Below are positions 1 through 64,000 of a DNA stretch of 64,000 bases, piece after piece (the first letter of the stretch is position 1; the number at the start of each line of letters is the position of its first letter). The notes beneath the pieces were generated by a model, which was not told the origin of the DNA, did no database searches, and saw only the letters and a list, made by a program, of their open reading frames with translations. The position numbers and the translations under genes were made by a program. This DNA is from Martelella radicis (GTDB lineage Bacteria > Pseudomonadota > Alphaproteobacteria > Rhizobiales > Rhizobiaceae), in the NCBI RefSeq assembly GCF_014196625.1, contig NZ_JACIDZ010000010.1, positions 1 to 64,000 on the forward strand. Direction: 5' to 3'.

Positions 1-369
1 GCTTCTTAAGTCTCTTTGGTAAGCCCGAAAGCTCACCGACAAAGCCGCTCGCCACGTTTCTCTTTCTTCAAATATTCAATTGTCCAAATAACCGATGCGA
101 AGTTCATCGCATCCAAATACCATTCCGCGTGCCAAAACCCTGGAGTTCAAACACGTCAATCAGCGAAGCTAATCGGCGGAAGTGAGGTCAACATCGTTGG
201 TCGCGAGAGCGACCGTCGACCCCGTCGGTGATGCGCATATAGGGTGAAGCGCCCTTCAAAGTCAACACGCATTTTTCAAAAATCTGAAAAAATCCGACTC
301 TTCCTGCTTTCCTGCACCCGGACGCCAATGTTTGCTGATATCGGTATGGCATATGACCGGGAGGCAGAC
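1..369. other. Left-edge intergenic region, no confident gene
   Basis: No convincing gene is visible before the P1 peptidase start at 370. A short plus-strand frame (16-231) encodes an arginine-rich, low-information peptide ending in ESDRRPRR with no recognisable domain, and I do not call it. The stretch around 285-345 could hold the peptidase promoter, but no clean -35/-10 pair is visible. The region may also contain the tail of something lying outside the window. Confidence 0.4.
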
Positions 370-1362
370 ATGCGCAATCTCATCACCGATATTGCCGGCA
401 TCAGCGTCGGCAACGCGGAGGACCGCAAGCTTGCCTCCGGCGTGACGGCAATCGTTTTCGACCGGCCCGTCATCGCGTCCGGACTTTCTCTTGGCGGAGC
501 GCCGGGCAGCCGTGACCTCCTTTTGCTCGACCCCGGCCGCACGGTCCAGACTGTCGATGCCTTCGTGCTTTCCGGTGGTTCGGCCTTCGGCCTTGATGCC
601 GCCGGCGGCGTTCAGTCCGGTCTGAGGGCTGACGGTCGCGGACTGGCGCTCGGGCCCGCCCGCATTCCGATCGTGCCAGGCGCCATCCTGATGGATCTCC
701 TGAACGGCGGAGACAAGGACTGGGGCCTCCACGCCCCATACCGCGACCTTGGCTACGAGGCCTACCGCGCGGCCAGAACCGGCGCCTTCGCACTCGGCAC
801 GGCCGGTGCGGGCACCGGCGCGACGACCGTCAACCTCAAGGGCGGACTTGGCTCGGCGAGCTTTGAAACCGCTGAAGGCTTCCGGGTCGGCGCGCTTGCA
901 GCCGTCAACGCCATGGGCAGCGTCACAATTGGCAACGGCCCACATTTCTGGGCATCAGCGCTGGAAGATGCGTCAGAATTCGGCGGGTTGGGCCTGCCGG
1001 CGCCCGTGCCTGCCGACGCATTGTCGCTTGCCATCAAGGGCGGGGCAACCACGGCGACGACAATTGGCGTGATCGCCACGGATGCAACGCTCACCAAGCA
1101 GCAGGCCTACCGCCTGGCGATCATGGCGCATGACGGCTTTGCCCGCGCAATCCATCCGGCCCACCTTCCCTTTGACGGAGACACTGTGCTTTCGGCGGCG
1201 ACGGGTGAAAAGCCGACCCCCGATGACCTGGCCTTTGCCGAAATCTGCCTCGAGGCAATGCGGACCATGGCGCGGGCGATCGCGCGCGGGGTCTATGAAG
1301 CAGAAACGCTCCCGCAAAGGGGAGCGTTGCCAAGCTGGAAAGACAGATTTGCGAAGGGCTAG
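370..1362 (+). CDS. P1 family peptidase (DmpA/L-aminopeptidase D-esterase type)
   Basis: This is a predicted 330-residue cytoplasmic N-terminal-nucleophile aminopeptidase of MEROPS family P1 (S58-like). It starts with MRNLITDIAGISVGNAED, the usual N-terminus of the family (entry strand leading to a GVTAI segment). It also carries a GGSAFGLDAA glycine motif and the block TATTIGVIATDA, where the autocleavage site and Thr/Ser nucleophile sit in this family. A conserved MAHDGFARAI helix and a DGDTV segment follow. The start at 370 is chosen because a GGGAGGCAG ribosome-binding site lies just upstream; the frame opens earlier at 244, but that extension has no family similarity. Such enzymes hydrolyse N-terminal D- or L-amino acids or beta-peptides; the substrate here is unknown. 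The stop codon lies inside an intergenic repeat, and the gene converges on the efflux operon. Confidence 0.85.
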   Translation: MRNLITDIAGISVGNAEDRKLASGVTAIVFDRPVIASGLSLGGAPGSRDLLLLDPGRTVQTVDAFVLSGGSAFGLDAAGGVQSGLRADGRGLALGPARIPIVPGAILMDLLNGGDKDWGLHAPYRDLGYEAYRAARTGAFALGTAGAGTGATTVNLKGGLGSASFETAEGFRVGALAAVNAMGSVTIGNGPHFWASALEDASEFGGLGLPAPVPADALSLAIKGGATTATTIGVIATDATLTKQQAYRLAIMAHDGFARAIHPAHLPFDGDTVLSAATGEKPTPDDLAFAEICLEAMRTMARAIARGVYEAETLPQRGALPSWKDRFAKG

Positions 1363-1464
1363 AGCATTTCGCAGTCAGATGGAAACATCTGACGTCCGCG
1401 AAAATGCGTCAAAACAATTAGATAGAGCGGTTGTGCGTTTCCCAGAAAGGCGGAACCGCTCTAG
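1359..1464. repeat. Rhizobial-type intergenic palindromic repeat
   Basis: The 106-bp element fills the space between two converging genes. It begins CTAGAGC and ends GCTCTAG. Inside are a perfect 8-bp stem with a GAAA loop (1374-1393) and a 10-bp stem TAGAGCGGTT / AACCGCTCTA (1423-1432 with 1454-1463). It has no T-tract typical of an intrinsic terminator, although the hairpins could protect or end transcripts from either side. A related element opening with the same TAGAGC is at 62510. Confidence 0.6.
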
Positions 1465-1467
1465 ATC

Positions 1468-2865
1468 TTACTGGGCCGCATAGCCGCCGCCGATCGCGAC
1501 ATTGAGCGCGACGAAATCGCCGGCCTGCTGCGCGATCGCATCGGCAAGGCTTGCCTCGGCGTCGGACACGGCACGCTGGGCGTCAAGCACATCGAGCAGC
1601 GAGGTCGCACCGTCGCGGTAGCTGGAGGTCGAAAGTTCAAGCGCATCGCGGTAGGAAGCGACCGTCGCCCGCAGGGCCGACACCGTCCGCCCGTCGCGGG
1701 TGACAACGGCGAGCGCCGTCTCGACTTCCTGCACGGCGTTGAGCACTGTCTGCTTCCAGGCGAGATAGGCCTGACGCGCCTGGGATTCGGAGCTCGAAAC
1801 GTTGGCGCGCAACGCGCCGCCATCGAAGATCGGCAGGCTGAGCGTCGGACCGAAGGACCAGGAGGTCTGCCCGGCATTGCCGAGGGAATTGGCGGAGACG
1901 CTGGCCTGCAGCGTGCCGTTCAGCGAGATCATCGGATAGAGCTGAGCCTCGGCAACGCCGATCGCTGCCGTCGCGGCGGCAAGATTGCGTTCGGCTTCGC
2001 GAATATCCGGCCGGTTGCGGATCAGGTCCGCCGGAACACCGGAAGCGAGGCGCGCATGGGTAACCGGGATCGGCTTCACCTTGTTCATCTGGTCGATCAG
2101 GGTTGCCGCCGGCAGGCCCATCAGCGTCGACAACGCGTAGACCTGCTGGCGATAGGCCGCCTCAAGCTGGGGAATGGTGGAAAGCTGCGCGTTCACCAGA
2201 CCTTCCGATTGCACCACGTCGAGCCTCGAAGCCGCGCCGGCATCCAGCTGGAACTGGGTCAGACGCAGCGTCTCGCGTCGGCTCTTCAGGTTGGAACGGG
2301 CGATCGACAGCCGTTCCTGATAAAGCCGGGCATTGATGTAGGAGTCGATCAGGCTGGAAATCAGGGTCAGCTTGGCGACGTCGGCGCTCGCATAGGCCGC
2401 GTCCAACTGGGCCATGGCCGCTTCGCCGGCGCGCTGATAGAGACCGAAGAGATCGAGCACCCAGGAGACCGGAACGGAACCGCCGAGGGTGTTGGAGGTC
2501 TTGCGCGCCTGCGCCGAAGCGCCGTCGCCGCCTGCGCCGGCGCCGGTGTCATTGGCCTGAAGGTTGACCTGCGGGAAGGCGCCGGCCGTCGAGGTGACAA
2601 CATTGGCCTCTGCCTGCACGATCGCCTCAAGCGCCTGAAGCACCGAAAGGTTCTGGGCCATGCCGGCTTCGACATAGGAATTCAGCAGCGGATCGTTGAA
2701 GCTCTTCCACCAGGCGACGTCCGTGACGTCGCCGACGCTCTGGCTGCTGCCTTCGGAGAATTTGTCCGGCAAGGCCGTTTCCGGCGCCACATAATCCGGG
2801 CCGACGGCACAGCCGGCCAGAAGCAGCAGCAAAAGCGGAACGGGGGTAACGCGGCTCAACACCAT
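1468..2865 (-). CDS. RND efflux outer-membrane lipoprotein, NodT family
   Basis: This is the outer-membrane channel of a tripartite RND pump (OprM/NodT/TolC-like). From the chosen start the 465-residue protein begins with a lipoprotein signal and lipobox LLAGC (Cys19), followed by AVGPDYVAPE, the usual OprM-type mature N-terminus. Two repeated outer-membrane-efflux-protein domains follow; the motifs RPDIREAERNLAAATAAIGVAEAQLYP and SLPIFDGGALRA-type segments are characteristic. The start at 2865 gives a good signal peptide; an in-frame upstream extension to 2934 would bury it. It is the last gene of the minus-strand operon, 98 bp after the pump gene, and ends against the palindromic repeat. 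Confidence 0.93.
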   Translation of the reverse strand: MVLSRVTPVPLLLLLLAGCAVGPDYVAPETALPDKFSEGSSQSVGDVTDVAWWKSFNDPLLNSYVEAGMAQNLSVLQALEAIVQAEANVVTSTAGAFPQVNLQANDTGAGAGGDGASAQARKTSNTLGGSVPVSWVLDLFGLYQRAGEAAMAQLDAAYASADVAKLTLISSLIDSYINARLYQERLSIARSNLKSRRETLRLTQFQLDAGAASRLDVVQSEGLVNAQLSTIPQLEAAYRQQVYALSTLMGLPAATLIDQMNKVKPIPVTHARLASGVPADLIRNRPDIREAERNLAAATAAIGVAEAQLYPMISLNGTLQASVSANSLGNAGQTSWSFGPTLSLPIFDGGALRANVSSSESQARQAYLAWKQTVLNAVQEVETALAVVTRDGRTVSALRATVASYRDALELSTSSYRDGATSLLDVLDAQRAVSDAEASLADAIAQQAGDFVALNVAIGGGYAAQ

Positions 2866-2963
2866 GGTCTCAATCCTGTCATCTCGGCAGCCCGAACCCG
2901 GGCCGCCTACCCTTACTCTTTTAGACGCCGGCACGAGGCCGGCGCAATATTGTTAATTTTCTT

Positions 2964-5900
2964 TTAAACGATCTGTTGCTCTTCTGCCGATTTGTCTTCC
3001 TTCTTGCCGATGCCCATGACGCGGCAAACGGCGACGAAGAAGGACGGCACGAAGAAGATGCCCAAGGTCGTTGCCGCCAGCATGCCGCCGAAGACGGCGA
3101 TGCCGATGGCATTCTGCGCGGCCGAACCCGCGCCGGTCGCCATCACCAGAGGCGTGACGCCGAGAATGAAGGCAAGCGAGGTCATGATGATCGGGCGCAG
3201 ACGCATGCGCGCCGCGTGGACGGCCGCGTCAAAGAGCGAATCGCCCTTCTCGCTCTGCTCGCGCGCGAACTCCACGATCAGGATCGCATTCTTCGCCGCA
3301 AGGCCCATCGTCGTCAGAAGCCCGACCTTGAAATAGATGTCGTTGTCCTGACCATCGAGGTTGGCCGCCACGACCGCGCCGAGAATACCGACCGGAACCG
3401 CCAGAATGACCGAGAACGGAATGCTCCAGCTCTCGTAAAGCGCGGCAAGGCACAGGAACACGAAGACAATCGAGACGAGATAGAGATAGGCCGCCTCATC
3501 GCCCGAGATCACCTGCTGCAACGACATGTCCGTCCAGGCGACGGTGAAGCCGCCGGGGGAAGAATCGACCATGGAGACAAGCTGGTTCATCGCCTCGCCC
3601 GAACTATAGCCGGGGTTGGTCGAACCCTGGATGTCGACCGCGGTGTTGCCGTTATAGTGCGACAGCGACGGCGCGCCGGTGGTCCAGTCGATATCGGTGA
3701 AGGCCGAGAACGGCACCATCTCCCCGCTCGAATTGCGGGCATACCACTTGTAGATATCCTCGGGCTGCATGCGGTACGGCGCATCGCCCTGGACATAGAC
3801 CTTCTTGACCTTGTCGTTCAGGGTGAAGTTGTTGATGTTCGAGCCCGCATAGATCGTCGACAACATGCCGGTGGCTTCGGAAATGCTGACGCCATAGGCG
3901 CCGGCGCGCTGCTCATCGATATCGATCAGCATCTGCGTCTCGTTCGGCAGCGTGTCGGTGCGGACCTGCGCGGCAATGCCGCCGCCATTCATCTGCTGAA
4001 TGATGCGCTGGGTCGTGGCAAGCGTCGCTGCCTGGCCCTGGTTGCCGCTGTCGACCACATAACCGGTCCAGCCCGTCGACTGGCCGAGACCCGGAATTGC
4101 CGGCGGCTGAACGACGAAGACCTGCGCGTCGCGGACATGGGTGTAGAAGAAGCCGTTGGCGCGCTGAGCCACGGACGAGGCCGTCAGCGCAGCCGTGGTG
4201 CGGTCCTCGAAGGGCTTCAACTCGATGAAGCTCATCGCGTAGTTCTGGCCCTGTCCGGCAAACGAGAAGCCAAGCACGTTGAACACGGCCTCGACCGCAT
4301 CCTTCTCCTGGTTTCTGAAGTAGCTCGAGACCTGATCGCTGACCGCCTGCGTGCGCGCCGTTGTTGCGCCCGTCGGCAGGTTGATGATCACGAACAGCGA
4401 ACCCTGGTCCTCATCCGGCAGGAAGGATTCCGGCAGCTGCATGAAGTAGTGATAGACGCCGAACAGCAGCACGGCGAACACCGCGAACACGATCAGCGGG
4501 ATCTTCAGCAGGAAGCCGACGGCATTCGTGTAGCCATTGGTGACGCTGTTGAAGCCGCGATTGAACATGCCGGAGAGACCGCGATCCTTCTTGGTCGGAT
4601 CGACGGGCTTCAGCAAGGTGGCGCAAAGCGCCGGCGTGAAGATCATCGCGACCAGCACGGACAGGATCATCGCGGCCACGATCGAGATCGAGAACTGGCG
4701 ATAGATGATGCCCGTGGAACCGCCGATGAAGGCCATCGGAATGAACACGGCCGTCAGCACCATCACGATGCCGATCAGGGCGCCTGAAATCTCGCCCATC
4801 GATTTCTGCGTGGCTTCCTTCGGCGGAAGCCCGTCTTCATGCATGATGCGTTCGACGTTCTCCACCACGACGATCGCGTCATCCACAAGAAGACCGATTG
4901 CCAGCACCATGGCGAACATGGTCAGCGTGTTGATCGAGAAGCCGGCAAAGGCGAGCACGCCGAAGGCGCCGAGGAGCACGACCGGCACCACAAGCGTGGC
5001 GATCAGCGTCGCCCTCAGGTTCTGCAGGAAGACAAGGAGCACGACGAAGACGAGCACGATTGCCTCGAACAGCGTATGGACCACCTGCTCGATCGACAGT
5101 TTGACGAAGGGCGTCGTGTCGTAGGGATAGATGATGTCGACGCCTTCAGGCAGGGTCGGCTTGATCGAGTCCATGAAGTCGGTCACGCGCGCCGAAGTCT
5201 GCACGGCGTTGGCGCCGTTGGCGAGCTCGACGGCGAAACCGGCGGCCGGGAGCCCGTTGTAGAACGTACTGAACTGGTAGTAGCGCTGGCCGAGCTCGAC
5301 CCGCCCGACATCCGAGATCGTTACCGTCGCGCCGTTTTCGGTGGTGCGCAGGATGATGTTCTCGAATTCCGTGACGTTTTCGAGCTGAGCCGACGACACG
5401 GCGGTAATGCTGAGCTGTTGCCCCTTGAGCACGGGGTTGTCGCCGACATCGCCGACCGCGACCTGCTGGTTCTGCGCCCGGATGGCGCTGGAAACGTCCG
5501 AAGCCGTAAGATTATACTGGTTGAGCTTGTAGGGATCGAGCCAGATGCGCATCGCATAGGGCGTGTAGAAGCCCTGGACGCTGCCGACGCCGTCGAGACG
5601 CGAGATCGGGTCGTTGATGGTGCTGTCGATGATATTGCCAAGATCGGCGGCGGAGTAGTTGCCGCTTTCATCCGTTAGCGCCACGACCATGAGGAAGCTC
5701 GAGGACGAACGGCTGACCGTGATGCCGAGGCTGCGGACGATCTCCGGCAATTGCGGCTGCACGAGCTGGAGCTTGTTCTGCACTTCGACCTGGGCGATTT
5801 CCGGATCGATGCTCGGACCGAAGATGACCGAAATCTGCGACAGGCCGGGGCTCGAGGTCGATGTCAGGTAGAGCATGTCGTCGAAGCCGGAAAGACCGTC

Positions 5901-6098
5901 CTCGATGACGTTGGTCACCGTCGTCTCGACCGTTCTGGCACTCGCGCCCGGGAAGGTTGCCTGAAGGGAAATGGTCGTCGGCGCAATCTGCGGGTACTGG
6001 GAGACCGGCAGTTGCGAGATACCGAGACCGCCGATCAGCATGATCACGATCGCGATCACCCAGGCGAAAACCGGTCTGTTGATGAAGAAATTAGCCAT
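2964..6098 (-). CDS. RND multidrug efflux pump, HAE-1 family inner-membrane subunit
   Basis: The 1044-residue protein is an AcrB/MexB-type proton-driven exporter of hydrophobic and amphiphilic compounds. Its length and architecture match the family: 12 transmembrane helices and two large periplasmic loops. The proton-relay residues are visible in TM4 (GLLVDDAIVVVENVER, two adjacent Asp) and in TM10 (LAAKNAILIVEFA, Lys). The N-terminus MANFFINRPVFAWVIAI is typical. It lies 48 bp downstream of the adaptor gene and upstream of the NodT-type channel, so all three parts of one pump are encoded together. Substrates cannot be read from the sequence. A long antisense frame over this gene is a GC-rich shadow. 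Confidence 0.96.
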   Translation of the reverse strand: MANFFINRPVFAWVIAIVIMLIGGLGISQLPVSQYPQIAPTTISLQATFPGASARTVETTVTNVIEDGLSGFDDMLYLTSTSSPGLSQISVIFGPSIDPEIAQVEVQNKLQLVQPQLPEIVRSLGITVSRSSSSFLMVVALTDESGNYSAADLGNIIDSTINDPISRLDGVGSVQGFYTPYAMRIWLDPYKLNQYNLTASDVSSAIRAQNQQVAVGDVGDNPVLKGQQLSITAVSSAQLENVTEFENIILRTTENGATVTISDVGRVELGQRYYQFSTFYNGLPAAGFAVELANGANAVQTSARVTDFMDSIKPTLPEGVDIIYPYDTTPFVKLSIEQVVHTLFEAIVLVFVVLLVFLQNLRATLIATLVVPVVLLGAFGVLAFAGFSINTLTMFAMVLAIGLLVDDAIVVVENVERIMHEDGLPPKEATQKSMGEISGALIGIVMVLTAVFIPMAFIGGSTGIIYRQFSISIVAAMILSVLVAMIFTPALCATLLKPVDPTKKDRGLSGMFNRGFNSVTNGYTNAVGFLLKIPLIVFAVFAVLLFGVYHYFMQLPESFLPDEDQGSLFVIINLPTGATTARTQAVSDQVSSYFRNQEKDAVEAVFNVLGFSFAGQGQNYAMSFIELKPFEDRTTAALTASSVAQRANGFFYTHVRDAQVFVVQPPAIPGLGQSTGWTGYVVDSGNQGQAATLATTQRIIQQMNGGGIAAQVRTDTLPNETQMLIDIDEQRAGAYGVSISEATGMLSTIYAGSNINNFTLNDKVKKVYVQGDAPYRMQPEDIYKWYARNSSGEMVPFSAFTDIDWTTGAPSLSHYNGNTAVDIQGSTNPGYSSGEAMNQLVSMVDSSPGGFTVAWTDMSLQQVISGDEAAYLYLVSIVFVFLCLAALYESWSIPFSVILAVPVGILGAVVAANLDGQDNDIYFKVGLLTTMGLAAKNAILIVEFAREQSEKGDSLFDAAVHAARMRLRPIIMTSLAFILGVTPLVMATGAGSAAQNAIGIAVFGGMLAATTLGIFFVPSFFVAVCRVMGIGKKEDKSAEEQQIV

Positions 6099-6146
6099 TC
6101 AATATTCCTCGAGCGCTTGGGTTCTGGAGCCTGAACACCTTCACGC

Positions 6147-7400
6147 TCAGCCGTTTCCGCCTGATGACGATGAACCCGAAGCGCCGCTGCCGGAGCTCGA
6201 GCCGGAGGACGACCCGGAAGACGAACCAGAGCCCGAATTCGCGTCGACCACGACGCCGTCCTCATTGATCTTGACCGGAACCGGCGTGACATCGGTGATG
6301 CCGCCGACCAGACGCTGGAAGCCGTCGACGATCAGACGGTCGCCGTCGGAGACATTGTCGGTCACCAGCCAGGAGTCGTTGGAGACCCGTACATTCTGGA
6401 ACACACGCGTCTCGACCTTGTTGTCGTTGGTGACGAACATGGCCGAAACCTTGCCGCCGGCCTCGATCTGGGCCGCAAGCTGCGGAATGAGGTAGCCCTC
6501 CTCCTCGGCCACCGTCAGCGTTGCGCGCACGAACATGCCGGGAAGCAGGACATTGTCGGGATTGTCGAACACGGCGCGCAGATTGACCGTGCCGGTCGAT
6601 TCATTCACCGTCCGCTCTGAAACATCGAGATGGCCTGCGACCGAATAGTCGCTGCCGTCATCAAGCTTGACGACGACCTTGACGCTGGAGAGGTCCTGTT
6701 CGCTCTTGAAATCCGGATACTTGCCGGAAGCGCTCAGCACCTGGGCGGCCGACTCATACATGTCGACATAGATCGGATCGAGCTGATTGAGGCTGACCAG
6801 CGGGGTCGCGGACGTCGGCGAGGCAAGGTTGCCGATCGAGATATTGGAGACGCCGACAACGCCGTCGAACGGCGCGGTAATGTCGGTGTGACCGAGATTG
6901 ATCTCCGCCGTCTTCACTGCGGCCTTGGCTGATTCGACATCCGCCAGCGCCTGCTCGTAGGAGGTCTGCGCGTCGGTCAGCTGGATCTCGGTCGCGCCCT
7001 GATTGACGATCCGCTTGTAGCGTTCGTAGTTGGCCTCAAGGCCCGGAACCGTGGCATTGGCCTTGTCGAGCGAGGCCTGCGCCTGGGCCAGATTGGCCTC
7101 GTAGGTATCCTGCTCGATCTGGTAGAGCAGGTCGCCCCCTTCAACGAAGGCGCCGTCCTTGAAGGCCTTTTCGGTAATGATACCAGTGACCTGCGGCCGG
7201 ATCTCAGCAGAGCGATAGGAAACCGCGCGCGCCGGAAGCGTCGTGGTGATCGGCACCGACTGCTTTTCAAGCGTGATGACGCCAACCTGGGGCGGCGGCA
7301 TCTGCATGCCCCCCTGTTGTTGCTTACCGTCATCACTGCAAGCGCTAAGCGCCATTGCAAGAACACTAAGAGCGGCAATTGGAAGCTTGCGCGACAGCAT
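6147..7400 (-). CDS. RND efflux periplasmic adaptor (membrane fusion protein)
   Basis: This 417-residue lipoprotein of the AcrA/MexA family links the inner-membrane pump to the outer-membrane channel. It has a signal peptide with lipobox LSAC (Cys21), a barrel-sandwich/lipoyl half motif (VRPQVTGIITE-like, IRPQVTGII), a long coiled-coil hairpin (about residues 95-165), the second half EINLGHTDITAPFDGVVG, and beta-barrel and membrane-proximal domains. The ATG at 7400 has an AGG ribosome-binding site; a GTG two codons upstream is also open. The last 31 residues are a Ser/Gly-only-like tail (repeated SGSSSGSSS units) that normal AcrA proteins lack. It is the first gene of the pump operon, 154 bp downstream of the tetR stop. 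Confidence 0.94.
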   Translation of the reverse strand: MLSRKLPIAALSVLAMALSACSDDGKQQQGGMQMPPPQVGVITLEKQSVPITTTLPARAVSYRSAEIRPQVTGIITEKAFKDGAFVEGGDLLYQIEQDTYEANLAQAQASLDKANATVPGLEANYERYKRIVNQGATEIQLTDAQTSYEQALADVESAKAAVKTAEINLGHTDITAPFDGVVGVSNISIGNLASPTSATPLVSLNQLDPIYVDMYESAAQVLSASGKYPDFKSEQDLSSVKVVVKLDDGSDYSVAGHLDVSERTVNESTGTVNLRAVFDNPDNVLLPGMFVRATLTVAEEEGYLIPQLAAQIEAGGKVSAMFVTNDNKVETRVFQNVRVSNDSWLVTDNVSDGDRLIVDGFQRLVGGITDVTPVPVKINEDGVVVDANSGSGSSSGSSSGSSSGSGASGSSSSGGNG

Positions 7401-7534
7401 GGGCACCTATCCAGAATAGAAAATCAATCAATGGGCACTTTCTTAACACAATCCTAACAGCGCAGAAACTCAATATCTCGCGTGTCGACGATCGCGGCAA
7501 AAGTTCGCCACAAGGCACAAAACGAATCTCTTTG

Positions 7535-7558
7535 GTGACGTATCGCAGATAACGTCAC
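7535..7558. promoter_or_regulatory. Candidate TetR operator upstream of the RND operon
   Basis: An imperfect 24-bp palindrome has arms GTGACGT and ACGTCAC, with further pairing of TATC and GATA inside the spacer. Its size and symmetry fit TetR-family operators. It overlaps the last codons and stop of the tetR gene and lies about 135 bp before the adaptor start. Assigning it to this TetR protein is inference from position and symmetry. Confidence 0.4.
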
Positions 7559-8157
7559 TTTACAACGCGGTTTTTCAATCCGCCGTCGACAAGAGCGACG
7601 ATCAGCTGCGTTTTGTCAGCCAGTGTTGCGGGATCGGCACATGAAATCATGCGCGGATTGAGGACGCAGCCAAGCATGTCGACGATCGCGGCGGCATCGC
7701 GCACGGGATCGCCCGGGCCGTAGATCCCCTCCTCCATGCCTTCGGCGATCAGCGAGCACAGTTTTTCCTCGACGAGCCGGCGATAGATACGGCCGCCCTT
7801 GGCCGGATCTTCCAACACCAGCGGGATCATCTCGAACAGGTACTGGTTCTCGCGCTTGTCGCGCACATGTTCGCGCGAAAGCCGCGAAAGGAAGGTCGTC
7901 AGCCGACGGTCCGGCGGGTCCGAAAGGTCCTCGATCGAGCAGCGTTCGGCAAGGCGGCGGGCATGACGATAGGCGATGGCGCGCCCCAACGTCAGCTTGC
8001 TGCGGAAATGCTTGAAGACGTTGGCCGGCGACATGCCAAGCTCGCCGGCAATGTCGGCAATCGAGACGGCGGCGTAGCCGCGCGCGCGAAATAGCCGTTC
8101 CGCCGTTTCGAGGATGGCCTCGCGTGTTTCTTCTGCCGATCGCCGCGGTCTGCGCAT
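7555..8157 (-). CDS. TetR/AcrR family transcriptional regulator
   Basis: This is a 200-residue one-component repressor. The N-terminal DNA-binding domain reads AEETREAILETAERLFRARG then AAVSIADIAGELGMSPANVF with KHFRSK, a textbook TetR helix-turn-helix with the FKHFRSK ending. The C-terminal part (about residues 70-200) is a ligand-binding domain that includes TetR_C-like sequence LSREHVRDKRENQYLFEMI. The ATG at 8157 has a GGGGAG ribosome-binding site with 7-nt spacing; the GTG immediately before it (8160) is an alternative. The start overlaps the stop of purC (TGATG), indicating translational coupling. The RND pump genes follow in the same direction, so this is most likely their local regulator (inference). 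Confidence 0.9.
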   Translation of the reverse strand: MRRPRRSAEETREAILETAERLFRARGYAAVSIADIAGELGMSPANVFKHFRSKLTLGRAIAYRHARRLAERCSIEDLSDPPDRRLTTFLSRLSREHVRDKRENQYLFEMIPLVLEDPAKGGRIYRRLVEEKLCSLIAEGMEEGIYGPGDPVRDAAAIVDMLGCVLNPRMISCADPATLADKTQLIVALVDGGLKNRVVK

Positions 8158-9122
8158 CACGCCTCTCCCCAGTCCGCCTCCGGATAATAGGCCGCGAGGT
8201 TGGCGCGCACCCGGTCCTTCACGCTTGCGCCGCTCTCATCCGGCACGAACGGCGTTCCCGTGATCATTTCGAAGGCCCGGGCGTAGACGCCGGACGCCGC
8301 CTCGATCACATCGCGCGGGATCTCGGGGATCGGGTCCGAATAGGGATCGCAGCGCTCGACCACCCAGGTGCGGATGAAATCCTTGTCGAAGCTTTCCGGC
8401 CGCTCGCCGGCCGCAAAGCGCGCCTGATAGCTGTCGGCCATCCAGTAGCGGCTCGAATCGGGCGTATGAATCTCGTCGGCGAGCAGAAGATTGCCCTCGG
8501 CATCGATACCAAACTCGTATTTCGTGTCGGCAAGGATCAGCCCCTGGCGCGCAGCCATTTCTTGGCCGCGGGCAAAGAGCGCCAGCGCCTTTTCGGAGAC
8601 CTCGCCCCAGCGCGCCTTGGTCAGGAGGCCACGCTCGATGATCTCGTCAGCCGTCAGCGGCTCGTCGTGACCGCCGTCGAAGGCCTTGCTTGTCGGCGTG
8701 ATGATCGGCTCCGGCAGGACCTGATTGTCACGCATTCCGTCCGGAAAGTCGAAGCCATAGAGCCTGCGTTCGCCGCGCTTGTAGCGGGTCAGCACGGACG
8801 TGTCGGTGGTGCCGGCCAGATAGCCGCGCACGATGATCTCGACCGGCAGGATATCAAGCCTCTTGCCGACGACGACGTTCGGGTCCGGATAGGCGACGAC
8901 ATGATTGTCGGCAATATCGGCTGTCGCGTCGAACCAGAAACGCGCAATCTGCGTCAAGATTGCGCCCTTGTGCGGAATGGAGGCCAGGACCCGGTCGAAG
9001 GCGCTGATTCGGTCAGTGGTGATGATGATCCGGCGCCCGTCCGGCAGGTCATAGTTCTCCCGCACCTTGCCGCGGTAATAATTCGGCAGTTCCGGGAAAA
9101 AGGCTTCGTCGAGAATGCGCAA
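8157..9122 (-). CDS. purC: Phosphoribosylaminoimidazole-succinocarboxamide synthase (SAICAR synthetase)
   Basis: This ATP-grasp-like enzyme joins aspartate to CAIR in de novo purine synthesis. At 321 residues it is the longer, ADE1-like form rather than the roughly 240-residue bacterial form. Signature segments are GKVRENYDL near the N-terminus, [30 protein letters not shown], and LADTKYEFG with [12 protein letters not shown] near the C-terminus. The start is a TTG at 9122, read from the sequence, with AAGGA about 9 nt upstream. Many rhizobia carry both a short purC near purSQ and a long second copy; only the long one is in this window. It is coupled to the downstream tetR by stop/start overlap. 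Confidence 0.93.
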
Positions 9123-9273
9123 GAAAATCGTCCTTCAGTCCTGTCGGCGGCCCCTGGGCCTCACTGCGGATTGTTGCCAAACCGCTCCGCTCTCATTACA
9201 GATTGTTAACCTTATCGGCAATCATCTTGAACGGTGAACGCGCGGCCGGCGTTCCAGGTTTCGACGGTTTCTC

Positions 9274-9924
9274 ATGGATTTCATTCCCTCGCTCCCCGTG
9301 CTTCTCGCCTTTTCGGCGGCAACCCTGCTTCTGGCGCTGACCCCCGGCCCCGACATGACGCTATCGATCAACAAGGCGCTGAAAGAGGGTCGGGCTGCGG
9401 GGCTTGCCGTGCTGATCGGCACCAATCTCGGCCTTTGCGTCCACACGATGCTGGTCGCCTTCGGCGTTTCCGCGCTGATCGTCGCCTCGCCGACGGCCTT
9501 CATGATCCTGAAGACAGGGGGCGCTGCCTATCTGTTCTGGATCGCGGTGATGGCGATCCGCAAGGGCAGCAATTTCGTGCTGGAGGCGGAAGCGAGAACG
9601 GAGCGCAAGCGGGGCCGTGTGAGGGCGGCAATCGCAAGCGGGTTCTGGGTCAATCTCTTGAACCCGAAAGTCATCATCTTCTTCATGACCTTCCTGCCGC
9701 AATTCGTCGAGGCGCATGACCCGAACGTCACCGGAAAGCTGATCTTCCTCGGCTTCACCTTCATCGCTGTGGCGCTTCTGCCGACGATTGCCATCGTCGT
9801 CGCCGCCGACCGACTTTCAGGCTGGCTGATGGCTCACAAACGCGTGCTGCGCGCCATCGACTACCTGTTCGCCGGCGTGTTTTCGCTGTTTGCGGTGAAA
9901 ATATTGCTGACGCAGGCGCGGTGA
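9274..9924 (+). CDS. LysE/RhtB family amino-acid exporter
   Basis: This is a 216-residue inner-membrane protein with about six hydrophobic helices. It has the family pattern FSAATLLLALTPGPDMTLSI at the N-terminus (the TPGP motif), GAAYLFWIAVMAIR after TM3, and SGFWVNLLNPKVIIFFMTF in the middle. These exporters move amino acids or derivatives such as homoserine lactone, threonine or lysine out of the cell; the substrate is not predictable. It is a single gene, converging on rlmN with only 7 bp between stop codons. The ATG at 9274 directly precedes the first hydrophobic segment. Confidence 0.92.
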   Translation: MDFIPSLPVLLAFSAATLLLALTPGPDMTLSINKALKEGRAAGLAVLIGTNLGLCVHTMLVAFGVSALIVASPTAFMILKTGGAAYLFWIAVMAIRKGSNFVLEAEARTERKRGRVRAAIASGFWVNLLNPKVIIFFMTFLPQFVEAHDPNVTGKLIFLGFTFIAVALLPTIAIVVAADRLSGWLMAHKRVLRAIDYLFAGVFSLFAVKILLTQAR

Positions 9925-9931
9925 AAGACGC

Positions 9932-11155
9932 TCAATCCCCGTGATTGGCGATCATCATCGCCTCGTAGGCCAAGCGCTCGGTCTTGCGCATACGCTCCGA
10001 TTCCGACTTCAACTGCCCGCAGGCGGCGAGAATGTCGCGGCCGCGCGGGGTGCGGATCGGCGAGGCATAGCCGGCCTGGTTGATGAAATCGGCGAAACGC
10101 TCGATCGTCTCCCAGTCGGAACACTGGTAGTTCGACCCCGGCCAGGGGTTGAACGGAATGAGGTTGATCTTGGCGGGAATGCCCTTCAGCAGCTTCACCA
10201 GATCGCGCGCATCCTCCAGGCTGTCATTGACGTCCTTCAGCATCACATATTCGAAGGTGATGCGGCGCGCGTTCGAGAGCCCCGGATAATCCCGGCAGGC
10301 CTTGATCAACTCTTCCAGCGGATATTTCTTGTTGATCGGCACCAGAATGTTGCGCAGGTCGTCGCGCACCGCATGCAGCGAGATCGCCAGCATGCAGCCG
10401 ATTTCGTCGCCGGTGCGGTAGATTTCCGGCACCACGCCGGAGGTCGATAGCGTGATGCGCCGCTTCGACAGCGACAGCCCGTCCTCGGCGGACGCGATCA
10501 GCAGCGCCTTCTTCACCGCCTCGAAATTGTAGAGCGGCTCGCCCATTCCCATCATCACGACGTTGGTGACCTTGCGGTCGGACTCGGGAATGAAGGCGCC
10601 GTTCGGCGCGTCGCGGTTCGGGAAATCGCCGAGCGCGTCACGGGCGACCAGAAGCTGCGCGAGAATTTCCTCCGGGCGCAGATTGCGCACCAGACGCTGC
10701 GTGCCGGTGTGACAGAAGGAACAGGTGAGCGTGCAGCCGACCTGGCTCGAAATGCACAGCGTGCCGCGATCTTCCTCCGGGATATAGACCGTTTCGATCT
10801 CCACCGGGCGGCCGGCGCCGTGGGCGGGAAAGCGCATCAGCCATTTGCGGGTGCCGTCCGTCGAGATCTGTTCTGTGACGATCTCCGGCCGGGCGATATC
10901 GAAGGCCTCGGCCATCTTCCCCCGCAGGTCCTTCGCCATATTGGTCATCTCGGAAAAATCGGAGACGCCGCGCACATAGAGCCAGTTCCAGACCTGGTTG
11001 ACGCGCATGCGGATCTGCTTGTCCGGCACGCCGATCGAAGACAGCGCCTCGGCCATTTCCGGCTTGGACAGACCGATCAGGGTGCTCTTTTCCGCCTGTC
11101 TCGGGCGGGGCTTGGCACGCTGAGCGTCAAGATCGATGGTTTCGACAGCGGACAT
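9932..11155 (-). CDS. rlmN: 23S rRNA (adenine2503-C2)/tRNA (adenine37-C2) methyltransferase
   Basis: RlmN is a radical-SAM methyltransferase that modifies A2503 in 23S rRNA and A37 in some tRNAs. The 407-residue protein shows the radical-SAM cluster CTLTCSFC (CxxxCxxC). It also has [15 protein letters not shown], the [16 protein letters not shown] block, [21 protein letters not shown], and the C-terminal methyl-carrying cysteine in [10 protein letters not shown]. The start at 11155 (MSAVETIDL) is supported by GGGAG about 8 nt upstream; the frame opens 12 codons earlier without that support. It is an isolated minus-strand gene. Confidence 0.97.
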
Positions 11156-11387
11156 TGTCGGGCTCCCGTAAAAACGCCGATTGCGGGTCATCGACGCATC
11201 TGCGCCGGGCTTTCATCCCGGCAGCGCGCCACCCGCGAAAGAATATAGGGGTTTGCTTTCAAGCTTCATCAGGCGCCGCACAAACAAGGCGCGCCTGAGC
11301 ATCTGCCGCGTGCCTATATCATGCCCGTCGCCCGCCGTCATCCCTTTCGCCACATGGCTCACCCGCGCCGTTTGCAGGGCCGGACGC

Positions 11388-11410
11388 AAAAAACCCGGCC
11401 GAGGCCGGGT
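11388..11410 (-). terminator. Rho-independent terminator of the IalB-family gene
   Basis: Read on the minus strand, a 7-bp GC-rich stem ACCCGGC/GCCGGGT with a short loop is followed by six T residues. It lies 20 nt beyond the stop codon of the IalB-family gene. Confidence 0.85.
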
Positions 11411-11429
11411 CCGGGAAGCGCTGCTGCGC

Positions 11430-11933
11430 CTACTTGCAGGTGCTGATCTTGTCGAGCGCCGCGGTGATGCCGATCAGCGAATAAGTATGCGTGGTGTTGG
11501 TGCCGCGCGCTGACGTCGCCTTTACTTCCATCGTCCGGCCCGCCTTCATGGCCGCGACCAGCGCCGGCTCCTGCGCGGCATTCTCCAGCCAGCCGCCCTG
11601 ACCCTTGTGGTACATCGGGAAGCTCTTGCCGTCGACGATGACATCGATGGTCGAACCGTCACGCAGGCTGTAGCCCATCATGGCCTGCGGCTCGAGCGTG
11701 ACGTTCTGGCCCGGATATTTGGTGACGACGAAGAAGTTGTCGCCATGGTCGACATTGGCCGGCTCCTTCTTGGCCGGCACCGAAAGGACATAGCAGACCT
11801 TGCCGGCATCGGAATTATAGGAATAGGCGACCCAGGCGTCGAATTTCTGGATGGGCGTCGGCGTCTGCGCGGAAGCGATCGAGGCGCCGGTGAACAGAAT
11901 GACCAGTACGAGGACGATTTTTCTTGCAAACAT
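11430..11933 (-). CDS. Invasion-associated locus B (IalB) family secreted protein
   Basis: This is a 167-residue exported protein with signal peptide FARKIVLVLVILFTGASIASA and likely cleavage before QTPTPIQKFDAW. The sequence after it matches the IalB family: an early WVAYSYNSD...CYVLS strand with a conserved Cys, a VTLEPQAMMGYSLRDGSTI segment, a WLENAAQEPALVAAMKAG helix, and a final Cys in KISTCK that may pair with the first. IalB was named for Bartonella entry into erythrocytes, but the family is widespread in free-living Rhizobiales, where its role is unclear. The start at 11933 has GCAGGAT just upstream. It is monocistronic with its own terminator. Confidence 0.85.
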   Translation of the reverse strand: MFARKIVLVLVILFTGASIASAQTPTPIQKFDAWVAYSYNSDAGKVCYVLSVPAKKEPANVDHGDNFFVVTKYPGQNVTLEPQAMMGYSLRDGSTIDVIVDGKSFPMYHKGQGGWLENAAQEPALVAAMKAGRTMEVKATSARGTNTTHTYSLIGITAALDKISTCK

Positions 11934-12143
11934 ATGATCCTGCCGATTTTCTCTGCTGCCGCCGGCCCCTGCCCTGTCAAAAAAGCGGCAAGGCCGATAC
12001 GTTTCGAATTCGTTCAATTCAATACGCATTCGAGGTTACCAAAACCTCAACATGACGTGGATTTTAGCGAAGGCCGGAAGCCTGGATGATGGTGCAACGA
12101 CACATGCCGCCAATCAGGGCAAGATTGCGGCATGAACTGAAAC

Positions 12144-12521
12144 TTAGTCATTATCCAGTGTCGTCAGCGCCCGGTCCGCCCGGTCGTAATGCTCTATTCT
12201 CATATTTCTGCGGATCATCGTCAACGCCGTGGTGAGCACGGCCAGATCGTCTGTAAAGCCGACGAACAGGAAGATGTCCGGAATGAGATCGGCCGGCATG
12301 ATGAAATAGGCCAGCGCCGAATAGAGCACCACGCGGGCGCCAAGCGGCGTGTCGCGGTCGGTCGCGCAGTAATAGGCAGCCACGGCATCGCGGGCAAAGG
12401 GAATATGAGCGGCCGTCCTGCGCAGTTTCGCCCAGAACCCCTCGCGCACCGTTCGTTCGTTTTCGGCCCTGGTCTCCTCGTCGCCGGGTTCGAGGATGTC
12501 TCCATATTTGATGTCACTCAT
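12144..12521 (-). CDS. YkvA family protein (DUF1232)
   Basis: This is a 125-residue small protein with the DUF1232 core: DTPLGARVVLYSALAYFIMP then ADLIPDIFLFVGFTDDLAVL. The ADLIPD(I/F) and GFTDD motifs are diagnostic. The core hydrophobic segments suggest membrane association, and the family function is unknown. The start at 12521 (MSDIKYGDIL) is supported by AGGAG about 7 nt upstream. It follows the phhB-like gene on the same strand 44 nt downstream and could be cotranscribed with it. Confidence 0.88.
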   Translation of the reverse strand: MSDIKYGDILEPGDEETRAENERTVREGFWAKLRRTAAHIPFARDAVAAYYCATDRDTPLGARVVLYSALAYFIMPADLIPDIFLFVGFTDDLAVLTTALTMIRRNMRIEHYDRADRALTTLDND

Positions 12522-12565
12522 GAAAGGCTCCTTCGCACCGGAATATAGGACGGCGCGGCCCCGGT

Positions 12566-12871
12566 TCAAACGCCGAAACGGCTTGCAGCCCTGTCCATGA
12601 TGCTGGCCATCTCGATGTCGCGGGCGCTGATGCCGCCGGAGGAATGCGTGGTCAGCGAAACGCCGACGCGGTTATAGACATTGCTCCACTCGGGATGGTG
12701 GTCAAGGCGCTCTGCGGCGAGCGCGCATTCGCTCATGAAGGCAAAGGCCTCGCGAAAATCGGTAAACTTGAAATCACGGGAGATCGCGGTGTCGTCCTCG
12801 CTGATCGCCCAGTTCCCGCACGATTGCATGGCCGTCCGCAGCGCTTCAGGTTCCAGTCGCGCATCATTCAT
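12566..12871 (-). CDS. phhB: Pterin-4a-carbinolamine dehydratase
   Basis: This 101-residue enzyme recycles the 4a-hydroxy-tetrahydropterin formed by aromatic amino-acid hydroxylases; homologues without such a partner may act in molybdopterin or folate-related pterin metabolism. The catalytic histidine motif [16 protein letters not shown] and the TTHSSGGIS ... D segment are intact, and the length is normal. No phenylalanine hydroxylase gene is visible in the window. The ATG at 12871 is the first start. It is divergent from the phosphatase gene at 12928, with 56 bp between them. Confidence 0.93.
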
Positions 12872-12927
12872 GGCATTGTCTCCCCGATCATCGAAACTCC
12901 GATCCTCCAGACAATTGCGTAAACATC

Positions 12928-13398
12928 ATGGCACAACCGGAAAAACGCTCAATCCTCTTCGTCTGCAGCGGCAATATCTGTCGTTCACCGCTCGCCGAGG
13001 GCGTGTTCACACATCTTGCCGAACAGGCCGGACGCGGCGACGAATTCAGCGCCGATTCCGCCGGCATCGGCAACTGGCACGAGGGCGAGCTCCCCGACCC
13101 GCGGTCGCGCGCAACGGCCAGGCGCTACGGCTTCGACATCTCCGGCCAGCGCGCGCGGCAGATCAGACCTGTCGACTTCAGCCGGTTCTCGATCATTCTC
13201 GGCATGGACAGCGGCAATATGGCCGCGCTGAAACGGCTCGCCGGCAACAGCTCCGCCGCCGAAGTCGCGCTGTTTTCGGAATATACGCTCGGCGAGCGCC
13301 GGGACGTGCCGGATCCCTATTACGGCGGCGATGACGGGTTTGAAACCGTCTACCACATGCTCTTGGCGGGCTGCCAGTCGCTCATGTCCAGGCTGTAG
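12928..13398 (+). CDS. Low molecular weight protein-tyrosine phosphatase
   Basis: This is a 156-residue cysteine-dependent phosphatase. The P-loop FVCSGNICRSPLAEG contains the CX5R(S) signature near residue 12, and the general-acid aspartate lies in DVPDPYYGG near the C-terminus, as in the family. Substrates may be tyrosine-phosphorylated proteins such as exopolysaccharide kinases, or phosphoarginine; the sequence does not decide. No partner kinase is next to it. Its 3' end overlaps the converging thpR gene by 49 nt. Confidence 0.94.
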   Translation: MAQPEKRSILFVCSGNICRSPLAEGVFTHLAEQAGRGDEFSADSAGIGNWHEGELPDPRSRATARRYGFDISGQRARQIRPVDFSRFSIILGMDSGNMAALKRLAGNSSAAEVALFSEYTLGERRDVPDPYYGGDDGFETVYHMLLAGCQSLMSRL

Positions 13399-13943
13399 TC
13401 CTCGCTCGGATCATAAAGATCAAAGGCCTCTTCCACCTGATAGGGGCCGCCGCCGACGGAATCGCGCGACGACATCAGCACGAAGCGCGGCACGGTGAAG
13501 GGCAGCGTCTGGAAATTGCCGCGGGCGGAAAGATACTCCACCACGTCCTGCACCTTCGATCCGCGAAGCCGCGCCAGCGTCACATGCGGGGTAAACTTGC
13601 GCGGGTCGGCCCTGAGCCCCAGCCGCTGGCAAATCCGGTCGATCTCGCCCTGCAGCGCAAAAAGCTCGGGCGCGGGCGAGACGCCGGCCCAGATCGCATG
13701 CGGCTTCTTGCTGCCGAAGGCGCCGGTTCCGGTCAGGCTCAACTGGAAGGAAGGACGCTCGATCCGGTCGAGCCAGTGCACGACCTCGTCGGCTGTGCGG
13801 AAGTCGACATCGCCGATGAACCGCAGAGTGATGTGGTAATTCTCCACATCGATCCAGCGGGCCCCGGGCAGGCCGCCGCGCAACAGCGAAAGACTTAACG
13901 CCTGTTCGCGCGGGATTTCGAGGGCAGTGAAAATTCTCGGCAT
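13350..13943 (-). CDS. thpR: RNA 2',3'-cyclic phosphodiesterase (LigT family)
   Basis: This is a 197-residue 2H phosphoesterase that opens 2',3'-cyclic phosphates and historically was assayed as a 2'-5' RNA ligase. Both catalytic HxT motifs are present, HITLRF (about residue 41) and HVTLARL (about residue 130). The N-terminus MPRIFTALEIP is typical. The start at 13943 has GGGGAG upstream. The last 49 nt overlap the phosphatase gene on the other strand, so antisense interference is possible. Confidence 0.93.
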   Translation of the reverse strand: MPRIFTALEIPREQALSLSLLRGGLPGARWIDVENYHITLRFIGDVDFRTADEVVHWLDRIERPSFQLSLTGTGAFGSKKPHAIWAGVSPAPELFALQGEIDRICQRLGLRADPRKFTPHVTLARLRGSKVQDVVEYLSARGNFQTLPFTVPRFVLMSSRDSVGGGPYQVEEAFDLYDPSEDYSLDMSDWQPAKSMW

Positions 13944-14008
13944 GGCGAGCTCCCCGAATCTGCTAGTCACCCCTCCAGCGAATCATCTAAGCCATGTTGA
14001 CGCAAGCG

Positions 14009-14659
14009 TTAATTTGCTTGTCCCCCGATAGTGTCGATGAAGGCCTCGACGGCGGGAAGCGTGTTTTCGACCATCACCGCGACGCCCTCGGCATTGGGAT
14101 GCATGCCATCGGAAAGCTGCAGCGCCGCATTGGCGGCGACGCCATCGAGAAAGAACGGATAGAGCGGAACGCCGTATTGTTCGGCAAGCGCGCCGTAGAT
14201 CGGGTTGAAGGCCTCCGCGTAGTCCGCGCCCATGTTGGGCGGCGCCATCATGCCCATCAGCATCACCGGGATGTCGCGATCCTGAAGGCTCTCGATGATG
14301 GCAGCGAGGTTCTCCTTCGCCTTTTGCGGCGCGACGCCGCGCAACGCGTCATTGGCGCCGAGCTCGAGGATCACCCCGTCCGTGCCGTCGGGCACCGACC
14401 AGTTGACCCGCGCCAGGCCGCCGCTTGTGGTATCACCGGAAACGCCGGCATTGGCGATGGCGACCTGATAGCCGGCACTTTCGAGCGCCGCCTGCATCTG
14501 CGCCGGATAATCCTCGCCCGGAGCGAGCGCGTAACCGGCAACCAGACTGTCGCCAAGCACGACGAGGTCGACCGGTTCACGCGCTTTTGATGGCGTCGCA
14601 GCGGCAAGCGCCGCAAGAAACGCAAAAACTATCGGCACCGTCGCTTTCAATCGCATCAT
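14009..14659 (-). CDS. SGNH/GDSL hydrolase, arylesterase/TesA-like
   Basis: The 216-residue protein has an export signal (about residues 1-26, ending near TPSKA). All four SGNH blocks are visible: GDSLVAGY (Ser nucleophile), GVSGDTTSGGL (Gly), LGANDALRG (Asn) and DGMHPNAEG (catalytic Asp/His). TesA-like enzymes are periplasmic thioesterases, lysophospholipases or arylesterases. The gene is divergent from the YbbA/YbbP-like ABC genes, the same arrangement as tesA with ybbAP in enteric bacteria, which supports the assignment and suggests a shared role in envelope lipid metabolism. Confidence 0.93.
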   Translation of the reverse strand: MMRLKATVPIVFAFLAALAAATPSKAREPVDLVVLGDSLVAGYALAPGEDYPAQMQAALESAGYQVAIANAGVSGDTTSGGLARVNWSVPDGTDGVILELGANDALRGVAPQKAKENLAAIIESLQDRDIPVMLMGMMAPPNMGADYAEAFNPIYGALAEQYGVPLYPFFLDGVAANAALQLSDGMHPNAEGVAVMVENTLPAVEAFIDTIGGQAN

Positions 14660-14766
14660 CTGGCTCCTAAATCCTTTTCATACCCGTTCGCCGGTCCATC
14701 CGGCAGGCCGGGCCGTATTGCCTATATGTGTTTGCCCCGCCCGAAATTTCAAAGCAGGACTGTCTT

Positions 14767-15462
14767 TTGTCTGAAAATCTCATCACGCTCGACAATGCTC
14801 ACCTCACCCTCGGCAAGGGTTCCGCCGCCGTTCACGTGCTGAAGGGCATGTCCGTAGACATCGGCCGCGGCGAATCCGTCGGCATTCTTGGGCCCTCCGG
14901 TTCCGGCAAATCGACGCTGCTGATGGTGATCGCAGGGCTCGAACGGCTCGACAGCGGCGAGATCACGATTGACGGCACGGCGCTTTCCGCCCTTTCGGAA
15001 GATGCGCTGGCCGCCTTTCGCGGCGAAAACATTGGCATCGTCTTCCAGTCCTTCCACCTGATCGCCAACATGACGGCGCTCGAAAACACCGCCATTCCGC
15101 TGGAACTTGCCGGCCGCGCCGATGCCTTCGAACGCGCTCGTGCGGCGCTTGAGAGCGTCGGTCTCGGCCACCGGATGACGCATTATCCGGGCCAGCTTTC
15201 CGGCGGCGAACAGCAGCGCGTGGCAATTGCCCGTGCGCTCGCCCCCGAACCATCCGTGCTGATCGCCGACGAGCCGACCGGCAATCTCGACGGCGACACC
15301 GGCGCCCAGATCGCCGACCTTCTGTTCGACCGCCAGCGCGACAGCGGCACGACGCTGGTACTCGTCACCCACGACCCTTCGTTGGCAGCACGCTGCGACC
15401 GGCAGGTTCAGGTCCGCTCCGGCGAGATCATCGGCCATGAAAATGCCGGGGCCGCCGAGTGA
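14767..15462 (+). CDS. ABC transporter ATP-binding protein, YbbA/LolD type
   Basis: This is the ATPase of a MacB/LolCDE-superfamily ABC system. Walker A is GPSGSGKST, the signature is LSGGEQQRVAIARAL, Walker B is VLIADEPTGNLD and the switch histidine is in LVTHD. I prefer the TTG start at 14767 (231 residues, SENLITLDNAHLTLGKG), because AGGA lies 7 nt before it and family members begin here. An ATG at 14728 is also open and would add 13 residues. The stop overlaps the start of the permease gene, so the two are coupled. Confidence 0.95.
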   Translation: MSENLITLDNAHLTLGKGSAAVHVLKGMSVDIGRGESVGILGPSGSGKSTLLMVIAGLERLDSGEITIDGTALSALSEDALAAFRGENIGIVFQSFHLIANMTALENTAIPLELAGRADAFERARAALESVGLGHRMTHYPGQLSGGEQQRVAIARALAPEPSVLIADEPTGNLDGDTGAQIADLLFDRQRDSGTTLVLVTHDPSLAARCDRQVQVRSGEIIGHENAGAAE

Positions 15463-18011
15463 TGCAGGCAAACCGGCTGAACCTTTCGCTTGCCCTGAAA
15501 TTTGCGCTGCGCGAAATGCGCGGTGGCCTTTCGGGCTTCTACATCTTCCTCGCCTGCATCGCGCTTGGCGTTGCCGCGATCGCCGCCGTCAATTCCGTTT
15601 CTGACGCCGTCAATGCGGGCATTGCCGAACGCGGCCGCGAGATTCTTGCCGCCGATATCCGCTTCGAGCGCGACAACGAAGCTTTGACCGGCGACGAACT
15701 GGCCTATGTCGAGGATCTCGGCACGATGTCGCAATCGGTGACGATGCGCTCGATGACGCGACTTCCGGATGGTTCGGACCAGTCACTTGCCGAGGTGAAG
15801 GCCGTAGACGGGCTATACCCGCTCTATGGCAGCGTGATTTCCGATCCGGCGATGCCGCTCGAAGACGCGCTGTCCGAAAGCGGGGACGGCCGCTATGGCG
15901 CGCTCGTCGCACCGCTTCTTGTCGACAGGCTCGGCCTTTCCGTCGGCGACAGCCTGCTGCTCGGCAGCGCCGAATTGCGCGTGTCCGGAACCCTTGAACA
16001 GGAGCCGGATTCGCTCTCGGAAGGCTTTGCCTTCGCGCCGCGCATCCTGATTTCGCGCGACGCGCTCGAAGCCTCCGGCCTCGTCCAGCTTGGCAGCCTT
16101 GCCGAATATGCCTACCGCATCCGCCTGCCGGCCTCCTCACCGGATCCGAATGCGGTCAAGACAGCCGCCGAGGAGGCCTTCCCCGATGCCGGCTGGTCGG
16201 TGCGCGTGAGCGACCGCGCCGCGCCGTCCTTGAGCGAGAACGTCGATCGGCTGTCGGAATTCCTGACGCTTGTCGGGCTTGCGACGCTGATCACCGGCGG
16301 CGTTGGCATCGCCAATGCGGTCAGCGCCTATCTGGAAAGCCGCAGGCGTGCGATTGCCGCCTTCAAATGCCTCGGCGCGCCGGCCAATATGGTGGTCGCG
16401 ATCTATTTCCTGCAGATCATGCTGGTGGCGATGATCGGCATCGCGGCGGGCCTCGTCTTCGGCACGGTGATCCCGCTAATCGCGCTGCCGCTCCTCTCCT
16501 CCCTGCTAGAGATCGCGATTCCTGCCGGCGTGTTCCCGCTGGCGCTTCTGATTGCCGCCCTGTTTGGCCTTCTGACCGCGATCGCCTTCGCCATCCTGCC
16601 GCTTGCCGCTGCTCGCAACGTGCCGGCAACCGCGCTTCTGCGTGAACACGGCTTTGACGAGGGCGGACGGCCGGCATGGCCTTTCGTGGCGGCCGCGGCG
16701 ATAACGCTTGCCGCGCTGGCGGCGCTCGCCATCTTCACGGCGGACGAGCGCTTTGTCGCGAGCGTCTTCCTGGCTTCCGTCGCCGGCGCCTTCCTGGTGC
16801 TGCGATTGGTCGCGATTGCCATCAAATGGCTCGCCCGTCGTTCGCCGCATCCGCGCGCGCCCTCGTTGCGCCTTGCCATCGGCAATATTCACCGCCCCGG
16901 CGCGCTCACCGGCTCGGTCGTGCTGTCGCTCGGCCTCGGACTGACGCTGCTGGTGGCGCTGGCGCTGATCGACGGCAACCTCAACCGCGAGCTCTCCCGC
17001 ACGCTTCCCGAACGCGCTCCCGACTTCTTCTTCGTCGATATTCAGGGCAACGAGGTCGACGGGTTCCGCGATCTGATCGCCGAGGAAGCGCCGGACGGCG
17101 AGCTTTCCCTGGTGCCGATGCTGCGCGGGCGGATCATGGCGCTGAACGACACAAGGGCTTCGGAGTGGGAGGCACCGCCTGAAGCGCGCTGGGTGCTGCG
17201 CGGCGACCGCGGCATCACCTATGACGCGGACCTGCCGGAAAATTCGACGCTTGCCGAAGGCGAATGGTGGCCGGACGACTATAGCGGCGAGCCGCTCGTC
17301 TCCTTCGCCGCCGAAGAGGGCCGGGAACTTGGCCTGAAGCTCGGCGACACCGTCACCGTCAGCGTGCTCGGACGCGAGATCACCGCCCGGATCGCAAGCT
17401 TCCGCTCGGTCGAGTGGGAATCGCTGTCGATCAACTTCGTCATGGTGTTTTCGCCCAACACCTTTGCCGGCGCGCCGCATGCCTGGCTGGCGACGCTGAC
17501 CAATCCGGACGGCAATACGGAAAAGAACGCCGAAATCCTCGGCGCCGTGACCCGGACCTTCCCGACCGTCACCACGATCGAGGTCCGGGCAGCACTTGAG
17601 ATCGCCGGCGAGCTCGTCGGCCAGCTTGCCACCGCCATCAGGGCGGCCGCCGCCATCGCTCTGATCGCATCGGTCATGGTGCTCGCCGGCGCGCTTGCGG
17701 CCGGAAACCGACGGCGCGGCCATGACGCGGTGATCATGAAAACGCTCGGCGCCACGCGTCCGGCGCTGATCCGGGCCTTTGTCTATGAATATCTGATCCT
17801 CGGCGCGATGACCGGCCTCTTTGCCCTTGTCGCGGGATCGGCGGCGGCCTGGTATGCGCTGACCCAGATCATGATGCTGCCCTTCGCCCTTTTGCCGGGC
17901 GTCGCGCTTGCGACTGTGCTTGGCGCGGTGGTCGTCACCGTCGCCATCGGCCTTGCCGGCACCTGGCACCTCCTGGGCCAGAAGCCCGCGCTTTACCTGC
18001 GCGAGCTATGA
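15459..18011 (+). CDS. ABC transporter permease, FtsX-like, YbbP type
   Basis: This is an 850-residue membrane protein with two FtsX-type domains: one TM at about 25-45, a large periplasmic domain, then TMs from about 265 onward. A second unit of periplasmic domain (about 510-700) is followed by three C-terminal TMs. Typical segments are FALREMRGGLSGFYIFLACIALG at the start, YLESRRRAIAAFKCLGA after the first TM pair, and RRRGHDAVIMKTLGATRPALI near the end. The layout matches YbbP, which pairs with YbbA. Members are thought to move or extract envelope lipids or hydrophobic compounds; the substrate is unknown. It starts with GTG/ATG overlapping the ATPase stop. Confidence 0.93.
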   Translation: MMQANRLNLSLALKFALREMRGGLSGFYIFLACIALGVAAIAAVNSVSDAVNAGIAERGREILAADIRFERDNEALTGDELAYVEDLGTMSQSVTMRSMTRLPDGSDQSLAEVKAVDGLYPLYGSVISDPAMPLEDALSESGDGRYGALVAPLLVDRLGLSVGDSLLLGSAELRVSGTLEQEPDSLSEGFAFAPRILISRDALEASGLVQLGSLAEYAYRIRLPASSPDPNAVKTAAEEAFPDAGWSVRVSDRAAPSLSENVDRLSEFLTLVGLATLITGGVGIANAVSAYLESRRRAIAAFKCLGAPANMVVAIYFLQIMLVAMIGIAAGLVFGTVIPLIALPLLSSLLEIAIPAGVFPLALLIAALFGLLTAIAFAILPLAAARNVPATALLREHGFDEGGRPAWPFVAAAAITLAALAALAIFTADERFVASVFLASVAGAFLVLRLVAIAIKWLARRSPHPRAPSLRLAIGNIHRPGALTGSVVLSLGLGLTLLVALALIDGNLNRELSRTLPERAPDFFFVDIQGNEVDGFRDLIAEEAPDGELSLVPMLRGRIMALNDTRASEWEAPPEARWVLRGDRGITYDADLPENSTLAEGEWWPDDYSGEPLVSFAAEEGRELGLKLGDTVTVSVLGREITARIASFRSVEWESLSINFVMVFSPNTFAGAPHAWLATLTNPDGNTEKNAEILGAVTRTFPTVTTIEVRAALEIAGELVGQLATAIRAAAAIALIASVMVLAGALAAGNRRRGHDAVIMKTLGATRPALIRAFVYEYLILGAMTGLFALVAGSAAAWYALTQIMMLPFALLPGVALATVLGAVVVTVAIGLAGTWHLLGQKPALYLREL

Positions 18012-18019
18012 CAACCAAA

Positions 18020-18045
18020 AGCCGGCAGGGGCGACCCTGCCGGCT
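18020..18045. terminator. Hairpin terminator between converging genes
   Basis: A perfect 11-bp inverted repeat AGCCGGCAGGG / CCCTGCCGGCT with a GCGA loop lies 9 bp after the permease stop and 31 bp beyond the stop of the converging Pmp3-like gene. T-runs are weak in both directions (a run of four A on the left, mixed TCTT on the right), so it may work as a bidirectional terminator. Confidence 0.65.
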
Positions 18046-18075
18046 GTCTGCAAGTCTCTTGGATAGCCCGCGCGA

Positions 18076-18279
18076 CTATCTGTCGCGACGCAGCGTTTCC
18101 ATCAGTTCCTCGTTGCGGCGGTCGGCGAAATAGTTCTGCACCGCGAAAAGCGCCCAGAGTGCGGCGACCGGCCAGCCGATCAGCGTGAGTTGCAGGATCA
18201 GGCAGATGATGCCGGAAATCGGCTTGCCGATGGTGAAGAAGGAAAGCCAGGGCAGAATGACGGCGATGAAATAGCGCAT
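18076..18279 (-). CDS. YqaE/Pmp3 family small membrane protein
   Basis: The 67-residue protein has two hydrophobic helices. The sequence MRYFIAVILPWLSFFTIGKP then ISGIICLILQLTLIGWPVAALWALF matches the Pmp3/YqaE proteolipid pattern (PP-lavfl, then LLT-lGwlPG-ihAl-v), followed by a charged C-terminus. Pmp3 proteins affect membrane potential and salt tolerance in yeast and plants; their bacterial role is poorly known. The start at 18279 has AGAGGAT upstream, and a longer frame to 18417 lacks similarity. Confidence 0.75.
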   Translation of the reverse strand: MRYFIAVILPWLSFFTIGKPISGIICLILQLTLIGWPVAALWALFAVQNYFADRRNEELMETLRRDR

Positions 18280-18559
18280 GGGAGATATCCTCTCTTTCAG
18301 ACTGTCCCGCATGACAAAGCCGGACGATTTCCTGCTAGATGGGGCGGTCCTTGTCCGTTTTTCAGGTCTGGCGGGGCGTTTCTTACGAAAATTTGAGAGA
18401 GCGCCATCGCTTTTCATCCCTGAACGCCTTGTATCCCATTGCCGTTCCTATCATATTGAGATCAGGCTTGCTGGAGCCCCCCAGCGGCGCCTGGGATAGT
18501 GCGTTTAGCCGCGTTTTCCCGACACCGTGATCAACGAGGGGCTTTTTAAGAGGAAATTG

Positions 18560-19336
18560 ATGGCTGATCTTCGTAACTATCAGAACCGCGCGCAGGCGGG
18601 AGCGCACGCGAGTGCTGAAATCGATCAGGGTCTGCGCGCCTATATGCTGCGCATCTACAATCTCATGGCGCTTGGCCTGGTGATCACTGGTGTGATGGCC
18701 TTCGGCCTGAGCTCGCTCGCCACCACCACGGATCAGGCTGCCGCCGTTGCGCAGCTGCCCAACGGCATCCTGCTGACGAGCGTCGGCGCCGCCGTCTACG
18801 GCTCGCCGCTGAAGTGGCTGGTCATGTTCGCGCCGCTGATCGCGTTCTTCTTCCTGGCCTTCAGGGTCAACAAGATGAGCGTGAGCGCCGCGCAGACCTC
18901 GTTCTGGGTCTATGCCGCGCTGACCGGCCTGTCGCTGTCGTCGATCTTCATCATGTACACGACGGCCAGCATCGTACAGACCTTCTTCATCACCGCGGCT
19001 TCGTTCGGTGCGCTGTCGCTCTACGGCTACACCACCAAGCGTGATCTGTCGGCCATGGGCTCCTTCATGGTGATCGGCCTGTTCGGCATCCTGATCGCCA
19101 TGGTGGTCAACATCTTCCTGCAGTCGAGCGCACTGTCCTTCGCCGTTTCGGTAATCGGCGTTCTGGTCTTTGCCGGCCTGACCGCCTGGGACACGCAGAA
19201 GCTCAAGGAAATGTACTATGAGGGCGACGGTCATGAAGTCGCCGGCCGCAAGGCTGTCATGGGCGCTCTGACGCTCTACCTCGACTTCATCAACATGTTC
19301 CTGTTCCTGCTGCGCCTGATGGGCAACCGGAACTGA
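18560..19336 (+). CDS. Bax inhibitor-1/YccA family membrane protein
   Basis: This is a 258-residue protein with seven predicted transmembrane helices. The family traits are EIDQGLRAYMLRIYNLMALGLV before TM1, ALTGLSLSSIF in the middle, GVLVFAGLTAWDTQKLKEMY near TM6 and LDFINMFLFLLRLMG at the end. Members act in membrane protein quality control (YccA with FtsH) or as pH-gated calcium leak channels; which applies here is unknown. The start at 18560 has AAGAGGAAATTG upstream; a GTG at 18527 is less likely. It has its own terminator. Confidence 0.94.
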   Translation: MADLRNYQNRAQAGAHASAEIDQGLRAYMLRIYNLMALGLVITGVMAFGLSSLATTTDQAAAVAQLPNGILLTSVGAAVYGSPLKWLVMFAPLIAFFFLAFRVNKMSVSAAQTSFWVYAALTGLSLSSIFIMYTTASIVQTFFITAASFGALSLYGYTTKRDLSAMGSFMVIGLFGILIAMVVNIFLQSSALSFAVSVIGVLVFAGLTAWDTQKLKEMYYEGDGHEVAGRKAVMGALTLYLDFINMFLFLLRLMGNRN

Positions 19337-19358
19337 TCACACGCATATCAAACCGATC

Positions 19359-19385
19359 AAGGCGGCCTTCGGGGCCGCCTTTTTC
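19359..19385 (+). terminator. Rho-independent terminator after the Bax-inhibitor gene
   Basis: A strong GC stem, AAGGCGGCC / GGCCGCCTT with a TTCGG loop, is followed by a run of T (TTTTTC). It lies 22 nt after the stop codon at 19336. Confidence 0.92.
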
Positions 19386-19416
19386 ATGTCCGAAACCGAA
19401 ACGAACCACACAAGCC

Positions 19417-19950
19417 ATGGCCGTCACATTACGCCCCGCCACCCCCGCCGATATTCCCGCCATCACCGAAATCTACGCCGAAAGCGTACTGAACGGCGTT
19501 GCAAGCTACGAGCTTGAGCCGCCCTCGCGCGGGGACATGAACGCCCGTATGGTTGCCATCAACGCCGGCGGCTACCCCTATCTCGCCGCGTTCGAGGCTG
19601 ATGCCCTGCTTGGCTATGCCTATGCAAGTGCCTTCCGCACCCGCCCGGCCTATCGCTGGCTTGTCGAGAATTCGGTCTATATCGCTCCGCAGGCGCGCGG
19701 ACGCGGTGTCGGGAAGCTGCTGCTTCATCAATTGTTGGAGGACTGCGAGATGCGCGGTTTCCGGCAGATGGTCGCGGTCATCGGCGGGGCCAGCCCGGCC
19801 TCGATCGCACTGCACGCATCCTGCGGCTTTGCCGAGGCCGGCAGGCTGACCGGAACCGGGTTCAAGCACGGTCGCTGGCTCGATACGGTGTTCATGCAGC
19901 GCGCGCTCGGAAAGGGCAATGCCGCCGACCCGCTGCCACTGGCGCTCTGA
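19417..19950 (+). CDS. GNAT N-acetyltransferase, phosphinothricin acetyltransferase-like
   Basis: This is a 177-residue acetyl-CoA-dependent N-acetyltransferase of the PAT/Bar/YncA group. It begins LRPATPADIPAITEIYAESV. It has VASYELEPPSR (the region around the catalytic loop), YAYASAFRTRPAYRWLVENSVYI, and the acetyl-CoA-binding motif A QARGRGVGKLLL (R/Q-x-x-G-x-G/A). A conserved VIGGASPASIALHASCGF ending completes the fold. Homologues acetylate methionine sulfoximine, methionine sulfone or phosphinothricin. The natural substrate here is not known. The gene stands alone just after a terminator. Confidence 0.9.
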   Translation: MAVTLRPATPADIPAITEIYAESVLNGVASYELEPPSRGDMNARMVAINAGGYPYLAAFEADALLGYAYASAFRTRPAYRWLVENSVYIAPQARGRGVGKLLLHQLLEDCEMRGFRQMVAVIGGASPASIALHASCGFAEAGRLTGTGFKHGRWLDTVFMQRALGKGNAADPLPLAL

Positions 19951-19965
19951 CCCGGTTTGCGAGGA

Positions 19966-20361
19966 CTATTTCTCGACAAGTTTCAGCTTGCGGTCGAAGA
20001 CTTTCAGAACCTGGCGCAGGTCGTGACCGCGCTTCAGCACCATTCCGGCGGTATTGGTGACGCTGAAAGCCCCCTGTTTTGATGCGAGTTTCGGATTTTT
20101 CTCGATCCTGAACATCGGCATTTCGCCGGAGCGCTTGAACACGGAAAACACCGCCTTGTCCTTCATGTGATCGAGTGCGTAATCGCGCCATTCGCCCTCG
20201 CCCACCATCCGGCCGTAAACCCAGAGGATGGCGTCGAGTTCGCGCCGGTGGAAAGTCACGGGCAGCGGTTCGGCCTTCTTTCCCGGCCGGAACTCGGCGA
20301 GTTCAACGACATTGCTGCCGTCCGTCTCGTCCTTGCGTTGCGTATCCGGCTTCTGCGCCAT
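19966..20361 (-). CDS. DUF2794 domain protein
   Basis: This is a 131-residue cytoplasmic protein found in many Alphaproteobacteria. The core from about residue 35 reads PVTFHRRELDAILWVYGRMV then GEGEWRDYALD, FSVFKRSGEMPMFRIEK and KQGAFSVTNTAGMVLKRGH, which I recognise as DUF2794. Its function is unknown. The start at 20361 (MAQKPDTQ) has GGAAG upstream. It converges with the acetyltransferase gene, with 15 bp between stops. Confidence 0.82.
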   Translation of the reverse strand: MAQKPDTQRKDETDGSNVVELAEFRPGKKAEPLPVTFHRRELDAILWVYGRMVGEGEWRDYALDHMKDKAVFSVFKRSGEMPMFRIEKNPKLASKQGAFSVTNTAGMVLKRGHDLRQVLKVFDRKLKLVEK

Positions 20362-20623
20362 GCTCTTCCGCCTCGCATCCTGATTACAGTTAAGTGACAG
20401 TCTGCCCGCTTCAGCCGAAATTGCAAGAGCCGCTTTCCACCCGCGTTTGAAAGTCAGAACCAAGAATTTGTTAACCCAAACGGCTTATCAATTCGGCAAG
20501 GGTTTTCGATCAGTAGTGCGTATCCATGTGTCCAGGCATCCCAAAACCGCTCGCCTTTTGCGCGTTCGACACGCGCCTGCCGGCTGCATCGCGCCACGTT
20601 GACGGGCGAAGGGCGGCGCGCAG

Positions 20624-21784
20624 ATGAGCATTATCCGCAAGGACCTGGGGCCAAGACCCCCTCACCGACTCAAATCGAAGCTTTCCGTGGTGCGTCCCGG
20701 CAAGGCGGTTGCTGACCTCCGTCTGGAACTGAGAAGCGGCGGCGAGTTCTCGATCTTTTCCGAAGCGCCCGACGATCTCGAACCGGCCATAGACCGCCTT
20801 GCCGATCAGGCGATCGAGGCGAACCCTTTCCACACCGCCGCCTTCGTGATGAAGGCTCTCGGCGACACGGACACGCATCAGCGCCTGGCCCTGATCGAGG
20901 ATACGGCCATGTCCGCGAATTCCGGAGCGCTTGCTGCGCTGATGGGCTTTTCGGTAACGGACAGGGGTTCTCACATGGTGGCAACGGCAGCCGATGGCGG
21001 CTATCACGCCCCGCTGATCGCGCGCCAGCGCCCGATGGCGACGATTGACCAACTCTTCGAGGCTCTCGCAGGCTCGCTTGCCAATCTTCCGGGCATCATC
21101 GCGTTTCCGGGGCTTCTCGCAGACGGCGCCTTCATGCGCTCGGCGCGCGCCGTGGCGGCTGCCCGCGGTCTTGCCTTCCGGGTTGCGGGCGCCTTCCGCG
21201 CCCGCGCGCTCAACGGCAGGATCGAACCCGCCGGCGTACTTTCACATGAGGAACGCGAAGCCTGGCAGGACAGCCTCGGCCGATGGGAAGCACTGCAGAA
21301 ACGGGGCCGGATCACCTACCGGGTCGCCCGCAACCCACGTGAAATTTCAGCCGTGCTGGAAGACCTCGCTCTTCTGTGCGACACGCCCGAGCAGGCGAGC
21401 CGCTTCTCCGCCTTCGTGCCGGTGGCCAGGCTTCTTTCGGAGCGCGACCGGCTCAGGATCCACACGCTCCATCTCGACGACAATCTGATCGCGGCGGCCC
21501 TTCAGCCCGTTCACCGGGCCGAAGCCTGGGTCTGGAAGGTGCTGGTGCGGCCGGACATGGCCGATCAGGCGGTCGACGAACAACTGATGATGCGGTTGAC
21601 CGAGTTCAACCTCGCCGACGTCAATATAGCCGTCACCCGCGTCGCCCCGGCGACAGGTCCATTTCTGGCGGAGCGCCTGTGGCCGGGCGAAGACGGCTAT
21701 GCAAGCCTGCTTGTCGCTCTACGCCCGGGCATGGACCGCGCGCTCGACAGCGTCGCCGTGACATATGAAGAACAAAGCGCCTGA
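20624..21784 (+). CDS. Divergent BioF2/CelD-type acyltransferase-like protein
   Basis: The 386-residue soluble protein has no close family that I can name with confidence. Its pattern resembles the BioF2-like (Acetyltransf_6, CelD/BcsL) double-GNAT family. It has an early segment RLADQAIEANPFHTAAFVMKAL (usual form EpNPFf.P..l..al), a central basic helix EAWQDSLGRWEALQKRGRIT followed by YRVARNPREISAVLEDL, and a late strand LRIHTLHLDDNLIAAALQP with WVWKVLVRPD. The usual GWKG and AYDE...SPG motifs are absent or heavily changed, so catalytic activity is uncertain. The start at 20624 lacks a clear ribosome-binding site. It is monocistronic and divergent from the DUF2794 gene. Confidence 0.6.
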   Translation: MSIIRKDLGPRPPHRLKSKLSVVRPGKAVADLRLELRSGGEFSIFSEAPDDLEPAIDRLADQAIEANPFHTAAFVMKALGDTDTHQRLALIEDTAMSANSGALAALMGFSVTDRGSHMVATAADGGYHAPLIARQRPMATIDQLFEALAGSLANLPGIIAFPGLLADGAFMRSARAVAAARGLAFRVAGAFRARALNGRIEPAGVLSHEEREAWQDSLGRWEALQKRGRITYRVARNPREISAVLEDLALLCDTPEQASRFSAFVPVARLLSERDRLRIHTLHLDDNLIAAALQPVHRAEAWVWKVLVRPDMADQAVDEQLMMRLTEFNLADVNIAVTRVAPATGPFLAERLWPGEDGYASLLVALRPGMDRALDSVAVTYEEQSA

Positions 21785-21829
21785 TGCCAAATACCGATGA
21801 TTAGGCGTTTCGGTATCTTGATCGATCCT

Positions 21830-22420
21830 TCACGGGCAGGGTTTCAGCCGCGATTCCTCGGGACGGTTCATCAGCGCGAAAATGTCGATATCCTGTAGCA
21901 GCGGGTGGAACCCCTCCTCCGTGCCGGCCTCGATCAGAACGTCGAGCGGCACGGCCGGTGCAACCATCGGCCCGTTCCAGCAGGTCGCATCGAGATCGAC
22001 GGAGAATCCCGGCTTGGCGCCACCGGCCTCGCGGGCGGCAGCCATTTCCTGCTGCTGATCCCTGAGCGCCAGCGCAACGGCCGGCGACAGGCGCAGGACG
22101 GTCAGCGTCTGGCCGGGTTTGCGGAATTCGGCCACCGCCGCGGCCTCCGCAGCCGCATCCGCCGCCATCAGCGTATAATCCCGGCTGATCTCACCGGATC
22201 CGGATTTCTGGTAGACGGTCAGGACGATCTCGTTCTTCGGCAAGCGGAACTCCTCCGGCGCCAGCACCGCGATCCGGAGCGAGGCCGGATTGGCGGCGAT
22301 CGGCGACGGGATCGTCGGCTTGGCGCCCGGCAGAAAATTCAGGGAGCAGGCGGAGACCAGCGCAAGACCGCACATCGCCAGATATTTCGAGAAAGACTGC
22401 TTACGCATCATGCCGACCAT
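21830..22420 (-). CDS. Hypothetical lipoprotein
   Basis: The 196-residue protein has a signal peptide and lipobox LVSAC (Cys25 from the first ATG), so it should be anchored in the inner or outer membrane. The mature part starts SLNFLPGAKPTIPSP. It then has a domain with LRIAVLAPEEFRLPKNEIVLTVYQKS, an alanine-rich helix AADAAAEAAAVAEFRKPGQTL, and a C-terminal DATCWNGPMV...PLDVLIEAG...GFHPLLQDIDIFAL segment with one Cys and a final Cys-Pro. I do not recognise the family. Two more ATGs follow within five codons. It sits between the acyltransferase-like gene (converging, 45 bp) and frk. Confidence 0.75.
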   Translation of the reverse strand: MVGMMRKQSFSKYLAMCGLALVSACSLNFLPGAKPTIPSPIAANPASLRIAVLAPEEFRLPKNEIVLTVYQKSGSGEISRDYTLMAADAAAEAAAVAEFRKPGQTLTVLRLSPAVALALRDQQQEMAAAREAGGAKPGFSVDLDATCWNGPMVAPAVPLDVLIEAGTEEGFHPLLQDIDIFALMNRPEESRLKPCP

Positions 22421-22486
22421 TCTTGTGCCAAGGATTGACCCCGGACCTTAGTCAAACATGCTTAAGAGCGGGTAAAGGGTCGCTTT

Positions 22487-23413
22487 TCAAAGCCCGATCT
22501 CATGCGCATAGGGCGGGTTGGCGCCGGCGCGGGAGACGGTGACGGCGGCAGCCTTGGCGCCGAGCGCCAGCGCGTCGGCAATCGCTTCGGGAGAGAGCGT
22601 TCCGATCTTCTCCTTGGTCAGGAGGCCGGCGATATCGAGCGAGGCCAGAATGCCGGCATCGAACGTGTCGCCCGCTCCGACGGTATCGACCACCGCGACC
22701 TTTTCGCTCGGCACCTCGACCTTGTGCTCCGCGGTGTAGCCGATCGCGCCATCCGCGCCGCAGGTGATGACGACGAGACTCGCGCCGGCCGCAATCCAGT
22801 GGCGGGCCTTCTCGTCAAGCGAGCCCTCAAGGCCGAACCAGTCGAGATCCTCATCGGAGAATTTCACGATGTCCGACTTTGCCGCCATCCGCTCGATCCG
22901 CGCCCGGTGGCTTGCCGGATCGGTGATGAAGGTCGGTCGGATATTGGGATCGAGCGAGATCACGCGCTTATCCGCCTCGCGCATCAACAGCGCCTCGTAG
23001 GTGGAGCCGCAGGGCTCGGGAATGAGGCTGATTGCGCCGAAATGCATCGCCGTGCAGTCATCGCCGATTTCGGGCAGGTCATCCTCGGTGATCATTCGGC
23101 CCGCCGTGTTCTCGTCGTAGAAGGCATAGCTCGCCGAGCCGTTGACCAGCTTGACGAAGGCGAGCGTGGTCGGGCGGTCGGAGATGGCGACAAAGCTGTG
23201 ATTGACCTTCGAGGCGTCCAGCTTTTCACGAATGATGTCGCCCATCAGGTCGGAAGAAATGCCGGAAAAGAAGCCGGTCTTGCGGCCGAGCCGCGCAAGC
23301 GCGACCGCCGTGTTGCAGACCGCACCGCCCGCGTAAGGTGCAAAGGCGGGCTCGCCCTTGTCCGTCTCGCGCGGCAGCATGTCGATCAGGGCTTCTCCGC
23401 AGCATAAAATCAT
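22487..23413 (-). CDS. frk: Fructokinase, PfkB family
   Basis: This is a 308-residue ribokinase-family sugar kinase that phosphorylates fructose to fructose-6-phosphate. It starts ILCCGEALIDMLPRETDKG and has PYAGGAVCNTAVALARLG, the first PfkB signature. The second signature is VVDTVGAGDTFDAGILASL, with the catalytic Asp in GAGDTF. Length and sequence fit rhizobial Frk proteins. The start at 23413 has GGGAG upstream, with MILCC matching the family N-terminus. It follows pyrE on the same strand 63 bp later and may be cotranscribed. Confidence 0.9.
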   Translation of the reverse strand: MILCCGEALIDMLPRETDKGEPAFAPYAGGAVCNTAVALARLGRKTGFFSGISSDLMGDIIREKLDASKVNHSFVAISDRPTTLAFVKLVNGSASYAFYDENTAGRMITEDDLPEIGDDCTAMHFGAISLIPEPCGSTYEALLMREADKRVISLDPNIRPTFITDPASHRARIERMAAKSDIVKFSDEDLDWFGLEGSLDEKARHWIAAGASLVVITCGADGAIGYTAEHKVEVPSEKVAVVDTVGAGDTFDAGILASLDIAGLLTKEKIGTLSPEAIADALALGAKAAAVTVSRAGANPPYAHEIGL

Positions 23414-23476
23414 CGTCTTCTCCCAATTCCTATTAGCGTCCATGCAAGAGGACGCACTCCGCCGGCTCTTGCGTCG

Positions 23477-24172
23477 TCAGACGATCAGTTCCTCAAGCCC
23501 GCCGCGCGCCCGCGACCACTCCATCGGATGATCGAGAAAGGCGCCGACCGCATCCAGCGTTGCCTGATCGGCGAGCCCGTCCTTGCGCGCGACTGCAAGC
23601 ACGTCCTTCCAGGTGGCGATATAATGAAGGTCAACGCCGCCCTCGCGGAAACGTTTCTCCGCCTCGCCGAAAATTCCATAGTAGAACAATGCCATGCCGT
23701 GTTCCACCACGCCGCCGGCTGCGCGGATGGCATTGATGAAGTTGAACATTGAACCGCCGGCCGTCGTCAGGTCCTCGATCACCAGAACCCGCGCGCCCTT
23801 CGGCAGGTGGCCTTCGATCTGCGCGTTCTTGCCGTAGCCCTTCGGCTTCTTGCGCACATAGATCATCGGCAGTTCCAGCCGGTCGGCCAGGAAGGCGGCG
23901 AAGGGAATGCCGGCCGTCTCGCCGCCCGCCACGCAATCGAATTTCTCGAAGCCCGCATCGGCAAGCACCCGGGCGGCGGCGAAATCCATCAGCGTGGAGC
24001 GGATACGCGGATAGGAAATCAGCTGGCGGCAGTCGATATAGACGGGGCTGACCAGGCCGGAGGCAAGCTTGTAGGGCTCGTCCGGCGAAAAATGCACCGC
24101 GCCGATTTCCCACAGCATGCGCGCCATCAGATCGCCCATCACCGCGGGTTCCGCGAAACTTGCTCTGCTCAT
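23477..24172 (-). CDS. pyrE: Orotate phosphoribosyltransferase
   Basis: PyrE forms orotidine-5'-phosphate from orotate and PRPP in pyrimidine synthesis. The 231-residue protein has the PRPP-binding motif [14 protein letters not shown], the flexible-loop region [17 protein letters not shown], and the N-terminal [24 protein letters not shown] typical of the family. The start at 24172 (MSRASFAEP) has AGAGGA upstream; an extension to 24277 is open but lacks similarity. The pyrC gene lies far away at 60-61 kb. Confidence 0.95.
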
Positions 24173-24426
24173 CTCAACAATCCTCTTGTGCTGCGGCTTT
24201 TCGGGATGCGGGGAGGCGGCATCCCTGAAAGCCCTCTTGTCGGCGCGAAACTCCGCTGACGGCCGCCCGATGACCAATTGGACAATCAGGCGTGAAAAAT
24301 CAATCGCCGCAGGGCTGTTTCAACAGAGCCGAACGGCTGACCGGGACAGCATAGCGCAACCGGGTACACCCGCAATGACGGATATTAAATCGTTTAGAAA
24401 ATCTTGTCGCCGCTTCGTGGACGCAG

Positions 24427-25110
24427 CTAGACTTCCATCGAATATCCTGCGCCGCGCACGGTGCGAATGACATCCGGCATCTGCGAAAAGTTGAGCGCCT
24501 TCCTGAGGCGGCCGACATGGACGTCGACGGTGCGCTCGTCCACATAGATGTCATGCCCCCAGACCCCGTCGAGCAGTTGCGCGCGCGAAAACACTCGGCC
24601 GGGCGAGGTCATCAGGAACTCCAGAAGCCTGAACTCGGTCGGGCCGAGGCGGACTTCGCGCGTCTTTCGATGCACCCGATGGGTCTCGCGATCAAGTTCG
24701 ATATCGCCGCATTTCAGCACGCTGGAAAGCACTTCCGGGCGGGCGCGCCGCAGGATGGCCTTGACCCGCGCCATCAGTTCCGGCGTGGAGAACGGCTTGA
24801 CGACATAGTCATCGGCGCCGATCGCGAGACCCCGCACCCGCTCGCTCTCCTCGCCCCGCGCCGTCAGCATGATGATCGGCAGGCGTTCGGTCTCGGGCCG
24901 CATCCTCAGGCGACGGCAAAGCTCGATGCCGGAAACGCCCGGCAGCATCCAATCGAGCAGAAGCAGGTCGGGCACCCGCTCCTGAAGCCGGATCTCGGCC
25001 TCGTCGCCCCGCATGATGGTTTCGACCTCATAGCCTTCCGCTTCGAGATTGTAACGCAGCAGAACGCTGAGCGCTTCCTCGTCTTCAACAACTGCGATTT
25101 TCGGAACCAT
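24427..25110 (-). CDS. phoB: Phosphate regulon response regulator PhoB
   Basis: This is a 227-residue OmpR-class response regulator. The receiver domain (1-120) has the acidic pocket VVEDEEAL, the phospho-acceptor in LLLLDWMLPGVSG and the conserved Lys in DDYVVKPFSTPEL. The C-terminal winged-helix domain contains VRLGPTEFRLLEFLMTSPGR then VFSRAQLLDGVWG and DVHVGRLRKAL. It activates Pho-box promoters when phosphate is scarce, with PhoR as the cognate kinase. It is the last gene of the phoR-pstSCAB-phoU-phoB block, 32 bp after phoU. Confidence 0.97.
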   Translation of the reverse strand: MVPKIAVVEDEEALSVLLRYNLEAEGYEVETIMRGDEAEIRLQERVPDLLLLDWMLPGVSGIELCRRLRMRPETERLPIIMLTARGEESERVRGLAIGADDYVVKPFSTPELMARVKAILRRARPEVLSSVLKCGDIELDRETHRVHRKTREVRLGPTEFRLLEFLMTSPGRVFSRAQLLDGVWGHDIYVDERTVDVHVGRLRKALNFSQMPDVIRTVRGAGYSMEV

Positions 25111-25142
25111 AGGACGTATGTCTCCCTTGTCTCAAAAGGCCT

Positions 25143-25856
25143 TTAAAGATCATCGGAACCGACGGCCGGGGAATTGTCGTCCTTCGGACGCTCTCCCTGC
25201 GGCTGCGAGCCGGTGGCGATGTAGTAGATCATTTCTGCGATATTGGTGGCGTGGTCGCCGATGCGCTCGATATTCTTGGCGCAGAACAGAAGATGGGTGC
25301 ACGAGGTGATGTTGCGCGGGTCCTCCATCATGTAGGTCAGGAGCTCGCGAAACAGCGAGGTGTAGATCGCGTCGATCTCGTCGTCGCGCTCGCGGATCGA
25401 GCTTGCCTTGTCGGCCTGGCGTGACGTGTAGGCGTCCAGCACTTCCTTCAATTGCAGGAGCGCCAGTTCCGACAGGTGCTCGATCCCGTGGGCAAGCTTG
25501 CGCGGCACCCCGGAGCCCTGCACCGAGATCACCCGCTTGGCAGTGTTCTTGGCCATGTCGCCGACACGCTCGAGATCGGATGCGATGCGGATCGCGCCCA
25601 TGATTTCGCGCAGGTCGGCTGCCACCGGCTGACGGCGGGCGATGATGACGACGGCTTTCTCGCCGATTTCGCGCTCCGCCTCGTCAAGCACGAGGTCGTC
25701 CTTGATCACCTTTTCGGCAAGCTCGGTATCGGTGTTGACGAGTGCCGAGACCGACTCGCTCACCATCTCCTCGGCCAGGCCGCCCATTTCGGAAATGCGG
25801 CGCTGGAGATATTTGAGTTCGTCATCGAATGCCGTCAGAATGTGCGAGGGAGCCAT
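25143..25856 (-). CDS. phoU: Phosphate signalling complex protein PhoU
   Basis: This is a 237-residue all-helical protein made of two three-helix PhoU repeats (SHILTAFDDELKYLQRRISEMGG near the start, IMGAIRIASDLERVGDMAKNTA, and CAKNIERIGDHATNIAEMI near the end). The two E-x-x-x-D/G-D-H-type metal-binding segments (DLERVGDMAKN, NIERIGDHATN) are present. It links the Pst transporter to PhoR and keeps the Pho regulon off when phosphate is plentiful. The start at 25856 has GGAAGGA upstream. It lies between pstB and phoB. Confidence 0.96.
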   Translation of the reverse strand: MAPSHILTAFDDELKYLQRRISEMGGLAEEMVSESVSALVNTDTELAEKVIKDDLVLDEAEREIGEKAVVIIARRQPVAADLREIMGAIRIASDLERVGDMAKNTAKRVISVQGSGVPRKLAHGIEHLSELALLQLKEVLDAYTSRQADKASSIRERDDEIDAIYTSLFRELLTYMMEDPRNITSCTHLLFCAKNIERIGDHATNIAEMIYYIATGSQPQGERPKDDNSPAVGSDDL

Positions 25857-25896
25857 GTCTGTTCCTTCCTTGGCGTGAGCGTGCGGCAACCGCCCC

Positions 25897-26664
25897 TCAG
25901 CCGAAACGTCCCATGATGTAGTCCTGGGTGCGCTGGTCCGCGGGATTGGTGAAAATCGTGTCGGTGCTGTTCTCCTCGACCATATGACCGAGATGGAACA
26001 TGGCCGTCCGTTCGGAAACGCGCGCGGCCTGCTGCATGGAATGGGTCACCATCACGATGGTGTAGTTTTCTTTCAACTCGGAGATCAGTTCCTCGACGCG
26101 GGCGGTCGCGATCGGATCGAGCGCCGAGCAGGGCTCATCCATGAGGATCACCTCCGGATTGACGGCAATGGCGCGGGCGATGCAAAGCCGCTGCTGCTGG
26201 CCGCCGGAAAGGCTGGTGCCCGGCTCGTGAAGCCGGTCCTTCACCTCGTTGAACAGGCCCGCCTTGATCAGGCTGGTCTCGACGATCTGGTCGAATTCGC
26301 CGCGATGGCGGGCAAGCCCGTGGATGCGCGGCCCGTAGGCGACATTCTCGTAGATCGACTTCGGGAAGGGATTGGGGTTCTGGAACACCATGCCGACGCG
26401 CGCCCTGAGTTCCACCACATCGATCCCCGAGGCGTAGATGTCCTCCCCGTCGAGCGTGATCGTGCCGGTGACGCGGCAATTGTCGATCGTGTCGTTCATG
26501 CGGTTGAGCGTGCGCAGGAAGGTCGACTTGCCGCAGCCCGACGGGCCGATCAGCGCGGTGACCGCGTTTTCGCGGATATTCAGGCTGACATCGAACAGCG
26601 CGCGCTTCTGTCCGTAGTAGACGGATACCGCCAGGCCGGCCATCTTGTAGGTCGTGTTGCTCAT
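25897..26664 (-). CDS. pstB: Phosphate ABC transporter ATP-binding protein PstB
   Basis: This is the 255-residue ATPase of the high-affinity phosphate importer. Walker A is GPSGCGKST, the signature is [15 protein letters not shown], Walker B is [13 protein letters not shown] and the H-loop is MVTHSM. The [18 protein letters not shown] segment after Walker A and [20 protein letters not shown] are specific to PstB. It is 35 bp downstream of pstA and 40 bp upstream of phoU. Confidence 0.97.
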
Positions 26665-26699
26665 TGTCTGTTTCCAAGTCTTTTCGCGTTCGCCATGGC

Positions 26700-28028
26700 C
26701 TATCTGCGTCGCTCGAAACGGCGCCTCAGGATGACGGCCGTGATGTTCATGAGGATGAGGAACGCCAGAAGCACGATGATGGCGGCGGAGGTGCGTTCGA
26801 CGAAGGCCCGCTCAGCCTCTCCCGCCCACATGTAGATCTGAACGGGGAGCGCCGTTGCCGGATCGAGCGGGCTTGCCGGATAGTCCGCGACGAAGGCGAC
26901 CATGCCGATCAGGAGCAGCGGCGCGGTTTCGCCGAGCGCCTGGGCAAGGCCGATGATGGTTCCCGTCAGGATGCCGGGCATGGCCTGCGGCAGGACGTGG
27001 TGGAACACCGCCTGCATTTTCGAGGCCCCGACGCCGAGTGCGGCCGAACGGATGGAGGACGGCACGGCCTGCAGCGCCGCGCGGGTGGCGATGATGATCG
27101 TCGGCAGCGTCATCAGCGTCAGCACCAGCCCGCCGACGAGCGAGGCGGAGCGCGGCAGGCCCAGAAGCCCGATGAACACGGCAAGCCCCAGGAGGCCGAA
27201 GATGATCGAGGGGACGGCCGCCAGATTGTTGATATTGATCTCGATGATATCCGTGAACCGGTTCTTCGGCGCGAATTCCTCCAGGTAGATCGCCGAGGCG
27301 ACGCCGATCGGCAAGGCGAGAAGCAGAACCACGCCCATCATGTAGAGCGTGCCGACAAAGGCAACGCCGATGCCGGCCGATTCCGGGCGGCTCGATGCGC
27401 CGTGGGTGAAGAAGCCGGTGTTGAAGGACTTCTGCATGAGGCCGAGCGCCTCAAGCCTTTCCATCCATTCAAGCTGACGATCGGAAACGCGGCGGCTCGT
27501 CTCGGGCACGGAAAGGTCGATCTGGCCCTTGTTGGCCGAGTCGATGTCGGCCGACGCCAGAAGCCGCACATTGACCGTTTCGCCAATCACCGATGGATCC
27601 TTCAACACGACGTCGCGTAGTTCCACCCGGCTCGAGCGGGAGATCATCCGCATCGCCTCGCGCAGTTCCGGACCATTATCCGGGCTGATTTCCAGCGTTT
27701 CGGCGAGCGCCGCCTCGACCAGTTCGGGATAGTCAGCCGTCAGCAGCAGGCGGGGGTCGTCTTCCCGCGCGCCCTCGGGATCGATGACGGCGGCATCGAA
27801 GGTGATGGGCAGGGTGATGGTCGTCTGCTCGAAGGCGGTATAGCCCTTGCCGACAACGGAAAACAGAAGGGCCGCGAGGAAGAAGATCCCGGCCGAGATC
27901 GCGAACATGCCGTAAAGGCGGAAGCGGCGTTCGGCCGCATGGCGGCGCCTCAACCCCTTGCGCCGGGTTTCCGCCAGTTGCCGACGGCTCTCCTCCCGCT
28001 CGGTCGCGGTGCTGAATGTCTCGGTCAT
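26700..28028 (-). CDS. pstA: Phosphate ABC transporter permease PstA
   Basis: This is a 442-residue inner-membrane permease. It is about 150 residues longer than E. coli PstA because of an N-terminal extension (DUF3333 type): a basic cytoplasmic start [16 protein letters not shown], one TM at about 35-60, then a periplasmic insert of about 170 residues. The classical permease part follows (about residues 230-440), with [30 protein letters not shown]- and [21 protein letters not shown] (the EAA loop region). Its start overlaps the pstC stop by 4 nt, so they are coupled. Confidence 0.95.
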
Positions 28029-29515
28029 TCATACTGCTCCCGGTATTTGCGCACGATGTAGAGCGCGTAGACATTGAGGCAGAGCGTGATCACGAAGAGC
28101 GTCAGGCCGAGCGCAAAGGCGACCAGCGTCTGCGGCGTGTCGAATTGCAGGTCGCCCGTCAGCTGGTTGACGATCTTGACCGTGACGGTCGTCATCGGCT
28201 CCAGCGGGTTGAGCTGCAACTGCGCGGCAACGCCTGCGGCAAGCACCACGATCATCGTCTCGCCGATCGCGCGCGAAGCCGTCAGCAGCAGCGCCCCGAC
28301 GACGCCGGGCAAGGCTGCCGGCAGGACCACGCGCTTGATCGTTTCCGAGCGCGTGGCGCCGAGCGCGAGCGAGCCCTTGCGCAGGCTGTCCGGCACCTGG
28401 CTGATGATATCATCCGACAGCGAGGAGACGAAGGGGATGAGCATGATGCCCATGACCACGCCGGCGGTCAGCACCGACTGCGCCTCGATGAAATTGCGGT
28501 AGCTGCCGGTGAAAAGCCCGTTCAGTTCCGCCGAGATGTCGCGCAGCAGCGGGCCGACGGTCACGAGCGCGAAAAAGCCGTAGACGATGGTGGGAATGCC
28601 CGCCAGCACCTCCAGCAGGGGTTTGGTGAGCGAACGCACGCGCTGGCCTGCATATTCCGACATGTAGATCGCCGCATAAAGCCCGACCGGCACGGCAACC
28701 GCCATGGCCACGAGGGAGATGTAGAGCGTGCCGGCCAGCAGCGGGATCAAGCCGAACTGTCCGGCCGAACCGGCGTCGCCGGCCGCGGCAAAGCGCGGAT
28801 CCCAGACCGTGCCGAAAAAGAAGTCGGCCGGCGGCACGGCGGAGAAGAAACGAAGCGTTTCCGTCAGCATCGACAACACGATGCCGACCGTCGTCAGGAT
28901 CGCGATGGTGGAGGCGAGCAGCAGGGCGGCAAGCACCGTCTGCTCGACGCGCCTACGCGCTGCGAAAGCAGGCCGAACCGCGCGATAGGCGAGCCCCAGC
29001 GAAATCAGCGCGAGCGCGAGGACCGCCGCCGCCATCGCCGCGTTCGACCGCGCCGAAAGCGCATTCAGCCTTTCGGCAGACGCAAGGACGAAGGGACGCG
29101 GCGAGGCGGCAAGCGGAATGCCGCGCTCGGCCAGCACGGCGCGCAGCGCGCCGGCATCCTCATCGACCCGCGCGCGCGCCTCCTCCGGCAATTGCCTGAG
29201 GCCGTAGGCAACCGAGGTGACGGAATTATAGACCAGGTTCTGCGCCGCCGCCGGCTGTTCCTCCACGCTTTCGGGGAAGCCGGCGCGGATTTCGGCGCCG
29301 ATGATCAGCGGGCTCGCCACCATCCAGGCCGCCATCAGCAGCAGCGCCGGCGCCACGGCGGCGATCGCGGCGAAGCTCGCGTGATGGGCGGGCCGTGAAT
29401 TGAGGCGCGCCAGGCTTCCACCGGCGAGCGCATAGGCCTTCGCCCGCGCCGAGAAATAACCGGCAACGCCAAGCGCGATCACAAGCGCCAATATGATCAA
29501 AAAGACATGCGTCAT
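28025..29515 (-). CDS. pstC: Phosphate ABC transporter permease PstC
   Basis: This is a 496-residue permease, again longer than the E. coli protein through an N-terminal region with two extra hydrophobic segments (residues 1-20 and about 45-65) and a helical insert to about 160. The conserved permease core has YAAIYMSEYAGQRVRSLTKP then LLEVLAGIPTIVYGFFAL, and the EAA loop ISQVPDSLRKGSLALGATRSETI. The start at 29515 (MTHVFLIILALVIALG) begins directly with a TM; an upstream GTG at 29548 is also open. It lies 74 bp after pstS. Confidence 0.94.
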   Translation of the reverse strand: MTHVFLIILALVIALGVAGYFSARAKAYALAGGSLARLNSRPAHHASFAAIAAVAPALLLMAAWMVASPLIIGAEIRAGFPESVEEQPAAAQNLVYNSVTSVAYGLRQLPEEARARVDEDAGALRAVLAERGIPLAASPRPFVLASAERLNALSARSNAAMAAAVLALALISLGLAYRAVRPAFAARRRVEQTVLAALLLASTIAILTTVGIVLSMLTETLRFFSAVPPADFFFGTVWDPRFAAAGDAGSAGQFGLIPLLAGTLYISLVAMAVAVPVGLYAAIYMSEYAGQRVRSLTKPLLEVLAGIPTIVYGFFALVTVGPLLRDISAELNGLFTGSYRNFIEAQSVLTAGVVMGIMLIPFVSSLSDDIISQVPDSLRKGSLALGATRSETIKRVVLPAALPGVVGALLLTASRAIGETMIVVLAAGVAAQLQLNPLEPMTTVTVKIVNQLTGDLQFDTPQTLVAFALGLTLFVITLCLNVYALYIVRKYREQYE

Positions 29516-29589
29516 ATCGATCCAGACCGTCCGGGCAGTTCCGGACACTTGATTGCGGTCGCCTCAGGCTTTCGGGCGGCGACCTTCAT

Positions 29590-30618
29590 TTATTGCAGCG
29601 CGGCCTCGAAGGCCGCCAGCATCTCGGCGCGCTGCAGTTCAGACGCCGGGACGAGGCCATATTCGGCAAGCGGGCCGTAGGGCCCTGCCATGCCGTCCGA
29701 CAGGAAGAATTCGACATAGTCCTTCAGACCCGGGATCGCTCCGACATGGGCCATCTTGACGTAGAAGAACAGCGGCCGCGACACCGGATATTCGCCGGTC
29801 CCCACCGTTTCGGCGGTCGGCGTCACGCCGGAAATCGTCGCGACATTCAGCTTGTCGGCATTGTTGTCGTAAAAGGACAGGCCGAACACGCCGAGGCTGG
29901 TCCGGTCGGAGACCACGCGCGCCAGCGTCTCGGTATAGTCGCCGTCAATGCCCGGCGCCCTGCCATCCTTGCGCACGGCGATGCAGCGGTTCATGCCCTG
30001 CTTCGCGCCGAAGCTATCCTCGAGAAAGGCAAGCGCGCCCGCCTGCTCGCAGCCGACGGCCAGAACCTTCTCCTCGAACACCTCCCGCGTGCCGTGCTTT
30101 TCACCGGGAATATAGGCCTTGATCTCGGTATCGGGCAGCGCCGGATCAATCTCCGACCAGCGCGTATAGGGGTTTTCCACGAGCGCGCCGTCGATCACGA
30201 GTTCGGCGGCGAGAGCGCGGTAGAGATCGAGCGGCGTCAGGTCCATGGCGGGCATGGAGGCATCGGTGGCAAACACGATCCCGTCATAGCCGAAGGCGAT
30301 TTCGGCAATCCCGGTCACGCCGTTCTTCGCGCAGGCCTCGATCTCGCCCGGGCGGATCGGCCGCGATGCGTTGGTGATATCGATGGTGCGCGGACCGACG
30401 CCCCGGCAGAATTCCTTCAGGCCGGCCGAAGAGCCTCCCGATTCCACGATCGGCGTCTTGAAGTCGGGAAAGATCTCGCCGAAGGTCTCGGCGACGATCT
30501 TGGCGTAGGGCAGAACGGTCGACGAACCGGCAATCTGGATCTGATCTCGCGCTTGCGCCTGGCCGCAGGCTAGAAACGCGGCGAAAACCGCGGCGGCCGG
30601 CATTACGAATAGCTTCAT
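29590..30618 (-). CDS. pstS: Phosphate-binding periplasmic protein PstS
   Basis: This is a 342-residue solute-binding protein with a Sec signal peptide (KLFVMPAAAVFAAFLACGQAQA, cleavage before RDQIQIAGSSTVLPYAK). The phosphate-contacting loops IAGSSTV at the N-terminus of the mature protein and SGGSSAGLKEFCRG are clear, as are DITNASRPI and GTREVFEEKVL. It delivers phosphate to PstCA. The Pho-box array about 90-125 bp upstream indicates direct PhoB control. It is the first gene of the pst operon, after phoR. Confidence 0.95.
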   Translation of the reverse strand: MKLFVMPAAAVFAAFLACGQAQARDQIQIAGSSTVLPYAKIVAETFGEIFPDFKTPIVESGGSSAGLKEFCRGVGPRTIDITNASRPIRPGEIEACAKNGVTGIAEIAFGYDGIVFATDASMPAMDLTPLDLYRALAAELVIDGALVENPYTRWSEIDPALPDTEIKAYIPGEKHGTREVFEEKVLAVGCEQAGALAFLEDSFGAKQGMNRCIAVRKDGRAPGIDGDYTETLARVVSDRTSLGVFGLSFYDNNADKLNVATISGVTPTAETVGTGEYPVSRPLFFYVKMAHVGAIPGLKDYVEFFLSDGMAGPYGPLAEYGLVPASELQRAEMLAAFEAALQ

Positions 30619-30707
30619 GACGCATCCCTTGCGGGTTACATGTTTGCACCGTCTCGAGCGATGCCTGGTCCGCTACCGTCGCGAACCGCCGGAACCGGAC
30701 AGCCCGG

Positions 30708-30740
30708 TTTTATGTCATTTTTGATTCAGTTTTATGACAG
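30708..30740 (-). promoter_or_regulatory. Pho-box array upstream of pstS
   Basis: On the minus strand three 7-bp half-sites occur with exact 11-bp periodicity, separated by AAAA: CTGTCAT, CTGAATC and ATGACAT. The first two together match the classical Pho box (CTGTCAT-AAAA-CTGTCAT) at 11 of 14 or more informative positions. The array lies about 90-125 bp upstream of the pstS start, where PhoB would act as an activator. A further isolated ATGTCAT half-site is at 30758-30764, out of phase by 2 bp. Confidence 0.8.
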
Positions 30741-30778
30741 TTCAGTCTATTGTTTTCATGACATTTTTTTGAACGCCG

Positions 30779-32065
30779 TCAGAAGCGAACGGTGAAGGTC
30801 GTGCCCTTTCCGACTGCGGATTTCACCACCATTCGCGCGCGGTGGCGGGTAAGGATGTGCTTCACGATCGCAAGCCCCAGCCCTGTGCCCTTCTTCGAGC
30901 GACTGTCGGCGACCGAGACCCGGTAGAACCGCTCCGTCAGGCGCGGAACATGTTCGGCGGGAATGCCGGGGCCGTAGTCGACGACCGAGACTTCGCCCGC
31001 GCCGTCTTCCAGCGCCTTGAGATAGACGTCGACCCTGCCGCCCTCGGCGCCATATTTGCAGGCGTTTTCGATCAGGTTCTCGAAAACCTCCACCAATTCG
31101 TCATTGTCACCGTTCACGATGACCGGCTCGTCCGGAAGAAACAGGTTGATGGCCACGTCCAGATCTTCAGCAAGCGGCAGCAGGCTGTCGCGCACATGCT
31201 CAAGCAGCGCATTCAGCCTGACCTTCTGGTCCGGCGAGAGGTGAGCCTTCGCTTCCAGACGGGACAGCGACATCAGGTCATCGACAAGCCGACTCATGCG
31301 GGTCGCCTGGTCGAGCATGATCGGCAGGAAGCGCTCCTGCGCCTTGGCGTCATTTTTCGCCGGCCCCTGCAACGTTTCGATATAGCCGCGTAGCGAGGCA
31401 AGCGGCGTCCTCAGTTCATGGCTGGCATTGGCGACGAAGTCTGAGCGCATGCGGTCGATCCGCCGCGCCTCGGAGATATCGCGCAGGACCAGCATGTAGA
31501 CCGGCTTCTCGCCATCGGCGCCGGCGACAGGCGCGACCCTGACGAGATAGACGCGCTCGGACGGCAGGCGCTCGGAATATTCGATCTGGTTGGTCCGGGC
31601 ATTGGCAAGCGTGTCGCGGATGATGTCGAGAACGCCCGGCGCGCGCATGCGGGCGGAGATGTGCGAGCCGAGCGGGAAGCTTCCGAATGTACCGCCTGCC
31701 GAGCGGTTCTGGAACAGAACGGTTCCATCGGCGGCAAGAAGATAGATGGCGAGATCGATCTCGTCGAGAAACCGGGGCAGCTCGCCGAAATCGATCCGTC
31801 CCTCGCCGGGCTCCGACACTTCGTCCGGCGTTTCCGCTTCGCCGCCGGCGGGCGCGGCGCCGATCAGGGCCGCAATCGAAACGGCAAGCCAGCCGACAAC
31901 GACGGCAACAGGCGGGGCGAGGCCGAAAAAGACGGCTGAAACGGCGGTGACGGCGGCAACCAGAAGAACAAGCCGCGCGGCCAGCGCGCGAGCCGCAATC
32001 TCCCTAACCGTCTCGTCCAGCCTTTTCACCTGATTCCCTCGAAATCTCTGCAAGAAGCGTTGCAT
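30779..32065 (-). CDS. phoR: Phosphate regulon sensor histidine kinase PhoR
   Basis: This is a 428-residue membrane histidine kinase. Two hydrophobic segments lie near residues 28-70 with a very short periplasmic loop, as in PhoR proteins. Then come a PAS-like domain (DEIDLAIYLLAADGTVLFQNRSA), the HisKA box VANASHELRTPLASLRGYIETL (phospho-His), and the ATPase with N-box NLIENACKYG, G1 VDYGPGIPAEH and G2 GTGLGLAIVKHI. It phosphorylates PhoB. The start may instead be GTG at 32029, which has a GAGGG ribosome-binding site that the ATG at 32065 lacks. It heads the phosphate block on the minus strand. Confidence 0.93.
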   Translation of the reverse strand: MQRFLQRFRGNQVKRLDETVREIAARALAARLVLLVAAVTAVSAVFFGLAPPVAVVVGWLAVSIAALIGAAPAGGEAETPDEVSEPGEGRIDFGELPRFLDEIDLAIYLLAADGTVLFQNRSAGGTFGSFPLGSHISARMRAPGVLDIIRDTLANARTNQIEYSERLPSERVYLVRVAPVAGADGEKPVYMLVLRDISEARRIDRMRSDFVANASHELRTPLASLRGYIETLQGPAKNDAKAQERFLPIMLDQATRMSRLVDDLMSLSRLEAKAHLSPDQKVRLNALLEHVRDSLLPLAEDLDVAINLFLPDEPVIVNGDNDELVEVFENLIENACKYGAEGGRVDVYLKALEDGAGEVSVVDYGPGIPAEHVPRLTERFYRVSVADSRSKKGTGLGLAIVKHILTRHRARMVVKSAVGKGTTFTVRF

Positions 32066-32083
32066 ATACGTCTTTTGTGACAG
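32066..32083 (-). promoter_or_regulatory. Possible Pho-box half-site upstream of phoR
   Basis: On the minus strand CTGTCAC-AAAA-GACGTAT occurs just before the phoR ATG. The first half-site is a 6/7 match to CTGTCAT with the usual AAAA linker; the second is poor. If real it would favour the downstream GTG start for phoR and suggest autoregulation. Weak evidence. Confidence 0.3.
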
Positions 32084-32105
32084 GAATATTCAACGCCGCA
32101 ACGCT

Positions 32106-33380
32106 TCAGTCGGCAGCGCGGGCCCTGATGGCGAAGATGTCGAGCGGAACGCCGCCGCCAGCGAGGTCGCTTGAGATCATCAGCCGCGTCGGAAGAACAC
32201 CGCCCCCGCTCGGATCAAGCCGGACCACCAGGCTTTCACGATGCGCGCTCGGGGTGAAGCGATGGCGCTGGCAGCCTTCGACCGTGCCGTCGGCGCAGTA
32301 GATGCCGACCTGCTGTCCGCCGCCATCGGGCGCCAACACGCTGAATTCGACCAGAACCGGTCCTTCTTCCAGCATGCCCCGCACAGCCGTCGGCAGGGCG
32401 ACGGTGACCGCGCCGGCATCGCCGGCAGCGCGCGAGGCAATCTCGACGGCGGCAGCGCCTTCGACCGTAGCATTGGAAATGACCGCGGCGGAGCCAGCCG
32501 CAAGACCGTTTGCCGCTCCTGGCTGGAGAACCGTCGTCCAGCCCGAAGCACCCTCGAAATCCTCCGCCTCGATCAGCGGGGCGGGATTGGGCACGGCGGT
32601 GTCGAGCGCATTCGGGTTGAGCGCGAAATTCGACGTGACGATCCACCAGCCACCGAAAAGAACAAAGGCGAGCAGGACAACGGCGATCAGCATTCGCGCG
32701 AAACCACCGCGTTTGCGCGGGGGCCGTTGCGTGGCTTCAGCCCGACGGCCTTTCTGCTTCTTCGGGCGCTTCCTGGCCGGAGCCTTCAAGGTCTTGCCGG
32801 CCGGCCGGCGTTCGTCGCCGGCGACAGCGATATCGTCGATGGCGGAAAACTGTTCGGCATCGAGATGCCCGCTGTCTTTCCGATCTTCCGGCGAAACCGC
32901 GAAATCAGCCGCGGTAAAATCGGCCTCCCGCCTTGGTTCCGGGGCGATAACCGGACTCTCGGGATAGTCGAAATGCGCCTCCGGCTCAGCCCTCATGTCG
33001 AGATCGCCGATGTCGGGCTCCGCCGGATGTTCGGGTTCGAAAGACGGCGCATCGGGCCTTTCCGGTTGGTAGGCGGAGGGTTCGACCGGACTTTCCGGCG
33101 CCCGACCGACGGCAAAGGGGTCGTCGAAGACGGCCGGCCGTGGCTGGCGCGCCGCGCGCGCCTTGCGGGCGGCCTCGGCCTCCTCGCGCTCGATTGCGGT
33201 GATGATTTCGTCGAGCCGGCGGCGCTGACGCGCGATCGCCTTGGAATCCGTGATGCCCTGTTTGGCAAGCCCGCCTTCCAGCGCCTGCCGCGCGGACTGG
33301 TAGATCCGCGCCCGCTGGTTGGCATCCTCCCTGTCGGTGCTCTCCAGCGCTTTTCTGATGGCTTGTTCCAGTCCGCTCAC
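32106..33380 (-). CDS. Conserved hypothetical membrane protein upstream of phoR
   Basis: The 424-residue protein starts with GTG and has GGGATG upstream. I do not recognise a named family. The N-terminal 75 residues form a charged helical region (GLEQAIRKALESTDREDANQ). Residues 75-200 are a Pro/Glu/Asp-rich disordered stretch, followed by a Lys/Arg-rich segment before one TM helix near residue 232 (FARMLIAVVLLAFVLFGGWW). The C-terminal 170 residues are a beta-rich domain with LIEAEDFEGASGWTTVLQPG, which resembles a carbohydrate-binding or jelly-roll type fold and should be periplasmic. It lies 40 bp upstream of phoR and may share its transcript. The role is unknown; a link to phosphate stress is only suggested by position. 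Confidence 0.75.
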   Translation of the reverse strand: MSGLEQAIRKALESTDREDANQRARIYQSARQALEGGLAKQGITDSKAIARQRRRLDEIITAIEREEAEAARKARAARQPRPAVFDDPFAVGRAPESPVEPSAYQPERPDAPSFEPEHPAEPDIGDLDMRAEPEAHFDYPESPVIAPEPRREADFTAADFAVSPEDRKDSGHLDAEQFSAIDDIAVAGDERRPAGKTLKAPARKRPKKQKGRRAEATQRPPRKRGGFARMLIAVVLLAFVLFGGWWIVTSNFALNPNALDTAVPNPAPLIEAEDFEGASGWTTVLQPGAANGLAAGSAAVISNATVEGAAAVEIASRAAGDAGAVTVALPTAVRGMLEEGPVLVEFSVLAPDGGGQQVGIYCADGTVEGCQRHRFTPSAHRESLVVRLDPSGGGVLPTRLMISSDLAGGGVPLDIFAIRARAAD

Positions 33381-33604
33381 AATATCATCCCGTCACGTTT
33401 CATGAGGCACTCAAGACGCTATTGACAGTGTTTGGCCCCTCTGATCAAGGCAAAATACTGAATGCCGCCTGCGGACGCGCGCTCGCGCGGCGACCGGGTA
33501 TCAACGCGGAAAGGCTTCCAGGCGTTGCAAAAATACGCGAAAAATGTCTCCCTTGCATGCAAAGTGCCGCATCAAGAACCGCGCGGACAAAGCCTGAGGA
33601 AGAC

Positions 33605-34366
33605 ATGTCGCAAACTTTCCGCCTCGATGACCTGATGCAGATGGCCCGCGAGGAGGGCCGTATCGTGGCCGAGGACGCCGCAAGGCGCATGGGCGTCACG
33701 GTTCAGACCATCAGACGGGACCTTCTGAAACTCTCCGAGTCGGGCAAGCTCACCCGCGTCCATGGCGGCGCGGTTCTGGCGTCGGGCACCACCAATATCG
33801 GTTATGCCGACCGGCGGGAGCTCAACACAGACGAAAAGGCGGCAATCGCCGCCGCCTGCGTTGCCGAAATTCCTGACAACGCGGCGATCTTCATGAATAT
33901 CGGCACCACGACGGAGGCTGTCGCCCGCGCGCTCATCGGCCATCGCGGCATCCTGGTGGTCACCAACAACATCAATGTCGCCAACACGCTGGTCGCAAAT
34001 CCCGACTGCGAAATCGTTGTGGCCGGCGGGCAGTTGCGGCGCACCGATGGGGGGCTTGTCGGCACGCTCGCCAACAGCATTGTCGAGCAGTTCAAATTCG
34101 ATCTGGCAATCATCGGCTGTTCGGCGATGGACGCGGACGGCGATCTCCTCGACTTCGACATGATGGAGGTCGGCGTCAGCCAGACCGCCATCCGGCGCGC
34201 GCGCAAGACCTTCCTGGTCGCAGACCACACAAAGTTCGCCCGCTCCGCCCCCGCCCGGATCGCCTCGCTTGCCGACATCGACGCCTTCTTTACCGACCGG
34301 CCGCTCGATGCCGAACTGACGTCGCGCTGCAAGGCCTGGAACACCCGGGTCGTTGTCGCCGGCTGA
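33605..34366 (+). CDS. DeoR/GlpR family transcriptional regulator
   Basis: This is a 253-residue sugar-phosphate-responsive repressor. The N-terminal winged helix contains the DeoR signature VTVQTIRRDLLKLSESGKLT then RVHGGA. The C-terminal DeoRC domain has the ISOCOT fold motifs FMNIGTTTEAVARAL, LVVTNNINVANTL, IVVAGGQLR and FLVADHTKFAR. The start at 33605 (MSQTFRL) has GAGGAAG upstream; the frame stays open to 33422 without similarity. No sugar kinase or ABC permease is beside it. The neighbouring genes are the solute-binding-like protein and the xylose cluster, either of which could be a target. Confidence 0.92.
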   Translation: MSQTFRLDDLMQMAREEGRIVAEDAARRMGVTVQTIRRDLLKLSESGKLTRVHGGAVLASGTTNIGYADRRELNTDEKAAIAAACVAEIPDNAAIFMNIGTTTEAVARALIGHRGILVVTNNINVANTLVANPDCEIVVAGGQLRRTDGGLVGTLANSIVEQFKFDLAIIGCSAMDADGDLLDFDMMEVGVSQTAIRRARKTFLVADHTKFARSAPARIASLADIDAFFTDRPLDAELTSRCKAWNTRVVVAG

Positions 34367-34546
34367 CGCTACGCATTGCCTCGATAAAGCCTGCCTGAAG
34401 GCGGATAAGGGAACAAACCCGCTTTGCCCGCTTTGTTTACACGAACGGCCTTGCCGGGATTTGGAATGCATGCCTTCGAAAAATGCAGAGCCGCCGCGCC
34501 GTCTTGCTTGAAGACCGGACGCAGCCACGATTGCGGAGCGAACGAA

Positions 34547-35713
34547 TTGACCACGACACTGAAAGGCCTGACCTGGAGCCACCCCCGCGGTTTTGCGCCG
34601 ATGGAGGCCGCTGCGCGGCAATGGCTTGATGAGACCGGCGTCTGCATCGAATGGGACAAGGGCCATCTTCAGGGTAATCTCCCGGAACTGGTCAATGGGC
34701 CCCTCGCCGCGCTGACCAGCGATTACGACCTGCTTGTGATAGACCACACCCATCTCGGCCATCTGGTCCGCGACAGAAGCCTGCTCCCACTTCAGATCGA
34801 GGGCCGCGAGCGCGAGCGCCGCGAGATTGAAAGCGGCGCCATCGGCAAGACATGGCAGGCCTATCAGTTCAGAGGTCAGCAATGGGCCTTTCCGATCGAT
34901 GCCTCGGCCGAGGTCATGGCATACCGCCCCGACCGCCTGGCCGAGCCGCCCGCTGAATGGACGGCGCTCTTGACGCTTGCCGAAGAAGGAAGGGTTCTTC
35001 TGCCGCTCAGCACGCCGCATGCTCTGATGGTCTTCTTCACGCTGGCAGCCGGGCTCGGCACGCCATGCCGAGCAGAAGATCAGGGCCCGCTGATCGGCGA
35101 GGACGAAGGCATTGCCGTCTACGAGCATCTTGCAGAACTGGCGAGCCGCGTGCCGGAAGACAATCTGACGGCAGACCCCGTCGCCGTGCTCGAGGCTCTG
35201 GCCGCGGACGATACGCAAGCTGTCTTGGCGCCCTTCATCTCCGGCTTCAGGAACTATGCGACCGAGGGGTTTCGCGCCAACAGACTTGCCTTTACCGATG
35301 TTCCCGAACTCAAGAAGGGCGGACCGGCGAGCTCGGCGCTCGGCGGGACCGGCATTGCGGTCTCGGCGGCGTCCGGCCACCCCGACGAAGCGCTCGATTT
35401 TTGCCACTGGCTTGCAAGCGGCCCGGTGCAATCATCGCTTTACGCCGAGGCGGGCGGCCAGCCCGCCCATGCCGCCGCCTGGGACAGCGAGAAACTCAAC
35501 GCCGCTCCCGACGGTTTCTTTCGCGACACGCGCGCCGCCGTGGAACGCGCTTTTCTGCGCCCGCGCCATGAGGGCTATGTCGCCTTCCAGCAGGAAGCAT
35601 CCGATGTCATCATCGAGGCGTTGCGCACCGATGCGCCGGCGATCGCCGTCATCGGCCGGCTCAACAAACTCTTCGAAAACAGTTTCGCAAGCGGGCCGGC
35701 CGCCGTATTGTGA
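34547..35713 (+). CDS. Solute-binding-protein-like protein without a signal peptide
   Basis: The 388-residue protein resembles family 1 extracellular solute-binding proteins: LKGLTWSHPRGFAPMEAAAR near the start, a central YDLLVIDHTHLGHLV, FPIDASAEVMAYRPD, SGFRNYATEGFRANRLAFTD, and ALGGTGIAVSAASGHPDEAL with FCHWLASGPVQSSLYAEAGGQP. It has no signal peptide. I use the TTG at 34547 because GGAG lies about 8 nt upstream and similarity begins there. An ATG at 34424 gives a 41-residue extension that is neither hydrophobic nor signal-like. No ABC permease or ATPase is nearby. Signal-less relatives are known in rhizobia, with unknown roles; it could be a cytoplasmic binding or sensor protein. It lies 180 bp downstream of the DeoR gene. 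Confidence 0.7.
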   Translation: MTTTLKGLTWSHPRGFAPMEAAARQWLDETGVCIEWDKGHLQGNLPELVNGPLAALTSDYDLLVIDHTHLGHLVRDRSLLPLQIEGRERERREIESGAIGKTWQAYQFRGQQWAFPIDASAEVMAYRPDRLAEPPAEWTALLTLAEEGRVLLPLSTPHALMVFFTLAAGLGTPCRAEDQGPLIGEDEGIAVYEHLAELASRVPEDNLTADPVAVLEALAADDTQAVLAPFISGFRNYATEGFRANRLAFTDVPELKKGGPASSALGGTGIAVSAASGHPDEALDFCHWLASGPVQSSLYAEAGGQPAHAAAWDSEKLNAAPDGFFRDTRAAVERAFLRPRHEGYVAFQQEASDVIIEALRTDAPAIAVIGRLNKLFENSFASGPAAVL

Positions 35714-35802
35714 ACTGTCTTTGCCGGCAGACCACACATCACGCCGCCCCGCCGCAGCCATTTCAAATGCTGCCCTGCGAAAGCACCCGTTTCACGTTAA
35801 TT

Positions 35803-35817
35803 TCATCGAATCGATGA
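35803..35817. promoter_or_regulatory. Candidate operator upstream of the xylose regulator
   Basis: A 15-bp palindrome has 7-bp arms TCATCGA / TCGATGA about one central base. It lies 113 bp before the LacI-type regulator start, in an AT-rich stretch that probably contains the promoter. LacI-family operators are often of this odd-centred type; binding by the adjacent regulator is inference. Confidence 0.4.
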
Positions 35818-35929
35818 TTTTTGATTTACGTACATCATTTCTGGCGCTATAGTCCGTTTCAACGAGGACCGCAAAGGTCTCGGGCGGAACCGTTCGGTTC
35901 CGGCGAGGAGCGAAACAAACCAGGCGGAC

Positions 35930-36961
35930 ATGATGCGCCCCACCGTACACGACATTGCTGCAGAGGCAGGCGTGAGCCTTGCTACCGTCGATCGCGTGAT
36001 GAATGCGCGCCCTGGCGTCAGGGAGAAGACCAGGCTCAAGGTGGAGCAGGCAATCGACAAGCTGGGCTATGTGCGCGACGTGGCGGCCGCCAATCTCGCC
36101 AAGGGCCGGACCTACCCCTTCACCTTCATTCTGCCCTGCAACGAAAACGCATTCATGGCCGATTTGCGCGATGCAGTCTTGCAGGCCAATGCGCGCGGCC
36201 GGGTCGAACGCACCCAGATCTCCATCGTCGATGTGCCCGCATTCGATGCCGAGGCCCTGGCCGAGGCCCTCCTTGCGGCGGGAGAGGGAAATCCGGCCGG
36301 CATCGCCGTGGTCGCCATTGAGGCCGACCCCGTGCGCGAGGCGGTGCGCCAGCTTACAGGCCGGGGCATTCCCGTTGTCACCCTCGTCTCCGATCTGGAA
36401 GACAGCAATCGAGACCACTATGCCGGCGTCGACAACCCCGCTGCCGGCCGCACCGCAGCGACCCTGCTCGGACGCTTTGTCTCACCGCAAAAGGGCACGA
36501 TCGGCGTTCTTGCAGGCTCGCTCTCGGTGCGGGACCACCAGAACCGTTTCTCCGGCTTCTGCGAAATCATGGCGGCGCATTTTCCTGAACTGACCATTCT
36601 GCCGCCCATGGAAGGCCGCGATGATTCAGCGCTGGCCCGCAAACTGGTATCCGAAGCGGTCGAGGCCCATCCGGACATGATCGGCCTTTACAGTTTGGGC
36701 GCCGGTAATCGCGGCCTGATCGCGGCGCTGGAAGAAGCCCGCGCCCGCGGGCGCGAGCTTGTCACCATCGCCCACGAGCTTTCGGATCATTCACGCGAAG
36801 CGCTCGAAGCCGGCCTTTTCGACGTCGTCCTCAATCAGGATGCCGGTCATGAGGTCAGAAGCGCGATCCGGGTGTTGAAAGCCAAGGCCGACGGGCTTGA
36901 GGTGATCGCCGCCCAGGAGCGCATCCGCATCGACATTTTCATCAAGGACAATCTGCCGTGA
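35930..36961 (+). CDS. LacI family transcriptional regulator (xylose-operon type)
   Basis: This is a 343-residue sugar-responsive regulator. The N-terminal helix-turn-helix and hinge TVHDIAAEAGVSLATVDRVM then NARPGVREKTRLKVEQAID are typical of LacI proteins. The C-terminal periplasmic-binding-like domain has NPAGIAVVAIEADPVREAVR, IPVVTLVSDLED and HYAGVDNPAAGRTAATLLGRF. The gene lies 33 bp upstream of xylB in the same direction, so control of xylose catabolism is likely, with xylose as the probable inducer (inference from context). Two adjacent ATGs open the frame. Confidence 0.9.
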   Translation: MMRPTVHDIAAEAGVSLATVDRVMNARPGVREKTRLKVEQAIDKLGYVRDVAAANLAKGRTYPFTFILPCNENAFMADLRDAVLQANARGRVERTQISIVDVPAFDAEALAEALLAAGEGNPAGIAVVAIEADPVREAVRQLTGRGIPVVTLVSDLEDSNRDHYAGVDNPAAGRTAATLLGRFVSPQKGTIGVLAGSLSVRDHQNRFSGFCEIMAAHFPELTILPPMEGRDDSALARKLVSEAVEAHPDMIGLYSLGAGNRGLIAALEEARARGRELVTIAHELSDHSREALEAGLFDVVLNQDAGHEVRSAIRVLKAKADGLEVIAAQERIRIDIFIKDNLP

Positions 36962-36994
36962 ACGGGCAGCAACTCACAACACGGGAGGAAAGAC

Positions 36995-38452
36995 ATGTAT
37001 CTCGGGCTTGACCTCGGCACTTCCGGCCTCAAGGCGATGCTGATCGACGAGAACCAGACGGTGATCGCCAGCGCCGACGCGCCGCTCACCGTACAGCGAC
37101 TTCACCACGGTTGGTCGGAGCAGAACCCGGCCGATTGGATCGCCGCCTGCAAGATCGCCGTCGGCCGCCTGGCCGAGCGCCACCCAGCGGAACTTTCGGC
37201 CGTGAAGGGCATCGGCCTTTCCGGCCACATGCATGGCGCGACGCTGGTCGATGCCAAGGGCGAGATCCTGAGGCCCTGCATCCTGTGGAACGATACCCGT
37301 TCCTATGTCGAGGCAGCGCAACTTGATGACGATCCGCGCTTCCGCGCGATCACCGGCAATATCGTTTTTCCCGGCTTCACCGCGCCGAAGCTCGTCTGGG
37401 TCAAGAAGAACGAGCCGGAGACCTTCGCCAAGGTCGCCAAGGTCCTGCTGCCGAAGGATTATCTCCGCTTCTGGCTGACTGGCGAATATATCTCCGAAAT
37501 GTCGGATTCGGCCGGAACGTCCTGGCTCGATACGGCAAAGCGCGACTGGTCGGACGAACTGCTTGCGGCCACCGACCTTCGCCGCGAGCAGATGCCGGCC
37601 CTCGTCGAGGGTTCGCAGGCCGGCGGCACGCTGAAACAGGCGCTTGCCTCGGAATGGGGCATGACCGGCCCGGTCGTGGTTGCCGGCGGCGCCGGCGACA
37701 ATGCGGCATCCGCCTGCGGCATGGGCACGGTCGCCGATGGCGCGGCTTTCGTCTCGCTCGGCACGTCCGGCGTCCTTTTTGCTGCCAATGACCGCTACCG
37801 ACCGAAGCCCGAAAGCGCCGTCCATGCCTTCTGCCACGCCCTGCCTGCCACCTGGCACCAGATGGGCGTGATCCTTTCGGCAACCGATACGCTGAACTGG
37901 TATGCGAAGGTGACCGACAAGAGCCCGGCCCAGCTCGCGACCGAGGTCGGCGATACGCTTCAGGCACCGGGCGACGTGACCTTCCTGCCTTATCTTTCGG
38001 GCGAGCGCACGCCGCACAATGACGCCGCCATTCGCGGCGCGTTCATCGGTCTTGCCCATGAAAGCGACCGAGCGGCGATGACCCGCTCGGTGATGGAAGG
38101 CGTCGCGTTTGCGCTTCGCGACAATCTGGAGGCCTTGCGGTCTGCCGGCACCGAACTTTCCCGCATCACCGCCATCGGCGGCGGATCGCGTTCGCGCTAC
38201 TGGCTGAAGGCCGTGGCGACCGCGCTCAACCTGCCGATCGACATTCCCGCCGACGGCGATTTCGGCGCGGCCTTCGGCGCTGCCCGTCTCGGCCTACTGG
38301 CCGCGACCGGGGCCGACCCGCTTGCCGTCTGCACCCCGCCTGACACGGCGGAAACCGTTGACCCGGAGACGGCGCATACCGCCGCCTTCGAGGAGGCCTA
38401 TCAGCGTTTCCGGGCGCTGTATCCGGCCATCAAGACCCTCTCCGGAGAATGA
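36995..38452 (+). CDS. xylB: Xylulokinase
   Basis: XylB phosphorylates D-xylulose to xylulose-5-phosphate, which enters the pentose-phosphate pathway. The 485-residue FGGY-family kinase begins YLGLDLGTSGLKAMLIDENQ (ATP-binding phosphate 1), and carries GIGLSGHMHGATLVD, a sugar-contacting RPCILWNDTR segment, the ADENOSINE-type motif VVAGGAGDNAASACGMG and IGGGSRSRYWLKAVATALN. A good AGGAGGA-like ribosome-binding site (GGGAGGAAAG) precedes the ATG. It is 76 bp upstream of xylA. Confidence 0.96.
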   Translation: MYLGLDLGTSGLKAMLIDENQTVIASADAPLTVQRLHHGWSEQNPADWIAACKIAVGRLAERHPAELSAVKGIGLSGHMHGATLVDAKGEILRPCILWNDTRSYVEAAQLDDDPRFRAITGNIVFPGFTAPKLVWVKKNEPETFAKVAKVLLPKDYLRFWLTGEYISEMSDSAGTSWLDTAKRDWSDELLAATDLRREQMPALVEGSQAGGTLKQALASEWGMTGPVVVAGGAGDNAASACGMGTVADGAAFVSLGTSGVLFAANDRYRPKPESAVHAFCHALPATWHQMGVILSATDTLNWYAKVTDKSPAQLATEVGDTLQAPGDVTFLPYLSGERTPHNDAAIRGAFIGLAHESDRAAMTRSVMEGVAFALRDNLEALRSAGTELSRITAIGGGSRSRYWLKAVATALNLPIDIPADGDFGAAFGAARLGLLAATGADPLAVCTPPDTAETVDPETAHTAAFEEAYQRFRALYPAIKTLSGE

Positions 38453-38528
38453 CGCGAAGCGCGGGCATCCGGCAGGACGGACCCCGCGCCCCCGCGGATA
38501 ATGACAACCCCAACAGGGAGTATCCAAG

Positions 38529-39839
38529 ATGAGCACCGGCTTTTTCGGCGACATCAGCAAGATCCAGTATGAAGGCCCCGAAAGCGAAAACCCGCTTGCC
38601 TTCAAGCATTACAATCCCGACGAAATCGTCATGGGCAAGCCGCTGAAGGAACATCTGCGCTTTGCCATCGCCTACTGGCATTCGCTGGCCTGGGAAGGCG
38701 GCGACCCCTTTGGCGGCCGCACCTTCGACCGCCCGTGGTATGACGGCGGCATCGAAAAGGCCAAGCTGAAGGCGGATGTCGGCTTCGAGCTGTTCTCGCT
38801 CCTCGGCGCCCCCTTCTATTGCTTCCACGACGTCGATGTCCGCCCGGAAGGCGCGAACTTCGCCGAAAACACCAAGAACCTGAACGAGATCGTCGACTAT
38901 CTCGGCCAGAAACAGGAAGAAACCGGCGTCAAGCTGCTCTGGGGCACGGCCAACCTGTTCACCAACCGCCGCTTCATGTCGGGTGCTGCCACCAATCCGG
39001 ACCCGGACGTCTTCGCCTTCTCCGCCGCGACCATCAAGACCTGCATGGACGCCACCAAGAAGCTCGGCGGCCAGAACTATGTCCTGTGGGGCGGCCGCGA
39101 AGGCTACGAGACCCTGCTCAACACCGACATGGGCCGCGAGCTCGACCAGATGGCGCGCATGCTGCACATGGTCGTCGAGTACAAGCACAAGATCGGCTTT
39201 GAAGGCCAGATTCTGGTCGAGCCAAAGCCGCAGGAACCGACCAAGCACCAGTACGACTATGACGTCGCCACCGTCTACGGCTTCCTGCAGAAGCACGGGC
39301 TGGAAAAGGAAGTGAAGGTCAATATCGAACAGGGCCACGCGATCCTGGCAGGCCACACCTTCGAGCATGAACTGGCGCTTGCCCGCGAACTCGGCGTTCT
39401 CGGCTCCATCGACATGAACCGCAACGACTACCAGTCCGGCTGGGATACCGACCAGTTCCCGAACAATGTTCCGGAAATGGCGCTGGCCTATTACCAGGTT
39501 CTGCTCGCAGGCGGCTTCACCACCGGCGGCACGAACTTCGACGCCAAGCTGCGTCGCCAGTCGATCGATCCGGCCGACCTGCTTTACGGCCATATCGGCG
39601 GCATGGACTGCTGCGCCCGCGGCCTGAAGGCTGCCGCCAGGATGGTCGAAGACGGCGCCCTCTCGAAGCCGCTCGACGAACGCTATGCCGGCTGGAACGA
39701 ACCGACCGCCAAGAAGATGCTCGCCGGCGAAATGACGCTGGAAGACATCGCCGCCATGGTCGAGAAGGACGGCATCAACCCCGAGCCGAAATCCGGCCGC
39801 CAGGAATATCTGGAAAACATCGTCAACAAATACGTCTGA
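38529..39839 (+). CDS. xylA: Xylose isomerase
   Basis: XylA converts D-xylose to D-xylulose. The 436-residue protein is of the class II, longer type. Metal- and substrate-binding segments are visible: [13 protein letters not shown] (catalytic His/Asp), [31 protein letters not shown] (Glu/Lys), [17 protein letters not shown] (Glu/His) and [20 protein letters not shown] (metal-binding Asp residues). It has no local xylose transporter gene; uptake must be encoded elsewhere. A terminator follows. Confidence 0.97.
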
Positions 39840-39862
39840 TCACCGGACGGATTTGAGCGAAA

Positions 39863-39894
39863 GCGAAGCCGGGGCGCACGTGTCCCGGCTTCGC
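39863..39894. terminator. Hairpin terminator after xylA
   Basis: An 11-bp perfect stem GCGAAGCCGGG / CCCGGCTTCGC with a 10-nt loop is followed by CGTTTCTGCCTTTCC. It lies 24 nt after the xylA stop. The T content is moderate, and it may serve both xylA and the converging methyltransferase gene. Confidence 0.65.
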
Positions 39895-39974
39895 CGTTTC
39901 TGCCTTTCCTGCAGCGGAAAGGCAGATGAACCAGGGTCTTCACACATCCCTGGAACCTGAAGCGTCTTTCATGC

Positions 39975-40934
39975 CTACCGGGCGGCGGCCTTGAAATGGC
40001 CGTCGCAGGCCTTTGCGATCGCGGCGACGTGGCGGTGATCGGTTCCGCAGCAGCCGCCGAAGACGCGGACGTTCGGGAAGAGGCCGATCAGCGCGCGATA
40101 ATCCTCGCCGAGCCCCGCCGGATCGCCGTCATCGAGCTCGGTGGCATTGTCGAGTTCCTCGTGGCTCATGCGCGAAGCATTGGCGCGGATACCGCCGATG
40201 CGCTTCGTCCATTCCTCGCCGGCTTCGATTGCCGGACGGAAGTGGTCCGGGTGAGCGCAGTTTATCATCAGATAGGCCGCGGCGCTGCCCGTTGCCGCAT
40301 CGGTCTCGCGGATCGCCTCGGCAAGCGGCGTGCCGTCCGGAAGCCGTCCGTCGGTCTCCACCGTGTAGGCGACGACGCTTGGCAGGTCGCGGGCGGTTGC
40401 CGCGCGGATGAAGCCAACCCCTTCGGCTACCGTGGTGAAGGTAAAGCCGCCCACCATGTCGGCCGCCGTTTCAGCGAACCAGCCGATCTGCTCGCCATGA
40501 TAGTCTTCCGCTTCCTTCGCAGTCATCGCGGTATCCGGCTGATAGCCATCCCCGCGCGGTCCCGCATTGCCGGAAATCAGCACTGGTGCTTGCTCTGCCA
40601 TCTCGCCGCGAAGCTTCTCAAGCATCGCGATCGCCTTTTGATTGAAGCGCCGGAGGTCCTCCGGCGTATGACCAAGGGTCGCGCCCCAGTCCCGGTTGGC
40701 GCGCCAGGTCGGCGCTTCCAGCACGAAGCCCGTTCCGTGCCGCGCGGCTATCCTCAGATGGCGGCGAAAATAGGTCTCGAGGACAGCCATGCCTTCCGCC
40801 GTTTCGAGCAACGGATAGGAGGCAAAGCTCGGCAGATCGAGCCCCTCATGGAAGATCAGATAGGTCTCCAGGCCGGAATCGGTCAGGAGAAATGCGTCGC
40901 CCGCGAGCGGCAGGCGGTTGCGCAGTGCAGTCAT
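39975..40934 (-). CDS. Homocysteine S-methyltransferase family protein (MmuM/BHMT type)
   Basis: This is a 319-residue zinc methyltransferase that moves a methyl group from a donor such as S-methylmethionine, SAM or a betaine to homocysteine, forming methionine. It starts LLTDSGLETYLIFHEGLDLP, and has VLEAPTWRANRDW and TFTTVAEGVG. The zinc ligands are in LMINCAHPDHF (Cys) and VFGGCCGTDHRH (Cys-Cys). The true donor cannot be read from the sequence. The start at 40934 has AAGGGA upstream; a frame to 41321 is spurious. It is the last gene of the minus-strand run that includes the betaine-type oxygenase, which raises the possibility of a betaine donor (inference). Confidence 0.87.
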   Translation of the reverse strand: MTALRNRLPLAGDAFLLTDSGLETYLIFHEGLDLPSFASYPLLETAEGMAVLETYFRRHLRIAARHGTGFVLEAPTWRANRDWGATLGHTPEDLRRFNQKAIAMLEKLRGEMAEQAPVLISGNAGPRGDGYQPDTAMTAKEAEDYHGEQIGWFAETAADMVGGFTFTTVAEGVGFIRAATARDLPSVVAYTVETDGRLPDGTPLAEAIRETDAATGSAAAYLMINCAHPDHFRPAIEAGEEWTKRIGGIRANASRMSHEELDNATELDDGDPAGLGEDYRALIGLFPNVRVFGGCCGTDHRHVAAIAKACDGHFKAAAR

Positions 40935-41170
40935 GATAAAAGTCCCTTTCCTTTGATACCGCAGACGCGCCTTCCCTGCGGCGCGCAGGCCGCGAACACG
41001 GCACTCCGTCCGTCCCATCCTGGAAGCGTGTCTGCATGTGTCCGGCGCGCCCCTCAGACACGCCGCAATCCCTTCGCGCACAGGTCTTGCCCGCGACGCA
41101 GCGGCTTTTGCCTCATGCAGCGGACAAGCGCTACTGGACTCACGGTACAGTTGCGATGAAAAACATCGGA

Positions 41171-42139
41171 TCAGGTAAGGGCAATCGCAAATGCAATGAC
41201 GATCAACACGGCGTGGACCGCCATGATGGTCCCGCCTGCCCTGAAATTTAGCATTCTCGCCCGTACGGGTCCGCTTGCAACCAGGATGCGCTGCGTGAGG
41301 ATCGAAAGCATGAGCACGCAAAGGATTGCGCTGAAGGTCAGGAAGGAAACCTGATCGACAATGCCGAACGTCGCATCGAAGCCGATCGCATCCTCCAGCC
41401 GGTAGCGGTTGAACACCGCTGCGAACACCGAACCCGTGGTGACGCCGACGCGCGTGCCGAGTTCCTCGACCGGTATGAACAGAACCAGTCCGGTGATGAA
41501 CAGCGCCACAAAGAAGCCGGTGAATTTCTCGAACAGAAGCGGAGAAAGCTTCCGCTGGATGTCGACCACGAAGGTGACTCGTGAATAGGGGACGATCTCG
41601 TCGCGGTAGCCGAACCGGGTTTGGTAGGTGACGGCCCGGTCCTCGAACGACAATGAGTCGATCAGCCAGCCCGGAGCCCGCACAAACTCAGCGATCTGGC
41701 TGTCCTCGGCATCGGGCACGAAAATCGTATGGCTGACGCTGTCAGCGGATTCGAACTTGATCCGCAGGACCTGACTGTCGAAGGGGTAGTCGCCGACATC
41801 GAAGGCGTGATCGATGACCGCGTCGAACTCCACAGCGGTGTAGGTCGACCCGTTCGACAGAACGGTGCTGGCAAAAACATTGGTGGTCGATGACCGCGAG
41901 ATAAGCTCGAAGTCCCTGTTGGCGTCAAAAGTGCCCGTCGGATCGAGGAACCAGGCATAACCCGCAGCACGAAAGCTGCCATCGCTCGGCGTGACGGAGG
42001 AGATCGATGTAAGGAAAATGCCGACCTTGACGGCGCGCGGCTCGCCCTGGGCCATACTCTCCGGCGCAAGCGCAAAAGCCAATACCAACGGCAGCATCGA
42101 GCGCAACAGCCCCACTGACCGCAGCCACGCGATGGCCAT
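41171..42139 (-). CDS. Predicted pentameric ligand-gated ion channel (GLIC/Cys-loop superfamily)
   Basis: The 322-residue protein has a signal peptide (residues 1-30, ending ESMA), a beta-rich extracellular domain (about 31-200) and four C-terminal hydrophobic helices (about 203-222, 230-247, 258-282 and 303-321). This is the pentameric ligand-gated channel layout. The sequence DVGDYPFDSQVLRI (115-127) carries the superfamily hallmark; YPFDSQ is identical to the GLIC motif. The first strand VGIFLTSISSV and the YAWFLDP segment also fit. M2 reads GTRVGVTTGSVFAAVFN, similar in pattern to eukaryotic anion-channel M2 (ARVG...). No Cys pair flanks the loop, as in other prokaryotic members. The start codon is uncertain: ATG 42139 lacks a good ribosome-binding site, and a TTG at 42163 is possible. 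It lies between betaine-type catabolic genes. Confidence 0.75.
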   Translation of the reverse strand: MAIAWLRSVGLLRSMLPLVLAFALAPESMAQGEPRAVKVGIFLTSISSVTPSDGSFRAAGYAWFLDPTGTFDANRDFELISRSSTTNVFASTVLSNGSTYTAVEFDAVIDHAFDVGDYPFDSQVLRIKFESADSVSHTIFVPDAEDSQIAEFVRAPGWLIDSLSFEDRAVTYQTRFGYRDEIVPYSRVTFVVDIQRKLSPLLFEKFTGFFVALFITGLVLFIPVEELGTRVGVTTGSVFAAVFNRYRLEDAIGFDATFGIVDQVSFLTFSAILCVLMLSILTQRILVASGPVRARMLNFRAGGTIMAVHAVLIVIAFAIALT

Positions 42140-42259
42140 GCAGGTGATGGTCGGTCCGATCAAAAAAACCTGCTTCCTTGCGCCCGAAATGTCCTTGGCT
42201 CCCAAGATATTCCTTGCACATATCTTGTCACCAGGACGCCTGGCGGGCAAGCACGTCCC

Positions 42260-43345
42260 TTAGGCCTCCACCTCGACATCCGACAGCGGGCGCGAGCAGC
42301 AGGCGAGGATGTAGCCCTCCTCGATCTCGTCATCGAGAATGCCGCCATTGTGCTGCATGTCGACCTTGCCGGACTTGCACATGGTGCGGCAGGTGCCGCA
42401 GATGCCAGACTCGCAGGCGGCGGGTATGCGCACGCCGGCATTGCGAGCGGTCTGCAGGATGGTGAAGCCGGGCTGGACTTCCGCCGTCACGCCGGAATCG
42501 GCGAATTCGACGGTGAACAGCTTGTCCTCGTCGCCGCTCTCGCCAATGAAGACGGCCGGCGGCGGCACTTCGGGCTTGAAGGTCTCCTGGAAATAATTGT
42601 TTTCCATGTCGAAATTGGAGCTTTCGAGCGAATCCCTGACCGTTGCCATGAACGGGTCCGGCCCGCAGCAGAACACCCGCCGTTCAAGGAAATCCGGCAC
42701 CAGAAGCGCGATCTTGGCGCGGTCGATGAAGCCCCGAAGCCCCGACCAGAGCTGGGTGCGTTCGAGCTCGGTGACGATGAAGCCGAGGTTGAAGAAGGGC
42801 ATGTAGCGCGCCTTGTACTCCAGCTCCCAGCGGAAGATGATGTCGCTCGGCGAGCGGGCGCAGTGGATGAAGGCGATGTCGGTGTCAGGATCGCGATCGC
42901 CCAGATCCCGCGTCATCGACATCATCGGCGTGATTCCTGAACCAGCCGAGATGAACAGGTACTTCTCCGCCGGATGCTCGACATAGGAGAAATCGCCGAG
43001 CGGGCCGATCGCCTTCAGCTTCATGCCGGGATGCAGGTTCTCGAACATCCAGCGCGTGCCGATACTGTCCTTCTGCGCCTTCACCGTCACGGCGATGGTG
43101 AAGGGCCGCGTCGGGCTGGAGGAGATCGTATAGGTGCGCATGATCGGCTCGGGGCCGACCGGCAGTTCCAGCGTGATGTACTGGCCCGGCAGATAGCGGA
43201 ACCAGATGTTTTCCTCCTCCGCCTTGAAAGTGAAGGTCATCACATCCGGGGCTTCCGGTGTCCAGGCCACGCATTCCAGCATGTGCTCGCGGCCATTCCA
43301 CGGCACCATTTCATCGATATGTTTGAACGGCTGCGACTTGATCAT
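42260..43345 (-). CDS. gbcB: Ferredoxin-type reductase partner of Rieske oxygenase (GbcB-like)
   Basis: The 361-residue hybrid reductase passes electrons from NAD(P)H to the adjacent oxygenase. The FAD-binding part has RTYTISSSPT (flavin) and FISAGSGITPMMSM (pyridine nucleotide), with CCGPDPFM near the end of that domain. The C-terminal plant-type 2Fe-2S ferredoxin domain has Cys ligands in CESGICGTCRTMC and a last Cys in ILACCSRPL. This arrangement matches GbcB of the glycine-betaine demethylase system. The start at 43345 lies one base after the oxygenase stop, so the two are cotranscribed and coupled. The gene symbol is by analogy. Confidence 0.88.
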   Translation of the reverse strand: MIKSQPFKHIDEMVPWNGREHMLECVAWTPEAPDVMTFTFKAEEENIWFRYLPGQYITLELPVGPEPIMRTYTISSSPTRPFTIAVTVKAQKDSIGTRWMFENLHPGMKLKAIGPLGDFSYVEHPAEKYLFISAGSGITPMMSMTRDLGDRDPDTDIAFIHCARSPSDIIFRWELEYKARYMPFFNLGFIVTELERTQLWSGLRGFIDRAKIALLVPDFLERRVFCCGPDPFMATVRDSLESSNFDMENNYFQETFKPEVPPPAVFIGESGDEDKLFTVEFADSGVTAEVQPGFTILQTARNAGVRIPAACESGICGTCRTMCKSGKVDMQHNGGILDDEIEEGYILACCSRPLSDVEVEA

Positions 43346-43346
43346 A

Positions 43347-44591
43347 TCAGGCGACGATGGACAGAGGCGCGTTTTCGTCGGACAGGCGTTCGAGCGAGTG
43401 GTTGGCGTACCATTCGACAAACTGCATCACGCCGCCTTCGTCTTCCGGCGAATAGGGGCCGGGCTGATAGGCGGGCGAGCGGATGCCGCGGGCATTTTCT
43501 TCCACAATCTGCCGGTCCTGGTCATTGGTGAAGGTCCACACATGGGTCAGTTCGTCGAGATCGTAGTCGATGCCCTCGACCGCGTCCTTCGGCACCAGCC
43601 AGGTGGTGGTGACTTCGGTTTCCTCGGGTCCGATCGGCAGCACCCGGAAGGAGATCGCATGATCGCCGAGAAAGTGGTTCCAGGTGGTCGGATAATGAAA
43701 CAGAACGAGCGCGCCAATGCCGGCGGCCGCCGTCTTTTCACCCATCGGCTTGCGGACGGCCCGCTTGCCCGACATGGTGTAGCTCTCCGCGCCCGCGATC
43801 AGCGGCATGCGCGCGATGCGGAACTGTCCGTCCGGGTTGATAAAGAACTTCGCCTCAAGCCCGGCCGCCTCGCAATGGGCCCAGTGTGCCTGGATCTCGG
43901 GATCCTCCATCATGCCCTGAACCCCGGTCACCGATGCGGCTTCGGGATAGGTCCGGCAAAGCTCGGGATGGTTTGCCGCGCAGTGATAGCATTCGCGGTT
44001 GTTTTCCCAGACAAGCTTCCAGTTGCCCTTCTCGACGATCGTGCTCTTGAAGGCGACCTTGGTGTCGCGGATGTTATGGGGCGCGATATAGGGCGAAATC
44101 GTCTCGCGCAGCGGCGCAATATCCGGCGCCTCGTCCGCCAGACAGATGAAGATATAGCCCTCGATGCTCTCGCAATGGACTGGCTTCAGACCGAATTTCG
44201 ACTTGTCGAAATCCTCGCCCATATGCCGCACATATTGCAGCGTCCCGTCGAGATCGTATGTCCACTGGTGATAGGGGCAGACGAGCTTGGCGGTCGTTCC
44301 CTTGTCGGCGGAGCAGACGCGCGAGCCGCGATGGCGACAGGAATTGTGCAGCGCCCGGATGACCTTGTCGCGCCCGCGCGTCAGGATGACGGAATAGTCG
44401 CCGACCTGGATCGTCAGGTAATTGCCGGGCCGCGCCAGTTCGCAATCATGGGCGACGAACAGCCAGTCGCGGTAATAGAAATTCTCCATATCGACCCGGA
44501 AATAATCGGGATCGGTGTAGAAGGCGCGGGACAGGGTGAAACCGTCCTGACGGCTCCTCAGTTCGTCGAGCATTTTCTGGCGTATCGTCAT
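43347..44591 (-). CDS. gbcA: Rieske non-haem iron oxygenase (GbcA-like glycine betaine demethylase)
   Basis: This is a 414-residue oxygenase large subunit. The Rieske 2Fe-2S ligands are in CRHRGSRVC (C-x-H) and VCPYHQWTYDLDG (C-x2-H). The mononuclear iron site is in WKLVWENNRECYHCAANHPEL (NxxExxxHxxxxH, two His with an Asp/Glu bridge). Sequence patterns (FYYRDWLFVAHDCELARPGN then YLTIQVG, NDQDRQIVEENARGI, AYQPGPYSPEDEGGV) closely match GbcA, which demethylates glycine betaine to dimethylglycine. Stachydrine or carnitine-type substrates cannot be excluded. The start at 44591 removes a 25-residue spurious extension. Confidence 0.87.
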   Translation of the reverse strand: MTIRQKMLDELRSRQDGFTLSRAFYTDPDYFRVDMENFYYRDWLFVAHDCELARPGNYLTIQVGDYSVILTRGRDKVIRALHNSCRHRGSRVCSADKGTTAKLVCPYHQWTYDLDGTLQYVRHMGEDFDKSKFGLKPVHCESIEGYIFICLADEAPDIAPLRETISPYIAPHNIRDTKVAFKSTIVEKGNWKLVWENNRECYHCAANHPELCRTYPEAASVTGVQGMMEDPEIQAHWAHCEAAGLEAKFFINPDGQFRIARMPLIAGAESYTMSGKRAVRKPMGEKTAAAGIGALVLFHYPTTWNHFLGDHAISFRVLPIGPEETEVTTTWLVPKDAVEGIDYDLDELTHVWTFTNDQDRQIVEENARGIRSPAYQPGPYSPEDEGGVMQFVEWYANHSLERLSDENAPLSIVA

Positions 44592-44718
44592 GGGCGGCCT
44601 CCGCGGCGAAGACGGACAATAAGGCGCATTAAACCATCGCCGGTTGCGGCTCCGCGTCCCAATCACGACATGACTTTCGGAAATGACGACACGGGGAAAT
44701 TCGCACCGGCCGCCGGTA

Positions 44719-45093
44719 TCAGCGCGGCAGAAGCGCCGTCACCTCGATCTCGATCCGGTATTTCGGGTCGATCAGTCCGCATTCCAGCATGGTCGCCGCC
44801 GGCGGATTGTCGCCGAAGGTCTCGGCGAGAATCGGCCAACAGGCCGGGAAATCAGCGGCATCCGGAAGGTAATAGACCACCCGCACGACATCTTTGAAGC
44901 CGCAGCCGGCCTTCGAAAGCGCGCTTCCGATCGCCTCAAGCGCCGAACGGCACTGGCCGGCGACATCCTCCGGGATGTCCTCCCCCTGCGCCGTCGTGCC
45001 TGCGACATGGACGAAGCCGCCGGCCACCACCGCGCGGCAATAGCCGATCTTCTTTTCATAAATGCCGCCGGAGGCAATCCGTCTGATCGTCAT
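44719..45093 (-). CDS. RidA/YjgF family enamine deaminase
   Basis: The 124-residue RidA protein is of the kind that hydrolyses reactive enamine/imine intermediates, or acts in oxidative breakdown of amines. The family pattern is clear: YEKKIGYCRAVVAGGFVHVAGTTA at the start, and a C-terminal IDPKYRIEIEVTALLP. The catalytic Arg lies in the YRIEIE segment. The start at 45093 has AAGGA upstream. It is 127 bp before the GbcA-like gene on the same strand, which fits detoxifying an imine made by oxidative demethylation (inference). Confidence 0.9.
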   Translation of the reverse strand: MTIRRIASGGIYEKKIGYCRAVVAGGFVHVAGTTAQGEDIPEDVAGQCRSALEAIGSALSKAGCGFKDVVRVVYYLPDAADFPACWPILAETFGDNPPAATMLECGLIDPKYRIEIEVTALLPR

Positions 45094-45161
45094 CAGAAAA
45101 TCCTTTGTTGTGCAGGTCCTTTGTTCTAAACGGGAAACGCTCATACAGGAACGGGTTTCAC

Positions 45162-46139
45162 ATGGCGCGCATCATCGACATCGCGGTTGACGAAGACATT
45201 GCGCTGGCCGAAGGCAGCACGCTTCTCTTGGCCGGCGAACTGGTCGTCATGCCGACGGAAACCGTCTACGGCCTGGCCGCCGATGCGACGAACCCTCAGG
45301 CAATCGCGAAAATCTATGCCGCCAAGGGCCGGCCTGCCTTCAACCCGCTGATCTGCCACATGTCCGGGCTTGAAATGGCCGAGGATTATGCCGTCTTTTC
45401 GTCGCTGGCGCGCGCGCTTGCCGACGCTTTCTGGCCCGGCCCGCTGACCCTCGTTCTGCCGCTGAAACAGGGGGCGGCGATCGCGCCTGCCGCAACGGCA
45501 AACCTGCCGACCGTCGGCGTGCGCGTACCGCAGGGCTTTGCCGGACGGCTGATCGCAGCAACCGGCCGTCCGCTGGCTGCCCCGAGCGCCAACACATCCG
45601 GCAGGATCAGCCCGACCACAGCCGTCCATGTGGAGGCCGATCTCGGGGAAAAGCTGCGGCTCATTCTCGATGCCGGACCGGCGGAGGTTGGCGTGGAATC
45701 GACGATCCTGAAGGTCGAGGATGAGACGATCACCCTGCTCCGGCCGGGCGGCATTTCCGCAGCCGAGGTCGAGGCGCTGACCGGGCGGCGGGTGGCAAGA
45801 CCGCAGCACAAGACTGCCATCGTCGCGCCGGGCATGATGGTCTCGCATTATGCGCCGAAGGCCGCCGTCCGCCTCGACGCGACGCGGGTGGAAGACGGCG
45901 AAGCGCTGGTGCTGTTCGGACCTTGCCAGGTCGAAAACGCCGCTGCCGCGCACGCCACCTTCCAGCTCAGCGCCAAAGGCGATCTTGCGGAAGCGGCAAG
46001 CCGGTTATACGACACGATGATAGAGGCCGATCTGAGCGGCGCGACCGCCATTGCCTTCGCCCCGATCCCGAAAGAGGGTATCGGCGAGGCGATCAATGAC
46101 AGGCTTGCCCGCGCCGCCGCACCCCGGAAGGATGACTGA
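45162..46139 (+). CDS. L-threonylcarbamoyladenylate synthase, Sua5 type
   Basis: This is a 325-residue enzyme for the first step of t6A tRNA modification. The YrdC domain (1-200) has PTETVYGLAADATNPQ then KIYAAKGRPAFNPLICH (the KxR substrate site) and APSANTSGRISPTTA. The C-terminal Sua5 domain (from about 225) has the linker APGMMVSHYAPKAAVRL, so this is the long Sua5 form rather than single-domain TsaC. The start at 45162 (MARIIDIAV) has CAGGA upstream. It is followed directly by the FAD-linked oxidase gene (4 nt between stop and start) and divergent from the RidA gene. Confidence 0.95.
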   Translation: MARIIDIAVDEDIALAEGSTLLLAGELVVMPTETVYGLAADATNPQAIAKIYAAKGRPAFNPLICHMSGLEMAEDYAVFSSLARALADAFWPGPLTLVLPLKQGAAIAPAATANLPTVGVRVPQGFAGRLIAATGRPLAAPSANTSGRISPTTAVHVEADLGEKLRLILDAGPAEVGVESTILKVEDETITLLRPGGISAAEVEALTGRRVARPQHKTAIVAPGMMVSHYAPKAAVRLDATRVEDGEALVLFGPCQVENAAAAHATFQLSAKGDLAEAASRLYDTMIEADLSGATAIAFAPIPKEGIGEAINDRLARAAAPRKDD

Positions 46140-46143
46140 CCGC

Positions 46144-47568
46144 ATGACCACGCCCGCCCCCGAGCTCATCGCCCGCTTTTCCGAAATCGTCGGCACGCCT
46201 CACGCGCTGACCGAAGCCGCCGATATCGAGCCCTATCTCACCGAAAACCGGGGGCTATACCGGGGCAAGACCGTGCTCGTCCTCAAACCCGGCTCGACGC
46301 AAGAAGTCTCCGCCATCCTGAAGCTTGCCAGCGAAACGAAGACCCCGGTGGTTCCCGCCGGCGGGCGCACCGGCCATGTCGGCGGCCATGTGCCGCGCGA
46401 GGCCGGCACCGACATCGTGCTGTCGCTGGAACGCATGGGCAAGATCCGCAAGATCGACACTTCGGCCAATGTCATCATCGCCGATGGCGGCGCGATCCTC
46501 GCCGATGTGCAGAAGGCGGCCCGCGACAATGACCGGCTGTTTCCCCTCTCGCTCGGCTCGGAAGGCTCGGCGATGATCGGCGGCAACCTCTCCACCAATG
46601 CCGGCGGCACGGCGGTGCTTGCCTATGGCAATATGCGCGCGCTCTGCCTCGGCCTCGAGGTGGTGCTGCCGACGGGCGAGATCTGGAACGGGCTCAGGAG
46701 CCTGAAGAAGGACAATACCGGCTATGACCTGCGCGACCTCTTCATCGGCGCGGAAGGCACGCTCGGCATCATCACCGGCGCGGTGCTGAAGCTCTTCCCG
46801 AAGCCGCGCGGCCATCAGGTGGCATTCGCCGCCGTCGCAAGTCCGGAGAAGGCGCTCGACCTTTTCAATATGGCCTCGAACCGCTGCGCCTCGGCGCTGA
46901 CCGGTTTCGAATTCATGGCCCGCATGGCCTTTGATTTCACGGTCAAGCATACCGACGGCGCGCGCGATCCGCTTTCGGCAAAATACCCCTGGTACACGCT
47001 GATCGACATCTCCACCTCCGACAGCCAGCAATCCGCCGACAATATGATGCAAGCACTGCTGGAAGAGGCCTTAGAGGCAGGACTGGTCGAAGACGCGGTG
47101 ATTGCCAAGTCGCAAGGCGAGATCGACGAACTCTGGCACATGCGCAACACCATGTCGGAGGCGCAGAAGCCCGAGGGCGGCTCGATCAAGCATGATGTTT
47201 CCGTGCCGGTTTCCGCCATTCCGGCCTTTCTGCACGCGGCGGATGCGGCGGTGCTGGAGGCCATTCCCGGCGCGCGCATCTGTGCTTTCGGCCATCTGGG
47301 CGACGGGAATATTCACTACAACATCTCCCAGCCGGAAGGCGCCGACAAGGCGGAATTCGTCGCCCGCTGGGGTGAGATCAACACAATCGTGCACGCGATC
47401 GTGCTTTCCCATGGCGGCTCGATTTCCGCCGAGCACGGCATCGGCCGGCTGAAGCGCGACGAACTGGCCGATATCCGCGAACCGATCGAGATCGACCTGA
47501 TGCACCGCATCAAGCAGATCTTCGACCCCGCCGGGATCATGAATCCCGACAAGGTGCTGAAGGTCTGA
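46144..47568 (+). CDS. FAD-linked oxidase (D-2-hydroxyglutarate/glycolate/D-lactate dehydrogenase type)
   Basis: This is a 474-residue flavoprotein of the GlcD/D-lactate/D-2-hydroxyglutarate dehydrogenase family. The FAD-binding domain has TKTPVVPAGGRTGHVGGHVP, SLGSEGSAMIGGNLSTNAGG and FIGAEGTLGIITGAVLKLFP. The C-terminal cap ends ISAEHGIGRLKRDELADI and MNPDKVLKV, with the catalytic metal/His region in GHLGDGNIHYN. The 2-hydroxyglutarate branch is likeliest by length and layout, but substrate choice is not certain. The start could also be ATG 46132, which overlaps the upstream stop. Confidence 0.87.
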   Translation: MTTPAPELIARFSEIVGTPHALTEAADIEPYLTENRGLYRGKTVLVLKPGSTQEVSAILKLASETKTPVVPAGGRTGHVGGHVPREAGTDIVLSLERMGKIRKIDTSANVIIADGGAILADVQKAARDNDRLFPLSLGSEGSAMIGGNLSTNAGGTAVLAYGNMRALCLGLEVVLPTGEIWNGLRSLKKDNTGYDLRDLFIGAEGTLGIITGAVLKLFPKPRGHQVAFAAVASPEKALDLFNMASNRCASALTGFEFMARMAFDFTVKHTDGARDPLSAKYPWYTLIDISTSDSQQSADNMMQALLEEALEAGLVEDAVIAKSQGEIDELWHMRNTMSEAQKPEGGSIKHDVSVPVSAIPAFLHAADAAVLEAIPGARICAFGHLGDGNIHYNISQPEGADKAEFVARWGEINTIVHAIVLSHGGSISAEHGIGRLKRDELADIREPIEIDLMHRIKQIFDPAGIMNPDKVLKV

Positions 47569-47616
47569 GTGGCGCTGGCGCAAAAGGTGCCCGGTCAACT
47601 TGCGAGCCTCAAAAAC

Positions 47617-47647
47617 CGTCATGCCGGCCTTGAGCCGGCATCCAGGG
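47617..47647 (+). repeat. REP-like extragenic palindrome, copy 1
   Basis: A 31-nt element with an inner hairpin ATGCCGG-CCTTGA-GCCGGCAT-like arms, starting CGTCA and ending TCCAGGG. An inverted copy lies at 47738. The two differ at paired stem positions, so the hairpin is conserved. Confidence 0.7.
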
Positions 47648-47737
47648 CCGCACGAGAAAACCTGCCTGTTTCATTTTACCGCTGACCTACCAGCTCTGCG
47701 CCAAGTTTCGCCGAAAGTGCCGACGTTGCCCGGGTCG

Positions 47738-47768
47738 CCCTGGACCCCGGCTCAAGGCCGGGGTGACG
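47738..47768 (-). repeat. REP-like extragenic palindrome, copy 2 (inverted)
   Basis: Read on the minus strand it is CGTCA, then CCCCGG-CCTTGAG-CCGGGG, then TCCAGGG. It matches copy 1 in flanks and loop, but the inner stem is CCCCGG/CCGGGG where copy 1 has TGCCGG/CCGGCA, a compensatory change. The two copies face each other across about 90 bp. Confidence 0.7.
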
Positions 47769-47826
47769 GCGTAGTGTGGGCGGGCAGCGTGGAGAACCTG
47801 GCAAATCCGGCCGGCTGACCGGCATG

Positions 47827-49227
47827 CTAAACGACCGCTTCCTCCCGGTGAAACATGCCCCATCTTGCGCCGGTTCGTCTGCCGTGAAACCACAGCACCG
47901 CCGCCACAAGGACAAGCATCGCAAGGTCGCTTGAGGGTGCGGCCATCCAGATGCCCTGCCCGCCGAACATGAAGGGCAGCAGGAAGATCAGCGGAATGTT
48001 GAAGAAATAGGTCCGCCCGAGGCTCATCATGCCGGCGCTCACCGCCTTGCCGATCGCCTGGAAATAGCCGGCGAGCACCATCACCGGCGCAACGACGACA
48101 TAGGCGGCGGTGATGATGCGCACGATATGGGCGGACGCGGCGATGGTCTCGGCATCATCGACGAACAGCGCGGCAAGCGGGCCCGCGGCAAGCAGGAAGA
48201 CGCTCTGGACGACCAGTCCGTAGCAAAGCCCGGTCAGGAGCCCGACGACGAGCGTGCGGTTGGATCGCTCATAGATCGCGGCGCCATAATTGTTGCCGAC
48301 GATCGACTGGCAGGCGAAGTTCAGGCCCATCAGCGGCAGGAAGGCGAAGGTCAAGAGCCGTGAGGCAATGCCATAGGCGGCGATCATCAGGTCATAATCG
48401 GCACTGAACCAGACCTTGACCGAAACGAGGATCGAGGCTGTCGAAAGGCTGATGCCGATCAGCGACAGCGACGATGGCAGGCCGAGCGCAAGCGTCCGCC
48501 GCCAGGCCTCCGTCAGCGGCTTGCCGGTGCGTTCCCAGAGCCGGATCGGCGTGCGGCCGGAAAGCCTGAGAACGACCACGGCGACAAGCGCCAGCGCCTG
48601 CGCGGCAAGCGTGCCGATGGCAGACCCCGCCACGCCCCAGCCCCAAAGAGCGATGAAGACGAAATTAAAGCCGACATTGGCGAGCGTCACCAGAACGCCG
48701 ATCAGCGCCATCGTGCCGGGTCTGCCCTCCGAGCGCAGCGTGTCGCCTTGGATGCTGATCAGGAATTGCAGGGGACTGCCGAAGATCAGAAGCGCGATAT
48801 AGGTCGAAGCCATCGCCGCAAGCGCCGCATCGCCGCCCGACAGCCAGACGATAAGCAGCCTGCCTGCCGCCAGATAGAACGCCATCAGCCCCAGAGCGGT
48901 GAGCATGGCAAGCGCCGTCGCCGACTGCATGGCCGATTGCGCGCCCGCATGATCGCCTGCGCCGAGCCGCCGCGCCAGGATCGAGGCCATGCCGGAAGAG
49001 ACCAGCGTCGCCAAGGCGTTCAGCGCCATGAACAACGGAAAGACCAGGGTGACGGCGGCAAGCGCGCGCGGCCCGACATAGACGCCGAGAAAGATGGCGT
49101 CGACCACGGTAAAGAGGCCGCTCACCAGCATCAAAAGCACGATCGGGGCTGCGGTCTTGAAGAAAAGCGGGGCAGTCGGGCCCGAAAGATAGGGATTGGC
49201 GCGCGGCTCGGAAGAAGTTTCCATCAT
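47827..49227 (-). CDS. MATE family efflux transporter
   Basis: This is a 466-residue inner-membrane cation/drug antiporter with twelve predicted TM helices in two related halves. Typical features are the N-terminal PLFFKTAAPIVLLMLVSGLF then VVDAIFLGVYVGPRALAAV, SGMASILARRLGAGDHAGA after TM2, and GLNFACQSIVGNNYGAAIYE in the second half. Substrates may be drugs, dyes or organic cations; not predictable. The start (two adjacent ATGs) has GAGGGA upstream. It is monocistronic; the REP pair lies just beyond its stop. Confidence 0.94.
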   Translation of the reverse strand: MMETSSEPRANPYLSGPTAPLFFKTAAPIVLLMLVSGLFTVVDAIFLGVYVGPRALAAVTLVFPLFMALNALATLVSSGMASILARRLGAGDHAGAQSAMQSATALAMLTALGLMAFYLAAGRLLIVWLSGGDAALAAMASTYIALLIFGSPLQFLISIQGDTLRSEGRPGTMALIGVLVTLANVGFNFVFIALWGWGVAGSAIGTLAAQALALVAVVVLRLSGRTPIRLWERTGKPLTEAWRRTLALGLPSSLSLIGISLSTASILVSVKVWFSADYDLMIAAYGIASRLLTFAFLPLMGLNFACQSIVGNNYGAAIYERSNRTLVVGLLTGLCYGLVVQSVFLLAAGPLAALFVDDAETIAASAHIVRIITAAYVVVAPVMVLAGYFQAIGKAVSAGMMSLGRTYFFNIPLIFLLPFMFGGQGIWMAAPSSDLAMLVLVAAVLWFHGRRTGARWGMFHREEAVV

Positions 49228-49456
49228 GTTGTCCCTCGGGACACTCGTAACGCCTGAGGCGGCCGGTTATGGGACCCGCATTACCATAGGCTTCGAGTGT
49301 CGTCTGAGAAAACAACCAACGAAGGATCGCGCGACTTCACCATCGCCTGAATCTCAGGCGCGCGGGCGGCAGGCGTCGCAAGGCCGCGCGCACTTAGCGC
49401 CGGCCGCAGGAATGAGTCAAGCGCGTTTGCACGGGAAGCCGGCATCGGAAGGCGAG

Positions 49457-50728
49457 CTAACCCTCCTCGCGCGCCACTGCCCGCCAGCCGATGTCGCGGC
49501 GGCAAAAGCCGTCGGACCAGTCGATATCCTCGATCAGCGTATAGGCGCGGGTCTGCGCCTCGGTGACGTTGTGGCCAAGCGCGGTGACATTCAGCACGCG
49601 CCCGCCGCTGGCGACAAGCTTGCCGTCGCGCATCGCCGTGCCGGCGTGAAAGGTGCGCGCCTCGGGACCGTCGGCGGGCAGAGCGCGGATTTCGCTGCCC
49701 TTCTTGTAGGAGCCCGGATAGCCCTTCGCCGCCATGACGACGGTGAGCGCCGTGTCCTCGCTCCATGCCGCGGAAACCTTGTCCAGCGTGCCATCGGCGG
49801 CGGCTTCCAGAATATCCAGAAGATCGCTTTGAAGCCGCATCATCAGCACCTGGCACTCCGGATCGCCGAACCGGACATTGTATTCGATCAGTTCCGGGCC
49901 CTTTTCCGTGATCATCAGCCCGGCATAGAGCACGCCCTTGAAGGGATGGCCTATCTCCGCCATCCCGCGGATCGTCGGCTCGATGATTTCCTTCATGGTG
50001 CGGGCTATCATCGCCTCGTCCATGACGGGAGCTGGCGAATAGGCGCCCATGCCGCCGGTATTCGGGCCGGTATCGCCATCGCCGACAGCCTTGTGGTCCT
50101 GCGCGGTCGCGAGCGGCAGCGCATTTTTCCCGTCGGAGAGGCAGAAGAAGCTCGCCTCCTCGCCGACCAGAAATTCCTCGACCACGACCTCGGCCCCGGC
50201 AGCGCCGAACGTGCCGGAAAAGCAGTCGTCGATTGCGGCCAGCGCTTCGGCATTGGTGCGGGCAACGGTGACGCCCTTGCCGGCGGCTAGACCATCGGCT
50301 TTGATCACGATCGGCGCGCCGATCTCGCCGACATAGGCCTTGGCCTCTTCTCCATCGGTGAAGCGGCGATAGGCGCCGGTCGGAATTTCGTATCGAGCGC
50401 ACAGATCCTTGGTGAACCCCTTCGAACCCTCAAGCTGGGCGGCGGCCTTTGTCGGTCCGAAGACCTTGATGCCGGCTTCGCTCAGCGCATCGGCAAGACC
50501 GTCCACCAGCGGCGCTTCGGGGCCGACGACGACGAGGCCGATTTCCTTCTCGCCGCAAAAGGCGATGACCGCCGCATGATCGGCCGGATCAAGCTTCACG
50601 CATTCGGCATGCGCCGCAATGCCGGGATTGCCAGGGGCGGCATAGAGCACGCCGAGACTCGACGATTGCGAGATTTTCCAGGCCAGCGCGTGTTCGCGCC
50701 CGCCCGAGCCGATCAGAAGGACATTCAT
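49457..50728 (-). CDS. purD: Phosphoribosylamine-glycine ligase
   Basis: PurD (GAR synthetase) joins glycine to phosphoribosylamine in purine synthesis. The 423-residue ATP-grasp protein starts [18 protein letters not shown]. It has [22 protein letters not shown], the ATP-grasp region [16 protein letters not shown], and [13 protein letters not shown] near residue 220, all family hallmarks. The start at 50728 has GGAG with 8-nt spacing; a frame to 50782 is open but unsupported. It is a single gene divergent from obgE. Confidence 0.96.
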
Positions 50729-50909
50729 GGGGTCCGCTCCAGTTGTCACCTGCTGGCGGTTGGGTAAGCAGACGCGCGGCAAAGGTCAAGGCCGCGTTTC
50801 ATGCAGACTTCGCCGCGCGCCATGTTGCAGCGTCGGTTTTTCACGATAATCTTTGACCTCGCGGCCACTGGGCGATAACGATGCGGTCGGTTTTACCCCA
50901 CACACCTGA

Positions 50910-51986
<1,077 letters not shown>

Positions 51987-51988
51987 CA

Positions 51989-53152
51989 ATGAACGGCATG
52001 CACCGTTCGCTGACGCATTATCGGCGGATCGTGATCAAGATCGGCTCGGCGCTGCTGGTCGACCGCGCGCGCGGGCTCAAACATGACTGGCTGAACCGGC
52101 TGTGCGACGACATCGCCGCACTGAAGGCGGCAGGCGTCGAGGTTCTGGTTGTCTCCTCCGGCGCGGTCGCGCTGGGGCGGACCGTGCTGCACAGCCATTC
52201 CGGCACGCTGAAGCTGGAAGAGGCTCAGGCGGCTGCCGCCGTCGGTCAGATCGGCCTTGCCGGCGCCTGGACCGAGAGCCTGCGCCACCACGACATTCTC
52301 GCGGGCCAGATTCTGCTGACGCTGCAGAACACCGAGGAGCGGCGGCATTATCTGAACGCCCGCGCCACGATCCTGCAGCTCCTGAAAGCCGGCGCCGTTC
52401 CGATCATCAACGAGAACGACACGATCGCCACTTCGGAGATTCGCTACGGCGACAATGACCGACTGGCCGCACGCGTGGCGACCATGATCGGCGCGGAGTT
52501 GCTGGTGCTGCTCTCCGACATTGACGGGCTCTACACGGCCCCGCCGCATCTCGATCCCCATGCGCATTTTCTGGCGGAGATCGAGGCGATCACGCCCGAG
52601 ATCGAGGCGATGGCGGGCGGTGCTGCCTCCGAATTGTCGCGCGGCGGCATGCATACCAAGATCGAGGCCGGCAAGATCGCGACCGCCGCCGGCTGCGCCA
52701 TGGTGATCGCCTCCGGCAAGATCGACCACCCGCTGAGGGCGATCGAGGACGGCGCGCGCCATTCGATGTTCCACGCCTCGCACACGCCGGTGAATGCCCG
52801 CAAGACATGGATTGCCGGCCAGCTTCTGCCCGCCGGCACGATCCATATCGATGATGGCGCGGTGGCGGCGCTCAAACGCGGCAACAGCCTTCTGCCGGCC
52901 GGCGTGACGGCGGTTGACGGTCATTTTTCGCGCGGCGACACTGTGGCGATCGTCAACTTGAAAGGCGGCGAGGTTGCGCGCGGACTGTCTGGCTATGACA
53001 GCGACGAAGCGCGCATGATCGCCGGCCAGAAGACTGTGAATATCGAGGCGATTCTCGGCTATCCCGCCCGCGCGGCCATGGTCCACCGCGATGATCTGGT
53101 GATGGCCGCCGTCGGCAAGAAGAAACAGAACGAAGGTTCGACCCATGCTTGA
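51989..53152 (+). CDS. proB: Glutamate 5-kinase
   Basis: ProB phosphorylates glutamate in the first step of proline synthesis. The 387-residue protein has an amino-acid-kinase domain with [44 protein letters not shown] and [16 protein letters not shown] (the feedback-sensitive region). A C-terminal PUA domain (from about 285) follows. The start at 51989 has GGGAG with 9-nt spacing, two bases after the obgE stop. It overlaps proA by 8 nt at its end. Confidence 0.97.
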
Positions 53153-54425
53153 TCAGGTTCACAAAGACGATATCGCCGCCGTGATGCGCGAGCTTGGAAC
53201 GCGCGCCCGCGCCGCCGCCCACAAGCTAGCGATCGCCCCGACCGAGACCAAGAACCAGGCGCTTGCCGCCATGGCCCGCGAGATCGAGGCGCGCGCGCCG
53301 GAGATCCTGGCCGAAAACGAGAAGGATGTCGCAGCCGCGCGCGCAAACGGCATCACCGGCTCCTTCATCGACCGGCTTGAACTCAATGACGCCCGCATCG
53401 CCGCCATGGCAGACGGCATCCGCGCCATTGCCGCGCTGGACGATCCGGTCGGCAAGCTGATCGCCGAATGGGACCGACCGAACGGGCTGACGATCTCGCG
53501 CGTGCGCACGCCGCTCGGCGTCATCGGCGTCATCTATGAAAGCCGGCCGAACGTGACGGCGGATGCCGGCGCGCTCTGCCTGAAGGCCGGCAATGCCGTG
53601 ATCCTGCGCGGCGGTTCGGATTCTGCCCATTCGGCGCGCGCGATCCACGGCGCGCTGAAGGCGGGGCTTGCGGAAACCGGCCTGCCTGAGGACGCGATCC
53701 AGATCGTGCCGACCACCGACCGCGCCGCCGTCGGCGAGATGCTGTCCGGCCTGTCCGGCAATATCGACGTGATCGTGCCGCGCGGCGGCAAAAGCCTCGT
53801 CGCCCGCGTGCAGACGGAAGCGCGGGTTCCGGTCTTTGCCCATCTGGAAGGCCTCTGCCACATCTATGTCGACAAGTCCGCCGATCTCGACATGGCGCGC
53901 GCCATCGTCGTCAACGCCAAGATGCGCCGTACCGGCATTTGCGGCGCGGCCGAAACGCTGCTGATCGACCGGGCCGCCGCCGAGACCTTCGCGACCCCGC
54001 TGATCGAAGCGCTGGAGGAAAAGGGCTGCCTGGTGCGCGTCGATCACGACATGATCGACTATGCCCGCGACCGCGAAGAGGCGAGTGATGCCGACTGGAC
54101 CACGGAGTATCTCGACGCGATCATTTCGGTGAAGCTCGTCGACGGCATTTCCGGCGCGATCGAGCACATAGGTAAATATTCCTCGCACCACACCGAAGCG
54201 GTGATCGCCGAGGATCACGAGGTCGTCTCGCGTTTCTTCAACGAGATCGATTCCGCCATCCTGCTGCACAATGCCTCGACGCAATTTGCCGACGGCGGCG
54301 AATTCGGCATGGGTGCGGAGATCGGGATTGCCACCGGCAAGATGCATGCGCGCGGACCGGTCGGCGTCGAACAGCTCACCTCGTTCAAATATCTTGTGCG
54401 CGGCACGGGACAGACGCGGGCCTGA
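53145..54425 (+). CDS. proA: Gamma-glutamyl phosphate reductase
   Basis: ProA reduces gamma-glutamyl phosphate to the semialdehyde, the second step of proline synthesis. The 426-residue aldehyde-dehydrogenase-superfamily enzyme has [20 protein letters not shown] near residue 120, [19 protein letters not shown], and the catalytic Cys in [16 protein letters not shown]. The C-terminal segment [20 protein letters not shown] then TSFKYLVRG is typical. Its start overlaps proB, consistent with complex formation between the two enzymes and coupled translation. Confidence 0.97.
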
Positions 54426-54429
54426 CAGT

Positions 54430-55059
54430 TTGACCGAGGAGACGATCGACAGACGCTATCTTGCCATGCCCTATTGCGAGCCGGGCATGACGGTCGGCCT
54501 GTTCGGCGGATCGTTCAATCCACCGCATGAGGGGCATTTCCTGGTGGCGAGCCTCGCGATCCAGCGCCTCGGTCTCGACCAGCTCTGGTGGCTCGTCACG
54601 CCCGGCAACCCGCTGAAAAGCGGCAATGGTCTTGCGCCGCTTTCCGACCGTCTGGCCATGAGTGAGAAACTGGCGCGCGATCCGCGCATCCGCGTCTCGG
54701 CACTCGAGAGGACGATCGGCACCGCCTATACGGCCCGCACCATCCGTCATATCGTCCGTCGAAACCGGGGCGTCCATTTTGTCTGGATCATGGGCGCCGA
54801 CAATCTCGGCGATTTTCACCGCTGGCAGGAATGGCGCACGATTGCCCGCACCGTGCCGCTTGCCGTCATCGACAGGCCCGGCTCGACGCTGACCTTCCTC
54901 TCCTCCAAGGCCGCGCGCACGCTTCACAAAGCGCGTATCCCCGAACGCGATGCGAGGTCTCTGGCACGGATGACGCCGCCGGCCTGGACCTTCATCCATG
55001 GGCCCCGCTCCAATGTCAGTTCAACGGCGCTCAGGCGTGGAAGCAAGCATGCGGATTGA
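54430..55059 (+). CDS. nadD: Nicotinate-nucleotide adenylyltransferase
   Basis: NadD adenylates nicotinic-acid mononucleotide in NAD synthesis. The 209-residue nucleotidyltransferase has the (H/T)xGH motif in GLFGGSFNPPHEGHFLVA, WWLVTPGNPLK, and the C-terminal signature SNVSSTALRRG (a variant of ISSTxLR). I choose the TTG at 54430 because rhizobial NadD proteins carry this ~15-residue extension before GLFGGSFNPPH; ATGs at 54466 and 54487 are alternatives without clear ribosome-binding sites. It begins 5 nt after proA and its stop overlaps the next gene. Confidence 0.93.
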   Translation: MTEETIDRRYLAMPYCEPGMTVGLFGGSFNPPHEGHFLVASLAIQRLGLDQLWWLVTPGNPLKSGNGLAPLSDRLAMSEKLARDPRIRVSALERTIGTAYTARTIRHIVRRNRGVHFVWIMGADNLGDFHRWQEWRTIARTVPLAVIDRPGSTLTFLSSKAARTLHKARIPERDARSLARMTPPAWTFIHGPRSNVSSTALRRGSKHAD

Positions 55060-55915
55060 GATCGTCGACAGGCTGAACGATCCGGGAAAGCCCGGCGGCC
55101 ACAGCGAGGACCGCGCAGGCGCAAATGAACACAGCGCCTTCGTCATCGACGGCGCGACCGGCATTGCCGACCGGCAGGTGATGACGGATTTTCCGAGCGA
55201 CGCGTCCTGGCTGGCCGACCAAGCCCTCGCTGCGTTCTCGCAGGCTGGAGGCGCAAGCCCGGTTTCCGACATCGTCTCACGCCTCAACGCTGAGGCGCGC
55301 AAAACCTATCTTGCCGCAGCCGGGACCGGCGATCTGCCGCGCTACATGTGGCCGGCCGCCGCCTTCCAGATGCTCAGGATCGAAGGCGACCGGCTTGTCT
55401 CCTACGGGCTCGGCGACTGCCGCCTGTTCCTGCAATCCGAGGCCGATGGGCAGGTGTTCGAGACCACGGCCCTGAAAGGCAACCGGACGAAGGAAATCGC
55501 CGCCGCCCGCGCCCACCTGGCACGCACCGGCGGCTTCGGCGGCAAGAACGACATCGGCGGCGACGAGAAGACCCGCGCGGCCCTGCGCGAAAGCCGCTCG
55601 AAACACAACATGCCGGGCGGGCGGATCTTTACGCTCGGCCTGGTGCCGGAAGCGGCGAACGAAATCGTGCGCGAGGAAACCGGCATTGCTGCCCCTGCCC
55701 GCGGCCTGCTCTCGTCCGACGGCTTCGCCGCGCTCAGCGACAATTACGACGTTTTCAACCCGTCGGAGCTGATCGATGCGGCCTTTGCCGAAGGCCTGCC
55801 CGCCCTGCTCAAACGCCTGCGCGAGATCGAACGGATCGAGGATCCGGAAGGCGAGCGCTTCCCGCGCTACAAGGTCAGCGACGACGCCACCTGCCTTGCC
55901 TTCCGCATTCTCTGA
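55049..55915 (+). CDS. PP2C-like protein phosphatase domain protein
   Basis: This 288-residue soluble protein has the spacing of PP2C-type phosphatase motifs: SEDRAGANEHSAFVIDGATG (motifs 1-2, Asp residues for metal), LVSYGLGDCRLFL (the GDSR position), RGLLSSDGFAAL (the SDGL motif) and VSDDATCLAFRIL (the D(D/N)xT motif at the C-terminus). Several key aspartates are therefore in place, but the overall sequence is divergent, so activity is not certain. It has no TM or sensor domain. The start at 55049 has GGAAG upstream and overlaps the nadD stop. It sits between nadD and rsfS, which are usually adjacent in relatives. Confidence 0.7.
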   Translation: MRIEIVDRLNDPGKPGGHSEDRAGANEHSAFVIDGATGIADRQVMTDFPSDASWLADQALAAFSQAGGASPVSDIVSRLNAEARKTYLAAAGTGDLPRYMWPAAAFQMLRIEGDRLVSYGLGDCRLFLQSEADGQVFETTALKGNRTKEIAAARAHLARTGGFGGKNDIGGDEKTRAALRESRSKHNMPGGRIFTLGLVPEAANEIVREETGIAAPARGLLSSDGFAALSDNYDVFNPSELIDAAFAEGLPALLKRLREIERIEDPEGERFPRYKVSDDATCLAFRIL

Positions 55916-56027
55916 AGGCTGCACGCGGCATCGATTTCAAGGAAAACCTTGCGCGACACCCCCATTGGCTCCTATCTTTAGGGGGACTTGTGCGCGTCAC
56001 GAGTCGCAATCGTGCTTGTTCCGGTCC

Positions 56028-56459
56028 ATGAAGAAAGGAAGACCCCTGACAACATTGCACGCGAAGGGTGCCGCAGACGATGCTGCACCGAAGAGCAGGA
56101 AAAGCGGCGTCCATGCCGCAGATCAGGCTTTGTCCACCGTCCTCGCCAGCCTCGAGGATTCGAAGGCTGAAGATATCGTGACCATCGACATCAAGGGAAA
56201 ATCGGCGCTCGGCGACCACATGGTGGTTGTGTCCGGTCGCTCGAACCGTCATGTCGTGGCGATTTGCGACCATCTGGTCAAGGACATCAAGCAATCGGGT
56301 GCGGGCACGCCCAAGGTTGAAGGCCAGGAGGCCGGAGACTGGGTGCTGATCGACACCGGTGACGTGATCGTCCATGTGTTCCGGCCGGAAGTCCGCGAAT
56401 TCTACAATATCGAGAAGATGTGGTCCGCGCCTGAAATGAACGAGGGACGGCTGCACTAG
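56028..56459 (+). CDS. rsfS: Ribosomal silencing factor RsfS
   Basis: RsfS (Iojap/RsfA family) binds ribosomal protein L14 and blocks subunit joining during starvation. The core SLEDSKAEDIVTIDIKGKSA then LGDHMVVVSGRSNRHVVAI, and DWVLIDTGDVIVHVF with REFYNIEKMW, is diagnostic. The start is unclear. The ATG at 56028 (143 residues) lacks a ribosome-binding site, while a CTG at 56046 follows AAAGGAAG and gives LTTLHAKG, close to the TTxHAKG N-terminus of relatives as I remember them. I list the ATG conservatively. Confidence 0.93.
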   Translation: MKKGRPLTTLHAKGAADDAAPKSRKSGVHAADQALSTVLASLEDSKAEDIVTIDIKGKSALGDHMVVVSGRSNRHVVAICDHLVKDIKQSGAGTPKVEGQEAGDWVLIDTGDVIVHVFRPEVREFYNIEKMWSAPEMNEGRLH

Positions 56460-56639
56460 CGCCTGGGATCAAGGCGCCTGTGACCGCTGTTTGCCGCGCC
56501 AAAGCGCGCGGGTATGATTTTTGTGGCCTCGCGCTGGCCCGAAAGTCCCGCTTCGGTCCAAACCAGACGGATCTTGCGGGCACTGTAAGCTTTGGCCTGA
56601 AGTACCGTTCGTCCGACCGGACGCACCAAGGAAAATACA

Positions 56640-57122
56640 ATGCAGATCGGCATTTTCGCCGTCGGGCGGCTGAAATCCGGTCCCGAGAAGGACCTGGTCG
56701 CCCGCTATCTGGACCGGCTGAAGAAAACCGGCAAGGCGCAGGGCATCGATTTCACCCGTGTCCACGAAGTCAATGAAAGCCGCGCCGGCAATGCCGCGAC
56801 CCGCAAGCGCGAGGAGGCGCAGGCGCTGGAAGCGGTCCTCTCCCCGGAGACCGTTCTCGTGCTGCTGGACGAAAACGGCAAGTCTTTCGACAGCCCCGCC
56901 TTTTCCGAGAAGATCGCGACCTTTCGCGATCACGGCAAGCGCGAGATGATCTTCGCCATCGGCGGCGCCGACGGGCTTGATCCGACCTTGGTCGAGCGTG
57001 CCGACCTGACCGTCAATTTCGGCGCCATGACATGGCCGCACCAGATCGTGCGCATCCTGCTTGCCGAACAGCTCTACCGCGCCGTCACCCTCATGGCCGG
57101 CCACCCCTATCACCGGGTATGA
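56640..57122 (+). CDS. rlmH: 23S rRNA (pseudouridine1915-N3) methyltransferase
   Basis: RlmH is a SPOUT-family methyltransferase acting on helix 69 of 23S rRNA in assembled ribosomes. The 160-residue protein has VLVLLDENGKSFDSPAFSEK, the knot region FAIGGADGLDP, and the C-terminal MTWPHQIVRILLAEQLYRAV ending GHPYHR, which is diagnostic. It lies 180 bp after rsfS, so it may have its own promoter; the region between contains an incomplete palindrome but no clear terminator. Confidence 0.97.
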   Translation: MQIGIFAVGRLKSGPEKDLVARYLDRLKKTGKAQGIDFTRVHEVNESRAGNAATRKREEAQALEAVLSPETVLVLLDENGKSFDSPAFSEKIATFRDHGKREMIFAIGGADGLDPTLVERADLTVNFGAMTWPHQIVRILLAEQLYRAVTLMAGHPYHRV

Positions 57123-57222
57123 CCGCTTCAAAACTTTGTGTCTTATAAAGATGTTCGGCTTTCGTTAACCTGTCGGCGTTCTATATCGGCTGCGCTTGAG
57201 CTCCAACCGAAAGTCAGGATGA

Positions 57223-58614
57223 ATGGGCTTTGCCAGGGTCAATACCGTGCGTTTCCTCACCGCATGCAGCCTGATGCTGCTTGCGGCTGCGGCATGGACT
57301 GCGCCCGGCACGAGCCTTGCCCAGACCGATCCCGCACCGCAGACCGATTCCCGCGAACTGGTGGACAGGCTTTCCGAAAGGCGTAGCGAAACCGAGATCG
57401 AGCTCGACACGATCCGCAGTTCGATCACCGTTTCGGAAGAAAAGATCGCCGGCCTGCAAAGCGAGATCGACAAGCTTGCCGGCGACACGGCCAGCCTGAA
57501 ACAGGCGCTGGTGGATTCCGCCGACCGACGGCGCGCCCTGGAGGAGCAGATCGGCGAGAGCGAGGCCCGCATCGCCGAGCTTTCTGGAGAGGAAACCGTC
57601 CTCAAGGCTTCGCTGAACGAGGAGCGCGATGTGCTGGCCGATGTTCTGGCGGCCCTGCAGCGCATGGGCCGCGACCCGCCGCCTGCCCTGCTGGTCGCTC
57701 CCGGCGACGCGCTCGATTCCGTCCGCAGCGCCATTCTGCTCGACGGCGTGGTGCCCGAGATGCGCGCGCGCATGGAAAGCGTGCTCGGCGATCTCAGATC
57801 GTTGCAGGCGGTCAAGCAGGAACGCGAGAATGCGCGCGACGCGCTTGCCGCCGACCTCGACAGCCTGGCGGAGGAAACCAGGCGCATGGACATGCTGATT
57901 GCCGAAAACGAGAAAGCGAGCGCCGAAAGCGCCGAGGCGCTTGCCGAGGAACGGCGCCAGGCCGAGGCGCTTGCCGCGCGCGCCACCGACCTCAACGGCC
58001 TGATTGCCTCGCTCGAGACCGAAATAACCTCCGCGCGCAACGCGGCGCTGCTGGCCCGGCAGGAGGAAGAGCGCCGCCGGCAGATGAGCGAAGCGCAACG
58101 GGAAGAGGCCCGCACCCGCGCGCTCACATCTTCGCCCGATAAAAACCGCATTACGCCCGCATATCCGTTTTCTGACCTGAAGAACCGGCTGGTTTTGCCG
58201 GTGGCTGGCGACATTCTGCGCCGCTTCGGCGATCCAGACGGGACGGGCCATGAGGCGACCGGCATCACCGTCGCGGCGCGCCCTGGCGCTCTGGTGACGG
58301 CGCCGGCGGACGGAACGGTGGTTTACGCCGGGCGCTTCAGAAGCTACGGAGAGATGATCATCCTCAATGTCGGCGACGGCTATCATCTGGTGATGACGGG
58401 CATGGAGGGTTTGAAGGTGCATCAGGGCGATTTCGTTTTCTCCGGCGAACCCCTTGCGCAGATGGGCGCCAGGCGCATCGCAAGCGCTGCGACGCTGGCG
58501 CTGGAAACAGACAGGCCGACGCTCTACATTGAGCTTCGGCAAAACGGCAAGCCGGTCGATTCCGGACCTTGGTGGGCGGACAAAAATGATGGAAAGGCAC
58601 GCAATGATACGTAG
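57223..58614 (+). CDS. EnvC-like murein hydrolase activator (degenerate M23/LytM)
   Basis: The 463-residue exported protein has a signal peptide (about 1-34, ending SLAQ). Two long coiled-coil segments (about 45-120 and 190-310) follow, then a C-terminal LytM domain (from about 325: LPVAGDILRRFGDPDGTGHE, VTAPADGTVVYAGRFRSYG, VHQGDFVFSGEPLA). The histidines and aspartate needed for zinc hydrolysis are missing: the HxxxD site reads HEATG/T and the HxH is absent. It should therefore activate amidases at the division site rather than cut peptidoglycan. It overlaps ctpA by 11 nt. Confidence 0.9.
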   Translation: MGFARVNTVRFLTACSLMLLAAAAWTAPGTSLAQTDPAPQTDSRELVDRLSERRSETEIELDTIRSSITVSEEKIAGLQSEIDKLAGDTASLKQALVDSADRRRALEEQIGESEARIAELSGEETVLKASLNEERDVLADVLAALQRMGRDPPPALLVAPGDALDSVRSAILLDGVVPEMRARMESVLGDLRSLQAVKQERENARDALAADLDSLAEETRRMDMLIAENEKASAESAEALAEERRQAEALAARATDLNGLIASLETEITSARNAALLARQEEERRRQMSEAQREEARTRALTSSPDKNRITPAYPFSDLKNRLVLPVAGDILRRFGDPDGTGHEATGITVAARPGALVTAPADGTVVYAGRFRSYGEMIILNVGDGYHLVMTGMEGLKVHQGDFVFSGEPLAQMGARRIASAATLALETDRPTLYIELRQNGKPVDSGPWWADKNDGKARNDT

Positions 58615-59986
58615 GGCAACGCTACTGCTGGCAGGCGCTGTGATCGGCGCCTCGGCGACCGGCATTCTGGTTTCCGCCGACATACCGGCGCGCGCGGCAA
58701 GTGACGACAGCACCTATCGCGAGATGTCGCTGTTCGGCGATGTTTTCGAACGCGTGCGCAGCCAGTATGTCTCGCCGCCTGACGAAGAAAAGATGATCCA
58801 GGATGCGATAAACGGCATGCTGAGCGGGCTCGATCCGCACTCAAGCTACATGACGGCCGAAGAATCCGAGGAGATGCGCGACCAGTCGAAAGGCGAGTTC
58901 GGCGGCCTCGGCATCGAGGTGACGATGGAGGACGAGGTCGTCAAGGTCGTCGCCCCGATCGATGACACGCCGGCGTCCAATGCCGGCGTCCTTGCCGGCG
59001 ACAGCATTGTCGAGATCGACGGCGAAAGCGTGCGCGGCATGTCGCTCAACGATGCGGTGGACCGCATGCGTGGCGAGGTCGGCGAGCCGATCGACATCAC
59101 CATCATCCGCGATGGCGTTGCCAAGCCGATCGAGATGACCATCGTGCGCGGCGTCATTCCGGTGCAATCGGTCAAATGGCGGGTCGAAAACGACAATATC
59201 GGCTATATCCGGATCTCGACCTTCATGAACGAGAAGCTGGACGAGAGCCTGAATGACGCGATCGAGGAAATCCGCGCCGAAGTGCCGGATGACCAGCTCA
59301 AGGGCTATATCCTCGACCTGCGCCTCAACCCCGGCGGCTTCCTCAACCAGGCCGTTGCCGTGGCCGATACCTTCCTCGATGAAGGCGAGGTGGTCTCCAC
59401 CCGCGGCCGCAATTCAAGCGAGACCCGCCGCTTCGACGCGGGCCCCGGCGACCTCACCAACGGCAAGCCGCTGATCGTTCTCGTCAATGGCGGCTCGGCG
59501 TCTGCATCCGAAATTGTCGCCGGCGCGCTGCAGGACCTGAAGCGGGCGACGCTGGTCGGCACCCGCACCTTCGGCAAGGGCTCGGTCCAGACCATCGTGC
59601 CGCTTGGCGTCGAAGGTTCGCTGAGATTGACGACCGCGCTTTATTACACGCCGTCCGGCACCTCGATCCAGGGCACCGGCATCAGTCCCGACATCATCGT
59701 CGAACAGGTGCTGCCGGAAGATCTGGAAGGCGTGATCCGCCCGGAAGGCGAAAGCGCTCTGCGCGGCCATATCCAGGGCGACGAGGAAACCGACGAGGGT
59801 TCGGGTTCGGTGGCCTATGTGCCACGCGAGACCGAGGACGATGTCCAGCTGAAATACGCGATCGACCTTCTGGAAGGCAACATCACCGACGCCGCCTTCC
59901 CCGCGGACCCGGCCAAGGCGGTCGATGAGCTGCAGGCGGCAAAGGCCGATGCCGAGCCGGAACCGGAGATGGAGGACGCCAATTAG
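58604..59986 (+). CDS. ctpA: C-terminal processing protease, S41 family
   Basis: This is a 460-residue periplasmic serine protease. The signal region (residues 1-30, LLLAGAVIGASATGI) is followed by a helical domain, a PDZ domain (about 85-170, GGLGIEVTMEDEVVKVVAPI then DGESVRGMSL) and the S41 catalytic domain. The catalytic Ser is in NGGSASASEIVAGAL and the Lys in GTRTFGKGSVQT. A Glu/Asp-rich C-terminal tail follows. The start at 58604 has GGAAAGG upstream and overlaps the EnvC-like gene, linking the two in envelope remodelling. Confidence 0.96.
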   Translation: MIRRATLLLAGAVIGASATGILVSADIPARAASDDSTYREMSLFGDVFERVRSQYVSPPDEEKMIQDAINGMLSGLDPHSSYMTAEESEEMRDQSKGEFGGLGIEVTMEDEVVKVVAPIDDTPASNAGVLAGDSIVEIDGESVRGMSLNDAVDRMRGEVGEPIDITIIRDGVAKPIEMTIVRGVIPVQSVKWRVENDNIGYIRISTFMNEKLDESLNDAIEEIRAEVPDDQLKGYILDLRLNPGGFLNQAVAVADTFLDEGEVVSTRGRNSSETRRFDAGPGDLTNGKPLIVLVNGGSASASEIVAGALQDLKRATLVGTRTFGKGSVQTIVPLGVEGSLRLTTALYYTPSGTSIQGTGISPDIIVEQVLPEDLEGVIRPEGESALRGHIQGDEETDEGSGSVAYVPRETEDDVQLKYAIDLLEGNITDAAFPADPAKAVDELQAAKADAEPEPEMEDAN

Positions 59987-60018
59987 GGGCGTTCCGCCCA
60001 CATTGGTTTGTTTGCAGG

Positions 60019-60042
60019 AAGGCCGGGTTCGCCCGGCCTTTT
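60019..60042 (+). terminator. Rho-independent terminator after ctpA
   Basis: A 7-bp GC stem GGCCGGG/CCCGGCC with a TTCG tetraloop is flanked by AA on the left and followed by TTTT. It lies 33 nt after the ctpA stop and also 21 nt beyond the stop of the converging pyrC gene. Confidence 0.88.
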
Positions 60043-60062
60043 CGCGTTCTGGGCAGCCCGCG

Positions 60063-61103
60063 CTATCGCTCAACCGCCCACAAAAGCGGGAATTTCGGAT
60101 CGAACACCGTCACCGGACCGGCGCCCGTCTCCCGCTTTCTGGGATAGTCGATCGGTTCGTCGCGCTTGACGAGCGTCACCGTCTCCTCGTTCGGCGCGAG
60201 GCCGTACCAGGCTGGACCGTTGAGCGAGGCGAAGGCCTCGAGGCGGTCGAGGGCGTCTTCGTTCTCGAACACATGGGCAAGGCAGCTCATCGTGTTCGGC
60301 GCTGTATAGATGCCGGCGCAGCCACAGCCGCATTCCTTGGCCGGATCCACATGCGGGGCAGAATCGGTACCGAGGAAGAAGCGGGCGTTGCCCGAAGTCG
60401 CGGCCGCGACAAGAGCCTTGCGGTGCGCCTCTCGCTTTGCCACGGGCAGGCAGTAGTAATGCGGGCGAATGCCGCCGACGAGGATGTCGTTGCGGTTGAT
60501 GATCAGGTGATGCGTGGTGATCGAGCCGGCGAGATTGTGTTCGGCCGCCGAGATATAGTCGATCCCGTCCTTCGTCGTCACGTGCTCCATGGTGATCTTC
60601 AGCTCTGGCAGGCGCTTGCGCAGCGGATCGAGCACGGTGTCGATGAACACGGCCTCACGGTCGAAGATATCGACATCGGCGCTCGTGACCTCGCCATGGA
60701 CACAGAGATTGAGCCCGATCTCCGCCATCTTCTCCAGCACCGGCATGGCGTTGTCGAAATTGCGCACGCCGCTTGCCGAATTGGTGGTGGCGCCGGCGGG
60801 ATAGAGCTTGACGGCGGTCACGAGGCCGCTTTCGAAAGCCCGCGCGACATCTTCGGGGTCGGTCGTCTCGGTGAGGTAGAGCGTCATCAGCGGGGTAAAG
60901 GCCGCGCCTTGCGGCAGCGCCGCCATGATCCGCTCGCGATAGGCGGCGGCATCGGCGGCCGTTACCACCGGCGGCACCAGATTGGGCATGATGATGGCGC
61001 GGGCGAAGTCGCGGGCCGTGTCGCCGATCACACCCTCCATCATCGCGCCGTCGCGCAAATGCAGGTGCCAGTCATCGGGGCGGCGGATCGTCAGGCTTTT
61101 CAT
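60063..61103 (-). CDS. pyrC: Dihydroorotase
   Basis: PyrC cyclises carbamoyl aspartate in pyrimidine synthesis. The 346-residue class II enzyme has the metal site [13 protein letters not shown], the carboxylated Lys in [12 protein letters not shown], and [25 protein letters not shown] and [10 protein letters not shown] carrying the remaining ligands. A leading [10 protein letters not shown] gives two adjacent ATGs with GGAG upstream; the second is preferred by spacing. A frame to 61505 is spurious. A cysteine-rich segment [11 protein letters not shown] is normal for the class. Confidence 0.95.
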
Positions 61104-61329
61104 CATCTCACTCCATGGGCTCGGCTTACTCCGCCAATAGAGAATTTCCAGGCGGAAGGAAAGGCAGGAACGCCCCCGCAACAGGCGGAACCAACCTCTG
61201 AAGATATGCATTTTCGCATAGACAGCATGATGAAAATGCAAGCCAAACCATGAAAAATCCATTGTTTGACCGTCCCGCAAGCCCCTACATTGGCAGGACA
61301 ACATGCCGGAACCACAGGGAGGCGAGACC

Positions 61330-62097
61330 GTGACGCGCCAGAGGATCGACATCAACTGCGACATGGGGGAAAGCTTCGGCGCCTGGGAGAAGGGCGACGA
61401 CGCTGCGATGCTGAAGATCGTCTCTTCCGCCAACATCGCCTGCGGCTTCCATGCCGGCGATCCGGACATCATGGCCAGGACGTTTGCACTGGCGCGCGAG
61501 CGCAATGTCGCCGTCGGCGCGCATCCGGGCTTTCCCGACCTGATGGGCTTTGGCCGCCGGCAGATCCCCTATTCGGTCGGCGAGATCGAGCGGCTTGTCG
61601 CCTACCAGATCGGCGCCGCCCAGGCGGTCTCGCAATATGTCGGTCACCCGATCACCCATGTGAAGCCCCATGGCGCGCTCGGCAATCTCGCCCAGCATGA
61701 CGAGGCGGTGGCGCGCGCGATCTGCAACGCGATCAAGGCGGTCGATTCCTCGCTGATCTGCCTCGCCATCGCGCTCGGCCAGCAGCACCGCATCGCCGAG
61801 GAAATGGGACTGACCGTGGTCTCGGAAATCTTCGCCGACCGCGCCTATACCGACGAGGGCATTCTGGTGCCGCGCGGCATGAAGGGGGCGGTAATCCGCG
61901 ATCCGGATGCGGCCGCCTGGCGGGTTGTCGAAATGGTCAGCGAAGGCGCGATCGTCACCGTCTCCGGCAAGCGGCTTGAGACGCCGATGGGTTCGATCTG
62001 CGTCCATGGCGACGCGCCCGAGGCGCTCGCGATCGCCCAGGCCGTGCGCAGCGGGCTGGAAAAGCAGGGCTTCGCCATTGCCAACTTCATCCACTAG
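61330..62097 (+). CDS. pxpA: 5-oxoprolinase subunit A (LamB/YcsF family)
   Basis: PxpA works with PxpB and PxpC to open 5-oxoproline to glutamate using ATP. The 255-residue protein has the family N-terminus [60 protein letters not shown] and the C-terminal [13 protein letters not shown]. The start is GTG at 61330 with GGAGGCG upstream; an ATG nine codons earlier is open. No pxpB or pxpC gene is beside it, which is unusual, so the partners must be elsewhere or absent. Confidence 0.92.
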
Positions 62098-62156
62098 GCT
62101 GTAACAGGATCAGATTGTCCTTTTTTGGCCGCCGCGGGACCGCACGGGTTTCGATC

Positions 62157-62187
62157 TTGACTTCTCTAGAAAAAATCGTATATACGA
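62157..62187 (+). promoter_or_regulatory. Promoter and candidate operator of the ArsR-type gene
   Basis: A good -35 TTGACT (62157-62162) and -10 TATATA (62179-62184) are 16 bp apart. The -10 lies inside a perfect 12-bp palindrome TCGTATATACGA (62176-62187), five bases before the ATG at 62192, so a repressor bound there would block the promoter. The short leader is consistent with autoregulation by the ArsR-type protein (inference). Confidence 0.6.
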
Positions 62188-62191
62188 AATT

Positions 62192-62512
62192 ATGAAGATT
62201 GAATCCGAAAACATGGTCGAATCCGCGGATGAAGCCTGCGAGCTGTTGAAGGCGCTAGGCAATCGTCACCGGCTTCTCATTCTCTGCCAGCTCATCGATG
62301 GCGAAAGGTCCGTCGGCGAGCTTGCGGATTTTCTCGGCATCCGGGATTCCACCGTTTCCCAGCATCTGGCGCTGTTGCGGCGCGAGAAGCTGATCGCCGG
62401 CCGGCGCGAGGGACAGACGATCTGGTACCGGATCGAGAGCGAACCCGCGCGTCAGATCCTGACGACGCTTTATGACGCCTATTGCGTGAAAGACCGCAAC
62501 CGGGCTAGCTAG
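62192..62512 (+). CDS. ArsR/SmtB family transcriptional regulator
   Basis: This is a 106-residue winged-helix repressor with CELLKALGNRHRLLILCQLI then SVGELADFLGIRDSTVSQHL and ALLRREKLIAGRREGQTIWY. The ELCVC motif that binds arsenite or metals at helix 3 is absent; the sequence here is ELADFLGI. Cys residues at the start (ACELL) and in ILCQL could sense thiols or sulfide as in BigR/SqrR proteins; this is inference. The strong promoter with a palindrome is directly upstream. The MFS gene downstream is separated by a large palindromic repeat. Confidence 0.9.
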   Translation: MKIESENMVESADEACELLKALGNRHRLLILCQLIDGERSVGELADFLGIRDSTVSQHLALLRREKLIAGRREGQTIWYRIESEPARQILTTLYDAYCVKDRNRAS

Positions 62513-62616
62513 AGCGCCGTGCGTCCATTCGGACGCACAAAGGACGCTCTAACCTATTGAATCTGCGCATCGTGCTTTCCGAAAATCGGAATCGATTTTC
62601 GGAAAGCACGATGCGC
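62510..62616. repeat. Rhizobial-type intergenic palindromic repeat with a 24-bp perfect stem
   Basis: The element has two parts. The first (62510-62551) is framed by TAGAGCG / CGCTCTA and holds a 7-bp stem with an ATTC loop (62520-62537). The second (62565-62616) is a perfect 24-bp inverted repeat starting GCGCATCGTGC with a GAAT loop. It opens with the same TAGAGC as the element at 1359 and also begins at a gene stop codon. No T-run follows, so it is a repeat rather than a plain terminator. Confidence 0.75.
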
Positions 62617-62666
62617 TAGCCTGCCACACAACATATGGGCATGAGCCCGGAGCCCCTTACCTGCCG

Positions 62667-63869
62667 ATGACCACCGCCGACAGCCCGGACACCGCACGCC
62701 GCAATATTCGTATTCTCACCCTGTCGCAGGCCGTCGGCGGGGCCGCGCCGCCCATCGTGATCTCGCTTGGCGGCATTGTCGGCCAGCTCCTGTCGCCCGA
62801 TCCGGCCTTCGCCACGGTTCCCGTCAGCCTCTATAATCTCGGCGTTGCCGCCGGCACGCTTCCGGCCGCCTTCATCATGCGCCGGGTCGGCCGCCGGCTC
62901 GGCTATATCTTCGGCGCGCTGATCGGCATCTGCGGCGGACTTGTGGCCGCCACGGGCGTTGCCGCCTCCACCTTCCTCATCTTCTGCATCGGCACCATCC
63001 TGATCGGGCTTTACGGCGCCTATCTGCAGAGCTTCCGCTTTGCCGCCGCCGATTCGGTCTCCGGCGACATGAAGGCGGTGGCGATCTCGCGGGTGATGAT
63101 CGGCGGACTGGCTGCGGCGATCATCGGACCGCAGGTGGTATTCTGGACGAGCGACGCCATACTGGGGCAGCCCTATGTGGTAAGCTTCGTCAGTCTCTCG
63201 GTCCTTGCCCTTCTCACTTTGCTTCTGGTTTCGCAGCTGAAGGTGCCGCGCGCCGACAAGGCAGCCGCCGTCGATCTGTCCGGCGGGCGGCGGCTGTCGG
63301 AAATCGCGCGCTCGCCGCGCTTTATCCTGGCGGCGGGCACCGGCGTTGTATCCTACGCGCTGATGGCCTTCATCATGACGGCGACGCCGCTGGCCATGGT
63401 CGCCTGCGGACATACGGTCGGCGAAGCGACGCTCGGCATTCAGTGGCATGTGCTCGCCATGTTTGGCCCCAGTTTCTTCACCGGCCGGCTGATTGCCCGT
63501 TTCGGCAAGGAGACGATCGCCGCCACGGGCCTTGTCCTGATCGCGGCCTGCGCGGCGATCGCGCTTTCCGGTCTCGGCCTCACCCATTTCTGGGTCGCCC
63601 TCATCCTGCTCGGCGTCGGCTGGAATTTCGGCTTCATTGGCGCCACCGCGATGATCACCGACTGCCATACGGCGGAAGAACGCGGCAAGGTGCAGGGGCT
63701 GAACGATTTCCTGGTGTTTGGCTCGGTGGCCTCTGCCTCCTTCCTCGCCGGCGCCCTCGTCAACACCGATAACGGCTGGAGCCTGATGAACTGGCTGGTC
63801 TTTCCTGCCGTTCTGGTTGTCCTCGTGCCGCTTATCTTCGGCCGTTTCTTCAGCGCCTCGCGCACCTGA
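62667..63869 (+). CDS. MFS transporter
   Basis: This is a 400-residue transporter with about twelve TM helices. Typical features are the N-terminal ILTLSQAVGGAAPPIVISLG, the inter-helix loop RRVGRRLGYIFGALIG (the RxGRR MFS motif A), the central loop VPRADKAAAVDLSGG, and NFGFIGATAMITDCHTAEER in the second half. The specificity is not visible. It starts 50 bp after the palindromic repeat with a poor ribosome-binding site, so it may depend on readthrough from the ArsR gene or on its own promoter. Its stop is near the right edge. Confidence 0.9.
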   Translation: MTTADSPDTARRNIRILTLSQAVGGAAPPIVISLGGIVGQLLSPDPAFATVPVSLYNLGVAAGTLPAAFIMRRVGRRLGYIFGALIGICGGLVAATGVAASTFLIFCIGTILIGLYGAYLQSFRFAAADSVSGDMKAVAISRVMIGGLAAAIIGPQVVFWTSDAILGQPYVVSFVSLSVLALLTLLLVSQLKVPRADKAAAVDLSGGRRLSEIARSPRFILAAGTGVVSYALMAFIMTATPLAMVACGHTVGEATLGIQWHVLAMFGPSFFTGRLIARFGKETIAATGLVLIAACAAIALSGLGLTHFWVALILLGVGWNFGFIGATAMITDCHTAEERGKVQGLNDFLVFGSVASASFLAGALVNTDNGWSLMNWLVFPAVLVVLVPLIFGRFFSASRT

Positions 63870-64000
63870 CCGGCGCACGCACATCCTCCCCCGCTTCGAC
63901 CCAATTCCGGTTAATTCGGTAACACCTGAATTTTCGGGATACAACCGGAGGGCGCATTCTGCTTTTTTCGTTCTGCATGACATAAATCAAATTGCCCGCG

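Follow-up and report, generated by a model that had tools for sequence, protein, structure and literature searches.

Does the gene at positions 41171..42139 of this stretch encode a subunit of a pentameric ligand-gated ion channel (pLGIC) and, if it does, what might open the channel and which ions might pass through it? The window (the whole stretch of 64,000 nucleotides which was analysed) is G000:C10:1-64000 of the Martelella radicis genome, which contains 4,985,483 bases in 41 contigs. The coordinates given for the gene by an earlier note on this DNA are correct and the coding strand is the minus strand, on which we found an uninterrupted ORF of 322 residues (P0001); a plus-strand reading was ruled out by five stops in frame 1. 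The hydropathy of the N-terminus peaks at residues 8-26 and a helix was predicted, with low confidence, at residues 5-23. Scans for promoters and terminators gave scores near chance. The gene, the parts of its product and two neighbouring genes are listed in Table 1.

Table 1 Positions in the window of the P0001 gene, the regions encoding parts of its product and two neighbouring genes.
Feature	Position	Strand	Basis or remark
pLGIC subunit gene P0001, 322 aa	41171..42139	-	ORF, profile match, predicted fold
N-terminal hydrophobic stretch, residues 1-31, probable signal peptide	42047..42139	-	hydropathy, predicted helix; cleavage site inferred
Ligand-binding beta domain, residues 35-196	41552..42037	-	alignment, predicted structure
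Pro-loop motif YPFD, residues 118-121	41777..41788	-	alignment
M1 helix, residues 198-221, with Gly208	41477..41548	-	alignment, predicted structure
M2 pore helix, R230 (0') to G253 (23')	41381..41452	-	alignment with GLIC/ELIC set
M3 helix, residues 256-289	41273..41374	-	predicted structure
M4 helix, residues 291-321	41177..41269	-	predicted structure
Neighbour: homocysteine S-methyltransferase family, PF02574 over cut-off	39975..40931	-	same non-conserved stretch as channel
Neighbour: GbcB-like glycine betaine monooxygenase reductase	42260..43345	-	358.6 bits, NCBIfam cut-off 500

Judged by sequence and predicted fold, P0001 is a true pLGIC subunit and falls within a group of bacterial members whose M2 has Phe at position 9' (the Phe-9' branch). 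The earlier assignment to the Cys-loop/GLIC superfamily was borne out; decisive here were profile searches built on relatives, together with the fold predicted for the monomer. Searching the PDB with a profile of alignment A4 (7 rows, positions 31-318 aligned) gave a best E of 2.6e-16 and covered both domains. The Pfam search proposed in the earlier note gave E = 0.073 for the single P0001 sequence, which misses the cut-off; across 8 rows of alignment A6, Neur_chan_LBD was matched in 4 at E ≤ 0.1 (best 4.1e-5). The predicted monomer consists of a beta-sandwich and four helices and its best structural matches, among re-aligned PDB chains drawn from Foldseek's best 1000, were mostly GLIC and its chimaeras, with 16-17% identity to GLIC in the structural alignments. 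The confidence of this model, a monomer built from an alignment of four rows, was moderate (pLDDT 73.8, pTM 0.53), with pLDDT < 50 in the Pro-loop (residues 113-120) and at roughly loop C (residues 174-181). Jaiteh 2016 lists seven conserved positions across 561 pLGIC sequences (PMC4795631), and by alignment with GLIC P0001 keeps the family residues Y118, P119, D121, W158 and R196. These include the (F/Y)PxD Pro-loop (Y118, P119, F120, D121), the Pro of which is reported in 100% of pLGICs (PMC4795631), and the pre-M1 Arg, R196, which is predicted to pair with D121. YPFDSQ is, as had been stated, the same as the GLIC motif. No relatives were found in viral contigs using P0001 and A1 as queries, and a PF02931 search of the Martelella radicis genome gave no match; the 14 control genomes of this search were likewise blank.

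While right about the superfamily, the earlier note missed what is unusual in P0001: Phe at 9' (F239) and the absence of the prolines of M1 and the M2-M3 loop. In the alignment with GLIC, Gly208 stands at M1 14' and Gly253 at the M2-M3 position. Across pLGICs the first of these positions is Pro in 77% and Gly in 5% and the second Pro in 88% and Gly in 3% (PMC4795631); each proline is common, not required, and the absence of both does not exclude P0001 from the pLGICs. Changing M1 Pro-203 of GLIC to Ala, Leu or Gly is reported to abolish the response (PMC4813548, Table 1), and glycine receptors tolerate M1 Pro to Ala with a five-fold increase in EC50 (PMC9607081). When the M2-M3 Pro was changed to Gly in GLIC and ELIC activation was retained, with very slow deactivation in ELIC, and in a crystal of the GLIC mutant the loop was rearranged and the end of M2 unfolded (PMC4778918). 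Gly253 thus need not be an obstacle, since these mutants still activate; Gly208, however, must be compensated if P0001 conducts, because Pro to Gly in M1 silences GLIC.

We compared P0001 to 75 relatives, GLIC and ELIC in an alignment of 78 rows, which combined a first set of 66 proteins (P0001 among them), GLIC, ELIC and 10 proteins added later. Excluded were L044 (same gene as L002), L090-L093 (genes already in the set), L023, L029 and L053 (stops within their frames), pieces < 230 residues (first set) or < 200 residues (added set), ORFs without a match at E 1e-4 and matches without a retrieved locus; near copies were retained, e.g. L017/L021 and L060/L062/L064/L065. The M1 Pro was absent from 24 of the 25 Phe-9' rows and present in 52 of the 53 others, the exceptions being L104 (Phe-9' with M1 Pro) and L054 (L9' with Thr at M1). 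Position 6' was Gly or Ala in every Phe-9' row (25/25) and Thr in 38/53 others; Phe-9' rows also often had Tyr at 16' (20/25) and Asn at 14' (17/25). P0001 resembles uncharacterised bacterial Phe-9' pLGICs (e.g. L034, L036 and L102) in F9', Gly/Ala at 6', the lack of the M1 Pro and often N14' and Y16'. Most of these keep the M2-M3 Pro (Pro 19, Gly 5, Leu 1), whereas P0001, L006 and L031 have Gly. L104, the only Phe-9' row with the M1 Pro, is encoded on a plasmid of Streptomyces sp. HUAS 14-6.

In a whole-protein quick tree from which the three trait columns had been removed, the 25 Phe-9' rows made up one side of a branch (SH-aLRT 99), with GLIC placed outside. With 67 rows, a previous quick tree required two label changes for Phe-9', and a free tree of the beta domain only required three; a single Phe-9' clade was not rejected on the beta domain (p-AU 0.645), the constrained tree being 3.86 log units better. 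We conclude that the Phe-9' rows probably form a single clade which arose about once, and it should be noted that the match between Phe-9' and the missing Pro is therefore not independent evidence of coupling. A statistical coupling of the two was dropped, as the origins that could be counted as independent (one pair on supported branches and three on all) were too few. We also dropped the idea that loss of the M1 Pro is wholly new, as Gly is reported in 5% of pLGICs at that position and Phe in 13% at 9' (Leu 75%; PMC4795631); Tasneem 2004 describes the M1 position as usually P, G or S (PMC549065). The pairing of Phe-9' with loss of the M1 Pro, and the branch itself, were not seen in the available text of PMC4795631 and PMC549065, and a literature search of titles and abstract openings in open-licence papers found no description of the branch. 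The 9' residue of DeCLIC is L554 (PMC9897478). When a profile of seven Phe-9' rows was compared to the PDB, GLIC/ELIC-type chains were at the top (best 60 of 177 matches); this suggests that there is no solved structure from the Phe-9' branch, because a member would outscore these chains.

Within the whole-protein quick tree P0001, L006 and L031 grouped together (SH-aLRT 100), and all three have Gly at both proline positions. When 385 genomes from the class were sampled, this subclade was found in Martelella radicis alone, the other matches being more distant with a different M2. The channel gene was found in one of the 13 genus genomes and a detectable relative in 33 of 397 genomes of the order, Martelella radicis included, so that the description "rare in bacteria" was too strong for the superfamily; it is the P0001 subclade which was seen in three genomes only. 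Among the three orthologues, M2 is the best kept helix (18 of 24 positions identical from 0' to 23'), compared to 12/27 in M1; the beta domain has 52/161. P0001 could be a non-conducting pLGIC-like receptor which has the fold and binds its ligand while the pore, with its aromatic M2 and neither proline, stays shut, and which signals otherwise or is a relic, as would fit the effect of M1 Pro to Gly in GLIC (PMC4813548), the aromatic M2 (F9', F13' and Y16') and the presence of the gene in a single genome of the genus. We consider this unlikely given the conservation of M2, the frame without a stop, the absence of a fused signalling domain and the occurrence of Gly or Ala at 6' with F9' in all 25 branch rows.

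P0001 has G-2', T-1' and R0' (R230), followed in M2 by G6', F9', F13', N14' and Y16'. The earlier note took R0' as a sign of anion selectivity; this signature was rejected, as R or K is reported at 0' in 79% of pLGICs (PMC4795631), and cation-selective ELIC has R0' too. On sequence grounds the better argument for anion permeability is the missing acid at -1'/-2'. The selectivity filter of ELIC is E-1' (PMC12637682) and small anions are reported to pass ELIC E229A (PMC3119659); GLIC has E at -2' in our alignment. An acid at -1' or -2' was found in 4/25 Phe-9' rows vs 32/53 others. The motif rule given for anion pLGICs is A-[RK] (PMC549065); P0001 has no acid at -1' and a basic 0', but T rather than A at -1', and there is an acid at -4' (E226). 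Because of E226 and the charged residues at the mouth (R15', R17', E19' and D20') selectivity cannot be read off, and we regard anion permeability as plausible. Animal anion pLGICs have a PAR motif and L9'. P0001 belongs to the same superfamily as the GABA-A and glycine receptors (eukaryotic anion pLGICs) and shares with them R0' and the lack of an acid at -1'; unlike these receptors it has GTR for PAR and F9' for L9', and lacks the Cys-loop cysteines, the M1 Pro and the M2-M3 Pro.

A proton-gated cation channel like GLIC would be consistent with the exact YPFDSQ match and with the predominance of GLIC and its chimaeras among the best structural matches. We nevertheless find such a channel very unlikely, as P0001 has no acid at -2' or -1', GLIC has R77 and I131 where P0001 has the ELIC-like E78 and E130, and GLIC falls outside the Phe-9' branch. 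GLIC (Gloeobacter, Glr4197) also differs from P0001 in having the M1 and M2-M3 prolines, S6', I9', E-2' and N0', and lacks both binding-site glutamates found in P0001.

In ELIC, the response to cysteamine is reported to be lost on change to Ala of E77, I79, E131, F133, Y174, F187 and N103 (N103A: no response), and Y38 and F19 likewise line the amine site (PMC3119659). The equivalent residues in P0001 are, respectively, E78, I80, E130, A132, Y172, Y185, A102, Y61 and F42: 7/9 are kept or conservatively replaced (F187 as Tyr), with Ala in place of F133 and N103. The equivalents of E131 and Y174 were invariant in the 22 Phe-9' rows of the first set. This candidate site points to a small amine as the ligand of P0001. 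P0001 is also like ELIC in its fold, R0' and M2 spacing; unlike P0001, ELIC is cation-selective and has the M1 and M2-M3 prolines, T6', L9' and E-1', where P0001 has G208, G253, G6', F9' and T-1'.

The gene order on the minus strand is GbcA-like oxygenase, GbcB-like reductase, channel (42139-41171) and homocysteine S-methyltransferase family gene, with the GbcA-like and GbcB-like products both under their NCBIfam cut-offs. P0001 could sense glycine betaine or a related quaternary amine and act together with the adjacent gbcAB-like genes, a reading consistent with the amine-type candidate site, the position of the gene on the same strand 120 bp downstream of gbcB and the methyltransferase family member which follows it. 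We consider this reading quite unlikely. The gbcB-like gene was found in 13/13 genus genomes vs 2/13 for the methyltransferase (the second match being partial, at 61%, and containing a stop) and 1/13 for the channel. We compared the neighbourhood to regions from seven of the twelve other genus genomes: positions 39900-42257 aligned in 0/7, with both flanks aligning in three (L084, L085 and L088) and the gbcB side alone in four. In L084 and L085 the flanks were 84-91% identical and the stretch ~39880-42260 was replaced by another ORF, which by eye resembles a short-chain dehydrogenase, while in L088 both flanks aligned around other DNA. The variable slot at 39880-42260 lies between xylA and gbcB. 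L006 and L031 are flanked by other genes (named by eye as lipA/parE-type and dapA/smpB-type, respectively). An operon clue to gbcAB was rejected on the basis of the unaligned slot and the differing neighbours of the two orthologues. Third-position G+C was 0.771 in the channel gene and 0.768 in the methyltransferase, compared to 0.794-0.848 in gbcA, xylB, xylA and gbcB. The channel gene was probably gained, perhaps together with the neighbouring methyltransferase.

The reading which we favour, and hold to be rather probable, is that P0001 would act as a homopentameric receptor for amines, its pore being either permeable to anions or of low selectivity. We found one pLGIC family member in the genome, which is why a homopentamer is proposed. 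Once exported, P0001 would reside in the inner membrane, the beta domain facing the periplasm, and one channel would be built from five copies. A small organic amine would bind between subunits at the ELIC-type site, with the carboxylates of E78 and E130 and the aromatics F42, Y61, Y172 and Y185 as putative contacts. On binding, the Pro-loop (P119, with the salt bridge D121-R196) would press on the M2-M3 loop; the pore, closed by the rings of F9' and Y16', would then open, with G208 in M1 and G253 after M2 occupying the sites of the GLIC/ELIC prolines at the M1 bulge and M2-M3 loop. The lack of an acid at -1'/-2', together with R0', makes an anion-permeable or poorly selective pore likelier than a cation-selective one, and the channel would probably serve in chemosensing, linked to either membrane potential or a flux of anions. 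This gating cycle is carried over from GLIC and ELIC. Against an amine-gated channel, Phe at 9' and 13' and Tyr at 16' could plug the pore, the M1 Pro to Gly change is silent in GLIC (PMC4813548) and the equivalents of ELIC F133 and N103 are Ala.

The branch as a whole, which lacks the M1 Pro in nearly all of its rows, may be seen as evolution's own experiment on conduction and opening, and P0001 may reveal whether pLGICs open without the proline which GLIC requires. We suggest, tentatively and as a possibility short of probable, that the Phe-9' proteins are working channels and represent a second way of gating among pLGICs: anion-permeable amine receptors which open without the M1 Pro kink, with M1 hinged at Gly (or Ser/Ala/Thr), Phe-9' as the gate and a ring of Gly/Ala at 6'. 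The P0001 subclade, with Gly at both Pro sites, would then be the most extreme natural member seen. If the branch does conduct anions, this would bear out the expectation, drawn from sequences in 2004, of both cation and anion selectivity in prokaryotic pLGICs (PMC549065).

Several relatives had features of their own. In L011 (G171:C2:292098-292880), which has Phe-9', both salt-bridge partners are lost (Asp to Thr, pre-M1 Arg to Gln) and the M2-M3 position is Gly. L003, L004, L024, L025 and L028 have a long N-terminal extension which by eye is periplasmic-binding-protein-like; fusions of this type with pLGICs have been known since 2004 (PMC549065). At L046 (G845:C24:32471-34505) a Phe-9' subunit adjoins, on the same strand, a 782-aa N-terminally extended relative without Phe-9', and the two might form a heteromer. 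Two adjacent Phe-9' pLGIC genes on opposite strands were found at L039 (G915:C53:1474-3342). L102, a Phe-9' relative on plasmid pAB510b of Azospirillum sp. B510, is annotated as a hypothetical protein; its gene adjoins an alanine racemase, with ABC substrate-binding and TPR genes nearby.
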